Of a stretch of 64,000 nt of DNA, positions 1 to 64,000 are shown piece after piece. The notes below the pieces were generated by a model that saw only the letters and a list, made by a program, of their open reading frames with translations, was not told where the DNA came from and did no database searches. The number at the start of each line of letters is the position of its first letter. The stretch's first letter is position 1. Source of the DNA: Acidobacteriota bacterium (lineage in GTDB: Bacteria; Acidobacteriota; Blastocatellia; Pyrinomonadales; Pyrinomonadaceae); assembly GCA_003385635.1 (NCBI GenBank), contig QQUY01000001.1:2023001-2087000 (forward strand), read 5' to 3'. The position numbers and the translations under genes were made by a program.

Positions 1-1
1 G

Positions 2-1726
2 CCGAACGCCATCTATGACAGTGCGGCAACGGCGCGCGCGCGGGATGAAATGGCCAAAGCCGTTCAGCCTTCGATGATCGAGCTCAAGCGTAGCCAAACG
101 ATAGTCCGCGAAGGAGATACGGTCTCGCCTGGTGCCCTTGCTCAGATAGCGGCGATTCAGAGCTACAGCAACACCAGCCGACAGCTAAACCGTTTCTTTG
201 GTCTTTTGGCAATCATCACTGCCCTGTTCTGGGTCGCCTGGAAGTTCATACAGCACAGGGGGTTTGTGAACAGGCTTTCGCTGTCTGAAGAACATACCTT
301 TGTAATGTTCGGGTTTGTCGTCATCGTCCAGACCCTGCTGATGGCGATATTCTTTCGGATTACCGAATACACCGCTGAATCGAACATGAGCGCCCCTCTG
401 AACGACCCGACCTTATGGGCGTTTGCAATACCGTTCGCTTTTTCCAGCCTGCTGATGACCCTTTTGGCCGACCGCAGGACGGCGCTTTTCACCGGACTCT
501 TCTGCGCGTTGCTGGCAGGTCTTCTGGCGCCTCGCGGACTCGAGTTTGCTATCTATGCCGCAATATCTTCTGCCGTTGCGGTGTACGGGATAGGTCGTTA
601 CAGAAGCAGACAATCGGTCACTTTCGCCGGCATTTTTGTAGGTGCGGCGAACGCAGCTACCGCTGTTGCCTTGATCGCATATACTCAACAGCCACTCATC
701 CTGAACACGATATTGCTTGCGATCAGCTGCGGACTATTGAGCGGTCTCATAACTGCCGCAGTGACGGCGATGTTCCTCCCGATCTGCGAATCATTGTTTG
801 GCATTCTGACCGACGTCAAATTGCTTGAGCTGTCTAACGCCGACCTTCCGCTCCTCGGGCAGCTTGCTTTGCGCGCACCCGGGACGAACCAGCACTCGCA
901 CGCGGTAGGCCAGCTTGCTGAGGAAGCTTGCCGCACGGTCAACGCGAACGGTCTTCTTGCGAGGATCGGTGCGCTGTACCACGACATAGGAAAGACAGCG
1001 GCCCCCGAACATTTTGTTGAGAATCAGAGGGGGAAGAATCCTCACGACCGGCTGAAGCCCGCGCAGAGCGCCCGGATCATCATCAGCCACGTAACGTACG
1101 GCGCGAAGCTGGCAAAGGATATGGGGCTGCCGGCACGCATCGTGGATTTCATACCTCAGCATCACGGAACAAGGACCCTTCACTACTTCCTTACTAAGGC
1201 CCGTAACGAAGCTGGCAAGGGCGAGGAGATTCACGAGAAGGACTTCCGATATCCCGGGCCGAAGCCTCAGTTCAAGGAAGCTGCGATAATGATGATCGCA
1301 GATAGTTGTGAAGCGGCCGCAAGGTCCTTGAGCGAGCCCACGCCGGAGAATATTCGTTTTATTGTTACGAAGATCATCGACGCAATACTTGCTGACGACC
1401 AGCTCGACGAATGCGATCTCACACTCCGCGAACTGACGCAGATCCGCGAGTCGATGATCAAGTCCCTGGTTTCGATATATCACTCGCGCGTGGATTATCC
1501 AGGCTACAATCCGCCTGCTTCAAAAACGCTCGAGAACATCATCATCCCGAAAGACCTGGACGAAGAACCGGTGCGCGGGCCCCGTTACGTCAATCCGGCT
1601 GACATCCCTGTAAGTCCGGGTGGCGAGGTGGAGGACGAAGCGATCGTGCGGACGGTTTCCAGCGATGAAAATGGCAGGAAGGATTCCGAAGAACCCGAGG
1701 TTAAGGCAAAGGGTACGGACCTGTGA
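2..1726 (+). CDS. 7TM-HD family cyclic-dinucleotide phosphodiesterase (PgpH/YqfF-like), 5' truncated by window edge
   Basis: Frame is open upstream of the listed Met at 50; multiple TM segments followed by HD domain (HSHAVGQLAEEA...GALYHDIGKTAAPEHF...HHGT). Confidence 0.88.
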   Translation, partial: PNAIYDSAATARARDEMAKAVQPSMIELKRSQTIVREGDTVSPGALAQIAAIQSYSNTSRQLNRFFGLLAIITALFWVAWKFIQHRGFVNRLSLSEEHTFVMFGFVVIVQTLLMAIFFRITEYTAESNMSAPLNDPTLWAFAIPFAFSSLLMTLLADRRTALFTGLFCALLAGLLAPRGLEFAIYAAISSAVAVYGIGRYRSRQSVTFAGIFVGAANAATAVALIAYTQQPLILNTILLAISCGLLSGLITAAVTAMFLPICESLFGILTDVKLLELSNADLPLLGQLALRAPGTNQHSHAVGQLAEEACRTVNANGLLARIGALYHDIGKTAAPEHFVENQRGKNPHDRLKPAQSARIIISHVTYGAKLAKDMGLPARIVDFIPQHHGTRTLHYFLTKARNEAGKGEEIHEKDFRYPGPKPQFKEAAIMMIADSCEAAARSLSEPTPENIRFIVTKIIDAILADDQLDECDLTLRELTQIRESMIKSLVSIYHSRVDYPGYNPPASKTLENIIIPKDLDEEPVRGPRYVNPADIPVSPGGEVEDEAIVRTVSSDENGRKDSEEPEVKAKGTDL

Positions 1727-1780
1727 GTCTGTCGGGTCTGTTGAGTCTATAGAGTCTGTCGGGTTTGTTGAGTCTAACCG
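1727..1780. repeat. 9-bp period degenerate tandem array (GTCTGTCGG GTCTGTTGA GTCTATAGA GTCTGTCGG GTTTGTTGA GTCTAACCG)
   Basis: Direct reading, 6 in-phase nonamers immediately after the stop codon of the HD gene. Confidence 0.85.
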
Positions 1781-2038
1781 ATTTTGCAGAGCATGGTTGG
1801 CTCAACTTAAGTCGCTCCGCGCCGCATCTTGGGAAGGCAGTTTACCGCAATAGCCTTCTTTGAAACATTAAGCCTGGAATTCAAGATTCGGCCGAAGGCT
1901 GATCTAGCTGATTTTTAGGGGAATGAATTGCTGCACTCTGAGCCGTGCTGCGCACGTCTTTTGCGGCGCAAGCGCTGAGCTAAACGGGTAGTTGATTTCC
2001 GGCTGGCATCTTTGACTTCTGACTTCTGACTACTGCCT

Positions 2039-2533
2039 TCAGAATCTCCCTTTCAGCTTTTCGTAAGTCTTTTCAAGCGTCTCAGGAATCGTGCGCGTCT
2101 CGGCCACGGTCGTCATGAAGTTTGAATCACCGGTCCAGCGCGGCATCACGTGCATGTGAAAATGTTCTTCGACGCCGGCCCCCGCCGCCTTTCCCAGGTT
2201 CATACCAATATTAAACCCGTTCGGTCTATAGACTTCGCCGAGAATCTCCTGTGAACGCTTGATGAGGTCCATCAATTCATCGGTAGACTCCTTGGAGGCC
2301 TGGCTGATCGCAGGAAGATGTTCAAAAGGGACGATCATCAGGTGGCCGGTTATATACGGGAAGATGTTGAGAATCACAAAATTAAAGCCCGCACGGTGGA
2401 CGATGAACTTTTCATCGTCAGCCGCCGGACTCTGCAAAACTTCGCAGAAGACGCAATCCGATGCGCCTCCGGATTCACGCTTTTCGTTGGAGCGTATGTA
2501 GTCGTATCGCCAGGGACTCCAAAGAATGTCCAT
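2039..2533 (-). CDS. HIT family hydrolase
   Basis: CVFCEVL...NIFPYITGHLMIVP...NIGMNLGKAAGAGVEEHFHMHVMPRW (HxHxH histidine triad). Confidence 0.92.
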   Translation of the reverse strand: MDILWSPWRYDYIRSNEKRESGGASDCVFCEVLQSPAADDEKFIVHRAGFNFVILNIFPYITGHLMIVPFEHLPAISQASKESTDELMDLIKRSQEILGEVYRPNGFNIGMNLGKAAGAGVEEHFHMHVMPRWTGDSNFMTTVAETRTIPETLEKTYEKLKGRF

Positions 2534-2578
2534 AGTGCTCCCTTGAAGAACAGGCAGGCCGACCTGCTGCGATACCGT

Positions 2579-2854
2579 CTACTTATTGATTATGTCTTTA
2601 AGGTCCTTGCCGGGCTTAAAGTAAGCTACCCTTTTGGCGGGAATCTCTACAGGTTCTCCGGTCTTGGGGTTCCTGCCCTTTCTGGCGTTCCTCTCACGAA
2701 CGCGAAAACTTCCGAAACCCCTAAGTTCGATCTTCTCCCCTTTGTTAAGGGTGCTGACAATGCTGTCAAAAATGATCTCGACCAACTGTTCGACATCTTT
2801 CTTGGTCATGTCGGCTTCTTTCGCAACGATCTCAACCAGGTCGGCTTTAGTCAT
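2579..2854 (-). CDS. HU/IHF family DNA-binding protein
   Basis: MTKADLVEIVAKEAD...GFGSFRVRERNARKGRNPKTGEPVEIPAKRVAYFKPGK signature. Confidence 0.95.
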   Translation of the reverse strand: MTKADLVEIVAKEADMTKKDVEQLVEIIFDSIVSTLNKGEKIELRGFGSFRVRERNARKGRNPKTGEPVEIPAKRVAYFKPGKDLKDIINK

Positions 2855-2897
2855 CTCTTATCCTCGTTTTCGCGAACTAATTTTCAGTTGGAACGGC

Positions 2898-5429
2898 CTA
2901 GCTTTTGGCCTTCTTTGTGGATTTCTTTTCGGTTTTTGCTTCAGCTGAAACGTCTTCAGCCTTCGTTTCTTCCGCGGACTCTTCAGCTTTCGCGTCTTTT
3001 TCGGCCTTGTCGGATTTCTCAGACTTGACCGTTTCTTCTTTTACCTCTTCTTTGGGCTTTTCGGCCTTTGCTTCCTTTGCCTTGGCTTTGGTTGCTTTTT
3101 CAGCTTTCTCCTCTGCGGCAGCAGGCTCTTCTTTCTTTTCTTCGGCTTCAGCTTCGGCCTTGGCCTCAGCTTTCTCCCCGGTTTCAGTAGCCTCGACCTT
3201 TGCCTCTTCTTTGGCAGCCTCAGCCTTGGCCTTTTCGTCCGAAGAATCAGCTTTCGCTTCTTCTTCAGCACTCTCGGCCTTTGCTTTATCGTCTGCTTTA
3301 TCGTCGGAAGAGTCAGCTTTCACTTCCTCTTCCTTCTTATCTGCTTTGGATTCCTCGGCCTTTGCTTCCTCGGCCTTTACTTCCTCAGCCTTTGCTTCCT
3401 CGGCCTTCGATTCATCGGGTTTGTCGTCCGCCTTGGATTTCTCAGCAGGCGCCTCAGCCTTTGCCTCGGTTTCTTCCGAACCTTCCGATTCATCAGAACC
3501 GAACTTCAGCTTGGCAAGTTCGCCGAGGGATGCCATTCCGCTCTTGGCCTGGCTGGAGTAGGAACGCGAATCCATAACAGGTTCGTCGTCCTTACCGACC
3601 GCCCTGTGCGAAAGGCCTATCTTCTCGACATCATGCTCGATCCTGAGGATCTTGAACTCCAGTTCCTGACCGATCGAGAACTCGTCCTCCGGATTCTCGA
3701 TCCGGTCGTCCGAAAGCTCTGAGATGTGGCAAAGACCTTCAAGGTCCTGCGCCAGCTCGACAAACACACCAAAGCTTGCAAACCTCGAGATCTTTCCTTT
3801 TATAACGTCACCGGGCTTGTGTTCATTCGTGAACTGCTCCCAGGCACTAGGCGTAAGTTCTTTCATCGAGAGCGAGAGCCGGTGGCCATCGGTATCGATA
3901 TTCGTAATTACGGCTTCGACCTCCTGCCCCTTGTTGAGGACATCTTTCGGATGCTTGATCTTCTTAGACCAAGAGATGTCGGAAACGTGAACGAGCCCGT
4001 CGATTCCTTCTTCAACCTCCACGAAAGCGCCAAAGTCGGTCAGATTTCGGACCTTGCCTTCGATCTTCATACCCGCGGAATAGCGTTCCGCGATCGTATC
4101 CCAGGGGTTAGGCTGCAGCTGCTTCATGCCAAGGCTGATCCTGCGTTCGTCAGGATCGATCCCGAGGACCTGTACCTCTACCTCGTCATTCTTCTTGACC
4201 ACGTGCTTCGGATGCTTAAGCCTCTTTGACCAGGACATCTCAGACACGTGAACAAGTCCTTCGACACCCGGCTCGAGCTCAACAAAAGCACCGTATTCGG
4301 TAATGCTGGAAACCCGGCCCTTTAGTACGGAATCGACCGGATAAAGCTCGGTAACCGTCGACCAGGGATCCGGCAGCAACTGCTTGAATCCAAGCGATAC
4401 CTTTTCTTTATCGCGGTCGAGCTTCAAAATCTTGACCTGTACGGTATCGCCGACCTTGAACATCTCGCCGGGATTGTGAAGTCTTCCCCACGACATATCG
4501 GTTACGTGAAGCAGGCCGTCGATGCCGCCGATATCGATGAACGCACCATAATCGGTCAGGTTTTTGACGATACCTTCCTCAATGTAACCCTCTTCGATCC
4601 GTTCTAGCGTTGCCGCTTTTTCCTTATTAAGGGTCTCGTCAGTGATCACTTTGCGCGAAATGACGATGTTGCTTCGCTTTCGGCTGAATTTGATCACCTT
4701 TGCTTCGATCTCTTCGCCTATAAGTGAATCAAGGTTGCGGACCGGACGTGAATCGACCTGAGAACCAGGCAGAAAAGCTTCGACACCGTTGATGTCAACC
4801 TTCAAGCCGCCTTTCGTTTTCGCGGTGATGTTGCCCTTTATCGGTGTATCAGCGTCATATGCCTGTTCAATCTCGTTCCAGGACTTTCGGCGTTCAGCAT
4901 CAAAGCGTGAAAGGCTGGGAGGAGCGTCGCCTGATCCCATCGAACGGATCACAACCTCCACCTCATCGCCCATCTTGATCGTGACTTCACCTTCGTCATC
5001 GGTGAATTCGTCGGTCGAGACGAGTCCCTCTGATTTATAGCCAAAGTCGATCAGTGCTCCGTGCTCCGAGATCCCAACCACCTTGCCGGTGACGAGTTCC
5101 CCGGTGCTGTAGGTCACCTGGTCCTGCTCGAATTGTTCGAGAATTGCTCCGAAATCCATCTCACCGCCAGATGTCTGATCGGAAGATGCTTCCTGCTCGG
5201 CAGCCGGTTCTTCCGTTACGGGGCTCGCTTCAGGAGCTTTCGCTGGCTCAGCTGCTGCCTGGGGTTCTTCCGTCGGCGCGGCTGCGCCGGCATCGGCCGT
5301 TGATTCGGCCTCGGATGGAGCTTTTTCGGTCTCGGCTTTTACAGCCGCTGCTTCTACGTTGTTTTGGTCCACGGCTTCGGCCTGCTTTTCAGCTTTGTCC
5401 TCAGCCTCCTTGATTACTTCGTTTGACAT
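2898..5429 (-). CDS. rpsA: 30S ribosomal protein S1 with long Lys/Ala/Glu-rich low-complexity N- and C-terminal extensions
   Basis: Multiple consecutive S1 motifs (e.g. GAFVELEPGVEGLVHVSEMSW, GAFVEVEEGIDGLVHVSDISW) plus a ~200-aa KAEE-type tail. Confidence 0.93.
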   Translation of the reverse strand: MSNEVIKEAEDKAEKQAEAVDQNNVEAAAVKAETEKAPSEAESTADAGAAAPTEEPQAAAEPAKAPEASPVTEEPAAEQEASSDQTSGGEMDFGAILEQFEQDQVTYSTGELVTGKVVGISEHGALIDFGYKSEGLVSTDEFTDDEGEVTIKMGDEVEVVIRSMGSGDAPPSLSRFDAERRKSWNEIEQAYDADTPIKGNITAKTKGGLKVDINGVEAFLPGSQVDSRPVRNLDSLIGEEIEAKVIKFSRKRSNIVISRKVITDETLNKEKAATLERIEEGYIEEGIVKNLTDYGAFIDIGGIDGLLHVTDMSWGRLHNPGEMFKVGDTVQVKILKLDRDKEKVSLGFKQLLPDPWSTVTELYPVDSVLKGRVSSITEYGAFVELEPGVEGLVHVSEMSWSKRLKHPKHVVKKNDEVEVQVLGIDPDERRISLGMKQLQPNPWDTIAERYSAGMKIEGKVRNLTDFGAFVEVEEGIDGLVHVSDISWSKKIKHPKDVLNKGQEVEAVITNIDTDGHRLSLSMKELTPSAWEQFTNEHKPGDVIKGKISRFASFGVFVELAQDLEGLCHISELSDDRIENPEDEFSIGQELEFKILRIEHDVEKIGLSHRAVGKDDEPVMDSRSYSSQAKSGMASLGELAKLKFGSDESEGSEETEAKAEAPAEKSKADDKPDESKAEEAKAEEVKAEEAKAEESKADKKEEEVKADSSDDKADDKAKAESAEEEAKADSSDEKAKAEAAKEEAKVEATETGEKAEAKAEAEAEEKKEEPAAAEEKAEKATKAKAKEAKAEKPKEEVKEETVKSEKSDKAEKDAKAEESAEETKAEDVSAEAKTEKKSTKKAKS

Positions 5430-5938
5430 TTAAGTTTGAGTTAACTTCCTTTTGGTTTTGAGTAGCCGGTCACGCAGTGTGAACGGCATCGCTTTCCTCC
5501 CGGAGCCAATTTCAGGCAATAAAAAAAATCAGCCTGGAGAATAGCTAATTTTCACCCAAGAGCGATTTGATTGTGACGAGTATCTTTATATAGGCCAGAA
5601 AGTAGAAGGAAAACCTCCGTGCTTCGAAGACCCGCACGCCGAAGTACTGAATCACGCAAGACCGCACATGTTCGGGTAAAACTAGAATCTACAGCCGAAG
5701 TGCTTTGATGTCAAGATAATAGATGTAGACGCTTCATTACTTTAAGGGCCTCCTCAGAGCTTGCTTGAACGAGCTTGAATTGGACAGGCCGCGAATCTTC
5801 CCGACGGTCGCAACGAGTGTCCGCAAGCCCCGAAACTAATAATGTAGTTGACTACACTTCGGACCGGTCCTATGATTCGTTGACAACCTGAAAAAAGGTG
5901 GCTAGAGGCGGTGATCTCCAGTCAATGGAAAGCGTGAA

Positions 5939-6853
5939 ATGAGAAAGTACGAATTTTACCAGCTTGATGTCTTCACTGATACCCGATTCGCGGGAAATCC
6001 GCTTGCGGTCTTTCCTGAAAGCGAAGGGCTTTCTTCGGAAGAAATGCAGTCGATCGCGATGGAGATGAATCTTTCCGAAACGGTCTTTGTACTTCCTTCC
6101 GACAAAGCGGTCAGGCGCCTTCGCATTTTCACCCCCAGACAGGAACTCCCGCTTGCAGGCCATCCGGTGGTGGGCACCTGGAACCTGCTCGCCCATCTGG
6201 GCATCGTCGACAATCCAGCGAACGGCCGCATACAGATCGAACAGGAAGTAAGGCTCGGGGTTCTGCCGGTCGAGATCGAATTTGCCGACAACGTACCGAT
6301 GGTTGTGACAATGACTCAGGGCGAGTTCGATCCTGGCCCTATCGTTGACGATGAAGGCGTTCTGAACGATCTAGCATCGAGTTTGAGCCTTGAACTGGAT
6401 GAACTCGCGTGCACCCGGGCCCTGCCGGTCCAGGTGGTCTCGACCGGGATCAGGTCCCTTGCGGTCCCCGTTGTCTCGCTAACAGCCTTAGGCAGGATCC
6501 GGGTAAATACAAGCGCCCTGAGCGATATCTATCTTGAGCCCGGTGCCGTAGGCTGCTTTGCATTTACTTTCGAAACCTTCGAAGAGGGATCCGCGGTCCA
6601 CGCCAGGTTCTTTGCCCCGGCGGATGCTATACTGGAAGATCCGGCTACGGGAAGCGCGGCCGGTTCACTCTCGGGCTACCTTATAAATCACGGCGCACTG
6701 GATCCCGGATCGTTCACGATCGAACAGGGAGACTTCATGGGCCGCCCGAGCAGGATCTACGCAACGATAGATGGCGGGAAAGGCAATGTTGAACGGGTTC
6801 GAATAGGGGGAAGGTCGGTGATCGTCGCTAAAGGAGAGATCTATCTGGATTGA
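5939..6853 (+). CDS. PhzF family isomerase/epimerase
   Basis: YQLDVFTDTRFAGNPLAVFPES; FTPRQELPLAGHPVVGTW; EDPATGSAAGSLSGYL. Confidence 0.93.
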   Translation: MRKYEFYQLDVFTDTRFAGNPLAVFPESEGLSSEEMQSIAMEMNLSETVFVLPSDKAVRRLRIFTPRQELPLAGHPVVGTWNLLAHLGIVDNPANGRIQIEQEVRLGVLPVEIEFADNVPMVVTMTQGEFDPGPIVDDEGVLNDLASSLSLELDELACTRALPVQVVSTGIRSLAVPVVSLTALGRIRVNTSALSDIYLEPGAVGCFAFTFETFEEGSAVHARFFAPADAILEDPATGSAAGSLSGYLINHGALDPGSFTIEQGDFMGRPSRIYATIDGGKGNVERVRIGGRSVIVAKGEIYLD

Positions 6854-6859
6854 CTTTGC

Positions 6860-6889
6860 AGGTTCCAGGTTTCACGGATCAGGTATCTG
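6860..6889. repeat. 7-bp period degenerate array (AGGTTCC AGGTTTC ACGGATC AGGTATC)
   Basis: In-phase heptamers just after the phzF-like stop codon. Confidence 0.75.
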
Positions 6890-7001
6890 CTTTCACATGC
6901 GCCAGTAGCCTTACGGACCTGGAACAACATCAACGACTGTTGAGAGTCCGTTTGTCGATAATCGATATCAGTTTAAATACACTTGATCAACGATACGTGA
7001 T

Positions 7002-7036
7002 CATTGACACCTGATCCATGAACTTGGAACTTGAAC
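7002..7036. repeat. 7-bp period degenerate array (CATTGAC ACCTGAT CCATGAA CTTGGAA CTTGAAC)
   Basis: In-phase heptamers adjacent to the pilT 3' end. Confidence 0.75.
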
Positions 7037-7037
7037 T

Positions 7038-8192
7038 TTACTCCCGGTCAATAACGTCCGTCACACTTGAGATCTTGCTGAACTGCTCCATCTCTTCCTT
7101 GGCCTGCGCGGTAGTATTCTGAATACCAGCCAGCCTCAAACGGAACTCGTCTGGATTCGTTGAACCGCGGAGAGCCTCGTCAAGCGTAATAAGCTCGGAC
7201 TGATAGAGATAGAAAAGCGACTGATCGAACGTCTGCATACCGTACTGCGAAGTTCCGGCCGCGATAGCATCGCGGATCTGCGAAGTCTTCTCTTCCTGCA
7301 GAACACAATCGCGAATAAGCGGAGTAGATACAAGCACCTCCACCGCCGGGACCCTTGAGTTACCCTTCGAAGACTTCATAAGCCTTTGTGAAATGACTGC
7401 TTTCAAAAGTCCTGCGATCTGGATCCTAATGGATTTCTGCTGGTAAGGAGGAAACGCCGAGATGATTCGGGTGAGAGTTTCTGTCGCGTCGAGGGTGTGC
7501 AGGGTCGACAAGACAAGGTGTCCGGTTTCGGCGGCGACGAGCGCTGTTTCGATCGTTTCAAGGTCTCGCATCTCGCCGACCAGGATCACATCCGGGTCCT
7601 GGCGAAGCGAGCCGCGAAGCGCCTCTGCAAAATTTCTGGTGTCAACATCCACCTCGCGCTGGGTGACATAAGACTGCTTGTCTTTGTGAAGGAATTCTAT
7701 CGGGTCCTCGATCGTGACTATGTGGCAGTTTCGCGAGTTATTGATGTGATCTACCATCGCTGCCAGCGTCGTCGACTTACCGGAGCCGGTCGTGCCAGTT
7801 ACGAGGATCAACCCGCGATTTTCGTCGGAGATCGAGTTGAGCACTGGAGGCAGGCCCAACTCGCTGAAGTTTTTTATGTTGTCGGAAATCACGCGAGCCA
7901 CGATTCCGATCGAACCCCTCTGCTGGAAGATGTTCACCCTGAATCTTCCAAGGCCTGAGACACCGTAGCCTATATCCACCTCGAAATGCTCCTTGAAATG
8001 CATTTTCTGGCGATTCGACATCATCGAGAATGCCATCTCGAGTGTCTCTTCCTGCGAAAGCCTGTTAACGCCGGAAATAGGACGCAGTTCTCCGTTGACC
8101 CTTATGACAGGATAGGAGCCGGCTCGCAGGTGCAGGTCGGACGCACCAAAGCTCATGGACATTCTCAAAAGGTCGTCTATTCTCGTGGACAT
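7038..8192 (-). CDS. pilT: Type IV pilus retraction ATPase (PilT/PilU family)
   Basis: GTTGSGKSTTLAAMVDHIN Walker A, DPDVILVGEMRDLETIETALVAAETGHLVLSTLHT. Confidence 0.92.
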   Translation of the reverse strand: MSTRIDDLLRMSMSFGASDLHLRAGSYPVIRVNGELRPISGVNRLSQEETLEMAFSMMSNRQKMHFKEHFEVDIGYGVSGLGRFRVNIFQQRGSIGIVARVISDNIKNFSELGLPPVLNSISDENRGLILVTGTTGSGKSTTLAAMVDHINNSRNCHIVTIEDPIEFLHKDKQSYVTQREVDVDTRNFAEALRGSLRQDPDVILVGEMRDLETIETALVAAETGHLVLSTLHTLDATETLTRIISAFPPYQQKSIRIQIAGLLKAVISQRLMKSSKGNSRVPAVEVLVSTPLIRDCVLQEEKTSQIRDAIAAGTSQYGMQTFDQSLFYLYQSELITLDEALRGSTNPDEFRLRLAGIQNTTAQAKEEMEQFSKISSVTDVIDRE

Positions 8193-8400
8193 AGTATGGA
8201 TGTGCTTCCTGTAGCGGGTGTGATGATTGGGAACGGAAAAGAAAGCGCAGGATATGCGCTCTTTTGATTTTAACTGTCGGTAAAGAAATCAGTCAATGTT
8301 TTATCGCTTTTAACAGAACCGTTCTCTAGCATCTCCTCGAACGCGATCATGGTTAAAAGTGATTTGACTTAAATTTGAAGGCGTATTTAGAATCTCGTCT

Positions 8401-9009
8401 ATGCAAACGCGCAGCCGGCGGCAAAGGGAGATCCTGGACTTCATAATCGAGTTCGTAGACTCCCACGGATACGAGCCGTCTTACCAGCAGATCGCGCGTC
8501 ATTGCGGACTGTCCTCGAAAGGCGGCGTCGCCCGCCACATCGAATCCCTTGAGAAAAAAGGACTTCTGAAACGGAACAGGGATGCCGGCAAGTTCCACCT
8601 CGAGATCTATCCAGAATCGTTGATCAAGAACCATATTTGCGAAGTCGAATGGCTGGAAGATCTGACCGCCGGCGGTGGGTCGAACCAAGATCCTCTGTTC
8701 GTACCCCGTTCACTCCTGGGATTTCGCGCTCCAAAGGAAATGAGAGGCATGCTGGTGCCAGACAACGCGATGTCCGGTGAACATATTCTCGAAGGTGATA
8801 TCGCTCTGATCGAACGAAAGTCGTTCGCACGAGACGGAGATTGTGTTGCCGCCCGACTCAACCGGAACCGTCTAACCCTCGGGCGATACTTTCGCAAGGG
8901 TTCAGCAGTCGAGATCCGACCCGCTAACGACAATTATGAGCCGGTGAGAGCCCAAGCAGACAAAGTTGAGATCCTTGGATTGTACAGGGGACTGCTCAGA
9001 CGTGCCTGA
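8401..9009 (+). CDS. LexA-like repressor with apparently degenerate S24 catalytic domain
   Basis: LexA wHTH (RQREILDFIIEFVDSHGYEPSYQQIARHCGLSSKGGVARHIESLEKKGLL) plus S24-like fold (ILEGDIALIERK...DGDCVAARL); the catalytic Ser and Lys positions are substituted. Confidence 0.85.
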   Translation: MQTRSRRQREILDFIIEFVDSHGYEPSYQQIARHCGLSSKGGVARHIESLEKKGLLKRNRDAGKFHLEIYPESLIKNHICEVEWLEDLTAGGGSNQDPLFVPRSLLGFRAPKEMRGMLVPDNAMSGEHILEGDIALIERKSFARDGDCVAARLNRNRLTLGRYFRKGSAVEIRPANDNYEPVRAQADKVEILGLYRGLLRRA

Positions 9010-9051
9010 CCTCAATACTGCTGTTTCGAGTTCAGAAAGGGAAAATTCATA

Positions 9052-10491
9052 GTGTCAGATAAACAAACGCCGAGCGCGAGCTTCAGCTTTACGATACGCG
9101 TAGACATCCATAACTTGCCCGGAAAATTGGGTGAGATCACTACCACCATAGGCAACGCGGGCGGCAACATTGGCGCGATCGATATCGTCCGCGTCGGCAA
9201 GGACTCGATCGTGAGAGACATCACGATCGATGCTACCTCTGAGGAACACAATCAGAGGATCGTTAAAGAGATACGGCAGATCGACGGCGTTGACGTAATT
9301 CAGTATTCGGACCGGACTTTCCTCATACATATAGGCGGCAAGATAGAAACTGTTTCGAAGATCCCTCTCAACAATCGATCGGACCTTTCGATGGCCTACA
9401 CGCCCGGTGTCGCCAGAGTTTGCCAGGCCATCCACGACGATCCCGAAAAGGTCTACACGCTGACGATCAAGAAGAACACAGTAGCAGTCGTATCTGACGG
9501 TACCGCCGTGCTTGGTCTCGGCAACCTCGGCGCAGCGGCGTCGATGCCTGTGATGGAGGGTAAATGCCAGCTTTTCAAGGAGTTTGGCGGCGTCGATGCC
9601 TTCCCGATCTGTTTGGACACGCGAGACCCCCACGAGATCGTTCAGACGATAAAAAATATCGCCGTGGCATTCGGCGGCATTAATCTGGAGGACATTTCAG
9701 CTCCGAGGTGTTTCGAGATCGAAGAGCGTTTGAAGGAAGAACTGGACATACCTGTCTTTCACGACGACCAGCACGGCACGGCTGTTGTCGTCCTCGCGGC
9801 CCTGATCAATTCACTGAAGATCGTCGGAAAGAGGATGGAAGACGTCAAAGTCGTCGTAAACGGGATCGGAGCCGCTGGAGTAGCGTGTACGAAGATCGTG
9901 ATGGCGGCGGGAGTCCAGAACGTGGTTGGGTGCGATACGAGCGGTTCCATTTACAAGGGCCGGACCGAGAATATGAACTGGGTAAAGGACTGGTATGCCC
10001 GAAACACAAATCCCGGTAAGGAGAAAGGCGACATTCACGATGTCATAAAGGGTGCTGACGTCTTCTTTGGGCTATCCGTGCCCGGGATTCTCACGTTAGA
10101 GGATCTAAAGAACATGAACGAAGACCCGATCGTGTTCGCGATGGCGAACCCTGATCCGGAGATCTATCCCGAAGACGCTGAAGGCCACGTCGCCGTGATC
10201 GCAACAGGGCGCTCGGACTATCCGAACCAGATCAACAACGTGCTTTGCTTTCCAGGTATTTTCCGGGGCGCCTTGAACTGCCGCGCCTCTACGATCAACG
10301 AGGAAATGAAAATCGCCGCCGCGAATGCGATCGCCGGGATAATCACCGACGACGAACTGCATGCTGATTATGTAGTGCCTTCAGTATTCGACAAGAGGGT
10401 TTCAAAAGCCGTCGCGATAGAAGTGGAAAAAGCGGCGAACGAGTCGGGGGTTTCAAGAAGGCGGTCTGCCTTGCCGGACAGCGAGTTCTGA
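9052..10491 (+). CDS. NAD(P)-dependent malic enzyme with N-terminal ACT domain
   Basis: ACT domain (FTIRVDIHNLPGKLGEITTTIG) then malic enzyme (MAYTPGVARVCQ...FHDDQHGTAVVVLAAL...FAMANPDPEIYPED). GTG/alternative start cannot be excluded. Confidence 0.93.
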   Translation: MSDKQTPSASFSFTIRVDIHNLPGKLGEITTTIGNAGGNIGAIDIVRVGKDSIVRDITIDATSEEHNQRIVKEIRQIDGVDVIQYSDRTFLIHIGGKIETVSKIPLNNRSDLSMAYTPGVARVCQAIHDDPEKVYTLTIKKNTVAVVSDGTAVLGLGNLGAAASMPVMEGKCQLFKEFGGVDAFPICLDTRDPHEIVQTIKNIAVAFGGINLEDISAPRCFEIEERLKEELDIPVFHDDQHGTAVVVLAALINSLKIVGKRMEDVKVVVNGIGAAGVACTKIVMAAGVQNVVGCDTSGSIYKGRTENMNWVKDWYARNTNPGKEKGDIHDVIKGADVFFGLSVPGILTLEDLKNMNEDPIVFAMANPDPEIYPEDAEGHVAVIATGRSDYPNQINNVLCFPGIFRGALNCRASTINEEMKIAAANAIAGIITDDELHADYVVPSVFDKRVSKAVAIEVEKAANESGVSRRRSALPDSEF

Positions 10492-10695
10492 GAGTGAGCA
10501 GTGAGCGGAACAAACGAAGCGCACGCATCCCGCGTGCATTTCCGCTGCATTGATTCGAACGACGATCACTTTCAGCAGCCTTTCTTTACCTTAAGGCTTT
10601 CGTCATCGACTCAGGATCTGGAATCTGGAATTTCTTGGTTAAGGGGGACTTTTGCTACGCTCACTGCACGCGAGACGCGTGCGCTCCGGCTTTCA

Positions 10696-10724
10696 ACTCA
10701 CTGCTTACTGCTCACCGCTCACTA
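10696..10724. repeat. 7-bp period array (ACTCACTG/CTTACTG/CTCACCG/CTCACT)
   Basis: In-phase heptamers abutting the 3' end of the response regulator gene. Confidence 0.75.
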
Positions 10725-11405
10725 AGACACAAACTTATATCCAAGACCGTGTACGGTCTGGATGTATCGCGGCCGCTTGGGATTCTCCTCAAGCTTTTGT
10801 CTCAGCCACGCGATATGAACGTCGACCGTTCGCGTGGTAGGCATTGCGTCGTAGCCCCAGACCGCGTCAAGAAGCTCGTTCCTTGAGTGAACATTGCCGC
10901 GGTTCTCAACGAGGAATTGCAATAGCTTGAACTCCATTGCGGACAGGTCGACCGGCGATTCGGCTTTCAGTACCTCTGCACGGTTGAAATCTATCTCTAC
11001 CTCGCCGAAAGCATATTTTTCGTTTGAAGAGCCGTTCGAATGGACGGGTGAGCGCCTGAGAAGTGCTTCGACCCTTGCCAGCAGTTCCATTACCTCAAAC
11101 GGCTTGGTGAGATAGTCATCGGCGCCGAGCTTCAGACCGAGTACCTTGTCGATCGTCTCCCCTTTGGCGGTGAGCATTAGAATGGGTGTTTCTATCGAGG
11201 ATCTTCGCAAGTCCCTGCACACGTCGAGACCGCTCTTCTTTGGCAACATCAGGTCAAGAATGATCAGATCGAACTCGCTCGACGTGGCCTTCGCAAGTCC
11301 TTCCTCCCCGTCCGAAGCAAAATCGACCTCGAAACCCTCGTTCCTCAGGCGGTCCGAGAGAGTGATCACGAGGCCCTCTTCATCCTCTATGAGTAAAATC
11401 CTCAT
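10722..11405 (-). CDS. OmpR/PhoB family response regulator
   Basis: MRILLIEDEEGL...LIILDLMLPKKSGLDV...LTAKGE...GADDYLTKPF plus winged helix C-terminus. Confidence 0.96.
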   Translation of the reverse strand: MRILLIEDEEGLVITLSDRLRNEGFEVDFASDGEEGLAKATSSEFDLIILDLMLPKKSGLDVCRDLRRSSIETPILMLTAKGETIDKVLGLKLGADDYLTKPFEVMELLARVEALLRRSPVHSNGSSNEKYAFGEVEIDFNRAEVLKAESPVDLSAMEFKLLQFLVENRGNVHSRNELLDAVWGYDAMPTTRTVDVHIAWLRQKLEENPKRPRYIQTVHGLGYKFVS

Positions 11406-11416
11406 TGCATGTTTCA

Positions 11417-11458
11417 GGAACCAGGGAACAGGGCTCAGGTATCAAGGATCATGTATCG
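11417..11458. repeat. 7-bp period array (GGAACCA GGGAACA GGGCTCA GGTATCA AGGATCA TGTATCG)
   Basis: Six in-phase heptamers between response regulator and histidine kinase genes. Confidence 0.85.
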
Positions 11459-11499
11459 ATTCAAACGACTAATCATGTATTCAAATCTCCGATAATGGA

Positions 11500-13446
11500 C
11501 TAGGTAGAGTCGTCGGGAATCTGGTCCTTATTCGTAACGCGGACACCTGATCCTTGGTACCTGAGCCCTGATCCTTGATCATTGACACCTGACAAGCTGA
11601 TCTCAAACCTGCTTCCCTTCCCTGGCTCACTTTCAACGGAGATCTCGCCGTGATGGGCGTCGACGATCTGTTTCACAAGACTGAGCCCTAGTCCGTTTCC
11701 GCTGATCTGCTCATCCACGACCTCTCTGGATCGGTAAAATGGCTCAAACAGGTGTTTCTTGTCCCTTGGCGAGATCCCGATACCCCTGTCCTCGACCGCG
11801 ATCTTAACCCTCCCTTCACCGTTCTTGACGGAGACACGGATCCAACGGCTGCCGTTCGAGTACTTCCAGGCATTGCTGATCAGGTTCTGGACCGCCTGGG
11901 TCATCGCCTGTTCGTCAGCCATCACTGACGGTAGATCTTCAGTTATCTGCTTCTCAACCTCGAATCCGCTCTCCTCAAGCTGGGGCCTGCAGTCCTCGAG
12001 AGCCTTTTGGACAACGTCCGAAATATTCACTTCCCTCAGATCGTACTTTCGTTTACCCGAACGGGCGCCGGCAAACTCGAGTATCTGTTCGACCATTCCC
12101 GAAAGCCTGCGGCCTTCGCGCTTTATAAGAGTCCCGTAATCCCCGATCTTCGAACGATCTTCTACCACGCCGTCCGAGAGATTTTCGGCCGCCGAGTAGA
12201 TGACTGCGAGAGGTGTCCGAAATTCGTGAGAAACAGAGGATACGAACTCAAGTTGGTTCTGCGCGAGGCGTTTTGCCCTTTGAGAGGAGATGAAGATAAG
12301 GATCACACTGACGGCCAGGAGACCGAGTATCCCAAAGCTCACGGCCAGATTTCGGTTCCTTGTATTGGCCACGTACTGGTCGAGTGATCCATCGTTGTGC
12401 TGTACATTCAGCGTCCAGATTCCGCCCAGCGGTCCGCCTTTGCTCTCAAAAACAGTAATCCTAGATTCTCCGCTTCCCGAGACATTCACATCTACAACGG
12501 CCTCGTCACTGCGCAAGGGTACGTTTCCTTTTCTGTCCGTAACGGCTGTAACGTTGCGGCTTTCGATCTTTTCGGTCACCACTAGTTCCGATCCGGGTTT
12601 CTTTTCGTCTTGACCGGGTTGTTCTTTCCGTTGGCCGTAAAAGGCGAAGTTGTTGGGTTTTAGGTCTAGTATGGGAACCGATGCGTCCGCAGATGTGACC
12701 TCACCGTTTCCCTTCCGATAGAGAACCTCCCCATTGTCATCAAGAACGGCAAGGTTGAAGTTTGCGCCTTCCGTATCAGAGAAGTACTTTGCTACGAGGT
12801 CCGGAAGCACCGATTCGCTGATCGTTTCGGGGTTAAGCAAAACGATCAGAAAACCGTACTTGTCCGGGAGCGTCATAGCGCCCGGTGAATTCGTAAGCTC
12901 CGAATGAAGGATCTTCCTGGTCCGGATCACAAAATGCTCTACATTCTTCTTTTCTTCAAAAACCGGAAGCGTCAGCGCGATCGGCTCGCTAAGGATAGCC
13001 TGCAGCTTCCTTCCGTCCCCGATCGCCGACCGTACCTCGGACAAAGGAGCAGACCATTCCGCCTCCTCGAAAGCATACTTGTTTCGGTCGAAACGAAGCG
13101 GGACCGCGTCCTCGGAGTTCCGGTAAAAGTAAATTTCATTTATCAGTTCGGGATAAGCTGTGCTCTGCCGCCAGAACTCGTATCTTTTGGCAAACTCGTT
13201 CTTCTCGCCGGGCTTGAACACGTCCGAAGAGGCCTGAAAACCAAAGTAGGCCATTTGGATCTCACGGTTGAAGTCCTCTGAAAATCGTCTGGTGTCGTCG
13301 ACAAGTCGGGACTTCAGACGGACGCTTTCCGCGTCACTGATCTGTCCAAGCCAGCGGTATTGAAGTGCGGCCAGCACCGTCAGCAGCCCCAGAAGGACTG
13401 CGATAAGCACTAAGGGAAGCCAATTTCTTTCTCTTGTCGCAAGCAT
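11500..13446 (-). CDS. Sensor histidine kinase (HisKA + HATPase_c) with large extracytoplasmic domain
   Basis: FVSSVSHEFRTPLAVI H-box; NLISNAWKYS N-box; GNGLGLSLVKQIVDAH G-box; N-terminal TM and second TM. The true C-terminus may end in a repeat-derived tail. Confidence 0.95.
   Translation of the reverse strand: MLATRERNWLPLVLIAVLLGLLTVLAALQYRWLGQISDAESVRLKSRLVDDTRRFSEDFNREIQMAYFGFQASSDVFKPGEKNEFAKRYEFWRQSTAYPELINEIYFYRNSEDAVPLRFDRNKYAFEEAEWSAPLSEVRSAIGDGRKLQAILSEPIALTLPVFEEKKNVEHFVIRTRKILHSELTNSPGAMTLPDKYGFLIVLLNPETISESVLPDLVAKYFSDTEGANFNLAVLDDNGEVLYRKGNGEVTSADASVPILDLKPNNFAFYGQRKEQPGQDEKKPGSELVVTEKIESRNVTAVTDRKGNVPLRSDEAVVDVNVSGSGESRITVFESKGGPLGGIWTLNVQHNDGSLDQYVANTRNRNLAVSFGILGLLAVSVILIFISSQRAKRLAQNQLEFVSSVSHEFRTPLAVIYSAAENLSDGVVEDRSKIGDYGTLIKREGRRLSGMVEQILEFAGARSGKRKYDLREVNISDVVQKALEDCRPQLEESGFEVEKQITEDLPSVMADEQAMTQAVQNLISNAWKYSNGSRWIRVSVKNGEGRVKIAVEDRGIGISPRDKKHLFEPFYRSREVVDEQISGNGLGLSLVKQIVDAHHGEISVESEPGKGSRFEISLSGVNDQGSGLRYQGSGVRVTNKDQIPDDST
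11545..11593. repeat. 7-bp period array (ACCTGAT CCTTGGT ACCTGAG CCCTGAT CCTTGAT CATTGAC ACCTGAC)
   Basis: Seven in-phase heptamers located inside the annotated 3' end of the histidine kinase ORF. Confidence 0.85.
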
Positions 13447-13606
13447 CTACCAAAAAATACTAGCACGATTTCAGGCCTTAAATAGGCTTCTGAGCCAGTT
13501 TTTACATTCTTAACAATTTCTTTGCGAAATCTTAATCAACACTATTCTGACTGATGCGATACTCTTCTCCGTGTTATAGGATCAATTAAGTATTTCGGAG
13601 GCAAAA

Positions 13607-14746
13607 ATGAAAAAGTTCATCACTTCAATTCTCTTTGCGACCCTCTTCTTCCTCGGACTCGGCTATGTGGTCCAGGACGCGGGCGCAAAATTCAAATCGG
13701 ACGACAAAGCCGTGGAGCTGATCAACAGCGCCCGCCAGGCGATCGGCGGAGACACGTATCTAAACGAGGTCAGGAGCATGACGATCATCGGTTCCTCGAC
13801 CCATTTCTTTGAAAAGGACGGCGTTCCGACTACTGAGATCGGCGCAACGGAGATCAACTTCGAGCTGCCCAACCGCTTCAGCAAATCGGTCAAGATCGGC
13901 AACCCGGACCAACTCAGCGGCGGCGAAGTGAAAAAGCACGTCGACGTTGTTGTGATCGACGGCAACGAGAGCGGCGATGCGGCCGTTCAAATGCCTGAAG
14001 GCAAAGAAGGTGTTTTTGTCATCAAGAAAGGCGACGGAAATGTCGAGTGGACCTCTGACGAAGACGTGGAATTCACAAATGATGAAGACAAGATCATCAT
14101 TCGCAAGGACGATGGCACCGTGACGGAGCTGTCCCCCGACGCGAAGCACAAGATCCGCGTTCACAAGGAATCGGCTGAAGGAGCAAACGTTTGGAATACG
14201 GACGACGGCAAACAGGTGATAGTCGAAAAGCACGGCGGCCCGCATTTCGGACATCGCAGTTCCGGTGGTGAAATGCTTCGGACCACGATGGCCCTGCTTG
14301 CAACGGCTCCTGAAGGTCAGGACGTCACTTATAAGTTTGCGGGAACTGGAGATGTCGACGGGTATCCGAGCAACATCGTCGAAGTGTCAACTCCGAGAAC
14401 GAGCTTCAAACTCTTCCTGGATGCCGCGACGAATCTACCCAGGATGATCAGTTACGAAGGTCATAACACCTTGATCTTCCGCAAACGCGACAACTCGATG
14501 GTCTCGAAAGAAGAGTTGATCGAAATGAAACGTGACGCGGCGAGAACGATCGAGCATCAGATCAGGCTTTCCGATTTCAGATCTGTCGGAGGACTTATGC
14601 TGCCTCACAGATGGACAGAATCGGCTGCAGGCAAACAGAGCCGGATCTTTGACATAACTTCTTATGAGATCAATCCAGCGAATATTGCCGACAAGTTCGG
14701 AAACAACAAAGTGTTCGTTAGGAAAATGAAGCCCGAGGGGAACTAG
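13607..14746 (+). CDS. Secreted hypothetical protein (signal peptide; outer-membrane lipoprotein-sorting-like)
   Basis: N-terminal hydrophobic signal MKKFITSILFATLFFLGLGYVV; no confident family from sequence alone. Confidence 0.7.
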   Translation: MKKFITSILFATLFFLGLGYVVQDAGAKFKSDDKAVELINSARQAIGGDTYLNEVRSMTIIGSSTHFFEKDGVPTTEIGATEINFELPNRFSKSVKIGNPDQLSGGEVKKHVDVVVIDGNESGDAAVQMPEGKEGVFVIKKGDGNVEWTSDEDVEFTNDEDKIIIRKDDGTVTELSPDAKHKIRVHKESAEGANVWNTDDGKQVIVEKHGGPHFGHRSSGGEMLRTTMALLATAPEGQDVTYKFAGTGDVDGYPSNIVEVSTPRTSFKLFLDAATNLPRMISYEGHNTLIFRKRDNSMVSKEELIEMKRDAARTIEHQIRLSDFRSVGGLMLPHRWTESAAGKQSRIFDITSYEINPANIADKFGNNKVFVRKMKPEGN

Positions 14747-14764
14747 TACCTCCCCTGATTGGAA

Positions 14765-14807
14765 GATCGGCCGCTCCAGGTTATTACCAGGGGCGGCCGA
14801 TTTTTTT
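14765..14807 (+). terminator. Rho-independent terminator
   Basis: ATCGGCCGCTCC-loop-GGGGCGGCCGAT followed by TTTTTTT. Confidence 0.92.
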
Positions 14808-14870
14808 GTGGAACCCTGATTGCTCTCTAATCGGCGAAGGACAAAAGGCAAAGGAAGGCGGAAGCTGAAA

Positions 14871-14895
14871 AACCGGCCCTAATCGAGGGCCGGTT
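14871..14895 (+). other. Perfect 10-bp hairpin in the long leader of the Crp-family gene
   Basis: AACCGGCCCT-AATCG-AGGGCCGGTT, with a second small hairpin (GTGGAT-TGAA-ATCC) downstream. Confidence 0.6.
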
Positions 14896-15003
14896 GAAAG
14901 TAACTGAGAAAAAGTGGATTGAAATCCTACAGGGCTGGAACCCGCGAACGGCCTGAATTGATACACACAGGCGGGAAATAGAGCAAAAAGGGGAATAGAG
15001 CAG

Positions 15004-15774
15004 ATGCATGGAATATCTACCGGAACAGCAGTCCGGATCGAACACTTCGAACATTCACCGGTCGCGGTTCAGGAACCGCTATCAAGCGGGAATTCGCTTA
15101 TGGACCGTTTTGGGCCCGGCATACGATCTGAGCTCCTTGAGCGCGGCAACGTTGCGGAAGTACAGCGGGGAGAAGTGATCACGAGTCCCGGTGAGAAAGC
15201 GGCATTCGTCGATTTTCCTCTGGACGCGGTTATCAGCCACTACCGGATTTTGATGGATGGCAGAACCGCCGAGGTGGCAATGACCGGAAACGAAGGAGCG
15301 GTCGGCGCTTCGACGGCGCTCGGGAACGGTTTTTCAGGGGAGTTCTCTGAGGTGATCGTTCCCGGAAAGATCGTAAGGGTCGGCTCCGACATTTTTAAGG
15401 ATGTTTCAGAATCGTCAATGGAGCTTTCAAAGACCGTGTTTACTTATCTGAATGAGCACCTTGAGCGGATTTCCAGACGTGTGATCTGCAGCAATTATCA
15501 TTCTGTCGAGGAGCGGCTTGCCCTTTGGCTTCTCCTTGTCCGGGATCGGTGCAACGCGGATGAGCTCGCTTTCACGCAGGAACAGGTCTCATTCTTCCTT
15601 GGCGTCCATAGGCCGAGCGTGACGCTCGCAATGCAGGAGCTACGTGAACTTGGCGTAGTAGACTACCGGCGCGGAAAAATAATCCTCAGGGACTTGCAGC
15701 GGCTACGTCAGGTTTCCTGTTCGTGCTACCCGAGCCTTTCAGTAGGGGAGCCGGAGCAGGCATTCGCGTACTAG
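15004..15774 (+). CDS. Crp/Fnr family transcriptional regulator
   Basis: Cyclic-nucleotide-binding-like domain and C-terminal HTH (FTQEQVSFFLGVHRPSVTLAMQELRELGVVDYRRGKIIL). Confidence 0.88.
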   Translation: MHGISTGTAVRIEHFEHSPVAVQEPLSSGNSLMDRFGPGIRSELLERGNVAEVQRGEVITSPGEKAAFVDFPLDAVISHYRILMDGRTAEVAMTGNEGAVGASTALGNGFSGEFSEVIVPGKIVRVGSDIFKDVSESSMELSKTVFTYLNEHLERISRRVICSNYHSVEERLALWLLLVRDRCNADELAFTQEQVSFFLGVHRPSVTLAMQELRELGVVDYRRGKIILRDLQRLRQVSCSCYPSLSVGEPEQAFAY

Positions 15775-15793
15775 GTAACTCTCCAGAACTGCA

Positions 15794-15833
15794 GCCGAAA
15801 GGTCTTCTTAATCCCGGAAGACCTTTCGGCTTT
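15794..15833 (+). terminator. Probable terminator hairpin
   Basis: GCCGAAAGGTCTTC-loop-GAAGACCTTTCGGC followed by TTT. Confidence 0.75.
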
Positions 15834-15909
15834 GGTATTGGAAGGTTGGAAACCAGGGACCTGAGAAAGTCATTAGGAAAACCTCAGGCAAAACACTTCC
15901 GAATCTGAG

Positions 15910-16902
15910 TTAATCAGCCTTAGCGGCTGTAGTTTTCATTCTGGCCTGCACTGCCGGGATGATCTTTCTGGGAGCTTCGATCGCGGGCTTAATGTGCCTG
16001 TGTCTTGTAAAATGGCCGGCCACGAATATCCCCGGGACGTTTGTTTCGAATGTATCGTCGTCATAGACAGGAACGTTTCCATGTTTTCCTTCCTCGGTCT
16101 CGACCCCAAGCGAGGTCAATAGAGTCAGATCCGCATCCGAGCCGATCAAGACGAACACTACATCGTTCTCAAGTTCGCAGACCCTTCCGTCCTCGCTTTC
16201 GAGCACGACCTTGTCTTCCTTTATCTCGAGAACTTTCCCAAGGAAGAACAGCTTGAGACACCGTTTTTGGAGCTGTTCTTCAAGCGGGTTCTTTACCCAG
16301 TATTTGATACAGCCTTGTTTCGGGTCGGTGTTCTCCCAATCCTCCCGAAAGATCGCGAGCGTGGTTTCAGCGCCCTCGTCGGCCAGGAAAAGCGCCGCCT
16401 CGCCGGCCGAGTTTCCACCCCCTATGACTAGCGCGTTCCTTCGCACCCAGGGGTAAGTTTCGCGAAAGTGATGCGAGACCTTCGGCAGATCCTCTCCGGG
16501 AACATCCAGTTTTCTCGGGAAATCCATCGCGCCGGAAGCGAACAGTAGGCTCGCAGCTGAATACTCTCCCTTGTCGCTTCTGACCTGAAAACCGTCACTT
16601 GTCCTTTTAACCGACAAAACGGTCTCCTCGGTATTCACATTCAGATCGTTCTCGATGACGAAACGTACGTAATAGGAGAGCAGTTCTTCCCTGGTCGGCT
16701 TTTCCCTTGCCGGATCAAGGTCGCCTTCCCGAAATTCCAACTCGTTCGGAGTGGAGAAAACGGTAAGTCCGACGGGATAGTTGTAGATGGTATTGCCGAT
16801 GAGGCCTTTTTCGACTACCAGATATTGAATGCCTGCTTTCTTCGCCTCCCAGGCAGCAGAGATCCCCGCAGGTCCGGCTCCGATTATTAAAAGGTCTAAC
16901 AT
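15910..16902 (-). CDS. YpdA-like FAD/NAD(P)-binding disulfide oxidoreductase
   Basis: MLDLLIIGAGPAGISAAWEAKKAG; VIGGGNSAGEAALFLA; VPGIFVAGHF. The ORF-track start at 17106 runs through repeat-like intergenic sequence; Met at 16902 is preferred. Confidence 0.88.
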   Translation of the reverse strand: MLDLLIIGAGPAGISAAWEAKKAGIQYLVVEKGLIGNTIYNYPVGLTVFSTPNELEFREGDLDPAREKPTREELLSYYVRFVIENDLNVNTEETVLSVKRTSDGFQVRSDKGEYSAASLLFASGAMDFPRKLDVPGEDLPKVSHHFRETYPWVRRNALVIGGGNSAGEAALFLADEGAETTLAIFREDWENTDPKQGCIKYWVKNPLEEQLQKRCLKLFFLGKVLEIKEDKVVLESEDGRVCELENDVVFVLIGSDADLTLLTSLGVETEEGKHGNVPVYDDDTFETNVPGIFVAGHFTRHRHIKPAIEAPRKIIPAVQARMKTTAAKAD

Positions 16903-16928
16903 CTTCTTGGTGATGGGTGCTGTCTGCC

Positions 16929-16963
16929 CTCTCCTGTCTCCTGTCTTCAGCCTCCTGTCTCGC
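16929..16963. repeat. 7-bp period array (CTCTCCT GTCTCCT GTCTTCA GCCTCCT GTCTCGC)
   Basis: In-phase heptamers just upstream of the YpdA-like start. Confidence 0.8.
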
Positions 16964-17113
16964 CGCTCCGCGGCGACGAGGTTTAGGGCCTGGCTTTCCC
17001 CGAACTGCGCCTGCAGCTTCCCCGGGACTAACATATACCCGTCGTACCGCGACTCGGTCCGAGCGGTATCGTCGCCGAGTACACGGCCACGTAGACACGC
17101 AGGCATCTATTCA

Positions 17114-17183
17114 CAGTCTTCAGGTTCCAGATTCCGGTCTCCGATCTCCTGCGTCCGGTCTCCAGTCACCGGTCTCCCTCCCC
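17114..17183. repeat. 7-bp period array, 10 consecutive in-phase units (CAGTCTT CAGGTTC CAGATTC CGGTCTC CGATCTC CTGCGTC CGGTCTC CAGTCAC CGGTCTC CCTCCCC)
   Basis: Direct reading. Confidence 0.9.
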
Positions 17184-17212
17184 ATCTCATTCCGAATATC
17201 GAATCTCGGAAA

Positions 17213-17479
17213 TCAGGAACAGCCTTCCAAATCCTCTAGGATCTCCGTAAACTTCTCGATCTGGATCTTCGTGTTCTCGAGCTCACGCTTGGATTCGAGG
17301 TAGCTTTCCCATTCTCCGGTGTTGGTCAGTGCTTTGACCACATCCTCATCGAGCGAATGCGACATGACCACAAGCAGATCGCTTAGAGCCTCGTGTCCTT
17401 TCAGAAGCGACTGGATGATCGTGTATGCGAGCTTCGCCTGCGGCTGGTCAATATCCTGAAGTTCTTCCATCTGATCCAC
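17213..17479 (-). CDS. Hypothetical protein, 88 aa
   Basis: Intact ORF directly downstream of and co-oriented with the YgfZ-like gene. Confidence 0.6.
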   Translation of the reverse strand: MDQMEELQDIDQPQAKLAYTIIQSLLKGHEALSDLLVVMSHSLDEDVVKALTNTGEWESYLESKRELENTKIQIEKFTEILEDLEGCS

Positions 17480-17482
17480 TCT

Positions 17483-18469
17483 CTATTCGATGAACGGCAG
17501 GTCAACGACCCTGCAGGTTTGCTGTTCGACCCTCAACTCGGTCCCGTTTTCTATGAAGGCGTTTCTTACGTAGGCCATCGCGATGTGTTTCTTGAGCTTC
17601 GGCGAGTATGCCTTCGATGTCACGACCCCCGCATTTCTATCGTCCTGTGAAATCAGCTCATCACCCGTCTGCAAGATCGCCTCAGGAGCGTCAAACACGA
17701 CGCCTTTCAGTTCCTTTGCAACCTTTCCACGGAAGTGTATCCTTGCGATCACCTCCTGTCCGATATAACAGCCCTTTTGATAGCTGATCAGTTCCTCAAG
17801 CCCTATTTCGGGCACGACCGTTTCTTCGTTCATATCGATCCCGTATTTCGGAATGCCGCTCTCGATCCGGAGAACCTCGGTCAAAAGGGCATCTGGATCG
17901 GCTGCTCCCGCACTTACGAAATCCGCAATGATAGTTTCGCGACCAGAACTCGGTACCCAAACATCGACACCGGCCGGCCGACTGGCATTCGAAACATAAA
18001 CCTCAGCACCTCCGAACTCGATCTTTGCAGACCTGCCCTCTTCAAGCTCAAACTCACCGAGGACCTCCGAGACAAGCTGCACTGCACTCTCTCCAAGAAC
18101 AGAGACGACCGAGCGATCTTCCGTTTGATCTTCAACCTTGAAGTCCCCTGCAAGCGTAAATCTCTCAAGGTTCGAAAGCACGGATTTGTAGGTCGATTCT
18201 TCGGTCGCGAAAATAAACTTGTCGCCTTCTCTTGAGACCCTGACGACGGCGATCAACCTGCCCTTCGCATTCGGAAATGCGGCGAGCATGACTCCGCCTT
18301 CTTCAAGCTTGGCTATGTCGTTAGTGATCAATCCGTTCAGAAACTGGACCGCCTCGTTGCCCGACACGGCGATCAGGCCGGTCTTTGCGGAACGCAACCA
18401 CGGCTTTCCCGCATCGCGGATCGCGGAATATGTGTCCAGATCGAAAGTTTCCCTAAAGCTCTTGTCCAT
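17483..18469 (-). CDS. ygfZ: YgfZ/GcvT-like folate-binding Fe-S maturation protein
   Basis: YQKGCYIGQEVIARIHFRGKVAKELKG signature. Confidence 0.92.
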   Translation of the reverse strand: MDKSFRETFDLDTYSAIRDAGKPWLRSAKTGLIAVSGNEAVQFLNGLITNDIAKLEEGGVMLAAFPNAKGRLIAVVRVSREGDKFIFATEESTYKSVLSNLERFTLAGDFKVEDQTEDRSVVSVLGESAVQLVSEVLGEFELEEGRSAKIEFGGAEVYVSNASRPAGVDVWVPSSGRETIIADFVSAGAADPDALLTEVLRIESGIPKYGIDMNEETVVPEIGLEELISYQKGCYIGQEVIARIHFRGKVAKELKGVVFDAPEAILQTGDELISQDDRNAGVVTSKAYSPKLKKHIAMAYVRNAFIENGTELRVEQQTCRVVDLPFIE

Positions 18470-18475
18470 CTCGCT

Positions 18476-19081
18476 TTAAATACCCAGACGCGTGAGCGCT
18501 TTACCAAGAACCGCGTAATCTTTTAGCTGAGCTTCCAAATTTCGGTGAGAAGCGATCACCTGCGGGCTAGGATGATAAAGCGGCAGCAGCTCCCTTTTGT
18601 TCCATTTTACAACTCTTCCAACTCCGGTCTTGAGTGTCAAATTGTGCGGTTCAAGCATTCCCAGCGCCTCCAGGGCGACACTGCCGAGCGGCACGATTAG
18701 CCTTGGATCTATCAGCTGAAGCGTCCGCCTAAGGTAGTCTGAACAGTTGTTCATCTCAGACTTTAGAGGCCGCCTGTTCGCTCCGTTCGGTTTTCGCGGA
18801 CTGCAAAGGACGGAGTTGGTGATGAAGATGTCGTCCCGCTTAAGATCTATCGAATCAAGTAGCACCTGGAAATTCTCGCCTGATTTGTCGCCGTAGAATG
18901 GTCTTCTCGTCCGGTCCGCCCCCTGACGGCCGGGCGCTTCCGCAACGAAAAAGACTCTCGGGTCGAGGTTCCCGTTCAGCTTGCTTAGAACCGCGGTTTT
19001 GTCTCGCATTGCCTCGCAAATACAGCACTTTCGCGCTTCCGCCGCGAGGCTTTCGAAGGCCCGGACGCTGGTTGAACTCAT
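18476..19081 (-). CDS. Uracil-DNA glycosylase superfamily protein (family 4/5-like)
   Basis: [60 protein letters not shown]. Confidence 0.88.
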
Positions 19082-19134
19082 ATCATCGAAAGTGTATCGT
19101 GATTTATTACAAAAGCGAATTCAGAGGACTTCAG

Positions 19135-20220
19135 ATGAGCCTGGTAACCGAAGAAAAAGTGCTTGAGCAACTGTCCAAGATCACCGATCCGGATCTCGGC
19201 AAGGACATCGTCACGCTCGAGTTCATAAAAGATCTCACTATTGACGAGGGAGACGTTTCGTTCAGGATCGTGCTTACCACTCCCGCGTGCCCGGTAAAGG
19301 ACGCTTTCGAGAAGGAAGCAATGGATCTCGTCGGATCGATCGAAGGCGTTTCGAACGTAAAGGTGACAATGGACGCCGAGGTTCCGAAAGGAAGAGGAAT
19401 CGCCAACAATGTCGCGGTTCCGGGCGTGAAGAACATCATTGCAGTTTCTTCCGGAAAAGGGGGTGTCGGAAAATCCACTGTCGCAGTGAACCTGGCTGTT
19501 GCTCTTCAAAAGGATGGTGCGAAAGTGGGGCTGATGGATGCCGACGTCTACGGCCCGAATATTCCCATAATGCTCGGCATCGGCGGCAATCAGCCGCAGA
19601 TCGGGGAAGGCAACAGACTGATCCCTCTCGAGGCTCACGGAGTAAAGGTGATCTCGATGGCCGTACTTGTGCCGCCGGACAAGCCGATGATCCTGCGTGG
19701 GCCGATGCTTCACGGCGTTGTCCGCCAGTTTTTAGCTGACGTTGATTGGGGAGAGCTGGACTATTTGATCGTCGATATGCCTCCCGGGACTGGAGACGTT
19801 CAACTTTCTCTGGCCCAGCTTGTACCGGTTCAGGGTGCGGTTCTCGTGACGACCCCGCAGAAAGTATCATTGTCCGATGTGACTCGCGCCCACGCGATGT
19901 TCGAACAGGTGAATGTACCGGTCATCGGCGTAATCGAGAACATGTCGTATTTCATTCCGCCCGACATGCCGGACAAGCGTTACGACATATTTGGAAATGG
20001 CGGCGGAGAGAAGTTCGCGAACGACCACGGGATACCGTTCCTCGGAGAAGTCCCGATCGGCCTCGAGGTTCGCGAAGGTGGAGACGAAGGAAAGCCTGTC
20101 GTTGTTTCGCATCCGGGGTCCCCGCAGGCCGAGGCATTCGGGAAGGTCGCAGAAGAGGTGGCACGACAGGTATCGATCGAGGCGATGAAGCCCGAGCTTG
20201 TCGTGATGACCCGTGCTTAG
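19135..20220 (+). CDS. Mrp/NBP35 family Fe-S carrier ATPase
   Basis: MSLVTEEKVLEQLSKITDPDLGKDIVTLEFIKDL (MIP18 domain) and VSSGKGGVGKSTVAVNLAVAL. The longer ORF start at 18898 overlaps the divergent UDG gene and is rejected. Confidence 0.95.
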   Translation: MSLVTEEKVLEQLSKITDPDLGKDIVTLEFIKDLTIDEGDVSFRIVLTTPACPVKDAFEKEAMDLVGSIEGVSNVKVTMDAEVPKGRGIANNVAVPGVKNIIAVSSGKGGVGKSTVAVNLAVALQKDGAKVGLMDADVYGPNIPIMLGIGGNQPQIGEGNRLIPLEAHGVKVISMAVLVPPDKPMILRGPMLHGVVRQFLADVDWGELDYLIVDMPPGTGDVQLSLAQLVPVQGAVLVTTPQKVSLSDVTRAHAMFEQVNVPVIGVIENMSYFIPPDMPDKRYDIFGNGGGEKFANDHGIPFLGEVPIGLEVREGGDEGKPVVVSHPGSPQAEAFGKVAEEVARQVSIEAMKPELVVMTRA

Positions 20221-20235
20221 ACGAAGAAAAGGAGA

Positions 20236-20253
20236 GAACAGGATAGACAGGAT
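20236..20253. repeat. 9-bp period ACAGGAT array, left half of an inverted pair
   Basis: GAACAGGAT AGACAGGAT; inverse-orientation counterpart TATAACCTG TCCATCTTG at 20363-20380. Confidence 0.7.
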
Positions 20254-20328
20254 ACAAAAGAAATAGGTTACGATCTTTGGAATTCCGGTTTGTACCCTGA
20301 AGTCCGACTTAAGGTCGACGAAATGGAA

Positions 20329-20356
20329 ACTTTGAACTTGGATCGTGGAACTTTGA
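20329..20356. repeat. 7-bp period array (ACTTTGA ACTTGGA TCGTGGA ACTTTGA)
   Basis: In-phase heptamers nested between the inverted 9-bp arrays. Confidence 0.8.
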
Positions 20357-20488
20357 TTCCTGTATAACCTGTCCATCTTGTTTCTCTCCATTTCGTCTTA
20401 GGGTTGTTTCAATCGCAAAACTAAGATAAAATTCACTTTTTAGTAAAGATTATCGGATTCGATATCATCAGGAGATAAAGAAAAGATT

Positions 20489-20845
20489 ATGTCAGCAGTA
20501 GCAACTCCCGAACTCGAACTGGCGGTAACGCCGCCGGCAATCGAAGAGATCAAGAAGTTTATGGAAGGCGAAGATGACCTTCCGGATTCGGCAGGCCTTC
20601 GCGTGCGGGTCGTACCCGGCGGCTGCTCAGGATTCCAGTACAGTTTGAACATTGAGGAAGAGTCGCGACAAGGCGATCATGTGATCGAAAGGGATAACAT
20701 TCGTCTTTTCGTAGACATGTTCTCGGCTCAGTATTTGAACGGGATCACCATCGACTATGTAACAAATATGATGGGTTCCGGCTTCACTTTCGAGAACCCG
20801 AACGCGACGGGCGGATGCGGTTGCGGTTCATCTTTCTCGGCATAG
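20489..20845 (+). CDS. HesB/IscA/ErpA family iron-sulfur cluster insertion protein
   Basis: LRVRVVPGGCSGFQYSLNIEEE...ENPNATGGCGCGSSFSA (C...CGC). Confidence 0.95.
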   Translation: MSAVATPELELAVTPPAIEEIKKFMEGEDDLPDSAGLRVRVVPGGCSGFQYSLNIEEESRQGDHVIERDNIRLFVDMFSAQYLNGITIDYVTNMMGSGFTFENPNATGGCGCGSSFSA

Positions 20846-20865
20846 ATTTCCACCAACCAACGTTC

Positions 20866-20901
20866 TGCGGGACCGTTTTCGGACGGTTCCGCATTTTTCT
20901 T
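20866..20901 (+). terminator. Rho-independent terminator
   Basis: TGCGGgaCCGT-loop-ACGGttCCGCA followed by TTTTTCTTTT. Confidence 0.85.
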
Positions 20902-21281
20902 TTCGGGGTTTCTGGAGCCGCAGTCCCATTCCGTCTATCAATTAGTATCCAAAGGACAACTTGAAGGAACGGCGGTAGGTCGGAAGGAGAAGTCGGGTGT
21001 ACCGGGGCTGTCAAGAAAGACAGCTCCGGTACGGCCAGAAACGGTACCCCTTTCCGTCCGCTTGCCAACAGACCATACCCACCTGCTATACTGATAGCCA
21101 TCGCTTGCAATCGAGCGTGTGTTGGGAGACAATCCCAGCGTCTTAACCTAAATCAATAAATCATTAGATCGAATCGCGGCTACGCTCACTGGCTTTGGAA
21201 GATTCAGGCTTATCCTGCTTTTCTATAAATAGGGAAGCCTCAACCTGAAACAGCCGCAACCTCCCAAAAATAATCCACTGT

Positions 21282-21956
21282 ATGAATTTTTCTGAACGAT
21301 TCGGAAAACTGCGCATTTTGCTTGCGGTTCCATTCCTGTTCTTGTTTGTGTTTTCTACGACTGCCTCTGCTCAGGACAGAGAGAGGGTCGTTGAAGAGAC
21401 TAACCAGCCTGAAGCCGCGCAACAAAACACCCCCGCCAGAAAACGGCCGGGAATGACAAACGAGATCCGCGTGGTCCGTGAACCTGCGAAACCGCTTGTG
21501 AAAAAGACCGGGTCTTCTTCGATGACCACTTCGTCGAAGGCGGCGGGCGCTGCTTACTACAACGCCACGGTAAGGTCGATGATGCTTAACTCGATCAGGG
21601 AAAAGATCGGAAAGCGCTACGTTTACGGTTCGCAGGGCCCCAACACATACGACTGTTCGGGTTTTGTCTGGAAGGTGTTCGAGGACGCTGGACTTCCTTT
21701 TACGAGGACGAGCGCAGCTCAATACTGGCGGACTTTTGAACCCGTTGAAGGCGATGACCGCTATCAGTTCGGAACTCTCGTTTTCTTCAACCGCCTGGGC
21801 CATGTCGGGATCGTAGTGAACAAGGACGGTTTCTATCACGCCTCGACGAGCAAGGGTGTGACCTATTCGAAGTTCGAGGGCTACTGGGAAAAAAGGATCG
21901 TAGGATACAGACGCGTACCGTTCAGCGCTCTGGTTTTTGAAGGACCTGAGTTCTAG
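21282..21956 (+). CDS. Secreted NlpC/P60 family peptidase
   Basis: GKRYVYGSQGPNTYDCSGFVWKVFEDAGL; LVFFNRLGHVGIVV catalytic Cys/His region. Confidence 0.92.
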   Translation: MNFSERFGKLRILLAVPFLFLFVFSTTASAQDRERVVEETNQPEAAQQNTPARKRPGMTNEIRVVREPAKPLVKKTGSSSMTTSSKAAGAAYYNATVRSMMLNSIREKIGKRYVYGSQGPNTYDCSGFVWKVFEDAGLPFTRTSAAQYWRTFEPVEGDDRYQFGTLVFFNRLGHVGIVVNKDGFYHASTSKGVTYSKFEGYWEKRIVGYRRVPFSALVFEGPEF

Positions 21957-21978
21957 AAGAATGTTCGAGTTGATTTGA

Positions 21979-22013
21979 AAAGGCCGCCAATTTCCTGGCG
22001 GCCTTTCTTGTTT
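21979..22013 (+). terminator. Rho-independent terminator
   Basis: AAGGCCGCCA-loop-TGGCGGCCTT followed by TCTTGTTTCTTG. Confidence 0.8.
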
Positions 22014-22026
22014 CTTGTTGATAATA

Positions 22027-22160
22027 GCACCCGGCTTTAGCCGGGTGTCTGGCATTCGAACGATTGACCGGGGCTTTAGCCCCAAGGGAGGCCAGCTAAA
22101 GCCGGCAAATCAGGAGGATTCCGTCGCACGCCGGGCTGATGCCCGGAGGTATTGTCAGAA
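22027..22160. repeat. REP-like palindrome cluster (CCCGGCTTTAGCCGGG, GGGGCTTTAGCCCC, GCCCGG...)
   Basis: Tandem GC-rich palindromes with CTTTAG centres. Confidence 0.8.
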
Positions 22161-22170
22161 GATTCCGATC

Positions 22171-22398
22171 TCAAGAATTCAAGAACCCGGGTTTCTTCTC
22201 AGACTCGCTTGCTTCAAGAAAGAACGCGATCTTATCGACCGCAACGTAGATCCTCTGTCCTTCTTCGTCGTCGAGGCTGAGCAATCCGTTCTCCACGCCC
22301 GCGACACGCCCCCGGACAACCGCGGTGTTCCCGAACGAAACATCGATCTTCTTGTCGGCCAGGCTCTTTAGCAATTCTTCCATCGTTTGCAGCTCCAT
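22171..22398 (-). CDS. Small hypothetical protein, 75 aa
   Basis: Intact ORF directly downstream of accC on the same strand. Confidence 0.55.
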   Translation of the reverse strand: MELQTMEELLKSLADKKIDVSFGNTAVVRGRVAGVENGLLSLDDEEGQRIYVAVDKIAFFLEASESEKKPGFLNS

Positions 22399-22411
22399 CT
22401 CCCTAAATCGA

Positions 22412-23920
22412 TCATCGGCTTCTCAGGCCCGCGATACGAGCCGCCTGTGTCCACTTGCTCTCAGCTTGTACCGGACGAACAGAAGACATCTTTGCCTTTT
22501 CGCTGTCTGAGAACGCAAGAGCGGCAGCCACGATCGCCAGATCGTCGCGGACCTCATCACTTTGATCCAAAGATCTTCGTTCGTTGAATCCGGAAATAAA
22601 CCCCGTGTCCAGTTTTCCGCTGATGAAGACCTCGTCTTCCATTACTTTACGGAAGAACGGGATCGTCGTCTTGATCCCGTCAACACGGTATTCGACAAGA
22701 GCCCTTCGCATCCGGCCAATGGCCTCCTCGCGGTCTCTTCCATACGCGCACAGCTTTGAGATCATCGGATCGTAATGAATAGTGACGTCGGCCCCTTCGT
22801 AGACACCGCCGTCGTCTCTTACACCTGGTCCCTGCGGAAGCCTCAATCTTTCGATCCTGCCCGGTGACGGGAGGAAGTTGTTTTCCGGATCCTCGGCGTA
22901 CACCCTGCATTCGATCGCGTGTCCCGTGATCTCGATATCCTCCTGCGAGAACGACAGCTTTCCGCCGTTAGCGACGTTTATCTGCTCGCGGACAAGGTCG
23001 ATGCCCGTCACGAGTTCTGTCACGGGATGTTCCACCTGAAGCCTCGTGTTCATCTCGAGAAAGTAGAACGAACGGTCGACATCTGAAAGAAGGAACTCAA
23101 CTGTTCCGGCGCCAACATAGTTGACTGCCTGGGCTACCTTTACCGCGCACTCGCCCATCCGCGACCTAAGATCCGGATCGTTGATCGGAGAAGGCGCTTC
23201 TTCGATCACCTTTTGGTGACGCCGCTGGATCGAGCACTCTCTTTCGCCGAGATGTGCATAGTTTCCGTAGGAATCGCCAAACACCTGGATCTCGATATGC
23301 CGCGGCTTGACGACGGCTTTTTCGATATAGACCGAATCGTCGCCAAAACCTGCAAGTGCCTCAGACCGCGCTGTTTCGAACGCCGACCTCATCTCTTTCG
23401 CCTCGTTCACGAGACGCATCCCCTTTCCGCCTCCGCCGGCCGAGGCCTTGAGCATCACCGGATATCCGACCTCTTCAGCCGTCGCCTCCGCGTCATCAAG
23501 CGATGCAAGCGGTCTGTTTGTTCCCGGAACGACGGGCACATCGGCACCGATAGCTATCTCGCGGGCCGAGATCTTGCCGCCCATCGCTTCCATCGCTTCC
23601 GGCTCAGGTCCTATAAATACGATTCCCGCTTCCTTTGCTTTTCTGACGAATCCCGCATTCTCGCTGAGGAATCCGTATCCCGGGTGGATTGCCTCGGCAC
23701 CCGTCTCTTTGGCGGCGGAAATGATCTTTTCACCTTTCAGATAGCTCTCGGATGACTGCGCCGGGCCGATTAGCACGGCTTCGTCCGCCAGCCGGACGTG
23801 AAGAGCATCGGCATCAGGCTCGGAATACACGGCTACCGTCCCGATTCCCATCTCACGGCACGCACGGATGACCCTGACAGCGATCTCTCCCCTGTTGGCG
23901 ACAAGTATCTTTTTGAACAT
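22412..23920 (-). CDS. accC: Acetyl-CoA carboxylase biotin carboxylase subunit
   Basis: MFKKILVANRGEIAVRVIRACREMGI; KASAGGGGKGMRLV; EMNTRLQVEHPVTE. Confidence 0.96.
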   Translation of the reverse strand: MFKKILVANRGEIAVRVIRACREMGIGTVAVYSEPDADALHVRLADEAVLIGPAQSSESYLKGEKIISAAKETGAEAIHPGYGFLSENAGFVRKAKEAGIVFIGPEPEAMEAMGGKISAREIAIGADVPVVPGTNRPLASLDDAEATAEEVGYPVMLKASAGGGGKGMRLVNEAKEMRSAFETARSEALAGFGDDSVYIEKAVVKPRHIEIQVFGDSYGNYAHLGERECSIQRRHQKVIEEAPSPINDPDLRSRMGECAVKVAQAVNYVGAGTVEFLLSDVDRSFYFLEMNTRLQVEHPVTELVTGIDLVREQINVANGGKLSFSQEDIEITGHAIECRVYAEDPENNFLPSPGRIERLRLPQGPGVRDDGGVYEGADVTIHYDPMISKLCAYGRDREEAIGRMRRALVEYRVDGIKTTIPFFRKVMEDEVFISGKLDTGFISGFNERRSLDQSDEVRDDLAIVAAALAFSDSEKAKMSSVRPVQAESKWTQAARIAGLRSR

Positions 23921-23932
23921 AAGACCTGAACT

Positions 23933-24220
23933 CTAGACGACGATCGAATTACTGTGATTCCGGGGATCGTATCTTATCCCGATCGTAGCTCCCGGCGCAT
24001 AGTCCTGCGGGCGGCCGAGTTGTTCATCAGTAAGGAACTCGCAGCTTTCGAATTCGACTCCCTGAACGCTGTATTCGTAGCGTACCATCTCGCGCCCGTC
24101 TTCAGCTTCCGTCTCAATGACGGTCCCGTCCGTAAGCCTCCCGTTTGCGAGCAGGGCCCTTCTTCGTACGACTTCAGGGTCTTCACTGCTTTTCCGGCGA
24201 AATCTGTCTAGTAATCCCAT
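23933..24220 (-). CDS. Hypothetical protein (DUF3592-like)
   Basis: Short intact ORF; weak family resemblance only. Confidence 0.5.
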   Translation of the reverse strand: MGLLDRFRRKSSEDPEVVRRRALLANGRLTDGTVIETEAEDGREMVRYEYSVQGVEFESCEFLTDEQLGRPQDYAPGATIGIRYDPRNHSNSIVV

Positions 24221-24221
24221 T

Positions 24222-24647
24222 TCAATCGATCACTAACGGAGGTTTATTGAATCTTGCTCTGAGGCTGTTGATCGCCGAAAGGACTTTTGGGCGTTTGATG
24301 ATCCGCGCTTCGATCGGCCGCTTTCCTGGTATGTCTAGCATTATAAGGCCGAGCAGGATCGTAAGAATGCCTTGTCCCGGGACGCCGGGCAATGAGAGCG
24401 CGATTCCAAGCAGAATAAGCAGAACACCCAACACGTTCTTGAGAATCACCGCGCCCCATCTGACCAGCCAGGGGCTTCCGGGAAGAAAATCCTGTTCGTA
24501 ATGCGAACTGAAGTAATTCTCAGGAATCTTCACCATCACTATCACGATGGCTCCAAAACTGATCGAAATAGAGAGAAGGAAAACGCCGAGGCCGAAGAAA
24601 ATACTGCCCCAGGTCAATCCGTTCCAGAACTCGACAAGAAATTCCAT
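24222..24647 (-). CDS. Small integral membrane protein (PGPGW-like)
   Basis: Two hydrophobic segments, LSLPGVPGQGILTILLGLIML. Confidence 0.6.
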   Translation of the reverse strand: MEFLVEFWNGLTWGSIFFGLGVFLLSISISFGAIVIVMVKIPENYFSSHYEQDFLPGSPWLVRWGAVILKNVLGVLLILLGIALSLPGVPGQGILTILLGLIMLDIPGKRPIEARIIKRPKVLSAINSLRARFNKPPLVID

Positions 24648-24694
24648 ATCCCGGAAACTCCCGGAGATCCGGGCACCTCGTCATTCACAGAAAT

Positions 24695-25330
24695 CTACTC
24701 TCGCCCCTCAAGCTTTCTGAATTCCTTCCAGGTGTGGATCATCCGGTGAATGAATGTCCAGGTCGACCCTATCGCAAGCACCCAAAGGACCTGAGGCATC
24801 CTGTTGAACAAAAAGAAATCTGAGTCCCAATCCCACGTCGAAAGTGCTCCAATGATCAAAAGCACGATCCGCTCGGGGCGCTGCAGGAAGCCGACATTCG
24901 CTTTTACGCCAAGGCTGTCAGACCTGGCAGCGGTGTAGCTCACCATCACAGATGACATCATCGCGAGGCCGGCGAGAAAGACATTCGTCACGGAACGCTG
25001 TGGCGTATTGCTGGCATAGAAGACCATGATCCCAATAAAGGCGATCATGTCCGACACCCTGTCGAGAGATGAATCGAGAAATCCGCCGAACTTCGTGACG
25101 TTCCCTGTCACGCGAGCGACGTTTCCGTCGAGCATGTCAAAGATGTTAGCGACGATCAGGACAATTCCAGCCCAGAAGAACTCGCCGATCCCGAACAGAA
25201 TTCCACATGCAACGCTGATCAAAACGCCGATAACGGTCAGTATGTTCGGATGAACCCCGCTATGGGCCAAACCGCGAACCATCGCATCGATGATCTTCCA
25301 GGCACCTCTGCCGATGCTTGCGCCAAACAT
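24695..25330 (-). CDS. CDP-alcohol phosphatidyltransferase family protein
   Basis: DMLDGNVARVTGNVTKFGGFLDSSLDRVSD (DG(x)2AR(x)8G(x)3D(x)3D). Confidence 0.93.
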   Translation of the reverse strand: MFGASIGRGAWKIIDAMVRGLAHSGVHPNILTVIGVLISVACGILFGIGEFFWAGIVLIVANIFDMLDGNVARVTGNVTKFGGFLDSSLDRVSDMIAFIGIMVFYASNTPQRSVTNVFLAGLAMMSSVMVSYTAARSDSLGVKANVGFLQRPERIVLLIIGALSTWDWDSDFFLFNRMPQVLWVLAIGSTWTFIHRMIHTWKEFRKLEGRE

Positions 25331-25377
25331 ACTTGTAAGGTGTGTGATCAGCCGCAGCGGAACGCCCGGCCTGCTTC

Positions 25378-25857
25378 CTATTCTTCTTCCTCAAGGAGCT
25401 CGTGAATCGTCACAAGCTCTGCGATCTCAAAATTCCGCGTGCCTTTCGGCGTCTTCACGTGGATCTCGTCGCCCTCTTCCTTTCCCATGAGAGCCTGGCC
25501 AATGGGTGACGATGTCGAGATCCGGCCCTTGTCCGGATCGCTTTCTTCCGAAGAGACCAGCCTGTATTCGATCTCTGTTTCCCTGTCGAGATCGTAAAGC
25601 ACGACTTTTGAGCCGTAGGCGACCCTGTCTTCCGGCAGTTTCTCGATGTCGATAGATTCGAGCTCGCTGATCCGGGTCTGCAGCTGCCCGATTCGCGCGG
25701 ATACGATCGACTGCCTTTCAAGCGCAGCCTTGTATTCGGCGTTTTCACGCAGATCGCCAAACTCACGAGCCTTCTGGATCTCTTTTGGCAGTTTGTGATG
25801 CAACTCGTCTTCCAGCTGCGCAAGCTCTTGCCTCAACTTTTCTCTTACTAATTCCAT
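25378..25857 (-). CDS. greA: Transcription elongation factor GreA
   Basis: REFGDLRENAEYKAALERQ; SPIGQALMGKEEGDEIHVKTPKG. Confidence 0.95.
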   Translation of the reverse strand: MELVREKLRQELAQLEDELHHKLPKEIQKAREFGDLRENAEYKAALERQSIVSARIGQLQTRISELESIDIEKLPEDRVAYGSKVVLYDLDRETEIEYRLVSSEESDPDKGRISTSSPIGQALMGKEEGDEIHVKTPKGTRNFEIAELVTIHELLEEEE

Positions 25858-25907
25858 AATCTAGATCGCCCGCGATCGCGGCAGGCTCATCAAAAATCTT
25901 GCAGAGG

Positions 25908-26993
25908 CTAGTGGTCCTCTTCGTCAGGTGCTGCGAACGAAATGCCTATATCGCGAGCCGTTCGGACGAGCTGCCCGTCCGGGTTTACAGATTTGACATT
26001 GGCGATCGCATCGACAAGCGGCACTGTCACGACCCTACCGGCCCTGAGTGCAACCATCTTACCTCTTTCACCCGTTACCAATGCACGCACCGCACAGGCC
26101 CCGAAGTTGGTCCCGAGCATGCGGTCGAAAGCGTTCGGACTTCCGCCGCGCTGAAGATGTCCTAGGACCACGCATCTCGACTCTTTTCCGGTGACCTTTT
26201 CGAGCTCCACCCGAATGTGATCGCCGATCCCGCCGAGCCGCAACTCTTCCTTATCGAGATATATCTCCGATTTGCCTGCTTCGATCGCACCTTCGGCGAC
26301 GACTATGTTCGTAAAGAGCGATCCCGTCTTTTCCCTCTCGTAGACCTTCTTGACGATCGCATCGAACGAGTACGGAATCTCGGGAATCAGGATCACATCG
26401 GCACTTCCGGCGAGTCCGGCCTCAAGCGCGATCCAACCCGAATTCCGACCCATTACCTCGAGCAACATGACGCGATCATGCGACGCCGCCGTCGTGTGAA
26501 GACGGTCTAGAGCTTCTGTGGCAATGTCGATAGCAGTACGAAATCCGAATGTAAGTTCGGTCGCGGAAAGATCGTTGTCGATCGTCTTCGGAACTCCTAC
26601 AACGGGAAATCCACGCTTGTGGAACTGTTCAGCTATCGCGAGTGTACCCTCACCGCCGATAACGATCAGAGCCTCGATCTTGTTCTGCTCGAGATTCTGC
26701 AGGGCCTCTTCGATCGGCATCTCGGGGATGACCATCTCGCCATCCACGATCTTGCAGAAACTCCCCTTGTTGCGAGTACCAAGGATAGTGCCCCCGCGCG
26801 GCAGGATGCCACTGACGGTCTTGGTGGTCAGCTTGCGCAGCTGGGTCTCGCCGAGAATGCCTTCAAAGCTGTCCTCTATGCCTATACACCTGAGCCCGAA
26901 CTCTCCGATCGCAGTCCGGACCGCAGCACGAATAACAGCGTTAAGACCCGGAGCATCCCCTCCGCCTGTAAGAATTCCAATCTTTTTGAACAT
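25908..26993 (-). CDS. pfkA: 6-phosphofructokinase
   Basis: GILTGGGDAPGLNAVIRA; PKTIDNDLSATELTFGF; GHLQRGGSPNAFDRMLGT. Confidence 0.95.
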   Translation of the reverse strand: MFKKIGILTGGGDAPGLNAVIRAAVRTAIGEFGLRCIGIEDSFEGILGETQLRKLTTKTVSGILPRGGTILGTRNKGSFCKIVDGEMVIPEMPIEEALQNLEQNKIEALIVIGGEGTLAIAEQFHKRGFPVVGVPKTIDNDLSATELTFGFRTAIDIATEALDRLHTTAASHDRVMLLEVMGRNSGWIALEAGLAGSADVILIPEIPYSFDAIVKKVYEREKTGSLFTNIVVAEGAIEAGKSEIYLDKEELRLGGIGDHIRVELEKVTGKESRCVVLGHLQRGGSPNAFDRMLGTNFGACAVRALVTGERGKMVALRAGRVVTVPLVDAIANVKSVNPDGQLVRTARDIGISFAAPDEEDH

Positions 26994-27144
26994 ATTTCGA
27001 GTGTTCGAACAAAGAAAACTAATTCTACAGGAGGCTGCTTAAAAACATAAAGCCGCGCCCTTTGGCACAGCGATAACAAGCGGGAGACCTTAAGTTTTCT
27101 GCTTGCGGACCTAATTCAAGGCTATGCCAGGCAACGGCCAAGAG

Positions 27145-28803
27145 CTATCTTCGGACCATGATCGTCTCGACAAGTTTCCTGGCTTCAGGAATGGATTCGA
27201 CAGCCTTCATCACCTGCGGGTCCTGCTCGATAAACACCTGCTGGCCGGCCTCGCTCGAATACCTTGCCGTTGCGAGCTGTTCTCTCAATTTCGCCCTTGA
27301 GTATCCAGGCTCGCTTTCAAAGTTCTGACGGCTTAGGGCATTCTCTTTGTCCGCAATTGCGTAAGAAACAAACGCATCGTAAAGCGCGTCGTTGATGACC
27401 AGGCCCCCTTCGGGGACGACGTTCTGAAAAGTCTGTTTTCCTGTCTTATAACTGCCGAATCCGGAGATCTGCCCGGCTGCAAGCTGCCTTACAAAGAAAA
27501 ATGCAGCCTGGTTGATCCGGGCTCTGACAGGAGTATATTCGAGGCTTTCAACCTCTATATCCGGTTCTATTCCGCGACCGCCATAGAAGACCCTGTCGCC
27601 GGCGGTCTTTACCGCGGTTCCCTTCGGTTTCGGTTTGGCATCGATCGCACCGTTGCTTTCACCGTTCGCCTCTTCGCCGTCGCTATGCGTGAAATAATCG
27701 TAGATCGATCCGCTCGAATAATCTCTCTGCAGCGAACGTCCGTATGGCGTATAGTACCGCGCTGTGGTAAGCGTCATTCCGGTCCCGTACGGGAGAGGGT
27801 AGATCTTCTGGACAAGTCCCTTGCCGAAACTCTCGCTTCCGACCACCAGTCCCCTTCCGTAATCCTGGACGGCTCCCGCCACGATCTCCGACGCGGAGGC
27901 TGAACCGCCGTTTATTAAAACTATCAGCGGGAAATCGTCCATTTTTCCGCCTTCCGACTCAAGATCGCGGCTGTCGTACCCGCGTGCTCGGCCCTTAACA
28001 GAAACCACCGTCTGACCAGACGGAATGAAATTGCTTGTTACCGCGATCGCCTGGGGGAGAAGGCCACCGGGATTGCCCCGAAGATCAAGCAACAGGCTCT
28101 CCATACCCTTTTTTCTCAGATCGCTTATGGCCTGATCGAGCTCCGCGTCCGTCGTCTCCTGAAATCCTCCTGAAAGTGCGACATAACCGACGTTGTCCTT
28201 GAGCATGAAGTAATTTCGGATGGAAGGAAAAGGAACCCCGTCCCGGACAATCTCGAAAGGAACCGACTCTTTGACGCCGGCGCGCTCAACCTTGATCTTG
28301 ACCGGAGTGCCTCGAATCCCGCGGACGTTCTGCGACACTTCGTAGCTTGACCACTCAGTCGCATCTTTCCCTTCAACCTCGACGATCCTGTCTCCAAACC
28401 GGAGTCCCGCCTTGTCGGCCGGAGTACCGGGGATCACGGACTGGACGTATACGCCATCACGATACTGAAGTATGGAAACCCCGATTCCGTAGAATTCGGA
28501 GGCCTGTTCCTCGTAGAGTTTCCGAAGTTCGTCCTTCGTAAAGAACGCCGAATGCGGATCGAGAGACCAGAGCATCGACTGAATGGAGCTGTCTAGCGTC
28601 TCTTCGCGGTCGATCTCGTCTATATAATTTGCGTCTACAACATCGAGCGCGTCGCCGTAGTCGCTGACAAGATCCTCGGCCGTCAGATTGGCGTTTGCGT
28701 TTGCGGCCCCGGAGAAGGTCCCAAAGATGCCTCCGATCAGCGCTCCGACGAGTACGAGGCCGATCCCTAGAAGCCAAAATTTCCTATAAAACTTCATCAA
28801 CAC
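27145..28803 (-). CDS. S41 family C-terminal processing peptidase with PDZ domain
   Basis: LLLDLRGNPGGLLPQAIAVTSNF; GSASASEIVAGAVQDYGRGLVVGSESFGKG. Confidence 0.95.
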   Translation of the reverse strand: MLMKFYRKFWLLGIGLVLVGALIGGIFGTFSGAANANANLTAEDLVSDYGDALDVVDANYIDEIDREETLDSSIQSMLWSLDPHSAFFTKDELRKLYEEQASEFYGIGVSILQYRDGVYVQSVIPGTPADKAGLRFGDRIVEVEGKDATEWSSYEVSQNVRGIRGTPVKIKVERAGVKESVPFEIVRDGVPFPSIRNYFMLKDNVGYVALSGGFQETTDAELDQAISDLRKKGMESLLLDLRGNPGGLLPQAIAVTSNFIPSGQTVVSVKGRARGYDSRDLESEGGKMDDFPLIVLINGGSASASEIVAGAVQDYGRGLVVGSESFGKGLVQKIYPLPYGTGMTLTTARYYTPYGRSLQRDYSSGSIYDYFTHSDGEEANGESNGAIDAKPKPKGTAVKTAGDRVFYGGRGIEPDIEVESLEYTPVRARINQAAFFFVRQLAAGQISGFGSYKTGKQTFQNVVPEGGLVINDALYDAFVSYAIADKENALSRQNFESEPGYSRAKLREQLATARYSSEAGQQVFIEQDPQVMKAVESIPEARKLVETIMVRR

Positions 28804-28905
28804 GTCTTAAAAATATAACACAAGGACACTGTAATACATCTCTTGAAACCCGCTTGCGCGCTTGATTTACAAAAAATATCCAAGCATTTAACATTACTGT
28901 TTCGA

Positions 28906-29646
28906 ATGAACCGCACACTTAGTATCATCGTCCCCGCTTACAACGAACAACGCAGGCTCGGGGCTTCTCTCGCGAAGATAAGCGAATACGTTTCGGCGTC
29001 ACAGCCTGGCGCCGAAGTGATAGTAGTTGACGACGGTTCTTCGGATGGAACTGCGGATGTAGCACGAGACGCATTTGCCGAGTATCCAGACGTAGATTCC
29101 AAGGTCATACGTTACGATGAAAACCGCGGAAAAGGTTTCGCCGTGAGAACGGGCTTCGAGGCGGCAAAAGGCCATGTCGCTTTGTTCAGCGATGCAGATC
29201 TCTCAACGCCGATCTCGGAGACACCGAAGCTGGTGGATCCGATCTTCAATGATACTTACGATGTGACCCTGGGATCCCGCGCACTTGACCGTTCACTGAT
29301 CGGGGTTCACCAGCCGTGGCGCCGCGAACAGGGTGGAAAGGTCTTCAACCTGCTTGTGAGAACCCTGACCGGGCTTCCCTTCTGGGACACGCAATGCGGA
29401 TTCAAGGCATTTAATATGGTAAAGTTCCGGCCGCTTCTTGAAAAGATGACCATCGACCGGTTCGGATTCGACGTCGAGTTCCTATATGCGGCCTATCACA
29501 ACGAATTGCGCTTGAAAGAGATCCCCGTCCGCTGGGACCATTGCGAGGGAACGAAGGTGAGCATTTTCCGCGACAGCACCAGGATGGTTGGCGAGGTACG
29601 GGAGATCCGAAAACGCGGCCGCATTGGGAGTTATTCAGTTGAGTAA
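28906..29646 (+). CDS. Family 2 glycosyltransferase (dolichyl-phosphate glucosyltransferase-like)
   Basis: LSIIVPAYNEQRRLGASLAKI; VVDDGSSDGT; LFSDADLSTPI. Start moved in from 28843 to the Met before RTLSIIVPAYN. Confidence 0.93.
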   Translation: MNRTLSIIVPAYNEQRRLGASLAKISEYVSASQPGAEVIVVDDGSSDGTADVARDAFAEYPDVDSKVIRYDENRGKGFAVRTGFEAAKGHVALFSDADLSTPISETPKLVDPIFNDTYDVTLGSRALDRSLIGVHQPWRREQGGKVFNLLVRTLTGLPFWDTQCGFKAFNMVKFRPLLEKMTIDRFGFDVEFLYAAYHNELRLKEIPVRWDHCEGTKVSIFRDSTRMVGEVREIRKRGRIGSYSVE

Positions 29647-29650
29647 GAGA

Positions 29651-29677
29651 AACAGGATGAACAGGATCGATAGGATA
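29651..29677. repeat. 9-bp period array (AACAGGATG AACAGGATC GATAGGATA), inverted with respect to 29771-29797 (TATCTTGTT TATCCTGTC CATCCTGTT)
   Basis: Direct reading; pair sits between GT2 and pdxJ. Confidence 0.8.
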
Positions 29678-29817
29678 GCAATTGTGCAGGTATAGCGTTC
29701 ATCTGTCTTCCTGACGGCCCGCTTTGGCGCTTTGAAAGCAAGTAAGTACTTTAGCGGGTCTTATGCGTCCTATCTTGTTTATCCTGTCCATCCTGTTTTT
29801 TCTACTCTTGAATCGAA

Positions 29818-30567
29818 ATGACTGCAAAGTTAAACGTAAACATCGACCACGTAGCTACGATCCGCGAGGCCCGGAAGACGATCGAGCCGAGCATTATCAC
29901 CGCCGCCGTCATCTGCGAACAGGCCGGCGCTGACGGCATTACCGTCCACATCCGGGGCGACCGGCGGCACATCCAGGACCGCGATATCGAGCTGCTTCGC
30001 GAGGTCGTCACCACATACTTGAATGTTGAAATGGCAGCGACCGACGAGATGTTGGAGATCGCGTCGATGACAAAACCCGACGCGGTCTCGCTTGTTCCGG
30101 AAAAGCCGAACGAAGTGACTACCGAAGGCGGACTAGATGTGATCGGGAACCAGAAGATCCTGGAACCAGCGGTCAAGAGACTACGGAATGAAGGGATCTT
30201 TGTCAGCGCATTTGTCGATCCTATCACTTCGCAGATCGAAGCGGCCCAATCAATCGGCTGTCAGCAGGTCGAGCTTTGTACCGGCGAGTACGCCGAAATG
30301 ACGCTTGGAGCAAAGTCTGCGCACGGCGAGGGCGCCGTCCGCGCCGCACGAGAAATCGAACGCATTCGAAACGCTGCGGTTCACGGTTCCGCGCTGGGCC
30401 TCAAGATAGCTGCCGGACACGGCCTGACCTACAGGAACGTCGGCGCGCTTGCTGCGATCCCGGAGATCACGGAATTCAACATCGGCCACAATATAGTTTC
30501 CCGCGCCGTCTTCACGGGGCTCTATCTTGCGGTAGAGGAGATGATCGGAAAGATCAGTAAATCGTGA
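29818..30567 (+). CDS. pdxJ: Pyridoxine 5'-phosphate synthase
   Basis: [50 protein letters not shown]. Confidence 0.96.
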
Positions 30568-30810
30568 TTTCGGTACCGGGAGCGGTAGCGACCGGCCAAG
30601 AATGGAACTGCCAACCGCAGAGGCGCAAAGTCGCAGAGGGATTTTGGCCGGGCTGAGTCCTATGGCTTCCTAAATCCAGTTTGGGACGTTTCAGATCAGA
30701 GCCAGAACGGCCTAAATAGACCTTCAACAGCAAACGATCCCCGCCAATAACCGGCAACAACACTCTCATACTTTGCGCCTCAGCGCCTTCGCGGTTAACA
30801 TCTTCCTGCT

Positions 30811-30838
30811 ATTCACGATTCACGAATCACGATTCACT
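30811..30838. repeat. 7-bp period array (ATTCACG ATTCACG AATCACG ATTCACT)
   Basis: Ends 8 bp before the ATG of the FeS-NrfD gene. Confidence 0.85.
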
Positions 30839-30845
30839 GTCCCCA

Positions 30846-32399
30846 ATGAACTTCGGATTCATAATAGACAACCGCAAGTGCATCGGCTGCCATGCGTGCA
30901 CGGTCGCCTGCAAATCCGAGCACGACGTGCCCGTTGGTGTTAACCGAACCTGGGTTAAGTACATAGAAAAAGGCGAGTTCCCCGATACAAGGCGCTTGTT
31001 CAGCGTGATGCGCTGCAATCACTGTGCGGACGCTCCCTGTGTCGACATCTGCCCGACCGAGGCACTTCACACGCGCAAGGACGGCATCGTCGATTTTGAC
31101 GACCGGCGGTGTATCAGCTGCAAGGCGTGCACCCAGGCGTGCCCCTACGACGCGCTCTACATTCATCCGGAAACAAAGACCGCGGCCAAGTGCAATTACT
31201 GTACACACCGTGTCGACATCGGCCTTGAGCCCGCTTGCGTGGTCGTCTGTCCAGAACACGCGATCATTTCCGGCGATATGGACAATCCGGATACGGAGAT
31301 CTCGAAACTGCTTGCCCGGGAACCCGTTTCGGTCCGGAAGGCTGAGAAGGGCACGAATCCGAAGCTCTTCTATATCGACGGCGACAACGCTTCACTCGAG
31401 CCCGGTGAGGCGCATCCCGACACCGAATACATGTGGTCGAGCCAGTCATCGGGCGTCGGCAAGTATGCCAGGTACGCCGAGATGCGTAAGACCAGCAACG
31501 GTTCGAACGGGTTGGTTCAAATCGAGGGGAGAAAGAAGCCGAAGCGTGTTTATGACGCACCGTCAAAGGGAATGCTCTGGGGCTGGGAGGTTTCGGCGTA
31601 CATCCTGACGAAAGCGATCGCGGCGGGGGCATTCATTGTCCCGGTCGTCGCGAGTTCTCAGGCTTACATCATTGGAGAAGTGTTCAAGCAGATCGGGGCG
31701 ATCGTCGCGATGATCTTTCTTTCGATCACAGGCCTTCTGTTGATCAAGGACCTTGGCCGGCCCGACCGCTTCCTGTATGTCTTGTTGAGGCCGCAGTGGA
31801 AGTCTTGGCTGACGCGCGGAGCTTACATAATCACGGGTTACGGAGCCGCACTGACCGCCTGGCTGGCGGCATCGTTCGGCGGATTCCCGCAGTTCCTGCC
31901 TGCGATCGAGATAATCGGTTTGATTTTCGCTGTCTTGTCGGCTGTTTATACAGCCTTCCTTTTCGCCCAGGCGAAGGGACGCGACCTCTGGCAGAGTCCG
32001 ATGCTCGGTCTGCATATGATCGTGCACTCCCTGATGGCAGGACTGGCGGTGTTCCTGATCGCAGGATTCTTTCTTGTGATCAATCCCGGGATCGTGGCAC
32101 TGTTCAAGTTCGCGGCGGTGGGAATGATCCTGATCCATCTTGTAACGCTCGCGATCGAGCTTGTAACACCGCACGGTTCAGAAGACGCCCACAAGACGGT
32201 GAAGATGATCACGAGCGGCAAGTACGCGCGGGAGTTCTGGATCGGGATGGTCCTGTTCGGAAATGTCCTTCCGGCGGCGCTTCTGTTCTATTCGTTCGAC
32301 TATTTCATCATCGGCGCGGCGGGTCTTCTGGTCCTCGTCGGGCTCTATGTCGCGCAGGTGATCTGGGTAAAAGCACCGCAGGAGATCGCATTGTCGTAA
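30846..32399 (+). CDS. Fused 4x[4Fe-4S] ferredoxin-like / NrfD-like membrane subunit (PsrB-PsrC fusion)
   Basis: CIGCHACTVAC, CNHCADAPCVDIC, CISCKACTQAC, CNYC...CVVVC clusters followed by ~8 hydrophobic TM segments. Confidence 0.88.
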   Translation: MNFGFIIDNRKCIGCHACTVACKSEHDVPVGVNRTWVKYIEKGEFPDTRRLFSVMRCNHCADAPCVDICPTEALHTRKDGIVDFDDRRCISCKACTQACPYDALYIHPETKTAAKCNYCTHRVDIGLEPACVVVCPEHAIISGDMDNPDTEISKLLAREPVSVRKAEKGTNPKLFYIDGDNASLEPGEAHPDTEYMWSSQSSGVGKYARYAEMRKTSNGSNGLVQIEGRKKPKRVYDAPSKGMLWGWEVSAYILTKAIAAGAFIVPVVASSQAYIIGEVFKQIGAIVAMIFLSITGLLLIKDLGRPDRFLYVLLRPQWKSWLTRGAYIITGYGAALTAWLAASFGGFPQFLPAIEIIGLIFAVLSAVYTAFLFAQAKGRDLWQSPMLGLHMIVHSLMAGLAVFLIAGFFLVINPGIVALFKFAAVGMILIHLVTLAIELVTPHGSEDAHKTVKMITSGKYAREFWIGMVLFGNVLPAALLFYSFDYFIIGAAGLLVLVGLYVAQVIWVKAPQEIALS

Positions 32400-32475
32400 A
32401 TTGTGAATCGTAAATCGTGAATGTAGAGATCTACAGCGAAGGCGCTAAGGCGCAGAGATTCCTAAGAAACCCATT

Positions 32476-32574
32476 GGTGTAATTCGTGAAATTAGTGGCC
32501 CATTCTTTGTCCGTGAAATCCGTGTAATCCGTGGCTAAACCATCTTCCGTGAGCTCCGTGTAATCCGTGGCTAA
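32476..32574. repeat. 9-bp period array, 11 in-phase units (GGTGTAATT CGTGAAATT AGTGGCCCA TTCTTTGTC CGTGAAATC CGTGTAATC CGTGGCTAA ACCATCTTC CGTGAGCTC CGTGTAATC CGTGGCTAA)
   Basis: Direct reading; spans the intersubunit gap up to 10 bp before the downstream ATG. Confidence 0.92.
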
Positions 32575-32583
32575 CTAAATTCC

Positions 32584-35439
32584 ATGACCCACAAGCCTTC
32601 ATTCATAGAATCTATCGCCGAGAAGCTAGGCATAATAGAGGATCTCCACCCGGAAGCTTTTGAAGGTCTTCCGAGGCTCACCGAACCGGGCGATCTTACT
32701 AACTACCCGCCGCCGGACAAATGGGACGATTGGACCGAGTACGAAGCAAAGAGCGGTCTGAAGCGCGAGAGGCGCAACTATCAGATAGTCCCAACCTCCT
32801 GCTTCAACTGCGAAGCGGGATGCGGCCTCCTTTCCTATATCGACAAGGAAACGATGGAGGTCCGAAAATTCGAGGGCAATCCATACCACCCGGGCAGCCG
32901 CGGCAGGAACTGTGCAAAGGGTCCTGCGACTATCAACCAGATCAACGACGTCGACCGAATTCTTTATCCACTGAAACGCGACGGCGAGCGCGGATCAGGA
33001 AAATGGAAGCGCGTCTCGTGGGACGAGGCCCTTGACGATATCGCATCAAAGATCCGTGAGGCGCTGAAAGAAGACCGCCGCAACGAGGTCGTCTATCATG
33101 TCGGACGTCCGGGCCACGAAGGATTTATGGACCGCGTCCTGCAGTCGTGGGGAGTCGACGGCCACAACAGCCATACCAACATATGCTCCGCGGGCGCGCG
33201 CTTCGGTTACGCGATCTGGCACGGAGCAGATCGTCCCTCGCCCGACCACGCAAACGCTCGTTTTATCCTCCTGATCTCGGCGCACCTGGAGTCGGGCCAT
33301 TATTTCAATCCGCACGCGCAACGCATCATCGAGGGCCTTATGAACGGCGCAAAAATGGCCGTGATGGACCCGAGGCTCTCGAACACCGCTTCGATGGCGG
33401 ACTACTGGATGCCGACCTATCCGGGCAGCGAGGCGGCCGTTCTTCTCGCGATGGCTAAGATCATCCTCGACGAAGGCCTGTACAACCGCGACTTCCTCTA
33501 CAACTGGGTCAACTGGCGTGAAAGCCTCAAAGAGCTCAACCCTTCGGCGGATGTGACGTTCGAGAACTTCATCGAGGAAATGAAGAAGCTTTATGCCGAA
33601 TACACGCCGGAGTTCGCTCAGAAGGAGAGCGGAGCCGATCCGGAGATGATCGTCGATGTCGCGCGGAAGATCGGCGAGGCTGGCTCTCGTTTTTCGACTC
33701 ATAACTGGCGGAGCGCCGGAAGCGGAAACCTGGGAGGCTGGGCGGTCTCTAGATGCCTTCATTTTTTGAACGTGCTTACGGGAAGCGTTGGAACGGTGGG
33801 AGGCACGATGCCTTCGGCGTGGAACAAGTTCAAGCCAAAGGGCTTTTCAACTCCGCCTGCGCAGAAGTTCTGGAATACGCTCCACTTCCCCGACGAGTAC
33901 CCTCTTGCTCATTACGAAATGAGCTTTCTTCTTCCGCATTTCCTGAAAGAGGGCCGTGGAAAACTGGCGGTCTATTTCACACGCGTTTTCAATCCCGTTT
34001 GGACCTACCCTGATGGATTCGTTTGGATGGAGGCGCTTTCGGACGAGTCGAAAGTAGGTTTATCGATCGCTTTAACGCCTACCTGGAACGAGACTGCTTA
34101 CTTTTCGGACTACGTCCTCCCGATGGGCCATTCGAGCGAGCGCCACGACCTGATCAGCTACGAAACGCATTCCGGAAAATGGATAGGTTTCCGCCAGCCT
34201 GTTCTACGTGAGGCAAGACGGAAGATGGGCGAAGAGGTCGAATTCACCTACGAGGCCAACCCGGGCGAGGTGTGGGAAGAGGATGAGTTCTGGATCGAGC
34301 TCTCGTGGCGTATCGATCCGGACGGATCGCTCGGCGTCCGCGAACACTTCAATTCACCGTACCGTCCCGGCGAGAAGATAACCATCGAAGAGTATTACCG
34401 ATTCATTTTCGAGAACACGAAAGGGCTACCGGAAAAGGCGGCAGAGGAGGGACTTGAGCCGCTTGAATACATGCGGAAATATGGTGCCTTTGAGGTCGAA
34501 AGCTCGACCTACGGAGTTCATCTTCACGAGCTATCGGGCGATGTGCTTGAAGGCGCCGAAACGATCAGCGAGACTGGTGAGATACGAAAAGACGGCAAGG
34601 TGATCGGGATCTCGATTGACGGAAAGCCGCACCAGGGATTCGGGACCCCCTCGCGCCGGCAGGAGTTCTTCTCGCAGACTCTGAAAGACTGGGGCTGGCC
34701 GGAGTACAAGACGCCGACTTACATCAAAAGCCACATCCACCGCGAGAACCTGAAGGACGACGAGATCGTTCTCGTCCCAACGTTCCGCCTTCCTACGCTG
34801 ATCCACTCACGCTCCGGAAACGCCAAGTGGCTTGCCGAGATCGCAAACCGCAATCCGCTCTGGATGCACCCGGAAGACGCGAAAAAGTGGGGCGTGAAGA
34901 CGAACGACCTGGTCCGCGTAACGACGGACATCGGCTTTTTTGTTAACAAGGCGTGGGTCACAGAAGGAATGAAACCAGGCGTCGTCGCGTGCTCCCATCA
35001 CCTCGGAAGATGGCGGCGGCCGCAAGACGGATCGAACAACCGTTGGGCTTCGAACCTTGTGAAGATCGAGAACGATGGGAAGGGCGGCTGGAAGATGCGT
35101 GTTGAAGAGAGCATAAAGCGTTCGAAATCTGACGACCCTGATACCGAGCGAATCTTCTGGTCAGACGGCGGCGTTCATCAGAACATCACATTCCCCGTTC
35201 ATCCGGACCCGATCAGCGGAATGCATTGCTGGCATCAGCGCGTCCGTGTCGAGAAGGCTCACGATGACGATCAGTACGGCGATGTTTTTGTGGATACCGA
35301 GAAATCGATGGCGAACTATCGCGAGTGGCTTAAGATGGCGCGTCCCGCTCCGGGCCCCGGCGGTCTTCGAAGACCGCTTTGGTTGGCCAGACCGCTCAGG
35401 CCTGTCGAGGAGATGTTCTATCTCGGAAGTGAATCGTGA
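32584..35439 (+). CDS. Molybdopterin (Mo-bisPGD) oxidoreductase catalytic subunit, PsrA/PhsA/ArrA superfamily, no visible Tat signal
   Basis: TSCFNCEAGCGLLSYI...GRNCAKG [4Fe-4S] motif; SHTNICSAGARFG; C-terminal MopB-binding region (DLVRVTTDIGFFVNKAWVTEGMKPGVVACSHHLGRW). Confidence 0.88.
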   Translation: MTHKPSFIESIAEKLGIIEDLHPEAFEGLPRLTEPGDLTNYPPPDKWDDWTEYEAKSGLKRERRNYQIVPTSCFNCEAGCGLLSYIDKETMEVRKFEGNPYHPGSRGRNCAKGPATINQINDVDRILYPLKRDGERGSGKWKRVSWDEALDDIASKIREALKEDRRNEVVYHVGRPGHEGFMDRVLQSWGVDGHNSHTNICSAGARFGYAIWHGADRPSPDHANARFILLISAHLESGHYFNPHAQRIIEGLMNGAKMAVMDPRLSNTASMADYWMPTYPGSEAAVLLAMAKIILDEGLYNRDFLYNWVNWRESLKELNPSADVTFENFIEEMKKLYAEYTPEFAQKESGADPEMIVDVARKIGEAGSRFSTHNWRSAGSGNLGGWAVSRCLHFLNVLTGSVGTVGGTMPSAWNKFKPKGFSTPPAQKFWNTLHFPDEYPLAHYEMSFLLPHFLKEGRGKLAVYFTRVFNPVWTYPDGFVWMEALSDESKVGLSIALTPTWNETAYFSDYVLPMGHSSERHDLISYETHSGKWIGFRQPVLREARRKMGEEVEFTYEANPGEVWEEDEFWIELSWRIDPDGSLGVREHFNSPYRPGEKITIEEYYRFIFENTKGLPEKAAEEGLEPLEYMRKYGAFEVESSTYGVHLHELSGDVLEGAETISETGEIRKDGKVIGISIDGKPHQGFGTPSRRQEFFSQTLKDWGWPEYKTPTYIKSHIHRENLKDDEIVLVPTFRLPTLIHSRSGNAKWLAEIANRNPLWMHPEDAKKWGVKTNDLVRVTTDIGFFVNKAWVTEGMKPGVVACSHHLGRWRRPQDGSNNRWASNLVKIENDGKGGWKMRVEESIKRSKSDDPDTERIFWSDGGVHQNITFPVHPDPISGMHCWHQRVRVEKAHDDDQYGDVFVDTEKSMANYREWLKMARPAPGPGGLRRPLWLARPLRPVEEMFYLGSES

Positions 35440-35476
35440 ATGGTGAATCGATAATTGTTAATTGAGAATTGTTAAT
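35428..35476. repeat. 7-bp period array (AGTGAAT CGTGAAT GGTGAAT CGATAAT TGTTAAT TGAGAAT TGTTAAT)
   Basis: Seven in-phase units beginning inside the last codons of the Mo subunit gene. Confidence 0.9.
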
Positions 35477-35479
35477 TGG

Positions 35480-35830
35480 CTGTTGTTTAGATCAGGGCTT
35501 GCCCTGCATTCGGGGCAAAGCGCCACCTCGGCAAATTGTTGATCCTCTATCAGTTACCCCCTGCTTCAGCTGGGGGTCCAACGGAAAGTCTCATTCTTCG
35601 CCGGCTTCAGCCGGCTTTTTCTTTAGGGCTGAAGTCCTCGTTTTTTCTTCGACGAGTAGCGGCGGTGTATCCTAGCCGTGCGCTTTAGCGCACGGACCGT
35701 TTCCCCAAACCCCGATCCAGCCGCATAGCGGCGTCATATTTGTAAGTCGCTACGCGACTGGAATGTCATTTCGCCCTTGCTCCGTGGGCTGAAGCCCACG
35801 GCTAGGCTCAGATCATCGCATCGCGATGGG
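35480..35830. repeat. Modular REP-like palindrome block, copy A (modules M1-M2-M3-M4)
   Basis: Shares near-identical modules with 39194-39590, e.g. CCGTGCGCTTTAGCGCACGGACCGTTTCCCCAAACCCCGATCCAGCCGCATAGCGGCGTCAT. Confidence 0.9.
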
Positions 35831-35850
35831 ACCGACTGGAAATTGAATCT

Positions 35851-38800
35851 CTAGAAACTGAACCTGAAACCAAACCTCACGCTTCTCGGGGCCTGAAACC
35901 GGTTGGAGAGGTTGAAGTCACCCCTAACGCCCTGCGAGCCGATGTAATTTTCAACGTACTGCCGCAACCCGCCCCCATTGAACAGGTTGATGTAGACCTG
36001 CCCCTGATCGAGACACGTCGCACAGCCGTTGCTCATCAACAATGAGGAATTGAAACTGGCCGCGCTAATGCTCGTCTGCCGGGCAAGCTCGTTCTCCTCG
36101 TCAAAAACATTCAGAATTTCGGTGGAAAACTCCAGCCGATATCTGTCGATGCTTCCCAGCCGAATCGAATACGATATACGAAAATCGGTCTCGGTGAATG
36201 CCTCGGTCCTGCCAAGATCTCCGCGTTCGTAGAGCACTGAAGTCTCGAGACCGTAAAGCGTGTAGAACGTCGTCAAGGGCGTGCCGCTCTGAGCGGTTGT
36301 GAACCCTGATAGCTGTAGCTGGTTTGTTCTGCCGAAATAGAACGTGTACCCGCCAAATGCCTTTAAGACGTGCGGACGGTCCAAAGGCAATGGCCCGTCG
36401 TCCACATCCCCGTCCGCCGTATATCCCGAAGAAGGCAGATCGAAAATCCGCGTGACATTTGGCGCGATTCGTCCTTGCTCATCGGAGCCTGCAAGTCCCG
36501 AATAGTTTCCACGGAGACTGCTCAAGGTATAGGAGATATCAAAGAAATATCCGTTTGCGTACGACCGCCCAATTCCCACTTCCAGACCGTTGTAAGTTCG
36601 CTTGGGTTTCGGACATTGCAGGCCCGCCGATATCGTCACCTCGCACGGAATGCCTTTTCCGGGATTTGAAATCGAGAATGCCGTGGATCCCTGATTATTG
36701 AACCAGGTGAGATCCTCGATCACATTCTCAATGTCTTTTCGGACGTATCGAGCACGCACCGCAAAACCGCCGTCAAAAACGTGTTCTGCTCCCGTTTCGA
36801 AAACATCGTGACGCGTCGGCCGCAGGTCCGTGTCGATCAAAGGCGGCGGCGGGAACGGATTTGGCTGAAACCCGAAAAAGAGCCCAAGCCGGCAAACCGA
36901 GTAGCCCGTCGGGTTTGAGATCGGACACTCCGACGTGAAGTCATCGGTTGAACTGCCCAGAATGTTCGAATAGGTGTAATCCGTGTACGCAGCGCCCCTC
37001 GACGGAAGGATCTCGAAGTAGTCCCTCGCAAACATACCGAAACCTATGTTTTCGGGCGCGTAGTACCTGAGGCTGTCAAAATATCGCCCGAAGGCAGCGT
37101 AGATCCGGGTCTTTCCGTCCGCGAACGGATCTAGAGCGATTCCGATCCTCGGGCTGATCTTCTCATCCCAGCCAAATTCGATAGCTTCCGTATCAGCGAA
37201 CGCCGGAACATTCTCGGACCCAAATCTGAGTCCTAGATCGAGAGTCACACGGTCGCTTATCTGCCAGGAATCCTGGACGTACAGCGCATGTTCATTGCCG
37301 TTGACGTCCGAACGGTTACCAAACCTCTGTATTAATCCCGAACCCAGATTTCCGTCCGTCGGAGTGATAGGGACAAACGTCGAGATCGGGAGGTTGTAAT
37401 AAAGAACAATGAACCCTGTGTCGATGTAGCCATCTTCGGCTTGACGTTCAAGGCGGTCGTAGTTGTACCCAAAGCGGATTAAGTGCCTTCCTAGTCCTCT
37501 TAGGCCCGCGATACCGGCTTCAGCTGCAAACGAGGTCCGTGACGAAGCATCAGCTCGTTCGGTTGCGTTCGGCCCCGTAGCGAATCCGGGAAAGCAATTC
37601 GAGCCCGGTACATTCTGAGGCTGGCCTGCGGTAGAACAAAGGTACCTTGTTTCGCCGCCGATTCCGTAAGAATCAAGCTTGTCGTTCAGGAACGATCGGC
37701 CTGCCCTTCCGGATAGAAAGAAGTTGTCGTTGACCGACCAAAATACATTCCCGGCGATCAAACTCGAATTGCTCCTCCCGCCCCTTGTCGCAAGAAATTC
37801 AGCGCCGGACAAGCCGTTCCCCGATGGCGGAACACTGAACAGGCCGCTTTCGGGAAAAGGAAGCCCGCCGTCCTGAACTACTGGATTCCAAAGGAATCGC
37901 ACGTCCGCACGAAATCCCCTGAAAGGCGATGCGTCAACTCGCGCAAGCGCGAATTCCCTTTTGACAGTCTGGTCGTATTCGATCGTCTCTAAAACGTTTC
38001 TGTTCTGGAACGGCGTGTCATAGTAGTCGATCGTTCTGGTCGTTTTTTGTATGAGGGGTGAGTAAGAAGCCAGAAATACTAGCTTTTCTTTTATCAGCGG
38101 ACCGCTGACAAACCCGTGTGGGAAGTAGCCGTTCGTTTCGTCCTTGTTTGGCGTGAAGTATTCGACCTGTCCCGGACTCGTACCAAAAGCGTTCAGGATC
38201 GGACGGGCGTCCCCGCTAAGAGATCCCGGCGAGAACGACAACCCTAGATCGGCGTGCCAGTCAGAAGTCCCACCTCTGGTGATCACGTTTATACTGCCGC
38301 CGAGCGAGCCCGGGAATCTCGCCGCGGGCTCTCTCGATACGACACTCACTTCCTGAAGAAGCGAAAGCGGGAGGTCGTAGTTCACATTGAATTCCCCGGT
38401 TACCGGATTGGTCACTTCGTGGCCGTCGATATAGATCGTGTTGTCGGGCTGAGTTGACCCGTCGATCGATATCCCGCCGGCCAAGATTTCGTCGCGCGTG
38501 GAAGGCGCAGTGTCGAGGAGAGATCTGTATGAGGGCGAGGAAGGGAGACGCCCGCCCTGGGTACTCCAAACCGTCGAAGCTGGCTTCGTCGAGTCTCCAG
38601 GAGAGACATTATAGTCAATGGTCGCAGCATCCGGCCCTAGAAATACAAATGCATCTTTCATCGAACCGGAAACCACAAGCACTGTCGTCCACCAAGGTTG
38701 GAATCCGTTCGCATCAGCTTCAACTCGATACAGGCCAACCGGAACGTCTGTGAACTCGGCTATCCCTTTGCTGTCAGTATCGCCGTAAACTGAGAGTGGT

Positions 38801-38982
38801 ACTGATTTCGCCTCAGGAAGGAGCCTCACGGTCGCACCTGGTATCGGCGCACCCTGAAGATCCATTACATTTACAGCAACTCGCCCCGTCGTCGCCTGGC
38901 CATGGGCGGCGATCACTGAAAATGAAGCACACGTGATTGCAATAAGAATCGTAACAGCGACAACTCGATAATCCCGCATCAT
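35851..38982 (-). CDS. TonB-dependent receptor with N-terminal carboxypeptidase-regulatory-like domain (Oar-like)
   Basis: Signal peptide; VMDLQGAPIPGATVRLLPEAKS...VPVGLYRVEADANGFQ; plug/barrel, C-terminal aromatic RFGFRFSF. Confidence 0.9.
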   Translation of the reverse strand: MMRDYRVVAVTILIAITCASFSVIAAHGQATTGRVAVNVMDLQGAPIPGATVRLLPEAKSVPLSVYGDTDSKGIAEFTDVPVGLYRVEADANGFQPWWTTVLVVSGSMKDAFVFLGPDAATIDYNVSPGDSTKPASTVWSTQGGRLPSSPSYRSLLDTAPSTRDEILAGGISIDGSTQPDNTIYIDGHEVTNPVTGEFNVNYDLPLSLLQEVSVVSREPAARFPGSLGGSINVITRGGTSDWHADLGLSFSPGSLSGDARPILNAFGTSPGQVEYFTPNKDETNGYFPHGFVSGPLIKEKLVFLASYSPLIQKTTRTIDYYDTPFQNRNVLETIEYDQTVKREFALARVDASPFRGFRADVRFLWNPVVQDGGLPFPESGLFSVPPSGNGLSGAEFLATRGGRSNSSLIAGNVFWSVNDNFFLSGRAGRSFLNDKLDSYGIGGETRYLCSTAGQPQNVPGSNCFPGFATGPNATERADASSRTSFAAEAGIAGLRGLGRHLIRFGYNYDRLERQAEDGYIDTGFIVLYYNLPISTFVPITPTDGNLGSGLIQRFGNRSDVNGNEHALYVQDSWQISDRVTLDLGLRFGSENVPAFADTEAIEFGWDEKISPRIGIALDPFADGKTRIYAAFGRYFDSLRYYAPENIGFGMFARDYFEILPSRGAAYTDYTYSNILGSSTDDFTSECPISNPTGYSVCRLGLFFGFQPNPFPPPPLIDTDLRPTRHDVFETGAEHVFDGGFAVRARYVRKDIENVIEDLTWFNNQGSTAFSISNPGKGIPCEVTISAGLQCPKPKRTYNGLEVGIGRSYANGYFFDISYTLSSLRGNYSGLAGSDEQGRIAPNVTRIFDLPSSGYTADGDVDDGPLPLDRPHVLKAFGGYTFYFGRTNQLQLSGFTTAQSGTPLTTFYTLYGLETSVLYERGDLGRTEAFTETDFRISYSIRLGSIDRYRLEFSTEILNVFDEENELARQTSISAASFNSSLLMSNGCATCLDQGQVYINLFNGGGLRQYVENYIGSQGVRGDFNLSNRFQAPRSVRFGFRFSF

Positions 38983-39133
38983 GAGATCTCCAATCTGAAG
39001 ACTAAGAGCCCTATTTCCGAGTTTTCGGATTTTTTACGGCGTTTCGTTCAGAATCGGGGAGATCCAAAGCCGTAAACGGGGAGTTTGCAACGTTAGCCGG
39101 ATTGATGTGCAAAGAGCGAGCCAGAAGCTTGTT

Positions 39134-39189
39134 AGTGAATTGAGAATTGGGAATTGGGAATTGAGAATGGTGAATTGTTAATTGTGATT
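39134..39189. repeat. 7-bp period array, 8 units (AGTGAAT TGAGAAT TGGGAAT TGGGAAT TGAGAAT GGTGAAT TGTTAAT TGTGATT)
   Basis: In-phase heptamers; same unit family as 35428-35476. Confidence 0.9.
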
Positions 39190-39193
39190 TGGG

Positions 39194-39590
39194 TGTTGTT
39201 TAGATCAGGACTTGCCGTGTATTCGGCACAAAAAGCCATGTCGGCAGACTATTGATTCCCCATCAATTGCCCCTCGCTTTAGCGGGGGGATCGTTGGCGC
39301 ATCCCCAAAAGCAGCCGGCTTTAGCCGGCACTCTCCGGGGCTAAAGCCCCGTGTTCTATATCGTCCGTCTTCCATCCCCCGGCTAAAGCCTGGGGCAACT
39401 GATGTTGTTCGCCCGTGCTCCGTGGGCTGAAGCCCACGGCTAAACTCAGATAATCGCTACGCGATGGGTATTCAAGATCTTCTTCGGTGGTTCTCTTCGA
39501 CGCGTAGCGGCGGTGTTTCTTAGCCGTGCGCTTTAGCACACGGACCGTTTCCCCAAACCCCGATCCAGCCGCATAGCGGCGTCATTTCCC
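39194..39590. repeat. Modular REP-like palindrome block, copy B (modules M1-M2-M4-M3)
   Basis: Same modules as copy A with the last two in swapped order. Confidence 0.88.
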
Positions 39591-39636
39591 AATAAGTCGC
39601 TACACTGCCAACGAGTCCCTATAGACGCAGGATTTT

Positions 39637-41853
39637 CTAAGAAACCGCTGGTCGCTGCGGATTCGGCCAACGATCTGCCAAACCTGGATTTCCGTGAGAT
39701 CCAACTGTGAATCCGGTGTTGAGCAACTCTGCAACCTCGGATAACGCCAATGGCTTCGAGAAAAGGTACCCTTGTCCGAACTCGCATCCCAAAGCCCGCA
39801 AGTGGTCCATCTGATCAGCGGTTTCGATCCCTTCAGCGATCACGTCCAGATCCAGGGTTTTTGCCATCGCCACGATCGTGGCCACGAGTTTCCCGTTTCC
39901 TGTCTCACTGCCGATCCCAGATACGAACGAACGGTCGATCTTTAGTGTCGATACCGGAAACCGGTGAAGATAGCTCAGTGAAGAATATCCGGTTCCGAAG
40001 TCGTCGATCGATACGCGAACGCCCATCCCGCGTATCCTCATCAGCGCCTCGATGGCTGTCTCGGCATTGTCCATTACCGCGCTTTCCGTGATCTCAAGCT
40101 TCAATTGGGAAGCCGCAATCCCGGTCGAATCGAGCACTTCCTTAATATGTTCCAGTATGTCCGGATCCGCGAAATGCCTGCCCGACAAGTTGACACTGAT
40201 AAAGAGCGGAGAATCGGGTAGATACTCTTGTGTCCAATCCGCAGTGCGTTGACAAGCCTCTTTAAGGATCCATCGTGTCAGCGGTACGATAAGGCCCGTA
40301 GATTCGCAGACAGGCACAAACTCGACAGGCGAAACGAACCCTCTAACCGGATGGTTCCACCGGACAAGCGCTTCTAGGCCGCTGATAGCGAGAGTTTCCA
40401 GATCGACTATCGGCTGATAGTTAAGCATGAGTTCGTTGTTTTCGATCGCCTGACGCACGTCCGTTTCTATCTCGAGTTGTTTCACCGCGTACTCGTGCAT
40501 CGCTTTGTCGAACACCACGAAGGGTTTCTTGGATTCCTTTGCGTGATACATAGCTATGTCCGAGTCCCGGATGACCTCCTCGGCACTGTCGTACCCACCT
40601 TCGCAGATAACTATCCCGATACTCACTCCAGTGTAGATCTGCTTTTCGTCGATCTCTACCGGACGTGCTATCGCTTCAGCTATGGAGGAAGCGAACGATT
40701 CGGCAGCCTCGTACGACTCCGGTCGCTCGAGGATCACGCCGAACTCGTCGCCTCCTAAGCGAGAGACCACTTTCCTACCGCATTCAAGAGTTTCGAGGCG
40801 GTTCGCGATCCGTTTCAGATACTGGTCGCCGAACGAATGGCCGAAGCTGTCGTTAATCCTTTTGAACCGGTTCAGATCCAGGAACAGGACCGCAAAATGT
40901 TTTCCGGTACCTGACCGGCGGGAAGCCAGCAGTTCGCCGATACGTTTTCTGAAGTAATTCCGGTTCGGAAGGCCGGTCAACGAATCGTGAAACGCGGCGT
41001 GCCGGAATTTTTCCCTGCTCTTTCGCAGCGCGACCTCGGCCTTGTCCTTTTGTGCGACGTGATGTTCCAGTTCCTCGACGTGCCTTTCGGCTTGTTCCGC
41101 TCTTTCCCTTTCTACCTGCTCGGCTTTGGCCGAAGTCTTCTTGACGTCGGTAACGTACCGCCAGAAGGTGAAGTAGATGAGTCCGGCAGTCGCGAGCCCG
41201 ATGCCCACCAAGAGGGAATTGAAACTATAGATCGCAGTAGCAATGAGACCGGCGAAAAATGCTGCGGTCAAATACAGAATCAGGCCGTTCAGACAATTGA
41301 GATACCAGACTTCCCAGAGCGACCGTCCAGTCTTCAGGGACGTAAACAGAGTGACAAGAACAGAGTTCGTAAGAAAGAGCGTCAGTGCTAAAAATGCTAG
41401 CGTGACGGCCAGGCCGGAGGCGTCGCCGGCGCTGGTCAAAACTTCGGGCGCTCCGATGATCAGTTCTGCGGCCTTTACGGTTGCATAAGTCGAGATCGCG
41501 GCGATCGCGCCATTGAGCAGAATCGTCCGGGTTGTAATGTTGATCCCGCGCTTCTTGAAACTTGCTGATGCTGTGATCGATTCAGCGAAAGCCAGGAGGG
41601 TGGCTATCTCGAGGCCATAGAGAATGATAGCCAGAAAGACCAGTATGTCCGATACGGTGATGTGTACTTTCACCCTGGGTAGCTGGATCTGGGCAAAGGT
41701 ACTGAATATCAAAGTTGCCGAGACTATGACGAACAAACGTCCGTCGACGGAAGCTACCGGAAACGAGTACACGGATGCCCCGAGCGCCGCGAGAGAGAAT
41801 GCGAACGCCCCGATATAGGCAATGTCTAGTCGATTCTTCAATCTGTCTTTCAC
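39637..41853 (-). CDS. Membrane-anchored GGDEF-EAL protein
   Basis: RLGGDEFGVIL GGDEF; SGLEALVRWNHPVRG EAL-type domain; DDFGTGYSSLSYLHRFP; N-terminal TM segments. Confidence 0.94.
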   Translation of the reverse strand: MKDRLKNRLDIAYIGAFAFSLAALGASVYSFPVASVDGRLFVIVSATLIFSTFAQIQLPRVKVHITVSDILVFLAIILYGLEIATLLAFAESITASASFKKRGINITTRTILLNGAIAAISTYATVKAAELIIGAPEVLTSAGDASGLAVTLAFLALTLFLTNSVLVTLFTSLKTGRSLWEVWYLNCLNGLILYLTAAFFAGLIATAIYSFNSLLVGIGLATAGLIYFTFWRYVTDVKKTSAKAEQVERERAEQAERHVEELEHHVAQKDKAEVALRKSREKFRHAAFHDSLTGLPNRNYFRKRIGELLASRRSGTGKHFAVLFLDLNRFKRINDSFGHSFGDQYLKRIANRLETLECGRKVVSRLGGDEFGVILERPESYEAAESFASSIAEAIARPVEIDEKQIYTGVSIGIVICEGGYDSAEEVIRDSDIAMYHAKESKKPFVVFDKAMHEYAVKQLEIETDVRQAIENNELMLNYQPIVDLETLAISGLEALVRWNHPVRGFVSPVEFVPVCESTGLIVPLTRWILKEACQRTADWTQEYLPDSPLFISVNLSGRHFADPDILEHIKEVLDSTGIAASQLKLEITESAVMDNAETAIEALMRIRGMGVRVSIDDFGTGYSSLSYLHRFPVSTLKIDRSFVSGIGSETGNGKLVATIVAMAKTLDLDVIAEGIETADQMDHLRALGCEFGQGYLFSKPLALSEVAELLNTGFTVGSHGNPGLADRWPNPQRPAVS

Positions 41854-42049
41854 CGGAAGAAGGACCGATACGGATTGAGAGCAGGAACTGGATTGAATGA
41901 AAAAGTGACGTGGCGAGGGGACGGCCGTATGGGGTCGTGGCCGGGAATTGCTTCCTGAATAAGTATATGGAATTACAGGCCTTTATGTCCAGAGAATTAC
42001 TCCTGAGGACGTTGCCCGACTTTCTGTAGGAAGGAAGAAAGCATAAAGG

Positions 42050-42088
42050 AAAGGACCACGCAGGTGTAACCCTTCGTGGTCCTTTTTA
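42050..42088. terminator. Terminator-like hairpin downstream of subtilase
   Basis: AAAGGACCACG-loop-CGTGGTCCTTTTT; T-tract favours + strand, but it lies between two - strand genes. Confidence 0.65.
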
Positions 42089-42111
42089 AGCGGTTGCGAG
42101 CAGTTGCGTTC

Positions 42112-43605
42112 TTATCTCATATGGCTTGAGTTGTCTCCCGCCACCATCGGACTTGAACTGCCAAACGTCGTGTCGCTCATCAACATTCCGTCGCTCATCA
42201 GCATTCCATCGCTCATCAGCATTCCGTCACTGAGGAGCATGCCGTCACTCATAAGCATTCCGGTGCCAAAAGACTCGCTCCAGTCGTAGAACAACACGCC
42301 GTCGCTTATCAGCATTCCGTCGCTTATCAGCATTCCGTCGCTCATCAGCATTCCATCACTCATCAGCATTCCGTCACTGATAAGCATTCCGTCGCTGAGG
42401 AGCATTCCATCGCTCAACAGCATCCCGAGCCCGTAGACCTTCTGGTAGTTCGTGATGAGTTTGGTACTTTGGATCCAGCCTTTGTCGACAATGATTCCTT
42501 GCGACCAGAGCACGGTTTCACCTTCGATCTCGGACTCCTGCACCGGCATCGACGTGAGCATCGGGTAGTTTAATGAGGTCGAGTTCCCTATACCGCGCTT
42601 TACCAGCTTCGCGAGCCGAATCGACCCCTCAATGTTCAGTAGACCCGCACCCTGCTCAAGATGATTCGCTCCGTGAACCGGCTGAGCCGTGTACTGGAGG
42701 ATCATCTTCACCATATTTGGCGTCAGATCGGGATTCGCCTGAAGCATCAGAGCTACCGCTCCGCTGACGATCGGCGTCGACATTGATGTGCCGCTCAGGT
42801 ACATCTTGGTAGTCGAGTTGAGAAGATCGTTGCTGACGCGCAGTTCCGGATAGTCCCTGAACAGCTTGCTGTGCTTGTCTGCGGACGAGATGATCTTGTT
42901 GCCCGGCGCGACGAGGTCCGGCTTGATCAGATGATCGTAAATCCTGGTACCTTCCGAATCCACGTATGACGACCGGGTGGGACCGCGCGAACTGAATGTC
43001 GTGATCCCGTCGTCGCTCCTTGCGTCAGTACCGTAAGTGTTTGCCGCTCCCACCGTGATAGCGGTAGGGTCATTGCCAGGGGCGTGGATAGCGCCGTAGA
43101 GTTTCTGGCCTTCAGAACCTCTCCCGTTGTTGCCCGCTGCTGCAACTACGACAATTCCGGCAGACGTCAATTTTCTTACCGCACGGCAGATCGGATCGTT
43201 ACGCCATGTTTCGATTGCGGGCGTACCCAGGCTCAGATTCACGACTTTGATGTTGTATCGGCCGCGGTTGGCATATATCCACTCAAGAGCGTTGATCAGG
43301 TCCGCGGTCCGCCCAGTGCCCCTCGAATTCAGGACCTTCAGATTTATGACGTCCGCCTTTGTCGCGATCCCCTCGTATTCGTTCATTTCACCGACGTTAC
43401 CGTTCCCACCTACCGCAAGCGCGGCTACGTGGGTTCCGTGTCCGAACTCGTCGTCGAGTTCACTGTCGCTAGTGAAATCCTTGCTGTACTTGAATCTGCT
43501 GCTAAGAAGGCCGCCGGAAAATGATGAGTGTCCACGGTGAATTCCGGAATCCAGGATCGCGATCCCGATCCCCTTACCGTCATAGTTCCCCGACACACTT
43601 CTCAT
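42112..43605 (-). CDS. S8 family serine peptidase catalytic domain ending in hexapeptide repeat; lacks its own signal peptide
   Basis: GIAILDSGIHRGH (Asp), EFGHGTHVAAL (His), LSGTSMSTPIVSGAVAL (Ser). Confidence 0.9.
   Translation of the reverse strand: MRSVSGNYDGKGIGIAILDSGIHRGHSSFSGGLLSSRFKYSKDFTSDSELDDEFGHGTHVAALAVGGNGNVGEMNEYEGIATKADVINLKVLNSRGTGRTADLINALEWIYANRGRYNIKVVNLSLGTPAIETWRNDPICRAVRKLTSAGIVVVAAAGNNGRGSEGQKLYGAIHAPGNDPTAITVGAANTYGTDARSDDGITTFSSRGPTRSSYVDSEGTRIYDHLIKPDLVAPGNKIISSADKHSKLFRDYPELRVSNDLLNSTTKMYLSGTSMSTPIVSGAVALMLQANPDLTPNMVKMILQYTAQPVHGANHLEQGAGLLNIEGSIRLAKLVKRGIGNSTSLNYPMLTSMPVQESEIEGETVLWSQGIIVDKGWIQSTKLITNYQKVYGLGMLLSDGMLLSDGMLISDGMLMSDGMLMSDGMLISDGMLISDGVLFYDWSESFGTGMLMSDGMLLSDGMLMSDGMLMSDGMLMSDTTFGSSSPMVAGDNSSHMR
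42172..42426 (-). repeat. 18-bp tandem repeat encoding M-[LI]-[LMI]-S-D-G hexapeptides: 5 + 7 units split by a 39-bp insert
   Basis: Units such as GTCGCTCATCAGCATTCC on + strand, read as ...MLMSDGMLISDG... on - strand. Confidence 0.95.
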
Positions 43606-44663
43606 GCTGAGTACCCGGTCGTATCCTCGATATGACCGAAGGAGACCATCTCGTGGTCGAGCGAAAGGTGTCTGGCGGACCGATCAGCGGCAATTGTCTG
43701 CGCAAGCGAAAGCGGTAGGTTGAGCTCAAGAACCCCCATATTTGCAGCCTCGCTTCTGATCTCGATGCCGTGACGGCCAAGCAGGTCCCTGAGAGATCCC
43801 GAGCGCACATCGTCGGCCTGCAATATCACGCTGACGATTTCATTGGGTGACCGCTTAGCGATCGCCTCGCTCAGATCCGGAGAGATCTTTGACCCTACGA
43901 ACGGATCTTCGAGCGTTTCACGATCTGCCTCAACATCCACCTTTGTGAAACGTTTTCTGAGGATCGGATCGGTCGCGACGATCCTTTCAAAATCCGCATT
44001 TGTACCAGAGGTTATGACGATCAAGGATCCTGACTCGACCGCTTCTCTCAGGCTTTTAGCTGCGGCTGCACCCATCGAAGGATTCACCCGCGCGAATGCG
44101 TCGAGCTCGAAGACATCCAGAATGCCCTTCTCTCTGCCCGACGTGATCGATTCGACAGCCTGTTTGACAAGCGCGTCGAATACTGCCGGATCTCCGTCTG
44201 AATCTTTGACCAATGCCGGTATATCAAGCCTGTACAGCCGTTTCTTTTTGAGCTTTGAAGGCACCCTCTCGCTCGAGATCCGATAAGCGAGATTATCGAC
44301 GATCGCCGAATGGCTGAGGTAATACTCGCCAACCAGGACGGCATTCCCGGATACGGACCTGGAAAGCACCGACGCAACGTCGGCGACCTCCTTGTCGAGC
44401 CCGTTGGCGTTCGCCAGAGCACTTGACTCCGCGAGCGACGTCACATCGATCAGGTACCCGGACTTCTTTGCGCCGTCTGCACCTTCAGCGGAGTCAGCCG
44501 CACGCATTTGTGAATTTACCGGAATTCCAGACCAGCTTAAGGCCAGCACAAGAACACCGAGAACTGCGAGGAAAGATAAAGCTCTTGTTTTCATATGCGA
44601 CTCACTCCCAAGGAGTTTCTGAACGTCATTTGGAACTGTTAGGGTCCGCACACCAATGGGCAA
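43602..44663 (-). CDS. Signal peptide plus propeptide-like N-terminal part of the S8 peptidase, separate frame, ATGA overlap with downstream ORF
   Basis: MKTRALSFLAVLGVLVLALSWSGIPVNSQ signal; ends ...AADRSARHLSLDHEMVSFGHIEDTTGYSA*. Likely start at MKTRAL (internal Met), about 44594. Confidence 0.8.
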   Translation of the reverse strand: MPIGVRTLTVPNDVQKLLGSESHMKTRALSFLAVLGVLVLALSWSGIPVNSQMRAADSAEGADGAKKSGYLIDVTSLAESSALANANGLDKEVADVASVLSRSVSGNAVLVGEYYLSHSAIVDNLAYRISSERVPSKLKKKRLYRLDIPALVKDSDGDPAVFDALVKQAVESITSGREKGILDVFELDAFARVNPSMGAAAAKSLREAVESGSLIVITSGTNADFERIVATDPILRKRFTKVDVEADRETLEDPFVGSKISPDLSEAIAKRSPNEIVSVILQADDVRSGSLRDLLGRHGIEIRSEAANMGVLELNLPLSLAQTIAADRSARHLSLDHEMVSFGHIEDTTGYSA

Positions 44664-45185
44664 TCCGTATGCCGCTATTTCAAGGTCTCACAACCCCTTT
44701 GTTTAGTGCGTTTCGTGAAGTTTCGGCCGAGAAGCATTTAGCGGTTAGGTCAAAACCTGCCTGATTGACCGGGTGAATCATTCAATCTGACCGAGAGAAC
44801 GCGTCCCGTTTATCTCGAGCCTGGATTTAGAAGTTCTTCAATGTGGGAATAGAATGTAGGCGGATCTGCCGTTTCAGCTTGGGATTTCGCGGCTCTACGG
44901 CAATGCTGTGCGGTAAGCCTCCGGCTGACCGTAATTCGTCCAGCACGACTACTCTGCGCCGCGTAGCGGCGTGATCTCCTTGTAAGTCGCTACGCGATGC
45001 AGTCTCAACAGAATCGCGATCAACCTGCCCCTTTCCCCAATAATTAGAAATATCCTCGTGAATTGCTCTATAATGTCGCCCTACACCGATCAGAGGCGCA
45101 AGCGCCCGGGTTCTTTGAATTGACGAGCAAGGTTGGCCGCTCCAAATGCGGCCGGGCAGGATCAGGCAAAAGGGGTCACCACCGA

Positions 45186-46922
45186 ATGGATAATGGTTCT
45201 ATGAAACACGAGCCCTTCGTGTCGAGGGACATCATCGACCGAAAATGGGTAGATATTAATGTGCCCTGCCAGTCCGCCTGTCCTATCAGGACGGACATTC
45301 CGGGTTACATCGAAGCGATAATCCACGAGAATTACGAAAAAGCTTACGAGATAAACCGCCTGGATAACGTCTTTCCCGGCGTCCTGGGAAGGGTGTGCCA
45401 CAGGCCCTGCGAACCGGTTTGCCGACACGGCCGAGAAGGACTAGGGGACCCGGTCCAGATCTGTTTTCTCAAAAGGTCTGCAGCCGATTTCGGGATGGAG
45501 GACCTGCGCCCGCAGATCGCTCCGAACGGCAAAACGATCTGCGTGATCGGAGCCGGCCCGGCCGGTCTCACCGCCGCGAACGACCTCGCATTGCTCGGAT
45601 ATTCAGTAACAGTTATCGAACAGTATGAAGAACCCGGCGGAATGATGCGCTACGGCATCCCGCAATTCCGACTTCCCGCCGACATCGTCCGCACAGACAT
45701 CAAATCCATCACGGACCTGGGAGTCGAGATAAAATGCAACACCCGCATCGATTCCTGGGAAGCACTCGACGATCTGAAAGCGGAATACGACGCCGTGATC
45801 GTTTCGGGAGGCTGCATGCTGCCGACGATGTTCGGTCTGCCCGGAAAGGACGCCGAAGGCGTGTTCTGGGGCCTTGATTTCATGATGCAGGCGAACCGCG
45901 ACGAGCTCGAGGTCCTGCCGAAGAAGACGGTAGTCATAGGCGGAGGCTTCACCGCGCTCGATTGTGCGAGAACTTCATATCGGATCGGAGCCGAGGCGAC
46001 GACTATCGCGTATCGCAGGACGATCGAGTTTATGCAGTTCTCCGGCGAGGAAGAACTTCATCATCTGGCTGAGGAAGAGATCGACCTCCAGCTTCAGGTT
46101 TCGCCTGTCGAAATAGTCGTTGAAGACGGAAAGGCTGTCGGGATAAAGCTGATAAAGAACGAGATCGGCGAAGGCGGAAAGATGTCCGCTGTCGAAGGTT
46201 CCGAATACGTGATCGAGGCAGACACGGTCATCCTCGCGATCGGCCAGACGGCCGAGGAACTCGAAGGCGTCGATGTAAAAGACGAGTCAGTGCCTGAAAG
46301 CAAAGGCAATCTTTTCATGGCGGGCGATTTCCGGAACGGATCCGGAACCGTGATCGGGGCTTGTGCGGACGGCAGAAAAGTCGGCCAGAAGGTCCACGAA
46401 ATGCTTTCGGGAGAGAAATTCGAAGAGATCGTCGAGATCTCCGAGGTCCCGATCAAGTCACTTCCGAGAAACCGCGAGCACGATTTCATTCCTCCCGAAA
46501 AGATGCCTACGATCCCGGTCGCCGAACGCACACAGACCGCGGAAGTGGAAACCGGTCTCCTGAATGAGCAAGCGCACACCGAAGCTCATCGATGCTACCT
46601 CTGTCATTACAACTTCCAGATCGATCTCGACCGATGCATCTACTGCATGAAGTGCATTGACGTGATGCCCGTCGACTGCATCCATCTCGCAAAAGACATC
46701 ACTCTCGGCGAGGACGGAAGCATCAATTACGAGAGGACGAAGAACTGGGAAGAGGTCGAAGCGATCGCGATCGACAATGACGAGTGCATACGCTGCGGCA
46801 ACTGCCTAAACGCCTGCCCGGTACACTGCATATCTGTTTCGAAATATCACCTGAAAACAGTTGTCCAGCCGGTGCAGATCACAAGAGAACGGCCTGAGGC
46901 CGGAACGGAGGTGGCTGCCTGA
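45186..46922 (+). CDS. GltD-like NAD(P)/FAD oxidoreductase with C-terminal 2x[4Fe-4S] ferredoxin domain
   Basis: CQSACPIRTDIPGYIEAI, VIGAGPAGLTAANDLALLGYSVTVIEQYEEPGGMMRYGIP, C-terminal CIYCMKCIDVMPVDC and CIRCGNCLNACPVHC. ORF-track start at 45063 judged too far upstream. Confidence 0.9.
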   Translation: MDNGSMKHEPFVSRDIIDRKWVDINVPCQSACPIRTDIPGYIEAIIHENYEKAYEINRLDNVFPGVLGRVCHRPCEPVCRHGREGLGDPVQICFLKRSAADFGMEDLRPQIAPNGKTICVIGAGPAGLTAANDLALLGYSVTVIEQYEEPGGMMRYGIPQFRLPADIVRTDIKSITDLGVEIKCNTRIDSWEALDDLKAEYDAVIVSGGCMLPTMFGLPGKDAEGVFWGLDFMMQANRDELEVLPKKTVVIGGGFTALDCARTSYRIGAEATTIAYRRTIEFMQFSGEEELHHLAEEEIDLQLQVSPVEIVVEDGKAVGIKLIKNEIGEGGKMSAVEGSEYVIEADTVILAIGQTAEELEGVDVKDESVPESKGNLFMAGDFRNGSGTVIGACADGRKVGQKVHEMLSGEKFEEIVEISEVPIKSLPRNREHDFIPPEKMPTIPVAERTQTAEVETGLLNEQAHTEAHRCYLCHYNFQIDLDRCIYCMKCIDVMPVDCIHLAKDITLGEDGSINYERTKNWEEVEAIAIDNDECIRCGNCLNACPVHCISVSKYHLKTVVQPVQITRERPEAGTEVAA

Positions 46923-48703
46923 TGAAGAAACAGCACGCCACAGTACGTTTTTGCGGCATCGCAGGTGACGGCATCGTCACCTCCGGCAAGGTCTTTTCGG
47001 GCGCCGCCGCGGATATGGGCCTCGATGTTCTCGTCAATGACAACTTCAGCGCCGAGATCCGGGGGCTCGGAAAAAGCACTACCGATATTCGTGTCTCTCC
47101 GACGCGCGTACGCTCTATGGGCGACGGAATCGACGCACTCGTCGCGATGTCGGTCGCCGAATCGATACCCGAGATCAAGGACATCACAGAACACGGTTTT
47201 GTTATCTTTGACTGCGAAAACGATCCAGATACACGGAAAGAGCATGGTCTTGAGGAATACATTCCCGAGAACCTTGGATCGTTCGCGGTGCCTCTCAAGC
47301 GGCTTTCCAACGAGAACGCGCGTTCGACGATCGCGAGGAACATCGTGTCGATGGGCGCACTCAGCTACCTGCTCGGCCTGCCACCCGATATATTCACCGA
47401 ACTCATCGACCGAAAGCTCTCGAAAAAGGGTGAAAAGGTAGTTCAGCGAAATGTCGACGCGTTCATGGCGGGGCGTTCGTACTGCGACGAGCATTACGGA
47501 CCGCACACGACGCTCGACACGCCCAAAGATCCGGAACCAAAGAAGCTCGTAACCGGAAACCAGGCCGTCGCACAAGGCGCGCTCGACTGCGGTCTGAAGT
47601 TCTTTGCCGGTTATCCAATCACGCCGGCAACCACCATCATGGAGATCGTGGCCAAGGAGCTGCCAAAACTGGACGGCTGGATGCTGCAGGCTGAGGACGA
47701 GATCGCGGCCATCGGTGCCGTTCTCGGAGCCTCGTTCGCCGGAAAACGCGCGATGACCTCCACTGCCGGTCCGGGGCTCGCTCTGATGAGCGAGATGATC
47801 AACATGGGCGTGATGTCCGAGGTTCCGCTTGTGATAGCAAACGTCCAGCGCGGAGGTCCTTCGACCGGATTGCCGACAAAAGTTGAACAGGGTGATCTGA
47901 ACATCGCGATGTACGGCGGTTCGGGCGATTCACCGCGCGTTGTGATGGCACCGACGAACGCCGAGGAATGCTATTCCGGCATTCAGTACGCTTTCGATAT
48001 AGCCGAGCGTTTTCAGACGCCGGTCATCTTCCTCAGCGATCTTTTCCTCGGGCAGAGGACCGAGGTCGACCGGATCGAACGAAGGGTCGAGCGCGACCGG
48101 AGCACACGCGTAAAGCCTACAAATGACGAACTGACCAGTTACAACAGGTTCGCCGACACTGAGACGGGGATCTCGCCGTGGGTGATTCCGGGAGAGCCAG
48201 ACGCACTGTATTCAGTAACCGGTCTGGAGCACTCCGAAACGGGAAATCCGAATTTCGACGCACAGGTCCATCTCCGGATGCAGGAGAAGCGATACAGAAA
48301 ATTCGAGACGCTTCAAAAGGAATTGCCAAAGCCGCAGGTCATAGGCGATCTAGATGCGGAGATAGGCCTTTCTTGCTGGGGGTCTGTCCGAGGAGCTGTG
48401 ATCGAAGCGATGGACATCGCACGCGAGGAAGGCGTGAAATCAAAGATGATCGTTTCGATGATGATCAATCCTCAGCGCGAAGACGACTTCCGGGCCTTTT
48501 TCGAGTCCTGCAAAGAAGTGATCATTCCCGAGATGAACCATAGCGGTCAGTACGCCGCCTTGATGAAATCGCGATACGGGATACGACCGCGCGAGATGCA
48601 TTTTCCTGGAGTGACACCGGTCAGCCCGAGAAAGATAGCAGACAAAATTAAAGAGGTACAAAATGAACTTGCTACAGAAACGCCACGTCTTGCAATCGTT
48701 TGA
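46922..48703 (+). CDS. 2-oxoacid:ferredoxin oxidoreductase, fused gamma-alpha subunit (KorA-like)
   Basis: N-terminal gamma domain (FCGIAGDGIVTSGKVFSGAA) then alpha (GYPITPATTIMEIVAKELPK...QRGGPSTGLPTKVEQGDL). Confidence 0.93.
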   Translation: MKKQHATVRFCGIAGDGIVTSGKVFSGAAADMGLDVLVNDNFSAEIRGLGKSTTDIRVSPTRVRSMGDGIDALVAMSVAESIPEIKDITEHGFVIFDCENDPDTRKEHGLEEYIPENLGSFAVPLKRLSNENARSTIARNIVSMGALSYLLGLPPDIFTELIDRKLSKKGEKVVQRNVDAFMAGRSYCDEHYGPHTTLDTPKDPEPKKLVTGNQAVAQGALDCGLKFFAGYPITPATTIMEIVAKELPKLDGWMLQAEDEIAAIGAVLGASFAGKRAMTSTAGPGLALMSEMINMGVMSEVPLVIANVQRGGPSTGLPTKVEQGDLNIAMYGGSGDSPRVVMAPTNAEECYSGIQYAFDIAERFQTPVIFLSDLFLGQRTEVDRIERRVERDRSTRVKPTNDELTSYNRFADTETGISPWVIPGEPDALYSVTGLEHSETGNPNFDAQVHLRMQEKRYRKFETLQKELPKPQVIGDLDAEIGLSCWGSVRGAVIEAMDIAREEGVKSKMIVSMMINPQREDDFRAFFESCKEVIIPEMNHSGQYAALMKSRYGIRPREMHFPGVTPVSPRKIADKIKEVQNELATETPRLAIV

Positions 48704-49523
48704 GCGTGCAAAGGCTACCAAAGCGCGGAAACACCGCGATACATTGCCGACCTGGTGTCCCGGATGCGGCCACTTCACGCCCCTGCAGGCTCTTTACGAG
48801 GCGATGGAAGACCATGCGATCGAGTCGAAAGACTTCGTTCTCGTCTCGGGCATAGGCTGTTCCGGCAGGTTCCCTTTCTTTATCAAGGGCTTTGGCCTTC
48901 ACGGCCTTCACGGCCGTGCGGTTCCGATCGCGACTGGCGTAAAGCTGGCGAACCCGGAGCTTGAAGTAGTTATCGTCGGCGGCGACGGAGACGGTGTGGG
49001 TATCGGCGGAGGCCATTTCCCGCACGCGGCGCGGAGCAACTTCGATCTCACGTATCTTCTGCTCGATAATGCGATCTACGGGCTTACAAAGGGCCAGACA
49101 TCGCCGACCTCGCCGATGGGAATGGTCAGTTCGACATCGCCTTACGGAAACATTTCGAAGCCCCTGAATGCCTCCACGATGGCACTGACGTATGGAGCGA
49201 CCTTTGTCGCTAGAGTTTTTTCGCAGGATCGCGACGAGTGCACAAAGCTGATAGGCGACGCGATGAAGCACAAGGGCTTCTCGCTTGTTCACGTCCTTTC
49301 ACCGTGTATCGAGTTCCACAAGACGGTGACGTACGACAGCGTCCAGGACGAGGTCGCGAGACTGCCAGAGGATTACGAACCGACCGACCGCGTCCAGGCA
49401 CTCGTGCTGTCGGAAAGCACCGATCCTATTTACACGGGACTGTTCTTGAAAGAGGACGCTCCGTCTTATCTTGATCGGGTTGCGGAAGTCAGGAAACAGT
49501 TTGAGGCGCCGGTGATTGCGTAG
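48663..49523 (+). CDS. 2-oxoacid:ferredoxin oxidoreductase beta subunit (KorB-like)
   Basis: TWCPGCGHFTPLQAL; VIVGGDGDGVGIGGGHFPHAARSN TPP-binding motif; overlaps the alpha ORF by 41 nt. Confidence 0.93.
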   Translation: MNLLQKRHVLQSFERAKATKARKHRDTLPTWCPGCGHFTPLQALYEAMEDHAIESKDFVLVSGIGCSGRFPFFIKGFGLHGLHGRAVPIATGVKLANPELEVVIVGGDGDGVGIGGGHFPHAARSNFDLTYLLLDNAIYGLTKGQTSPTSPMGMVSSTSPYGNISKPLNASTMALTYGATFVARVFSQDRDECTKLIGDAMKHKGFSLVHVLSPCIEFHKTVTYDSVQDEVARLPEDYEPTDRVQALVLSESTDPIYTGLFLKEDAPSYLDRVAEVRKQFEAPVIA

Positions 49524-49534
49524 TTTCGAGTCTC

Positions 49535-49558
49535 AAGTTCCAAGTTCCAAGTTCCAAG
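49535..49558. repeat. 7-bp period array (AAGTTCC x3 AAG)
   Basis: Perfect heptamers just after korB. Confidence 0.85.
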
Positions 49559-49575
49559 CGGGATCGTATCTCAGT

Positions 49576-49700
49576 GTTCGCGTAGCGAACCCGTATCTTA
49601 GCCGTGGCCTTCAGGCTTCAAGAAGTACTGAGAAGAGAGTACTGAGGACAGAGTGTCGCGTTCGCGTAGCGAACCCGTATCTTAGCCGTGGCCTTCAGGC
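49576..49700. repeat. Two identical 41-bp REP-like units (49576-49616, 49660-49700) bracketing a 7-bp array (49624-49651)
   Basis: GTTCGCGTAGCGAACCCGTATCTTAGCCGTGGCCTTCAGGC occurs twice exactly; AGTACTG AGAAGAG AGTACTG AGGACAG in between. Confidence 0.9.
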
Positions 49701-49754
49701 CACGGAAATCGAGAATAGAATATATTGAGTCGCGTAGCGACGTCTCTCTTCAGT

Positions 49755-49852
49755 GGCCTTTGTGTTCACCTTCGTGACCTTTGTGGCTAATTATATCTCG
49801 CAAACTCAGCACGCGGCGTAATAACTAACCACAGAGAGGCACGAAGGAACAC
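49755..49852. repeat. Inverted pair of 9-bp period arrays (GGCCTTTGT GTTCACCTT CGTGACCTT TGTGGCTAA / TAACCACAG AGAGGCACG AAGGAACAC)
   Basis: Direct reading. Confidence 0.75.
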
Positions 49853-49935
49853 GAAGCTTCAGATAATGCCCGTCGCTGGCGCTCCGGGTGATTGCGTATT
49901 CTGATTATGCCCGTCGCTGGCGCTTCGGGTTCCGA

Positions 49936-49963
49936 TTTCTCAGCACTCATTTCTCAGCACTCA
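49936..49963. repeat. 7-bp period array (TTTCTCA GCACTCA TTTCTCA GCACTCA)
   Basis: Overlaps the 3' end of the uvrA ORF. Confidence 0.85.
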
Positions 49964-52778
49964 GTACTTTCTTCAGCGCTTCCCCAGTATAAGAGCCCTT
50001 CTTCTTCGCCACCGCTTCCGGCTTTCCTTTCGCGACCACCTTTCCGCCGCCTTCGCCGCCTTCCGGTCCGAGGTCGATGATGTAGTCCGCTGATTTGATC
50101 ACGTCCAGGTTGTGCTCGATAACGATCACCGAGTTCCCCTTCTCAACAAGACGGTGCAGCACATCGAGGAGCTTACGAACGTCCTCAAAATGCAATCCCG
50201 TCGTGGGTTCGTCGAGAATGTAGATCGTCTTGCCGGTCGCACGTTTTGAAAGCTCTTTCGAGAGTTTGATCCTTTGCGCCTCGCCGCCGCTGAGGGTCGT
50301 AGCAGACTGCCCGAGCTTGATATATCCAAGCCCGACATCCAAAAGTGTTTGCAATTTCTTCTTTATCTGAGGAATGTTCTCGAGGACCGGAAGTGCGTCC
50401 TCGATCGTCGTGTCCAGTAGATCGGCGATCGAAAGCCCTTTGTACTTAACTGCCAGCGTCTCTCGGTTGTAGCGCTTCCCCCGGCAGACATCGCACGTAA
50501 CATAGACGTCAGGCAGGAAGTTCATCTCGACCCGCTTCATTCCCTGTCCCTCGCACGGCTCGCAACGGCCCGCCTTTACGTTGAATGAAAACCTGCCGGA
50601 CTTGTAACCGCGCTCCCTGGATTCCGGAAGCATCGCGTACAGTTCGCGAATCGGCGTGAATACGCCTGTATATGTAGCCGGATTCGAGCGCGGAGTGCGG
50701 CCGATCGGCTTCTGGTCGATCTCGACGATTTTGTCGACATTGTCGAGACCATTGATCCCGTCGTGCTCGAGTGGAATCGCGTTCGATTTGTAGATGTGTT
50801 TTGCGAGCGACCGGTACAGGATCTCATCAACCAGAGTCGATTTGCCGGAACCGGAAACGCCTGTAACTACGGTCAGAACTCCAAGAGGAAAGGCGACCGT
50901 GACGTTCTTTAGATTGTGGCCACGCGCTCCCTTGACCGTGATCTTCTTGCCGTTCGGTGAACGGCGTTTCTTCGGGATCTCGATCTTCTTCTCGCCCGAC
51001 AAATACTTTCCTGTCAGCGACAACTTCGCGTCTGAGATCTTCGAGGGCGGGCCTTGTGCTACGACTTCGCCGCCGTGAGTGCCAGCGGCAGGACCAAGAT
51101 CGACCACGAAATCCGCCTGCTCGATCGTTTCCTCGTCGTGTTCGACAACAAGAACAGTATTACCAAGGTCCCGGAGCTCCCGGAGCGTCCCAAGCAGTTT
51201 CTCATTGTCTCTCGGATGGAGCCCGATCGATGGTTCGTCGAGTACGTACAGAACGCCGCGGAGCCTCGATCCGATCTGCGTCGCAAGCCGTATCCTCTGG
51301 CCTTCACCTCCTGAAAGTGTCGCCGACGCGCGGTCAAGCGTCAGATAGCCGAGCCCGACCGAATCGAGGAACCTCAAGCGGTCGACTATCTCCCTTAGAA
51401 CAAGCCCTGCGATTGTCTCCTCGCGTTTATCGAGCTTGATCTTCTTAAAGAGCTTATACGATTTTGAGATCGGAACACTGACATAGTCTCCTACGCCCTT
51501 TCCGCCGACCTTCACTGCCAGGCTTGCGCGTTTTAGACGGTGGCCCTCGCATTCCGGACATACGACCGGTGAGATCATCGCCTCAAGTTTCTGGCGGACC
51601 TTTTCCGACCCGGCTTTATGGAGTCGGTCACGCATTACTTTCACGACGCCGTTCCATTCCTGCCGATGCGTCTTGCGATAGAACCGCATCGCGACCTTAC
51701 CTTCTACGCCGTGAAAAAAGTCGTCCTTTATCTTCTGCGGAAGGTCCTTGTAAGGTGTATCGAGAGTGACGTTCTTCTTGTTCTTTCGGTTATAGAGCTT
51801 TATGAGGCCTTCGAGCGCGCCCTTGAAATAGCTTGAAGCGAGCTTGTCGACATCATCTACAAGCGGGAGTTCGTTGGCCGGAACAGATTCGTCCGGAATC
51901 AGCTTCGCCGGATCGACCTCGGCGACCTCGCCGATGCCCTCGCACCTGCTGCAGGCCCCGAATGTCGAATTGAAAGAGAAGGAGCGCGGCTCGAGCGGAG
52001 CGATGTTGACGCCGCAATTAACGCACGCCATCTTCTCGGAGTAAAGCTCTTCCTCGCCATCGATGACCGCAACCTGCACTGCCCCGTTTCCAAGTTTCAG
52101 TGCTGTCTTCACCGATTCCGAAAGCCTTTCCTCCACGCCTTCTTTCATCAGAAGCCGGTCAACGACGACCTCGATCGTGTGGTTCTTGCGCTTGTTAAGG
52201 ACGATCTCTTCGTCAAGGTCGCGCAGTTCGCCGTCGATCCTCGCACGTATGTAGCCTTCCTTGTGAAATTTACGGAGTTCCTTTTTAAATTCGCCCTTTC
52301 TGCCGCGCACTATCGGCGCAAGTATCATCACGCGTTCGCCCATCGGCAGATCGAGGATCGTGTCAATGATGCGGTTTACCGATTGGCGTGTGATCGGGAG
52401 GTCGCAGTTCGGGCAATGAGAAACACCTATCGAAGAGAAAAGAAGGCGGACGAAATCGTAGATCTCGGTAACAGTTCCAACTGTCGATCTCGGCGATCTT
52501 GAAACGGTCTTCTGTTCTATTGAGATTGCAGGCGATAGTCCTTCGACCGAATCGACATCAGGCCTTTCAAGCTGGTCAAGGAACTGGCGCGCGTACGCGG
52601 ACAGGGATTCTACATAGCGGCGCTGGCCCTCTGCGTAGATCGTATCGAAAGCGAGCGACGACTTTCCCGAACCCGACAAGCCGGTAATGACCGTGAATTT
52701 GTCGCGCGGTATATCGATGTCGATGTTCTTGAGATTGTGCTGACGCGCCCCGCGCACGGAGATCTGCTTTATACCCAT
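49947..52778 (-). CDS. uvrA: Excinuclease ABC subunit UvrA
   Basis: [67 protein letters not shown]; the ORF-track start at 53033 runs through repeat sequence and is rejected. Confidence 0.97.
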
Positions 52779-52842
52779 TCCCAGTCCCACAGCCAAGAAT
52801 TCCGAGGAGATCCAAATCTTCGATTTTAACAACCGGCAATCA

Positions 52843-52870
52843 CAGTTCCAAGTTCCGGGTTCCAAGTTCC
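52843..52870. repeat. 7-bp period array (CAGTTCC AAGTTCC GGGTTCC AAGTTCC)
   Basis: Upstream of uvrA, followed by the palindrome CGGAGCGCACGCGTCCCGCGTG. Confidence 0.85.
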
Positions 52871-53180
52871 GAATCGGAGCGCACGCGTCCCGCGTGAAGC
52901 GGAAGAGGAGAGGGACACAGATGAACACGGATAAGAAAAGATGGATGAATGCGCGTTTGTTAAGCGCCGACTCAGGGCCGTCGCGCGAACTCCAGTTTGC
53001 GCCTTTTTTATTTTGGCATTGGGGACGCGACAAGCTGAAGCTTGTCGGACTGATCGAAAGGTGACGCCGCTACGCGGCTGAATGATCGGGGCGGGCTGTT
53101 ACCGCGGGCTGAAGCCCACGGCAAAGGTACACCGTCGCTTCGCGACATGGAAACTAGAATTCCGTAGTGACAGGCAGTGA

Positions 53181-53207
53181 AATCCTATCCATCCTGTATA
53201 TCCTGTT
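53181..53207. repeat. 9-bp period array (AATCCTATC CATCCTGTA TATCCTGTT); second direct copy at 53343-53369
   Basis: AATCCTACC CATCCTGTC AATCCTGTT at 53343; both run into a T-tract plus CTCTTC. Confidence 0.8.
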
Positions 53208-53386
53208 TTTTTCTCTTCGCTTTGCTCAATGCAGGCGGGAGACAGATCTCAAAGTTCAGATTTCAGAACTCAGAATGAAAAAGAGCAACGTATAACCTTT
53301 GTTTCCTCAAGAAAACTGCGAAGTTCGTCAGTAGCAACCAACAATCCTACCCATCCTGTCAATCCTGTTTTTTCTCTTCTTGAGAA

Positions 53387-54133
53387 CTAGGTAGCTTTGC
53401 CCTGGTTAGCCACCGCTTCCTGAAGCTTCTTGATCTCTTCCGGATCGCCAAGGTAATAGCTCTTAATCGAGTTCAGGTCGTCATCCAGTTCGTAAACCAG
53501 AGGGATGCCGGTCGGGATGTTGAGCCCCACGATCTCTTCGTCAGGAACGTTGTCAAGATACTTGACCAAAGCTCTCAGGGAATTCCCGTGTGCAGAAATG
53601 ATCACGCGTTTGCCGGCCCTGATCTGCGGCTCGATCTCGTTCTGCCAATACGGTACAAACCGATCGACCGTGTCCTTCAGGCATTCCGTCAGGGGGAATT
53701 TCCCGCCATCGAAGTCCCTGTAGCGAGGATCTTTCCTGTCGTTCCTGGGATCGTCTTCCTCGAGTTCCGGCGGCGGGACATCGTAGCTTCGGCGCCATAT
53801 GTGGACCTGTTCTTCGCCGACCTTGGCTGCCATCTCGGCTTTGTTAAGACCCTGAAGATCGCCATAATGTCTTTCATTCAGACGCCACGACTTGCGAACC
53901 GGCATCCACATCGTGTCCATTTCGTCGAGGATTATCCAGAGCGTTCGGATCGCGCGCTTCAAGACCGATGTGTAGGCGATGTCGAACTCGAACCCTTCTT
54001 TCAAGAGTGTCTCGCCGGCGGTTTTCGCCTCAAGGCGCCCTTGCTCCGTGAGATCAACATCTGTCCATCCGGTGAACCGGTTAGTCTTGTTCCATTCACT
54101 TTGTCCGTGCCGGACGAGTACCAATTTATACAT
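53387..54133 (-). CDS. gpmA: 2,3-bisphosphoglycerate-dependent phosphoglycerate mutase
   Basis: [47 protein letters not shown]. Start at the internal Met (54133). Confidence 0.96.
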
Positions 54134-54140
54134 ATCTGTA

Positions 54141-54210
54141 AGTTCCAAATTCCAAGTTCCGGGTTCCGAGTCTTACGTATCAGGTTTCAGGGATCAGGTA
54201 TCAATGCTCA
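54141..54210. repeat. 7-bp period array, 10 in-phase units (AGTTCCA AATTCCA AGTTCCG GGTTCCG AGTCTTA CGTATCA GGTTTCA GGGATCA GGTATCA ATGCTCA)
   Basis: Direct reading; the unit sequence drifts from GTTCC to GTATCA without losing phase. Confidence 0.9.
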
Positions 54211-54311
54211 ATAAACACGGATCGGTTGTCGGTGATCTCGTTTAAGAGATCAAGTGTCTTTGAATTCAGGGGATCTCTTTTGGGACACAAAGCAACCTGA
54301 TCGAAAACCAG

Positions 54312-54395
54312 TGAAAGTTCCAATTGCCTTCAATTGTCAATTATCCACTCTCAATTATCCACCCCTCATTCCAATCTCTGTGCTCTCAATGCTCT
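54312..54395. repeat. 7-bp period array, 12 in-phase units (GAAAGTT TCCAATT GCCTTCA ATTGTCA ATTATCC ACTCTCA ATTATCC ACCCCTC ATTCCAA TCTCTGT GCTCTCA ATGCTCT; first units weak)
   Basis: Direct reading; continues into the 3' end of folC. Confidence 0.8.
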
Positions 54396-55690
54396 CTGTG
54401 GGTCATTCCTACTCCTTGCAAATGAGCCTGGACCTCACCGATCAGGTATAACGAACCGGTCACGAGTATCAGGCCATCGCCCGCAAATGCCCGCGCAGTT
54501 TCGACTGCCTCCGAAACGCTCGAAGCCTCGGTTACTGATCTCAGCGCAATGTCAGCCGGCACCGAGCCCGCGAGTGCCCTCGTGGTCATCGCTCTCGGAT
54601 TCTCAGGCTTGACGAATATCAGGTTGTCAGCCAAGGGAAAAAGTATCTTCGAGATCTCGGAAATGTCTTTTCCGGTCATCGCTGCGAACATCATCGTGAT
54701 CGGCTCATCAATGTTTTCTTCGATATATGCCCTCAGCGCCTTTGCGCCAGAAACATTGTGCGCGCCGTCGAACAGAATGCCGACTCGGTACTCCAGTCGC
54801 CCTTTGTGCGAGACCTTTTCGAGGCCGCGCGAGACATCGTTAGGGCAGATATCGAACCCCTGGCGCGCAAGCGCTTCAGCTACGGCGATCGCAGTCCGCG
54901 CGTTGTCGACCTGATGGCGGCCTTTCAGACCCAAAGTGACGCTCTCGTACCGTGCGTATTCTGAGATAAAGGTTACGGTTCCGTTAAGGTCTTTGGCAGT
55001 GACTGAGGATGAATCGATCGGCTCGATCCCGAACTGCCCGCATCTGGCTTCTATAACTTCCAACGCCTCCCGATTCTGATCCGATACTACGACCGTGCTG
55101 TCTTCGCTAATGATCGCGGCCTTCTCGGAAGCGATCTCGCGGATCGTCGCGCCGAGCGTGTTCATATGATCGAGGTCGATCGGCGTAATGACCGCAACTT
55201 CCGAATTTGCGGCGGTAGTCGCGTCAAACCGGCCTCCTAGTCCCGTTTCCAGGATCGCAAGATCAACATTGGCCTCAGCAAACGCAAGAAGAGCAATCGC
55301 AGTCACGTGCTCAAAATATGTCGGAAGCGCCTGCAGCCTCCCTTCAGCCACAAGCTCCTCGCCTTTCTCGCGTACGATCGTCGTATACCGTGCAAACTCA
55401 TCCTCGGAAATGTCCTTGCCCCCGATTCGGACCCTTTCGGTTATCGAGACAAGATGCGGTGAAGTGTTCAGTCCGATCTTAAAACCGGCCTCAAGACAGA
55501 TTGCTTCCAGGAATGCACACACCGACCCCTTCCCGTTTGTCCCTGCGACCTGCACCTTCAGGAATTTTTCCTCCGGGTGATCAAGAGCCTCTAGCAGTAT
55601 CTGCGTATTCTCGAGCCCAAACTTCTTTACCGAAAGTTCAAAGCCGAGGCTTAAGAGGTAATCTTGGGATTCCGCAAAGTTCATTTCCAA
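54386..55690 (-). CDS. folC: Folylpolyglutamate synthase / dihydrofolate synthase
   Basis: VAGTNGKGSVCAFLEAICLEAGFKIGLNTSPHL; ETGLGGRFDATTAA; LFDGAHNVSGAKAL. Confidence 0.95.
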   Translation of the reverse strand: MEMNFAESQDYLLSLGFELSVKKFGLENTQILLEALDHPEEKFLKVQVAGTNGKGSVCAFLEAICLEAGFKIGLNTSPHLVSITERVRIGGKDISEDEFARYTTIVREKGEELVAEGRLQALPTYFEHVTAIALLAFAEANVDLAILETGLGGRFDATTAANSEVAVITPIDLDHMNTLGATIREIASEKAAIISEDSTVVVSDQNREALEVIEARCGQFGIEPIDSSSVTAKDLNGTVTFISEYARYESVTLGLKGRHQVDNARTAIAVAEALARQGFDICPNDVSRGLEKVSHKGRLEYRVGILFDGAHNVSGAKALRAYIEENIDEPITMMFAAMTGKDISEISKILFPLADNLIFVKPENPRAMTTRALAGSVPADIALRSVTEASSVSEAVETARAFAGDGLILVTGSLYLIGEVQAHLQGVGMTHREH

Positions 55691-55700
55691 ACGTATGCGG

Positions 55701-56144
55701 TCAGCCCACTAGTCGGCGGTGATAGTTGATCTGCCCGAGGTGATAATTGAGGTGGGTAAGGAGATGCGCGATCATCCACGCATTTGAAACGGTCTTTCCG
55801 CCGAACTGCTCGGGGAAGTCGTTCCTCAGATCTTCATCTGACATCGAATCAAGAACGTCTTGGACGACGCCGGCGGCATTTCTCAATGCATCGGAGACCG
55901 CTTCTCGAGAAGCGCCCTTTGAAGAGAATTCCAGATCGCGATTGCGCTCGTAATCCGAACTCCCTAGCACACTTCCAAAGAAATGATTGATGTTCCCTGC
56001 AAGATGAAGCCCTAAATTGCCGCCCGAATTATTGATCCCTTCCCTGACTTCCCAGAGCGATTCGTCTGAAGGATAGGAATCGATCTCCTCGGCGGCCGAT
56101 CTGAGGTCGCGCACGAACAGATCTCTTATCGAATGGTTGAGCAT
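55701..56144 (-). CDS. DinB-like/DUF1572 family protein
   Basis: LHLAGNINHFFG...HLLTHLNYHLGQINYHRR metal-ligand His pattern. Confidence 0.82.
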   Translation of the reverse strand: MLNHSIRDLFVRDLRSAAEEIDSYPSDESLWEVREGINNSGGNLGLHLAGNINHFFGSVLGSSDYERNRDLEFSSKGASREAVSDALRNAAGVVQDVLDSMSDEDLRNDFPEQFGGKTVSNAWMIAHLLTHLNYHLGQINYHRRLVG

Positions 56145-56161
56145 CGGAGGCAGGCAGGACG

Positions 56162-57022
<861 letters not shown>

Positions 57023-57076
57023 ATTGAGTTTCGATTGTAGTTACAGCGTTTCCGCTTTAGCAAGTCGGAACAAGGG

Positions 57077-57838
57077 TCAGGAAAGCACGGACAGCATCTC
57101 TCCGTGTATCTTTCCGTTGGTTGCGCATAGCGGAGGCCTGTAGATATCGATCTCCGAACCGTCGTAATACGAGATCTTTCCGCCCGCCTCTTTGATCAGC
57201 AGAACCCCGGCGGCAATGTCCCACGGGTTGAGGCCTTCTTCCCAAAAACCGTCGAATCGTCCACAAGCGACGTACGCAAGATCGATCGCCGCGGAACCGT
57301 CGCGCCTTACAGCACGGGAAGCAAGAAGCATTTCCGTGAAATGGCGAGCAAAATCCGTACGCTTCGAGATGTCGTAGGGAAATCCGGTAACAAGCAGTGA
57401 ATCGAGAAGTTTGTCGGTCTCTGATACCTCTATCCTCTTATTGTTCAAGCTGGCGCCCCTTTCCTTCTCAGCCGAGAACATCTCGTCCCGGGTCGGATCG
57501 TAGGTAACACCGATCACGATCTTGCCTTCGTGTTCAAGGGCGATCGTCACGCAAAAACAGGGATAGCCATGGGCGTAGTTTGTGGTTCCGTCAAGCGGAT
57601 CAATTATCCATTTTGAAGAGCCATCGCCGATCTCCACCGCCTTGCCCGATTCCTCGGCAAGTATCGAGTGCCTGGGATAGTGCGTCTTGATCTTTTCGAC
57701 GATGAACTTCTCGGACGCGAGATCGGCCTCTGTGACAAGATTTATCTCGCCCTTCTTATGCACACCGATGTTGCGCCCGAACTTTTCGAGCAAAATGTTT
57801 CCCGCCTCTCTGGCGGTCTCCATCGCAAAATTGAGCAT
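57077..57838 (-). CDS. suhB: Inositol monophosphatase family protein
   Basis: EESG...WIIDPLDGTTNYAHGYPCF; NPWDIAAGVLLIKEAGG. Confidence 0.95.
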   Translation of the reverse strand: MLNFAMETAREAGNILLEKFGRNIGVHKKGEINLVTEADLASEKFIVEKIKTHYPRHSILAEESGKAVEIGDGSSKWIIDPLDGTTNYAHGYPCFCVTIALEHEGKIVIGVTYDPTRDEMFSAEKERGASLNNKRIEVSETDKLLDSLLVTGFPYDISKRTDFARHFTEMLLASRAVRRDGSAAIDLAYVACGRFDGFWEEGLNPWDIAAGVLLIKEAGGKISYYDGSEIDIYRPPLCATNGKIHGEMLSVLS

Positions 57839-57958
57839 ATCCGAAATAGTAAGGACCGGTCCTTTCCGCTCTCAGAGGCAGAACCGATCCCTTCCTTGCT
57901 TGTCTACCTTTACCAGTTACTTTTCTTCCGTCTGCGGCCTTCCCACGTCCTGCAATTG

Positions 57959-58246
57959 CTATCCGAAGAACCGGCTTAGCCAACCCTTTTCATCTTCTGA
58001 ATCGACAATGTGCGCAAGCTCACCTGCATCAAGCCAGACGCCCGAACAGGAATCACACATGTCGATCGCAACACCTTCATACTCCTTTTCAAAAAGATGT
58101 CCGTCACACTTCGGGCAGTCAAGCTCAAGGGCCTTTGTGTCATCGTCCTCGAGCTTTGCCTTCATCTTCTCGATCAGCTCTTTCTCTTTCTGACGAAAAT
58201 ACTCGTTCTCTAGCGCCCGGCCGCGTTCTTCAAGGGTGTCCGACAT
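57959..58246 (-). CDS. TFIIB-type zinc-ribbon protein
   Basis: CPKCDGHLFEKEYEGVAIDMCDSCSGVWLDAGEL. Confidence 0.85.
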   Translation of the reverse strand: MSDTLEERGRALENEYFRQKEKELIEKMKAKLEDDDTKALELDCPKCDGHLFEKEYEGVAIDMCDSCSGVWLDAGELAHIVDSEDEKGWLSRFFG

Positions 58247-58394
58247 ACAGTGTTCTTCTCCGTTCTTAATTGTTTTGAGATCTGAAACAGAAAAATAGCA
58301 GAGTGCAGATGAACTATCAAAATGCGGCTTCAGCAGGGGTTGGATCGGGACAATGCTTGGACTGACCTTGGGACTGTGGAGTATGGGCGATATC

Positions 58395-58465
58395 AGTCAC
58401 CCCTCGCTTTAGCGGGCGGCTACGCGGCCTTACATCCGAAAAAAGGGGCTTCAGCCCTTACCTAC
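58395..58465. repeat. REP-like palindrome cluster
   Basis: CCCTCGCTTTAGCGGGCGGCTACGCGGCC ... AAAAGGGGCTTCAGCCCTT. Confidence 0.75.
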
Positions 58466-59373
58466 GCATTAGTCCTGTGAATCGCAGAACTTGTTCGCTG
58501 CCGCGCCCTTCTGGCGCGCCGGATGGTTTTCCGCTTGCGAGTTTTCGAATCCGCCCATTTCGACACCTGCTGAATCGGACGCCATTCGTATTCCTCGTGA
58601 GGCTGGACTTCGCTCGATGCCTGGTTCAGCTTCAATGTGCCGACGGCAAAAGCAAACACGATCGCGTTAAAGACAACTCCTACAGAGATCACAAGCCAGC
58701 CCGGGGCAAGTCCGACCGCTGCCCTTTCTAGAAACACCTCGAATGATGGGGTTGGGAAGGGGTGAAGATATACTTTCAGGGTCCAGCTTAGGGCCAGCAG
58801 AACGAAGATCCATATGTAGTTGCTTCGGAGTCGCCTCCCTATCGCCTCCCATTCGCTGATAGTGAAATGCGGGTCTATCAAGTCTCCAGATACGTGCTCC
58901 GCCCATTCCTTGTCCGGGGGAATCGCCCTGTACGAAAGCATGGGCGCAAAATAGCCGGTTTCCAGCACACGCACCCGGTTTGCCCATACCTCGTAGTAAC
59001 GGTAGCGCCTGGCCTCCATCAAGAGGAAGATCGCGACAAGGATCGAATTGATCGGAATCGCAAAGTGCGGATTGTCTGCTGAGCTGAATACGAAAGAAAG
59101 TGTCGCACCTGCCGTAATGACGGCCCAGTTCGTGGTCGCGTCGAGCCTGGTGCGCCAGGTGTTCGATCGGGACACCTCACCGCGATAGAAGTGGCACATC
59201 GCGGTGTTGAACTCACCGAGCTCAAGCTTTTGTGGGATTGCGGTCGGATCGGTCTTCGGCTTTTGCTTACGTTCTCGGACCTCTTCTGTAAGGGCTACGA
59301 GATCAGGATTATCGCTATGAAGTCTGAGGCCTTTACCAAACGTGTCCTCGTTTTCCTGGATGGGATCGCTCAT
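58462..59373 (-). CDS. DUF2270-like integral membrane protein
   Basis: FYRGEVSRSNTWRTRLDATTNWAVITAGATLSFVFS...RRYRYYEVWANRVRVLETGYFAPML. Confidence 0.78.
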   Translation of the reverse strand: MSDPIQENEDTFGKGLRLHSDNPDLVALTEEVRERKQKPKTDPTAIPQKLELGEFNTAMCHFYRGEVSRSNTWRTRLDATTNWAVITAGATLSFVFSSADNPHFAIPINSILVAIFLLMEARRYRYYEVWANRVRVLETGYFAPMLSYRAIPPDKEWAEHVSGDLIDPHFTISEWEAIGRRLRSNYIWIFVLLALSWTLKVYLHPFPTPSFEVFLERAAVGLAPGWLVISVGVVFNAIVFAFAVGTLKLNQASSEVQPHEEYEWRPIQQVSKWADSKTRKRKTIRRARRARQRTSSAIHRTNA

Positions 59374-59571
59374 CGTTCCGGGGGGGCATTAGGAACTAAA
59401 AATCGCCAGGACGGCGATTACTATCTTTATTATACACTTGTGCACAAAAGTTTGCCGATCCCGGTAAAGGATCCCAAGGGAACAGAAGGCGAATAGGCCG
59501 CAAACTTGACACCCGAAAGCGCGAAACCTATATTTCCTGTTTGTCCTTTGCACCCGCCAGGCGCGCTTCTG

Positions 59572-60039
59572 ATGACAGATACGGACGAGAAAATGATGAA
59601 GCTGGCGCTTGAGGCTGCCAGGGCTGCGGGAGCACAGGGAGAAGTCCCCGTCGGAGCCTGTGCCGTTGATGATCAAGGCGAGGTGGTTTCGGTCGCGGGA
59701 AATGCGCCGATCTCGACTTGCGATCCGACGGCGCACGCAGAGGTTCTGGCACTCAGAGCGGCGGCTAAGAAGACGGGCAATTATCGGTTGACTGGGTTCA
59801 CGGTTTATACGACCATTGAACCTTGTGTCATGTGCGCAGGAGCTCTCGTAAATGCAAGAGTGGCGCGCCTCGTATTTGGCGCACCCGACGAAAGGTTCGG
59901 GGCTGTGAGATCGATTTACAGGCTCTGCGACGACAGTTCTTTGAATCATCGAATCGACGTGGTTTCAGGGGTCCTTGAGAGTGAATGCTCGGAGTTGATG
60001 AGCTCTTTCTTCAGGGAACGCCGGAAAGAGAAAGCGTAG
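59572..60039 (+). CDS. tadA: tRNA-specific adenosine(34) deaminase
   Basis: [52 protein letters not shown]. Confidence 0.94.
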
Positions 60040-60065
60040 ACTTTCTGGCCGCGTCCGCCGTAAAC

Positions 60066-60155
<90 letters not shown>

Positions 60156-60217
60156 TTATCTGATCGCCAAATACAGACTTGCGTGGTATCTCACGCAATT
60201 GCAGAAAACCCGGAAGA

Positions 60218-61252
60218 ATGAAGAGACTGAATGCACACACCTCGATCTCGAGCTTGCTCGGGATTCTTTTACTTCTGGGCGCAGGTCTGGGCTGCAAGCA
60301 GATAACCGACGCAGTTCGTGAAGGGACCTCGGACCTTGAGTCAGGCTCGTCCGAGGAATACTCTGCGGACCCGGCTGCGGGCAATTCGGATGTGAGCGTT
60401 GCCGCGATCACCGAAAAGACGAACCTTTATGTTAGCAAGTGCTACAACTCGTATTCAGCAAGGATCGTCGACAGCTACAACCGCTATGGCTCGTGGGTAA
60501 AGGATATGGATGCCGGTCCCACCGGAAACGAGCGGATCATCTATGGGCTCTACGATGTGAACGGGGACGGGACCGACTGCACCAATGCGATAAAGGAAGC
60601 CGAAGGAAGCGATCCCGACCTCCCCGAGGTCGAGTCTGCGGCGTCTGAGTATTCTGATGCGCTGGCCGACGTCATCAAGCAGATCAGGCGGGTTCACGAT
60701 TACTACGACCGCGAGGATTACAAGGACGACGATTTCGAACTCGGCAAGCGGGCGCACCCGGACCTGATAGCTGCCTTTAACAAGTTTCGCGAGGCGAACG
60801 ACGTCTTCGGCAAAAGGGTCGACGAACTCGAGGACAAGGCCGCAAGTCTTCAGTTGGAAGCGATCAAGGACAATCCGGAACGGCGGTTTGAGACAGTCGT
60901 AATCGAATCTGGTCTCGATGCAAAGAAATTCAAGAGGTTGATCCAGGAAAAGCCGTACGACGATATTACTGTCGACGACCTGAAGCCTTTGATAGACGAG
61001 TTCGAAGGAACGATCCAGGAACTGAAAAAAGAATCGAAGGGCCCGATGGCCGGGATGTACATTTCGGAATGCGAGAAGTTCCTTGTTGCCGCGAAGGAAC
61101 TAATGCGCCGAAAACGGGATGGAACGCCGTTTTCCAGAATTGACAGACTCCAGATTGATTCCGGGGCCGGTTGGATGGTCGAGGGGTCGCCGGACAAAGT
61201 GATCTGGGCGTACAATCAGATGATCCAGCGGCGAAAATTTCTCAGGTTTTAG
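60218..61252 (+). CDS. Secreted lipoprotein, DUF3829/YiiG-like
   Basis: MKRLNAHTSISSLLGILLLLGAGLGC lipobox; NLYVSKCYNSYSARIVDSYNRYGSWV. Confidence 0.72.
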   Translation: MKRLNAHTSISSLLGILLLLGAGLGCKQITDAVREGTSDLESGSSEEYSADPAAGNSDVSVAAITEKTNLYVSKCYNSYSARIVDSYNRYGSWVKDMDAGPTGNERIIYGLYDVNGDGTDCTNAIKEAEGSDPDLPEVESAASEYSDALADVIKQIRRVHDYYDREDYKDDDFELGKRAHPDLIAAFNKFREANDVFGKRVDELEDKAASLQLEAIKDNPERRFETVVIESGLDAKKFKRLIQEKPYDDITVDDLKPLIDEFEGTIQELKKESKGPMAGMYISECEKFLVAAKELMRRKRDGTPFSRIDRLQIDSGAGWMVEGSPDKVIWAYNQMIQRRKFLRF

Positions 61253-61291
61253 TTCGGACCTGGGGAATCGACAGTTGTTTTTGAAAAGTTT

Positions 61292-61381
61292 GGAAAGGTG
61301 CAGGAGTGGTTGAACTGGCAGCACTGGAAATGCTGTGTGCCCTTTCGGGTACCGTGGGTTCGAATCCCACCCTTTCCGCCA
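61292..61381 (+). tRNA. tRNA-Ser (GGA anticodon at 61326-61328), CCA encoded
   Basis: GGAAAGG/CCTTTCC acceptor, CAGCA-CTGGAAA-TGCTG anticodon arm, class II variable arm, GGTTCGAATCC. Confidence 0.95.
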
Positions 61382-61450
61382 GATTACGGATAGTCGGGAA
61401 TCAGTCCGTCGGGAACTGAATTACGTCTCCCCGGCATCCGCTTTTTTTAT

Positions 61451-61550
61451 GGCTTCAGGCTCCGCACAAGGTTTGAATTGTGAACCCCGCCAGACCGGGA
61501 ACGGAGCAACGGTAGCAACTTCATCCTGTGTTGCGGTTAAGTCTGAAGCC
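61451..61550 (+). ncRNA. ffs: Small bacterial signal recognition particle RNA (4.5S-like)
   Basis: Terminal helix GGCTTCAGGC/GTCTGAAGCC closes a hairpin with the conserved core GTGAACCCCGCCAGACCGGGAACGGAGCAACGGTAGCAAC (GGAA tetraloop, CAG/AGCA internal loop). Confidence 0.88.
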
Positions 61551-61773
61551 TCCAAATTGCTACGCAAGCTTTGTCATCCCTGGTTTGGTACTCAGCCAAT
61601 CCGATTCAGGGATTACAGTTCATCGTGATCGGCTCCAGGAGGTTCACCGCATCCTTCCGTGACATATCTGCGTTGCACGCTATTTGAACCCGAGCGGTCG
61701 CCTTATTCTGAAGGGCTTGTCGTTTAGTCCTTGATTTCCAGCCAATCCATTATCAAGTAAACTAGTCGCTACT

Positions 61774-63072
61774 GTGCAGACTGACAGCAGAAAACGACGG
61801 ACTGTGCTGTGGGCAGGTCTGGCCATCGTTACTGGTTTGGCTGTTTGGGCGCTGCTCCGTGTGGAGTTCATCAACAATCTTGACTACTTTGTCTACCTTG
61901 AAAGCGCGCAATCTCTGATCTCAGGCCGAACCGATTTTTACTCGTCTGACTTCGCGATCAACCGGTGGTTGGATTACAGATACCCGCCCCTCTTTCTCTA
62001 TCTCTTTCTGCCATTTGCCACTATGCCTCTCGATCTCGGGGAGTTGGTGTGGACGTGGCTTAGCACACTAAGCTTTATCCTGGCAGCACTCTCTTGGCTG
62101 AAACTGCGCGAACGACTTTCAGGAGATTCTTCCAGTATCGCCCTGGTCGCCTTACTTACCTTTGTTGGGCTGTCCAAATACCTGTTTATTGCGCTTCAGA
62201 ACCAAAACGCAAACATCCTGGTATGGTCCCTTACGATTTTCGGTTTTGTCCTTGCCTACCGGCGAATGGACACAGGCTCCGCTTTCGCGTTCGCCCTTGC
62301 CATCAGTGTCAAGATCTTTCCCGTCCTTATACTCCCGTTTCTGCTAGCTCAAAAGCGTCTGAAATTGGTCGCTTTAACCTCGCTTTTCATAATAGTCCTC
62401 AACCTGCTGCCGATGGCTCACTTGGGTATGCAGGGAGCGGTCACTTCCAATATCGAATGGGCGCGGCACGTCCTGATAGAGAACGATTACCATACAAAGA
62501 ATGGTCCGGTAAATTTGTCACTACAAGGTCTGATCCGTCGATATCTGGTCGAAATCGATTATGATTCAGCCGAATTCAACAGCGACTACGAAAACGTCAA
62601 CCTGATCACGATCAGCGAAGACGGAGCGTTTGGAATATGGCTTGCGATATTCTTCCTGGTCTATTTCGGAACGCTGTTCTTTGTATTGAATCTCCGTAGA
62701 AACGGAGGCAGCAATGAGTCGGCGTTTGGGGGTCGTGCATTTCTTTATGAAACGGGGGCAATTGCAGCCCTTGTATTGCTGACCTCCCCCAGAACGAATT
62801 CGATGTATCTGATCGGTCTCGCAGTACCGATCTCGGTATTGTCAGGAAGACTATTATCTGAAAAGAGCAAGAGCGCTTGGTCCGCCTATCTATTGACAGT
62901 TCTAGTAACCGTACTACTCCCGGTAGCGATTCCCGGAAGTTGGGCGGCAAGGTATTTCGAAGTGCTGGGGGTGGATACCTTCGTTTGTTTCGTTCTCCTT
63001 GTGACCATGCTCTACTACCTCCACAAGGAAAGATCTGTTTTGCCTGATCCAGTTCGAGAACCAACTAGTTAG
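61774..63072 (+). CDS. GT87/DUF2029-like polytopic glycosyltransferase (GTG start)
   Basis: INNLDYFVYLESAQSLISGRTDFYSSDFAINRWLDYRYPPLFLYLFLPFA, many TM helices. Confidence 0.82.
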   Translation: MQTDSRKRRTVLWAGLAIVTGLAVWALLRVEFINNLDYFVYLESAQSLISGRTDFYSSDFAINRWLDYRYPPLFLYLFLPFATMPLDLGELVWTWLSTLSFILAALSWLKLRERLSGDSSSIALVALLTFVGLSKYLFIALQNQNANILVWSLTIFGFVLAYRRMDTGSAFAFALAISVKIFPVLILPFLLAQKRLKLVALTSLFIIVLNLLPMAHLGMQGAVTSNIEWARHVLIENDYHTKNGPVNLSLQGLIRRYLVEIDYDSAEFNSDYENVNLITISEDGAFGIWLAIFFLVYFGTLFFVLNLRRNGGSNESAFGGRAFLYETGAIAALVLLTSPRTNSMYLIGLAVPISVLSGRLLSEKSKSAWSAYLLTVLVTVLLPVAIPGSWAARYFEVLGVDTFVCFVLLVTMLYYLHKERSVLPDPVREPTS

Positions 63073-63199
63073 ATCCCATTTTTTCTCCACGCCCGGGCCG
63101 GAGAGTCTCAACATTTTGATCGTGAGTATCGGTCCAATAGCGTGTACTACAAAGGTGGTGTAGGATAGTCCGAGAATCACTTATCCGCATTGATCAGGA

Positions 63200-64000
63200 A
63201 TGACTTACCAGGTTTTAGCCAGAAAATGGCGCCCGCAGGTATTCGAAGAGGTCGTGGGCCAGGAGGCCATTACCCGAACCCTTCGCAACGGCATCGAATC
63301 GGGCCGGCTTCACCACGCCTACCTGTTTAGCGGCGCCCGCGGCGTTGGCAAGACCACCACAGCGCGGCTGCTTGCAAAAGCCCTTAATTGCCATAAAAGC
63401 GATGGCCCGAATCCTGTCCCCTGCGTTGTAAACTCCGGAGACGCGTGCGAATCGTGTAAGGAGATCGCCGAGAGCCGCTCGATGGACGTGCTGGAGTTTG
63501 ACGCGGCTTCCCACACAAAAGTGGAAGAGATCCGGGAGATCATTCTCGAAAGCATTAACATAAATCCCGCCCGCGACCGAAACCGCGTCTTTATCATCGA
63601 CGAGGTCCATATGCTTTCGAAGTCTTCGTTCAACGCTCTTTTGAAGACTCTTGAGGAGCCGCCCGAGAACGTCGTGTTCGTCATGGCGACGACGGAACTT
63701 CACAAGGTGCCCGACACGATCACCTCCAGATGCCAGGAGTTCGAGTTCAGGACCATCCCCCTTAAAAAGATCCTTGATCGGCTGACGAAGATCGCAGACG
63801 CAGAAAATATCGAGATATCCGAAGACGCTTTGAAAGAGATCGCGAGGTCCGGCGAAGGCTCGATGCGGGACGCTCAAAGCAATTTTGACCAGGTGATCAG
63901 TTTCTCGGGCGAAAAGATAACGGCCCAGGAAGTTTCCGAGGCGTTGGGAATTGCCGGCATCGAAAACCTTATAAGCGCAATGTCCTCGATCGCGGAGCAA
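63200..64000 (+). CDS. dnaX: DNA polymerase III gamma/tau subunit, 3' truncated by window edge (not listed in ORF track)
   Basis: Reading from ATG 63200: [64 protein letters not shown]...[36 protein letters not shown]. Confidence 0.97.

Follow-up and report, generated by a model that had tools for sequence, protein, structure and literature searches.

The two-hairpin unit Acido-Lenti-1 (RF01687) has been published as a candidate structured RNA (PMC2864571), and the portions of the literature on it that we surveyed make no link to a transposase. TnpA_Y1 transposases of subclass 1.2 are described mostly from Cyanobacteria and Bacteroidetes, and Table 1 of the same work gives 'no' for an associated REP (PMC6006769). 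The literature searched likewise contains no link between RF01687 and the TIRtrons of Acidobacteria or their TIRYT transposases (PMC3733652).

The window analysed here is a stretch of 64,000 nucleotides from an Acidobacteriota genome (G000, C1:2023001-2087000), to which all plain positions refer. A repeat search confirms that two blocks, A and B, enclose a TonB-dependent receptor gene as direct repeats, in both the position and the orientation first proposed for them, and bears out the swap of two modules: M3-M4 in A, M4-M3 in B. The name 'modular REP blocks' is in essence correct, since the blocks are mosaics of dispersed palindromic elements with a REP-like layout, but they are not canonical RAYT-type REPs. 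We consider it likely that these mosaics consist of (non-autonomous) kin of TnpA_Y1 elements, that the swap came about by differential deletion, and that the receptor lies between the two copies through gain or loss of a 9.5-kb segment. The features of the locus are as follows.

32584-35439, plus strand: molybdopterin oxidoreductase, the left synteny anchor (Pfam; 93% identical in G004)
35431-35478, plus strand: heptamer tandem array of block A, beginning at the stop codon of the molybdopterin gene (sequence, repeat search, regex)
35479-35547, plus strand: M1 of block A, palindrome GTTTAGATCAGGGCTTGCCCTG with its flank; over 96 nt it matches B at 78%; dispersed family GTTTAGAGCAGCGCTTGCGCTGC
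35548-35637, plus strand: M2 of block A, the left part of a MITE-like element with the right end missing; corresponds in alignment to positions 1-90 of the intact copy L164:11197-11342
35648-35737, minus strand: M3 of block A, Acido-Lenti-1-type palindromic unit (RF01687 25.5 bits, E 0.0096, under the 37-bit cut-off)
35745-35830, plus strand: M4 of block A, complete Acido-Lenti-1-type unit (RF01687 26.0 bits, E 0.007, under the cut-off; DNA fold z -2.9)
35851-38982, minus strand: TonB-dependent receptor (CarboxypepD_reg and OMP_b-brl_4; Pfam)
39134-39191, plus strand: heptamer array of block B (sequence, repeat search, regex)
39192-39260, plus strand: M1 palindrome plus flank, block B (repeat search, alignment to A)
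39261-39405, plus strand: complete 145-nt MITE-like element of block B, its inverted termini being CATCARTTGCCCC...GGGGCAACTGATG; matches L164:11197-11342 over its whole length
39409-39468, plus strand: M4 of block B, Acido-Lenti-1-type unit (RF01687 27.1 bits, E 0.0035, under the cut-off)
39495-39585, minus strand: M3 of block B, Acido-Lenti-1-type unit (RF01687 29.9 bits, E 0.00058, under the cut-off)
39594-39603, plus strand: truncated start (AAGTCGCTAC) of a next plus unit in block B, read as a trace of a deleted M4' (extended alignment)
39637-44663, minus strand: rest of the variable segment, comprising a GGDEF-EAL gene (39637-41853), an S8 protease (42112-43605) and an ORF of no known identity (43602-44663) (Pfam)
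44958-44997, plus strand: third relic, an M3 unit end and plus unit start between genes 43602 and 45063; 87.5% to A over 40 nt
45063-46922, plus strand: pyridine-nucleotide oxidoreductase with 4Fe-4S domains, the right synteny anchor (Pfam; directly after the molybdopterin gene in G004)
49662-49706, minus strand: further Acido-Lenti-1-type unit, 81% over 47 nt to M4 of block B
53062-53144, plus strand: further complete Acido-Lenti-1-type unit, 74% over 84-89 nt to M3 (inverted) and 80-92% over 24-45 nt to M4

The direct repeats fall into three pairs: the heptamers with M1 and the start of M2 (35431-35576 and 39144-39289; 146 nt, 77%), M3 (35643-35737 and 39491-39585; 95 nt, 95%) and M4 (35770-35830 and 39408-39468; 61 nt, 90%). 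Searched against the whole genome (4.13 Mb), block A retrieves the modules of block B at E = 3e-37, 7e-25 and 8e-17, after which the best match reaches only 7.5e-14; the similarity of A and B is far above chance. The M3 alignment extends to 35643-35753 and 39491-39603 at 90%. M4 of block A reaches left to about 35745 and includes a further small hairpin GTCGCTACGCGAC, which amends the preliminary description. M2 is unlike in the two blocks: B carries a complete 145-nt inverted-repeat element, A its left part only. The modules represent at least two element families, whose boundaries are directly visible.

The first family is the MITE-like element. A search of the genome with the copy from block B yields 60 matches, some of them several to a place, and this copy folds as a single long hairpin (z -6.0). 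Its inverted-repeat ends are fixed and common to an autonomous copy, the same termini bracketing a tnpA_Y1 gene (C1:716364-716702) at L162:9216-9874; the copies in G004 and G006 mostly start at query positions 695-700 and end at 840-846. At the site of the intact copy in L164, the element is missing from G006 and present in rearranged form in G004, with junctions that are not clean. Two small elements, each with a TnpA_Y1 (HUH) transposase gene enclosed by inverted palindromic ends, appear to have non-autonomous relatives in the MITE-like element and in the Acido-Lenti-1-type pair; neither an excision nor a footprint was seen.

Blocks A and B correspond from the heptamers through M1 and its flank into the left part of the MITE, with the MITE joined to the M1 flank at the same point, which argues for one ancestral block. 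Such a block, of the form M1-MITE-M4(+)-M3(-)-M4'(+), would be the parent of both at least for the M1-MITE part. In block A the right end of the MITE is missing and M3 comes next, an arrangement that would arise if the MITE right end and the first M4 were deleted from the ancestral block. In block B a complete MITE is followed by M4 and then M3, and the block ends after the first ten bases of another plus unit, as it would after deletion of M4'. The apparent shuffle would then be differential deletion, one per copy, with no shuffling needed. Divergence between the blocks is unequal (M3 95% versus M1 78%; Fisher p = 0.001), so one duplication alone does not fit, and later conversion, local re-insertion or a later arrival of M3 and M4 has to be added. 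This inequality, the dispersal of every family and the strong local likeness of units in the array at L161 would also suit separate insertions at A and B, with local spreading of units as in that array. We regard such an independent origin of the module order as possible but rather doubtful, as the M1-MITE flank common to A and B marks that insertion as a single event, and M1 and the MITE occur together at no other locus in a search of the genome. Differential deletion from a common block is the history that we prefer.

Copy statistics were obtained from whole-genome searches, from a sample of 1.16 Mb spread over the genome and from targeted stretches. M1-type palindromes GTTTAGAGCAGCGCTTGCGCTGC occupy 19 sites in 1.16 Mb; only 2 of the 19 lie within 60 nt of a heptamer array, and therefore M1 and the heptamers are not generally linked. 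For neither of them is an association with a transposase known. A generic scan for hairpins with stems of 8 or more detects only 69 intergenic hairpins in the 1.16-Mb sample, and the elements are therefore not hyperabundant REPs. Heptamer arrays were also considered as receptor-specific recombination targets and rejected, the arrays being dispersed genome-wide.

The preliminary description suggested that the receptor could be a cassette exchanged between the blocks, A and B serving as recombination sites for its exchange, excision or insertion as a unit. The direct orientation of the blocks and their similarity of 77-95% are consistent with this, as are the lack of the receptor at the same position in G004 and the fact that in G002 the homologue of gene 45063 has a divergent receptor (49%) as its neighbour. 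The elements, however, are not enriched at receptors: they cluster at about 50 loci in the genome, mostly by unrelated genes, and a distance of 1 kb or less to one of the approximately 22 receptor genes of the same type is seen for only 2 of 50 (0.53 expected), the present locus being one of the two. This is the first of the two findings that the preliminary description had named as grounds for refuting it. No intergenic repeat pairs were found around other receptors (L169-L180) in a scan that covered part of the genome, with receptor and random stretches unequal in number, whereas many similar direct pairs flank or adjoin unrelated genes (for example those of PEPCK, an S49 protease, a methyltransferase and an EamA transporter). 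All near-identical stretches of A and B are shorter than 100 nt, and the variable segment holds three genes besides the receptor, so that the unit exceeds the 3.1 kb originally supposed. The cassette is improbable on this evidence, and as worded it is unsupported. Tandem duplication of a receptor with loss of one copy was rejected as well: pairs of near-equal score exist (C3:660871-668058), and their surroundings are without a repeat pair.

The extent of the variable segment follows from comparison with the closest sister genome, the congener G004, and the difference in synteny is directly observed. About 390 bp separate the molybdopterin gene of G004 from its homologue of 45063, and the interval is without the receptor, the EAL gene, the S8 protease and gene 43602. 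It opens with a heptamer array and an M1-type palindrome at the position of block A; recognisable M3 and M4 are absent from this intergenic region. The segment by which our species differs from G004 is therefore about 9.5 kb long and contains four genes: the receptor, the GGDEF-EAL gene, the S8 protease and the unknown ORF. A similar cluster of the last three is found elsewhere in G001-G003, at 50-56% identity for the EAL and S8 proteins and 25-31% for the third ORF. Relics of M3 and M4 occur at A, at B and at 44958-44997, and repeat relics are found close to each of the segment's two ends.

The interval after the molybdopterin gene differs in content in G002, G003 and G005, which indicates that it is prone to rearrangement. 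A DUF305-like reading frame follows the gene in these three genomes (read by eye), and in G005 the interval also contains a Y1 gene. Repeat-mediated gain or loss of the 9.5-kb segment is plausible, and its polarity may be either gain by crossover at the repeats or loss in G004. The segment would have taken a route via the repeat-rich intergenic region, and we propose that the receptor stands between two copies of the block because the segment was gained or lost there. The receptor itself is probably incidental.

The second family, M3 and M4, leads to the transposases. An Rfam search of the window at a relaxed threshold returns weak matches of RF01687 to all four M3 and M4 units (M3 on the minus and M4 on the plus strand, 25.5-29.9 bits); as the scores are under the curated Rfam cut-off of 37 bits, we call the units Acido-Lenti-1-type and not members of the family. 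Units above the cut-off exist in the same genome, in a cluster at C3:269-271 kb with up to 52.2 bits, and a TnpA_Y1 gene (C3:270162-270503) sits within this array (L161:14420-16020). The array units, very alike among themselves, share their layout with M3 and M4 (small hairpin, tail, large hairpin, spacer, small hairpin), and M3 of block A has that of the units flanking tnpA.

The association with tnpA_Y1 genes is directly observed across eleven genomes, in a comparison of 57 Y1 genes with 150 listed RF01687 matches from which most weak Y1 matches of the ten relatives were left out, and in which copies per genome are counted among the matches listed. A listed unit lies within 300 bp of 13 of the 57 Y1 genes, against 0.15 expected under a uniform model that disregards the clustering of units and makes a formal p value indicative only. 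The nearest unit to the left of a Y1 gene is (-) in 7/7 cases and to the right (+) in 8/10. Close pairs of units outside G038 have the arrangement (-)(+) in 12/20 (p = 0.0009), the same arrangement as the M3-M4 pair of block A.

The motif Y---Q--HH is present in all 10 script-readable ORFs of the 13 RF01687-linked Y1 genes (L245, L252 and L253 being unread), and likewise in three G000 Y1 genes located at other repeats. Most linked ORFs also contain DH[IV]H; L246 has DHLH, and in L247 and L250 the script halted at an upstream HYH. Together these are the motifs of TnpA_Y1 subclass 1.2, an assignment by motif as distinct from phylogeny or a subclass profile. Two transposases of the genome itself score above the cut-off of the NCBIfam IS200 model and only 26.8 and 30.5 bits against the RAYT model NF047646, whose cut-off is 80. 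The label RAYT was rejected on that score, on the form of the Y motif (Y---Q--HH) and on the lack of YIxxNP. GTAG occurs in M3 (GTAGCGGCGG).

On balance we favour the view that Acido-Lenti-1 is not primarily an RNA, and that the two-hairpin unit forms the element ends served by TnpA_Y1 subclass 1.2, the two together making up a REP/RAYT-like system in Blastocatellia that is based on an independent class of transposase. The transposase would act on the hairpins in single-stranded DNA. That the hairpins are instead functional sRNAs, or 3'-end or terminator hairpins kept for gene expression, is very improbable: the published candidacy of RF01687 and the folding of M4 and MITE sequences beyond their shuffles speak for it, but the units are found in either orientation, in tandem arrays, in (-)(+) pairs and beside tnpA_Y1 genes, and hairpin substrates in single-stranded DNA would equally conserve palindromes.

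If Acido-Lenti-1 units are indeed transposon ends, an RNA motif without known function gains a concrete identity as DNA, an orphan subclass of HUH transposases gains candidate substrates, and a second origin of REP-like repeats becomes testable. Order 'shuffles' in intergenic mosaics could come from deletion alone. For the receptor itself these results have little import.

The heptamers resemble the TAACTGA arrays (PMC4679880) in being abundant tandem arrays, but many different heptamers are present here, and they are known from their arrangement in the sequence. TIRtrons are likewise built of a tyrosine transposase gene enclosed by inverted repeats, and these repeats also make up a dispersed family (PMC3733652), a likeness drawn from the published description of TIR and TIRYT. 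REP/RAYT systems, REPINs and BIMEs share with the present elements the intergenic hairpin units, inverted pairs, multi-family mosaics and a transposase gene in an array of its own units; unlike RAYTs (TnpA_REP, class 2), the transposases here fall far under the family cut-off and are without YIxxNP, and no canonical GTAG foot is established. The Acido-Lenti-1 RNA is the same 46-nt two-hairpin unit, catalogued as an sRNA, whereas its behaviour here is that of an end sequence in a mobile-type DNA element. The transposases agree with TnpA_Y1 subclass 1.2 (PMC6006769) in DH[IV]H, Y---Q--HH, a length of about 150 aa and scores above the IS200 cut-off, and the WQ motif is found in the two proteins read from the genome itself. 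The subclass was published without REP-like structures, whereas the genes described here stand between palindromes of which dispersed copies exist as well.

Module M1 of the repeat blocks flanking the TonB-dependent receptor gene belongs to a palindrome family, GTTTAGAGCAGCGCTTGCGCTGC, dispersed in the source genome, with sites in these stretches among others:

L106:6573, 10487 and 16179, palindrome sites
L111:13949-14016, palindrome site
L127, palindrome site

In L106 the palindrome sits within a repeat of 110-172 nt, the copies of which lie in direct orientation. Period-7 tandem arrays of at least 35 nt are in strong excess in the 1.16-Mb spread sample of this genome (L101-L158), scanned with coding sequence included: 114 were counted, versus 17 of period 9 and only 1-2 for periods 5, 6, 8, 10 and 11.

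Y1 (HUH) transposase genes were located as follows:

L163:5487-6481 (C3:213821) and L163:12903-13864 (C3:221207), two further genes of the source genome, G000
G005:C66:1937-2275, a gene shortly downstream of molybdopterin oxidoreductase

Each of the former has repeats of ~172 nt on either side, which represent a different palindromic family, CCGCTCCGTTAGGAGC. The latter occupies the interval where the window genome carries the receptor segment.

Receptor genes also occur in tandem:

G000:C3:660871-664116 and 664813-668058, a pair
G006:C74, a pair

The almost equal scores within these pairs suggest recent duplication.

Acido-Lenti-1 (RF01687) units form an array in another compared genome:

G038:C1:226187-227121, six units, all in one orientation, spaced ~170-205 nt

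With its same-orientation units, this is an array type unlike (-)(+) pairs.
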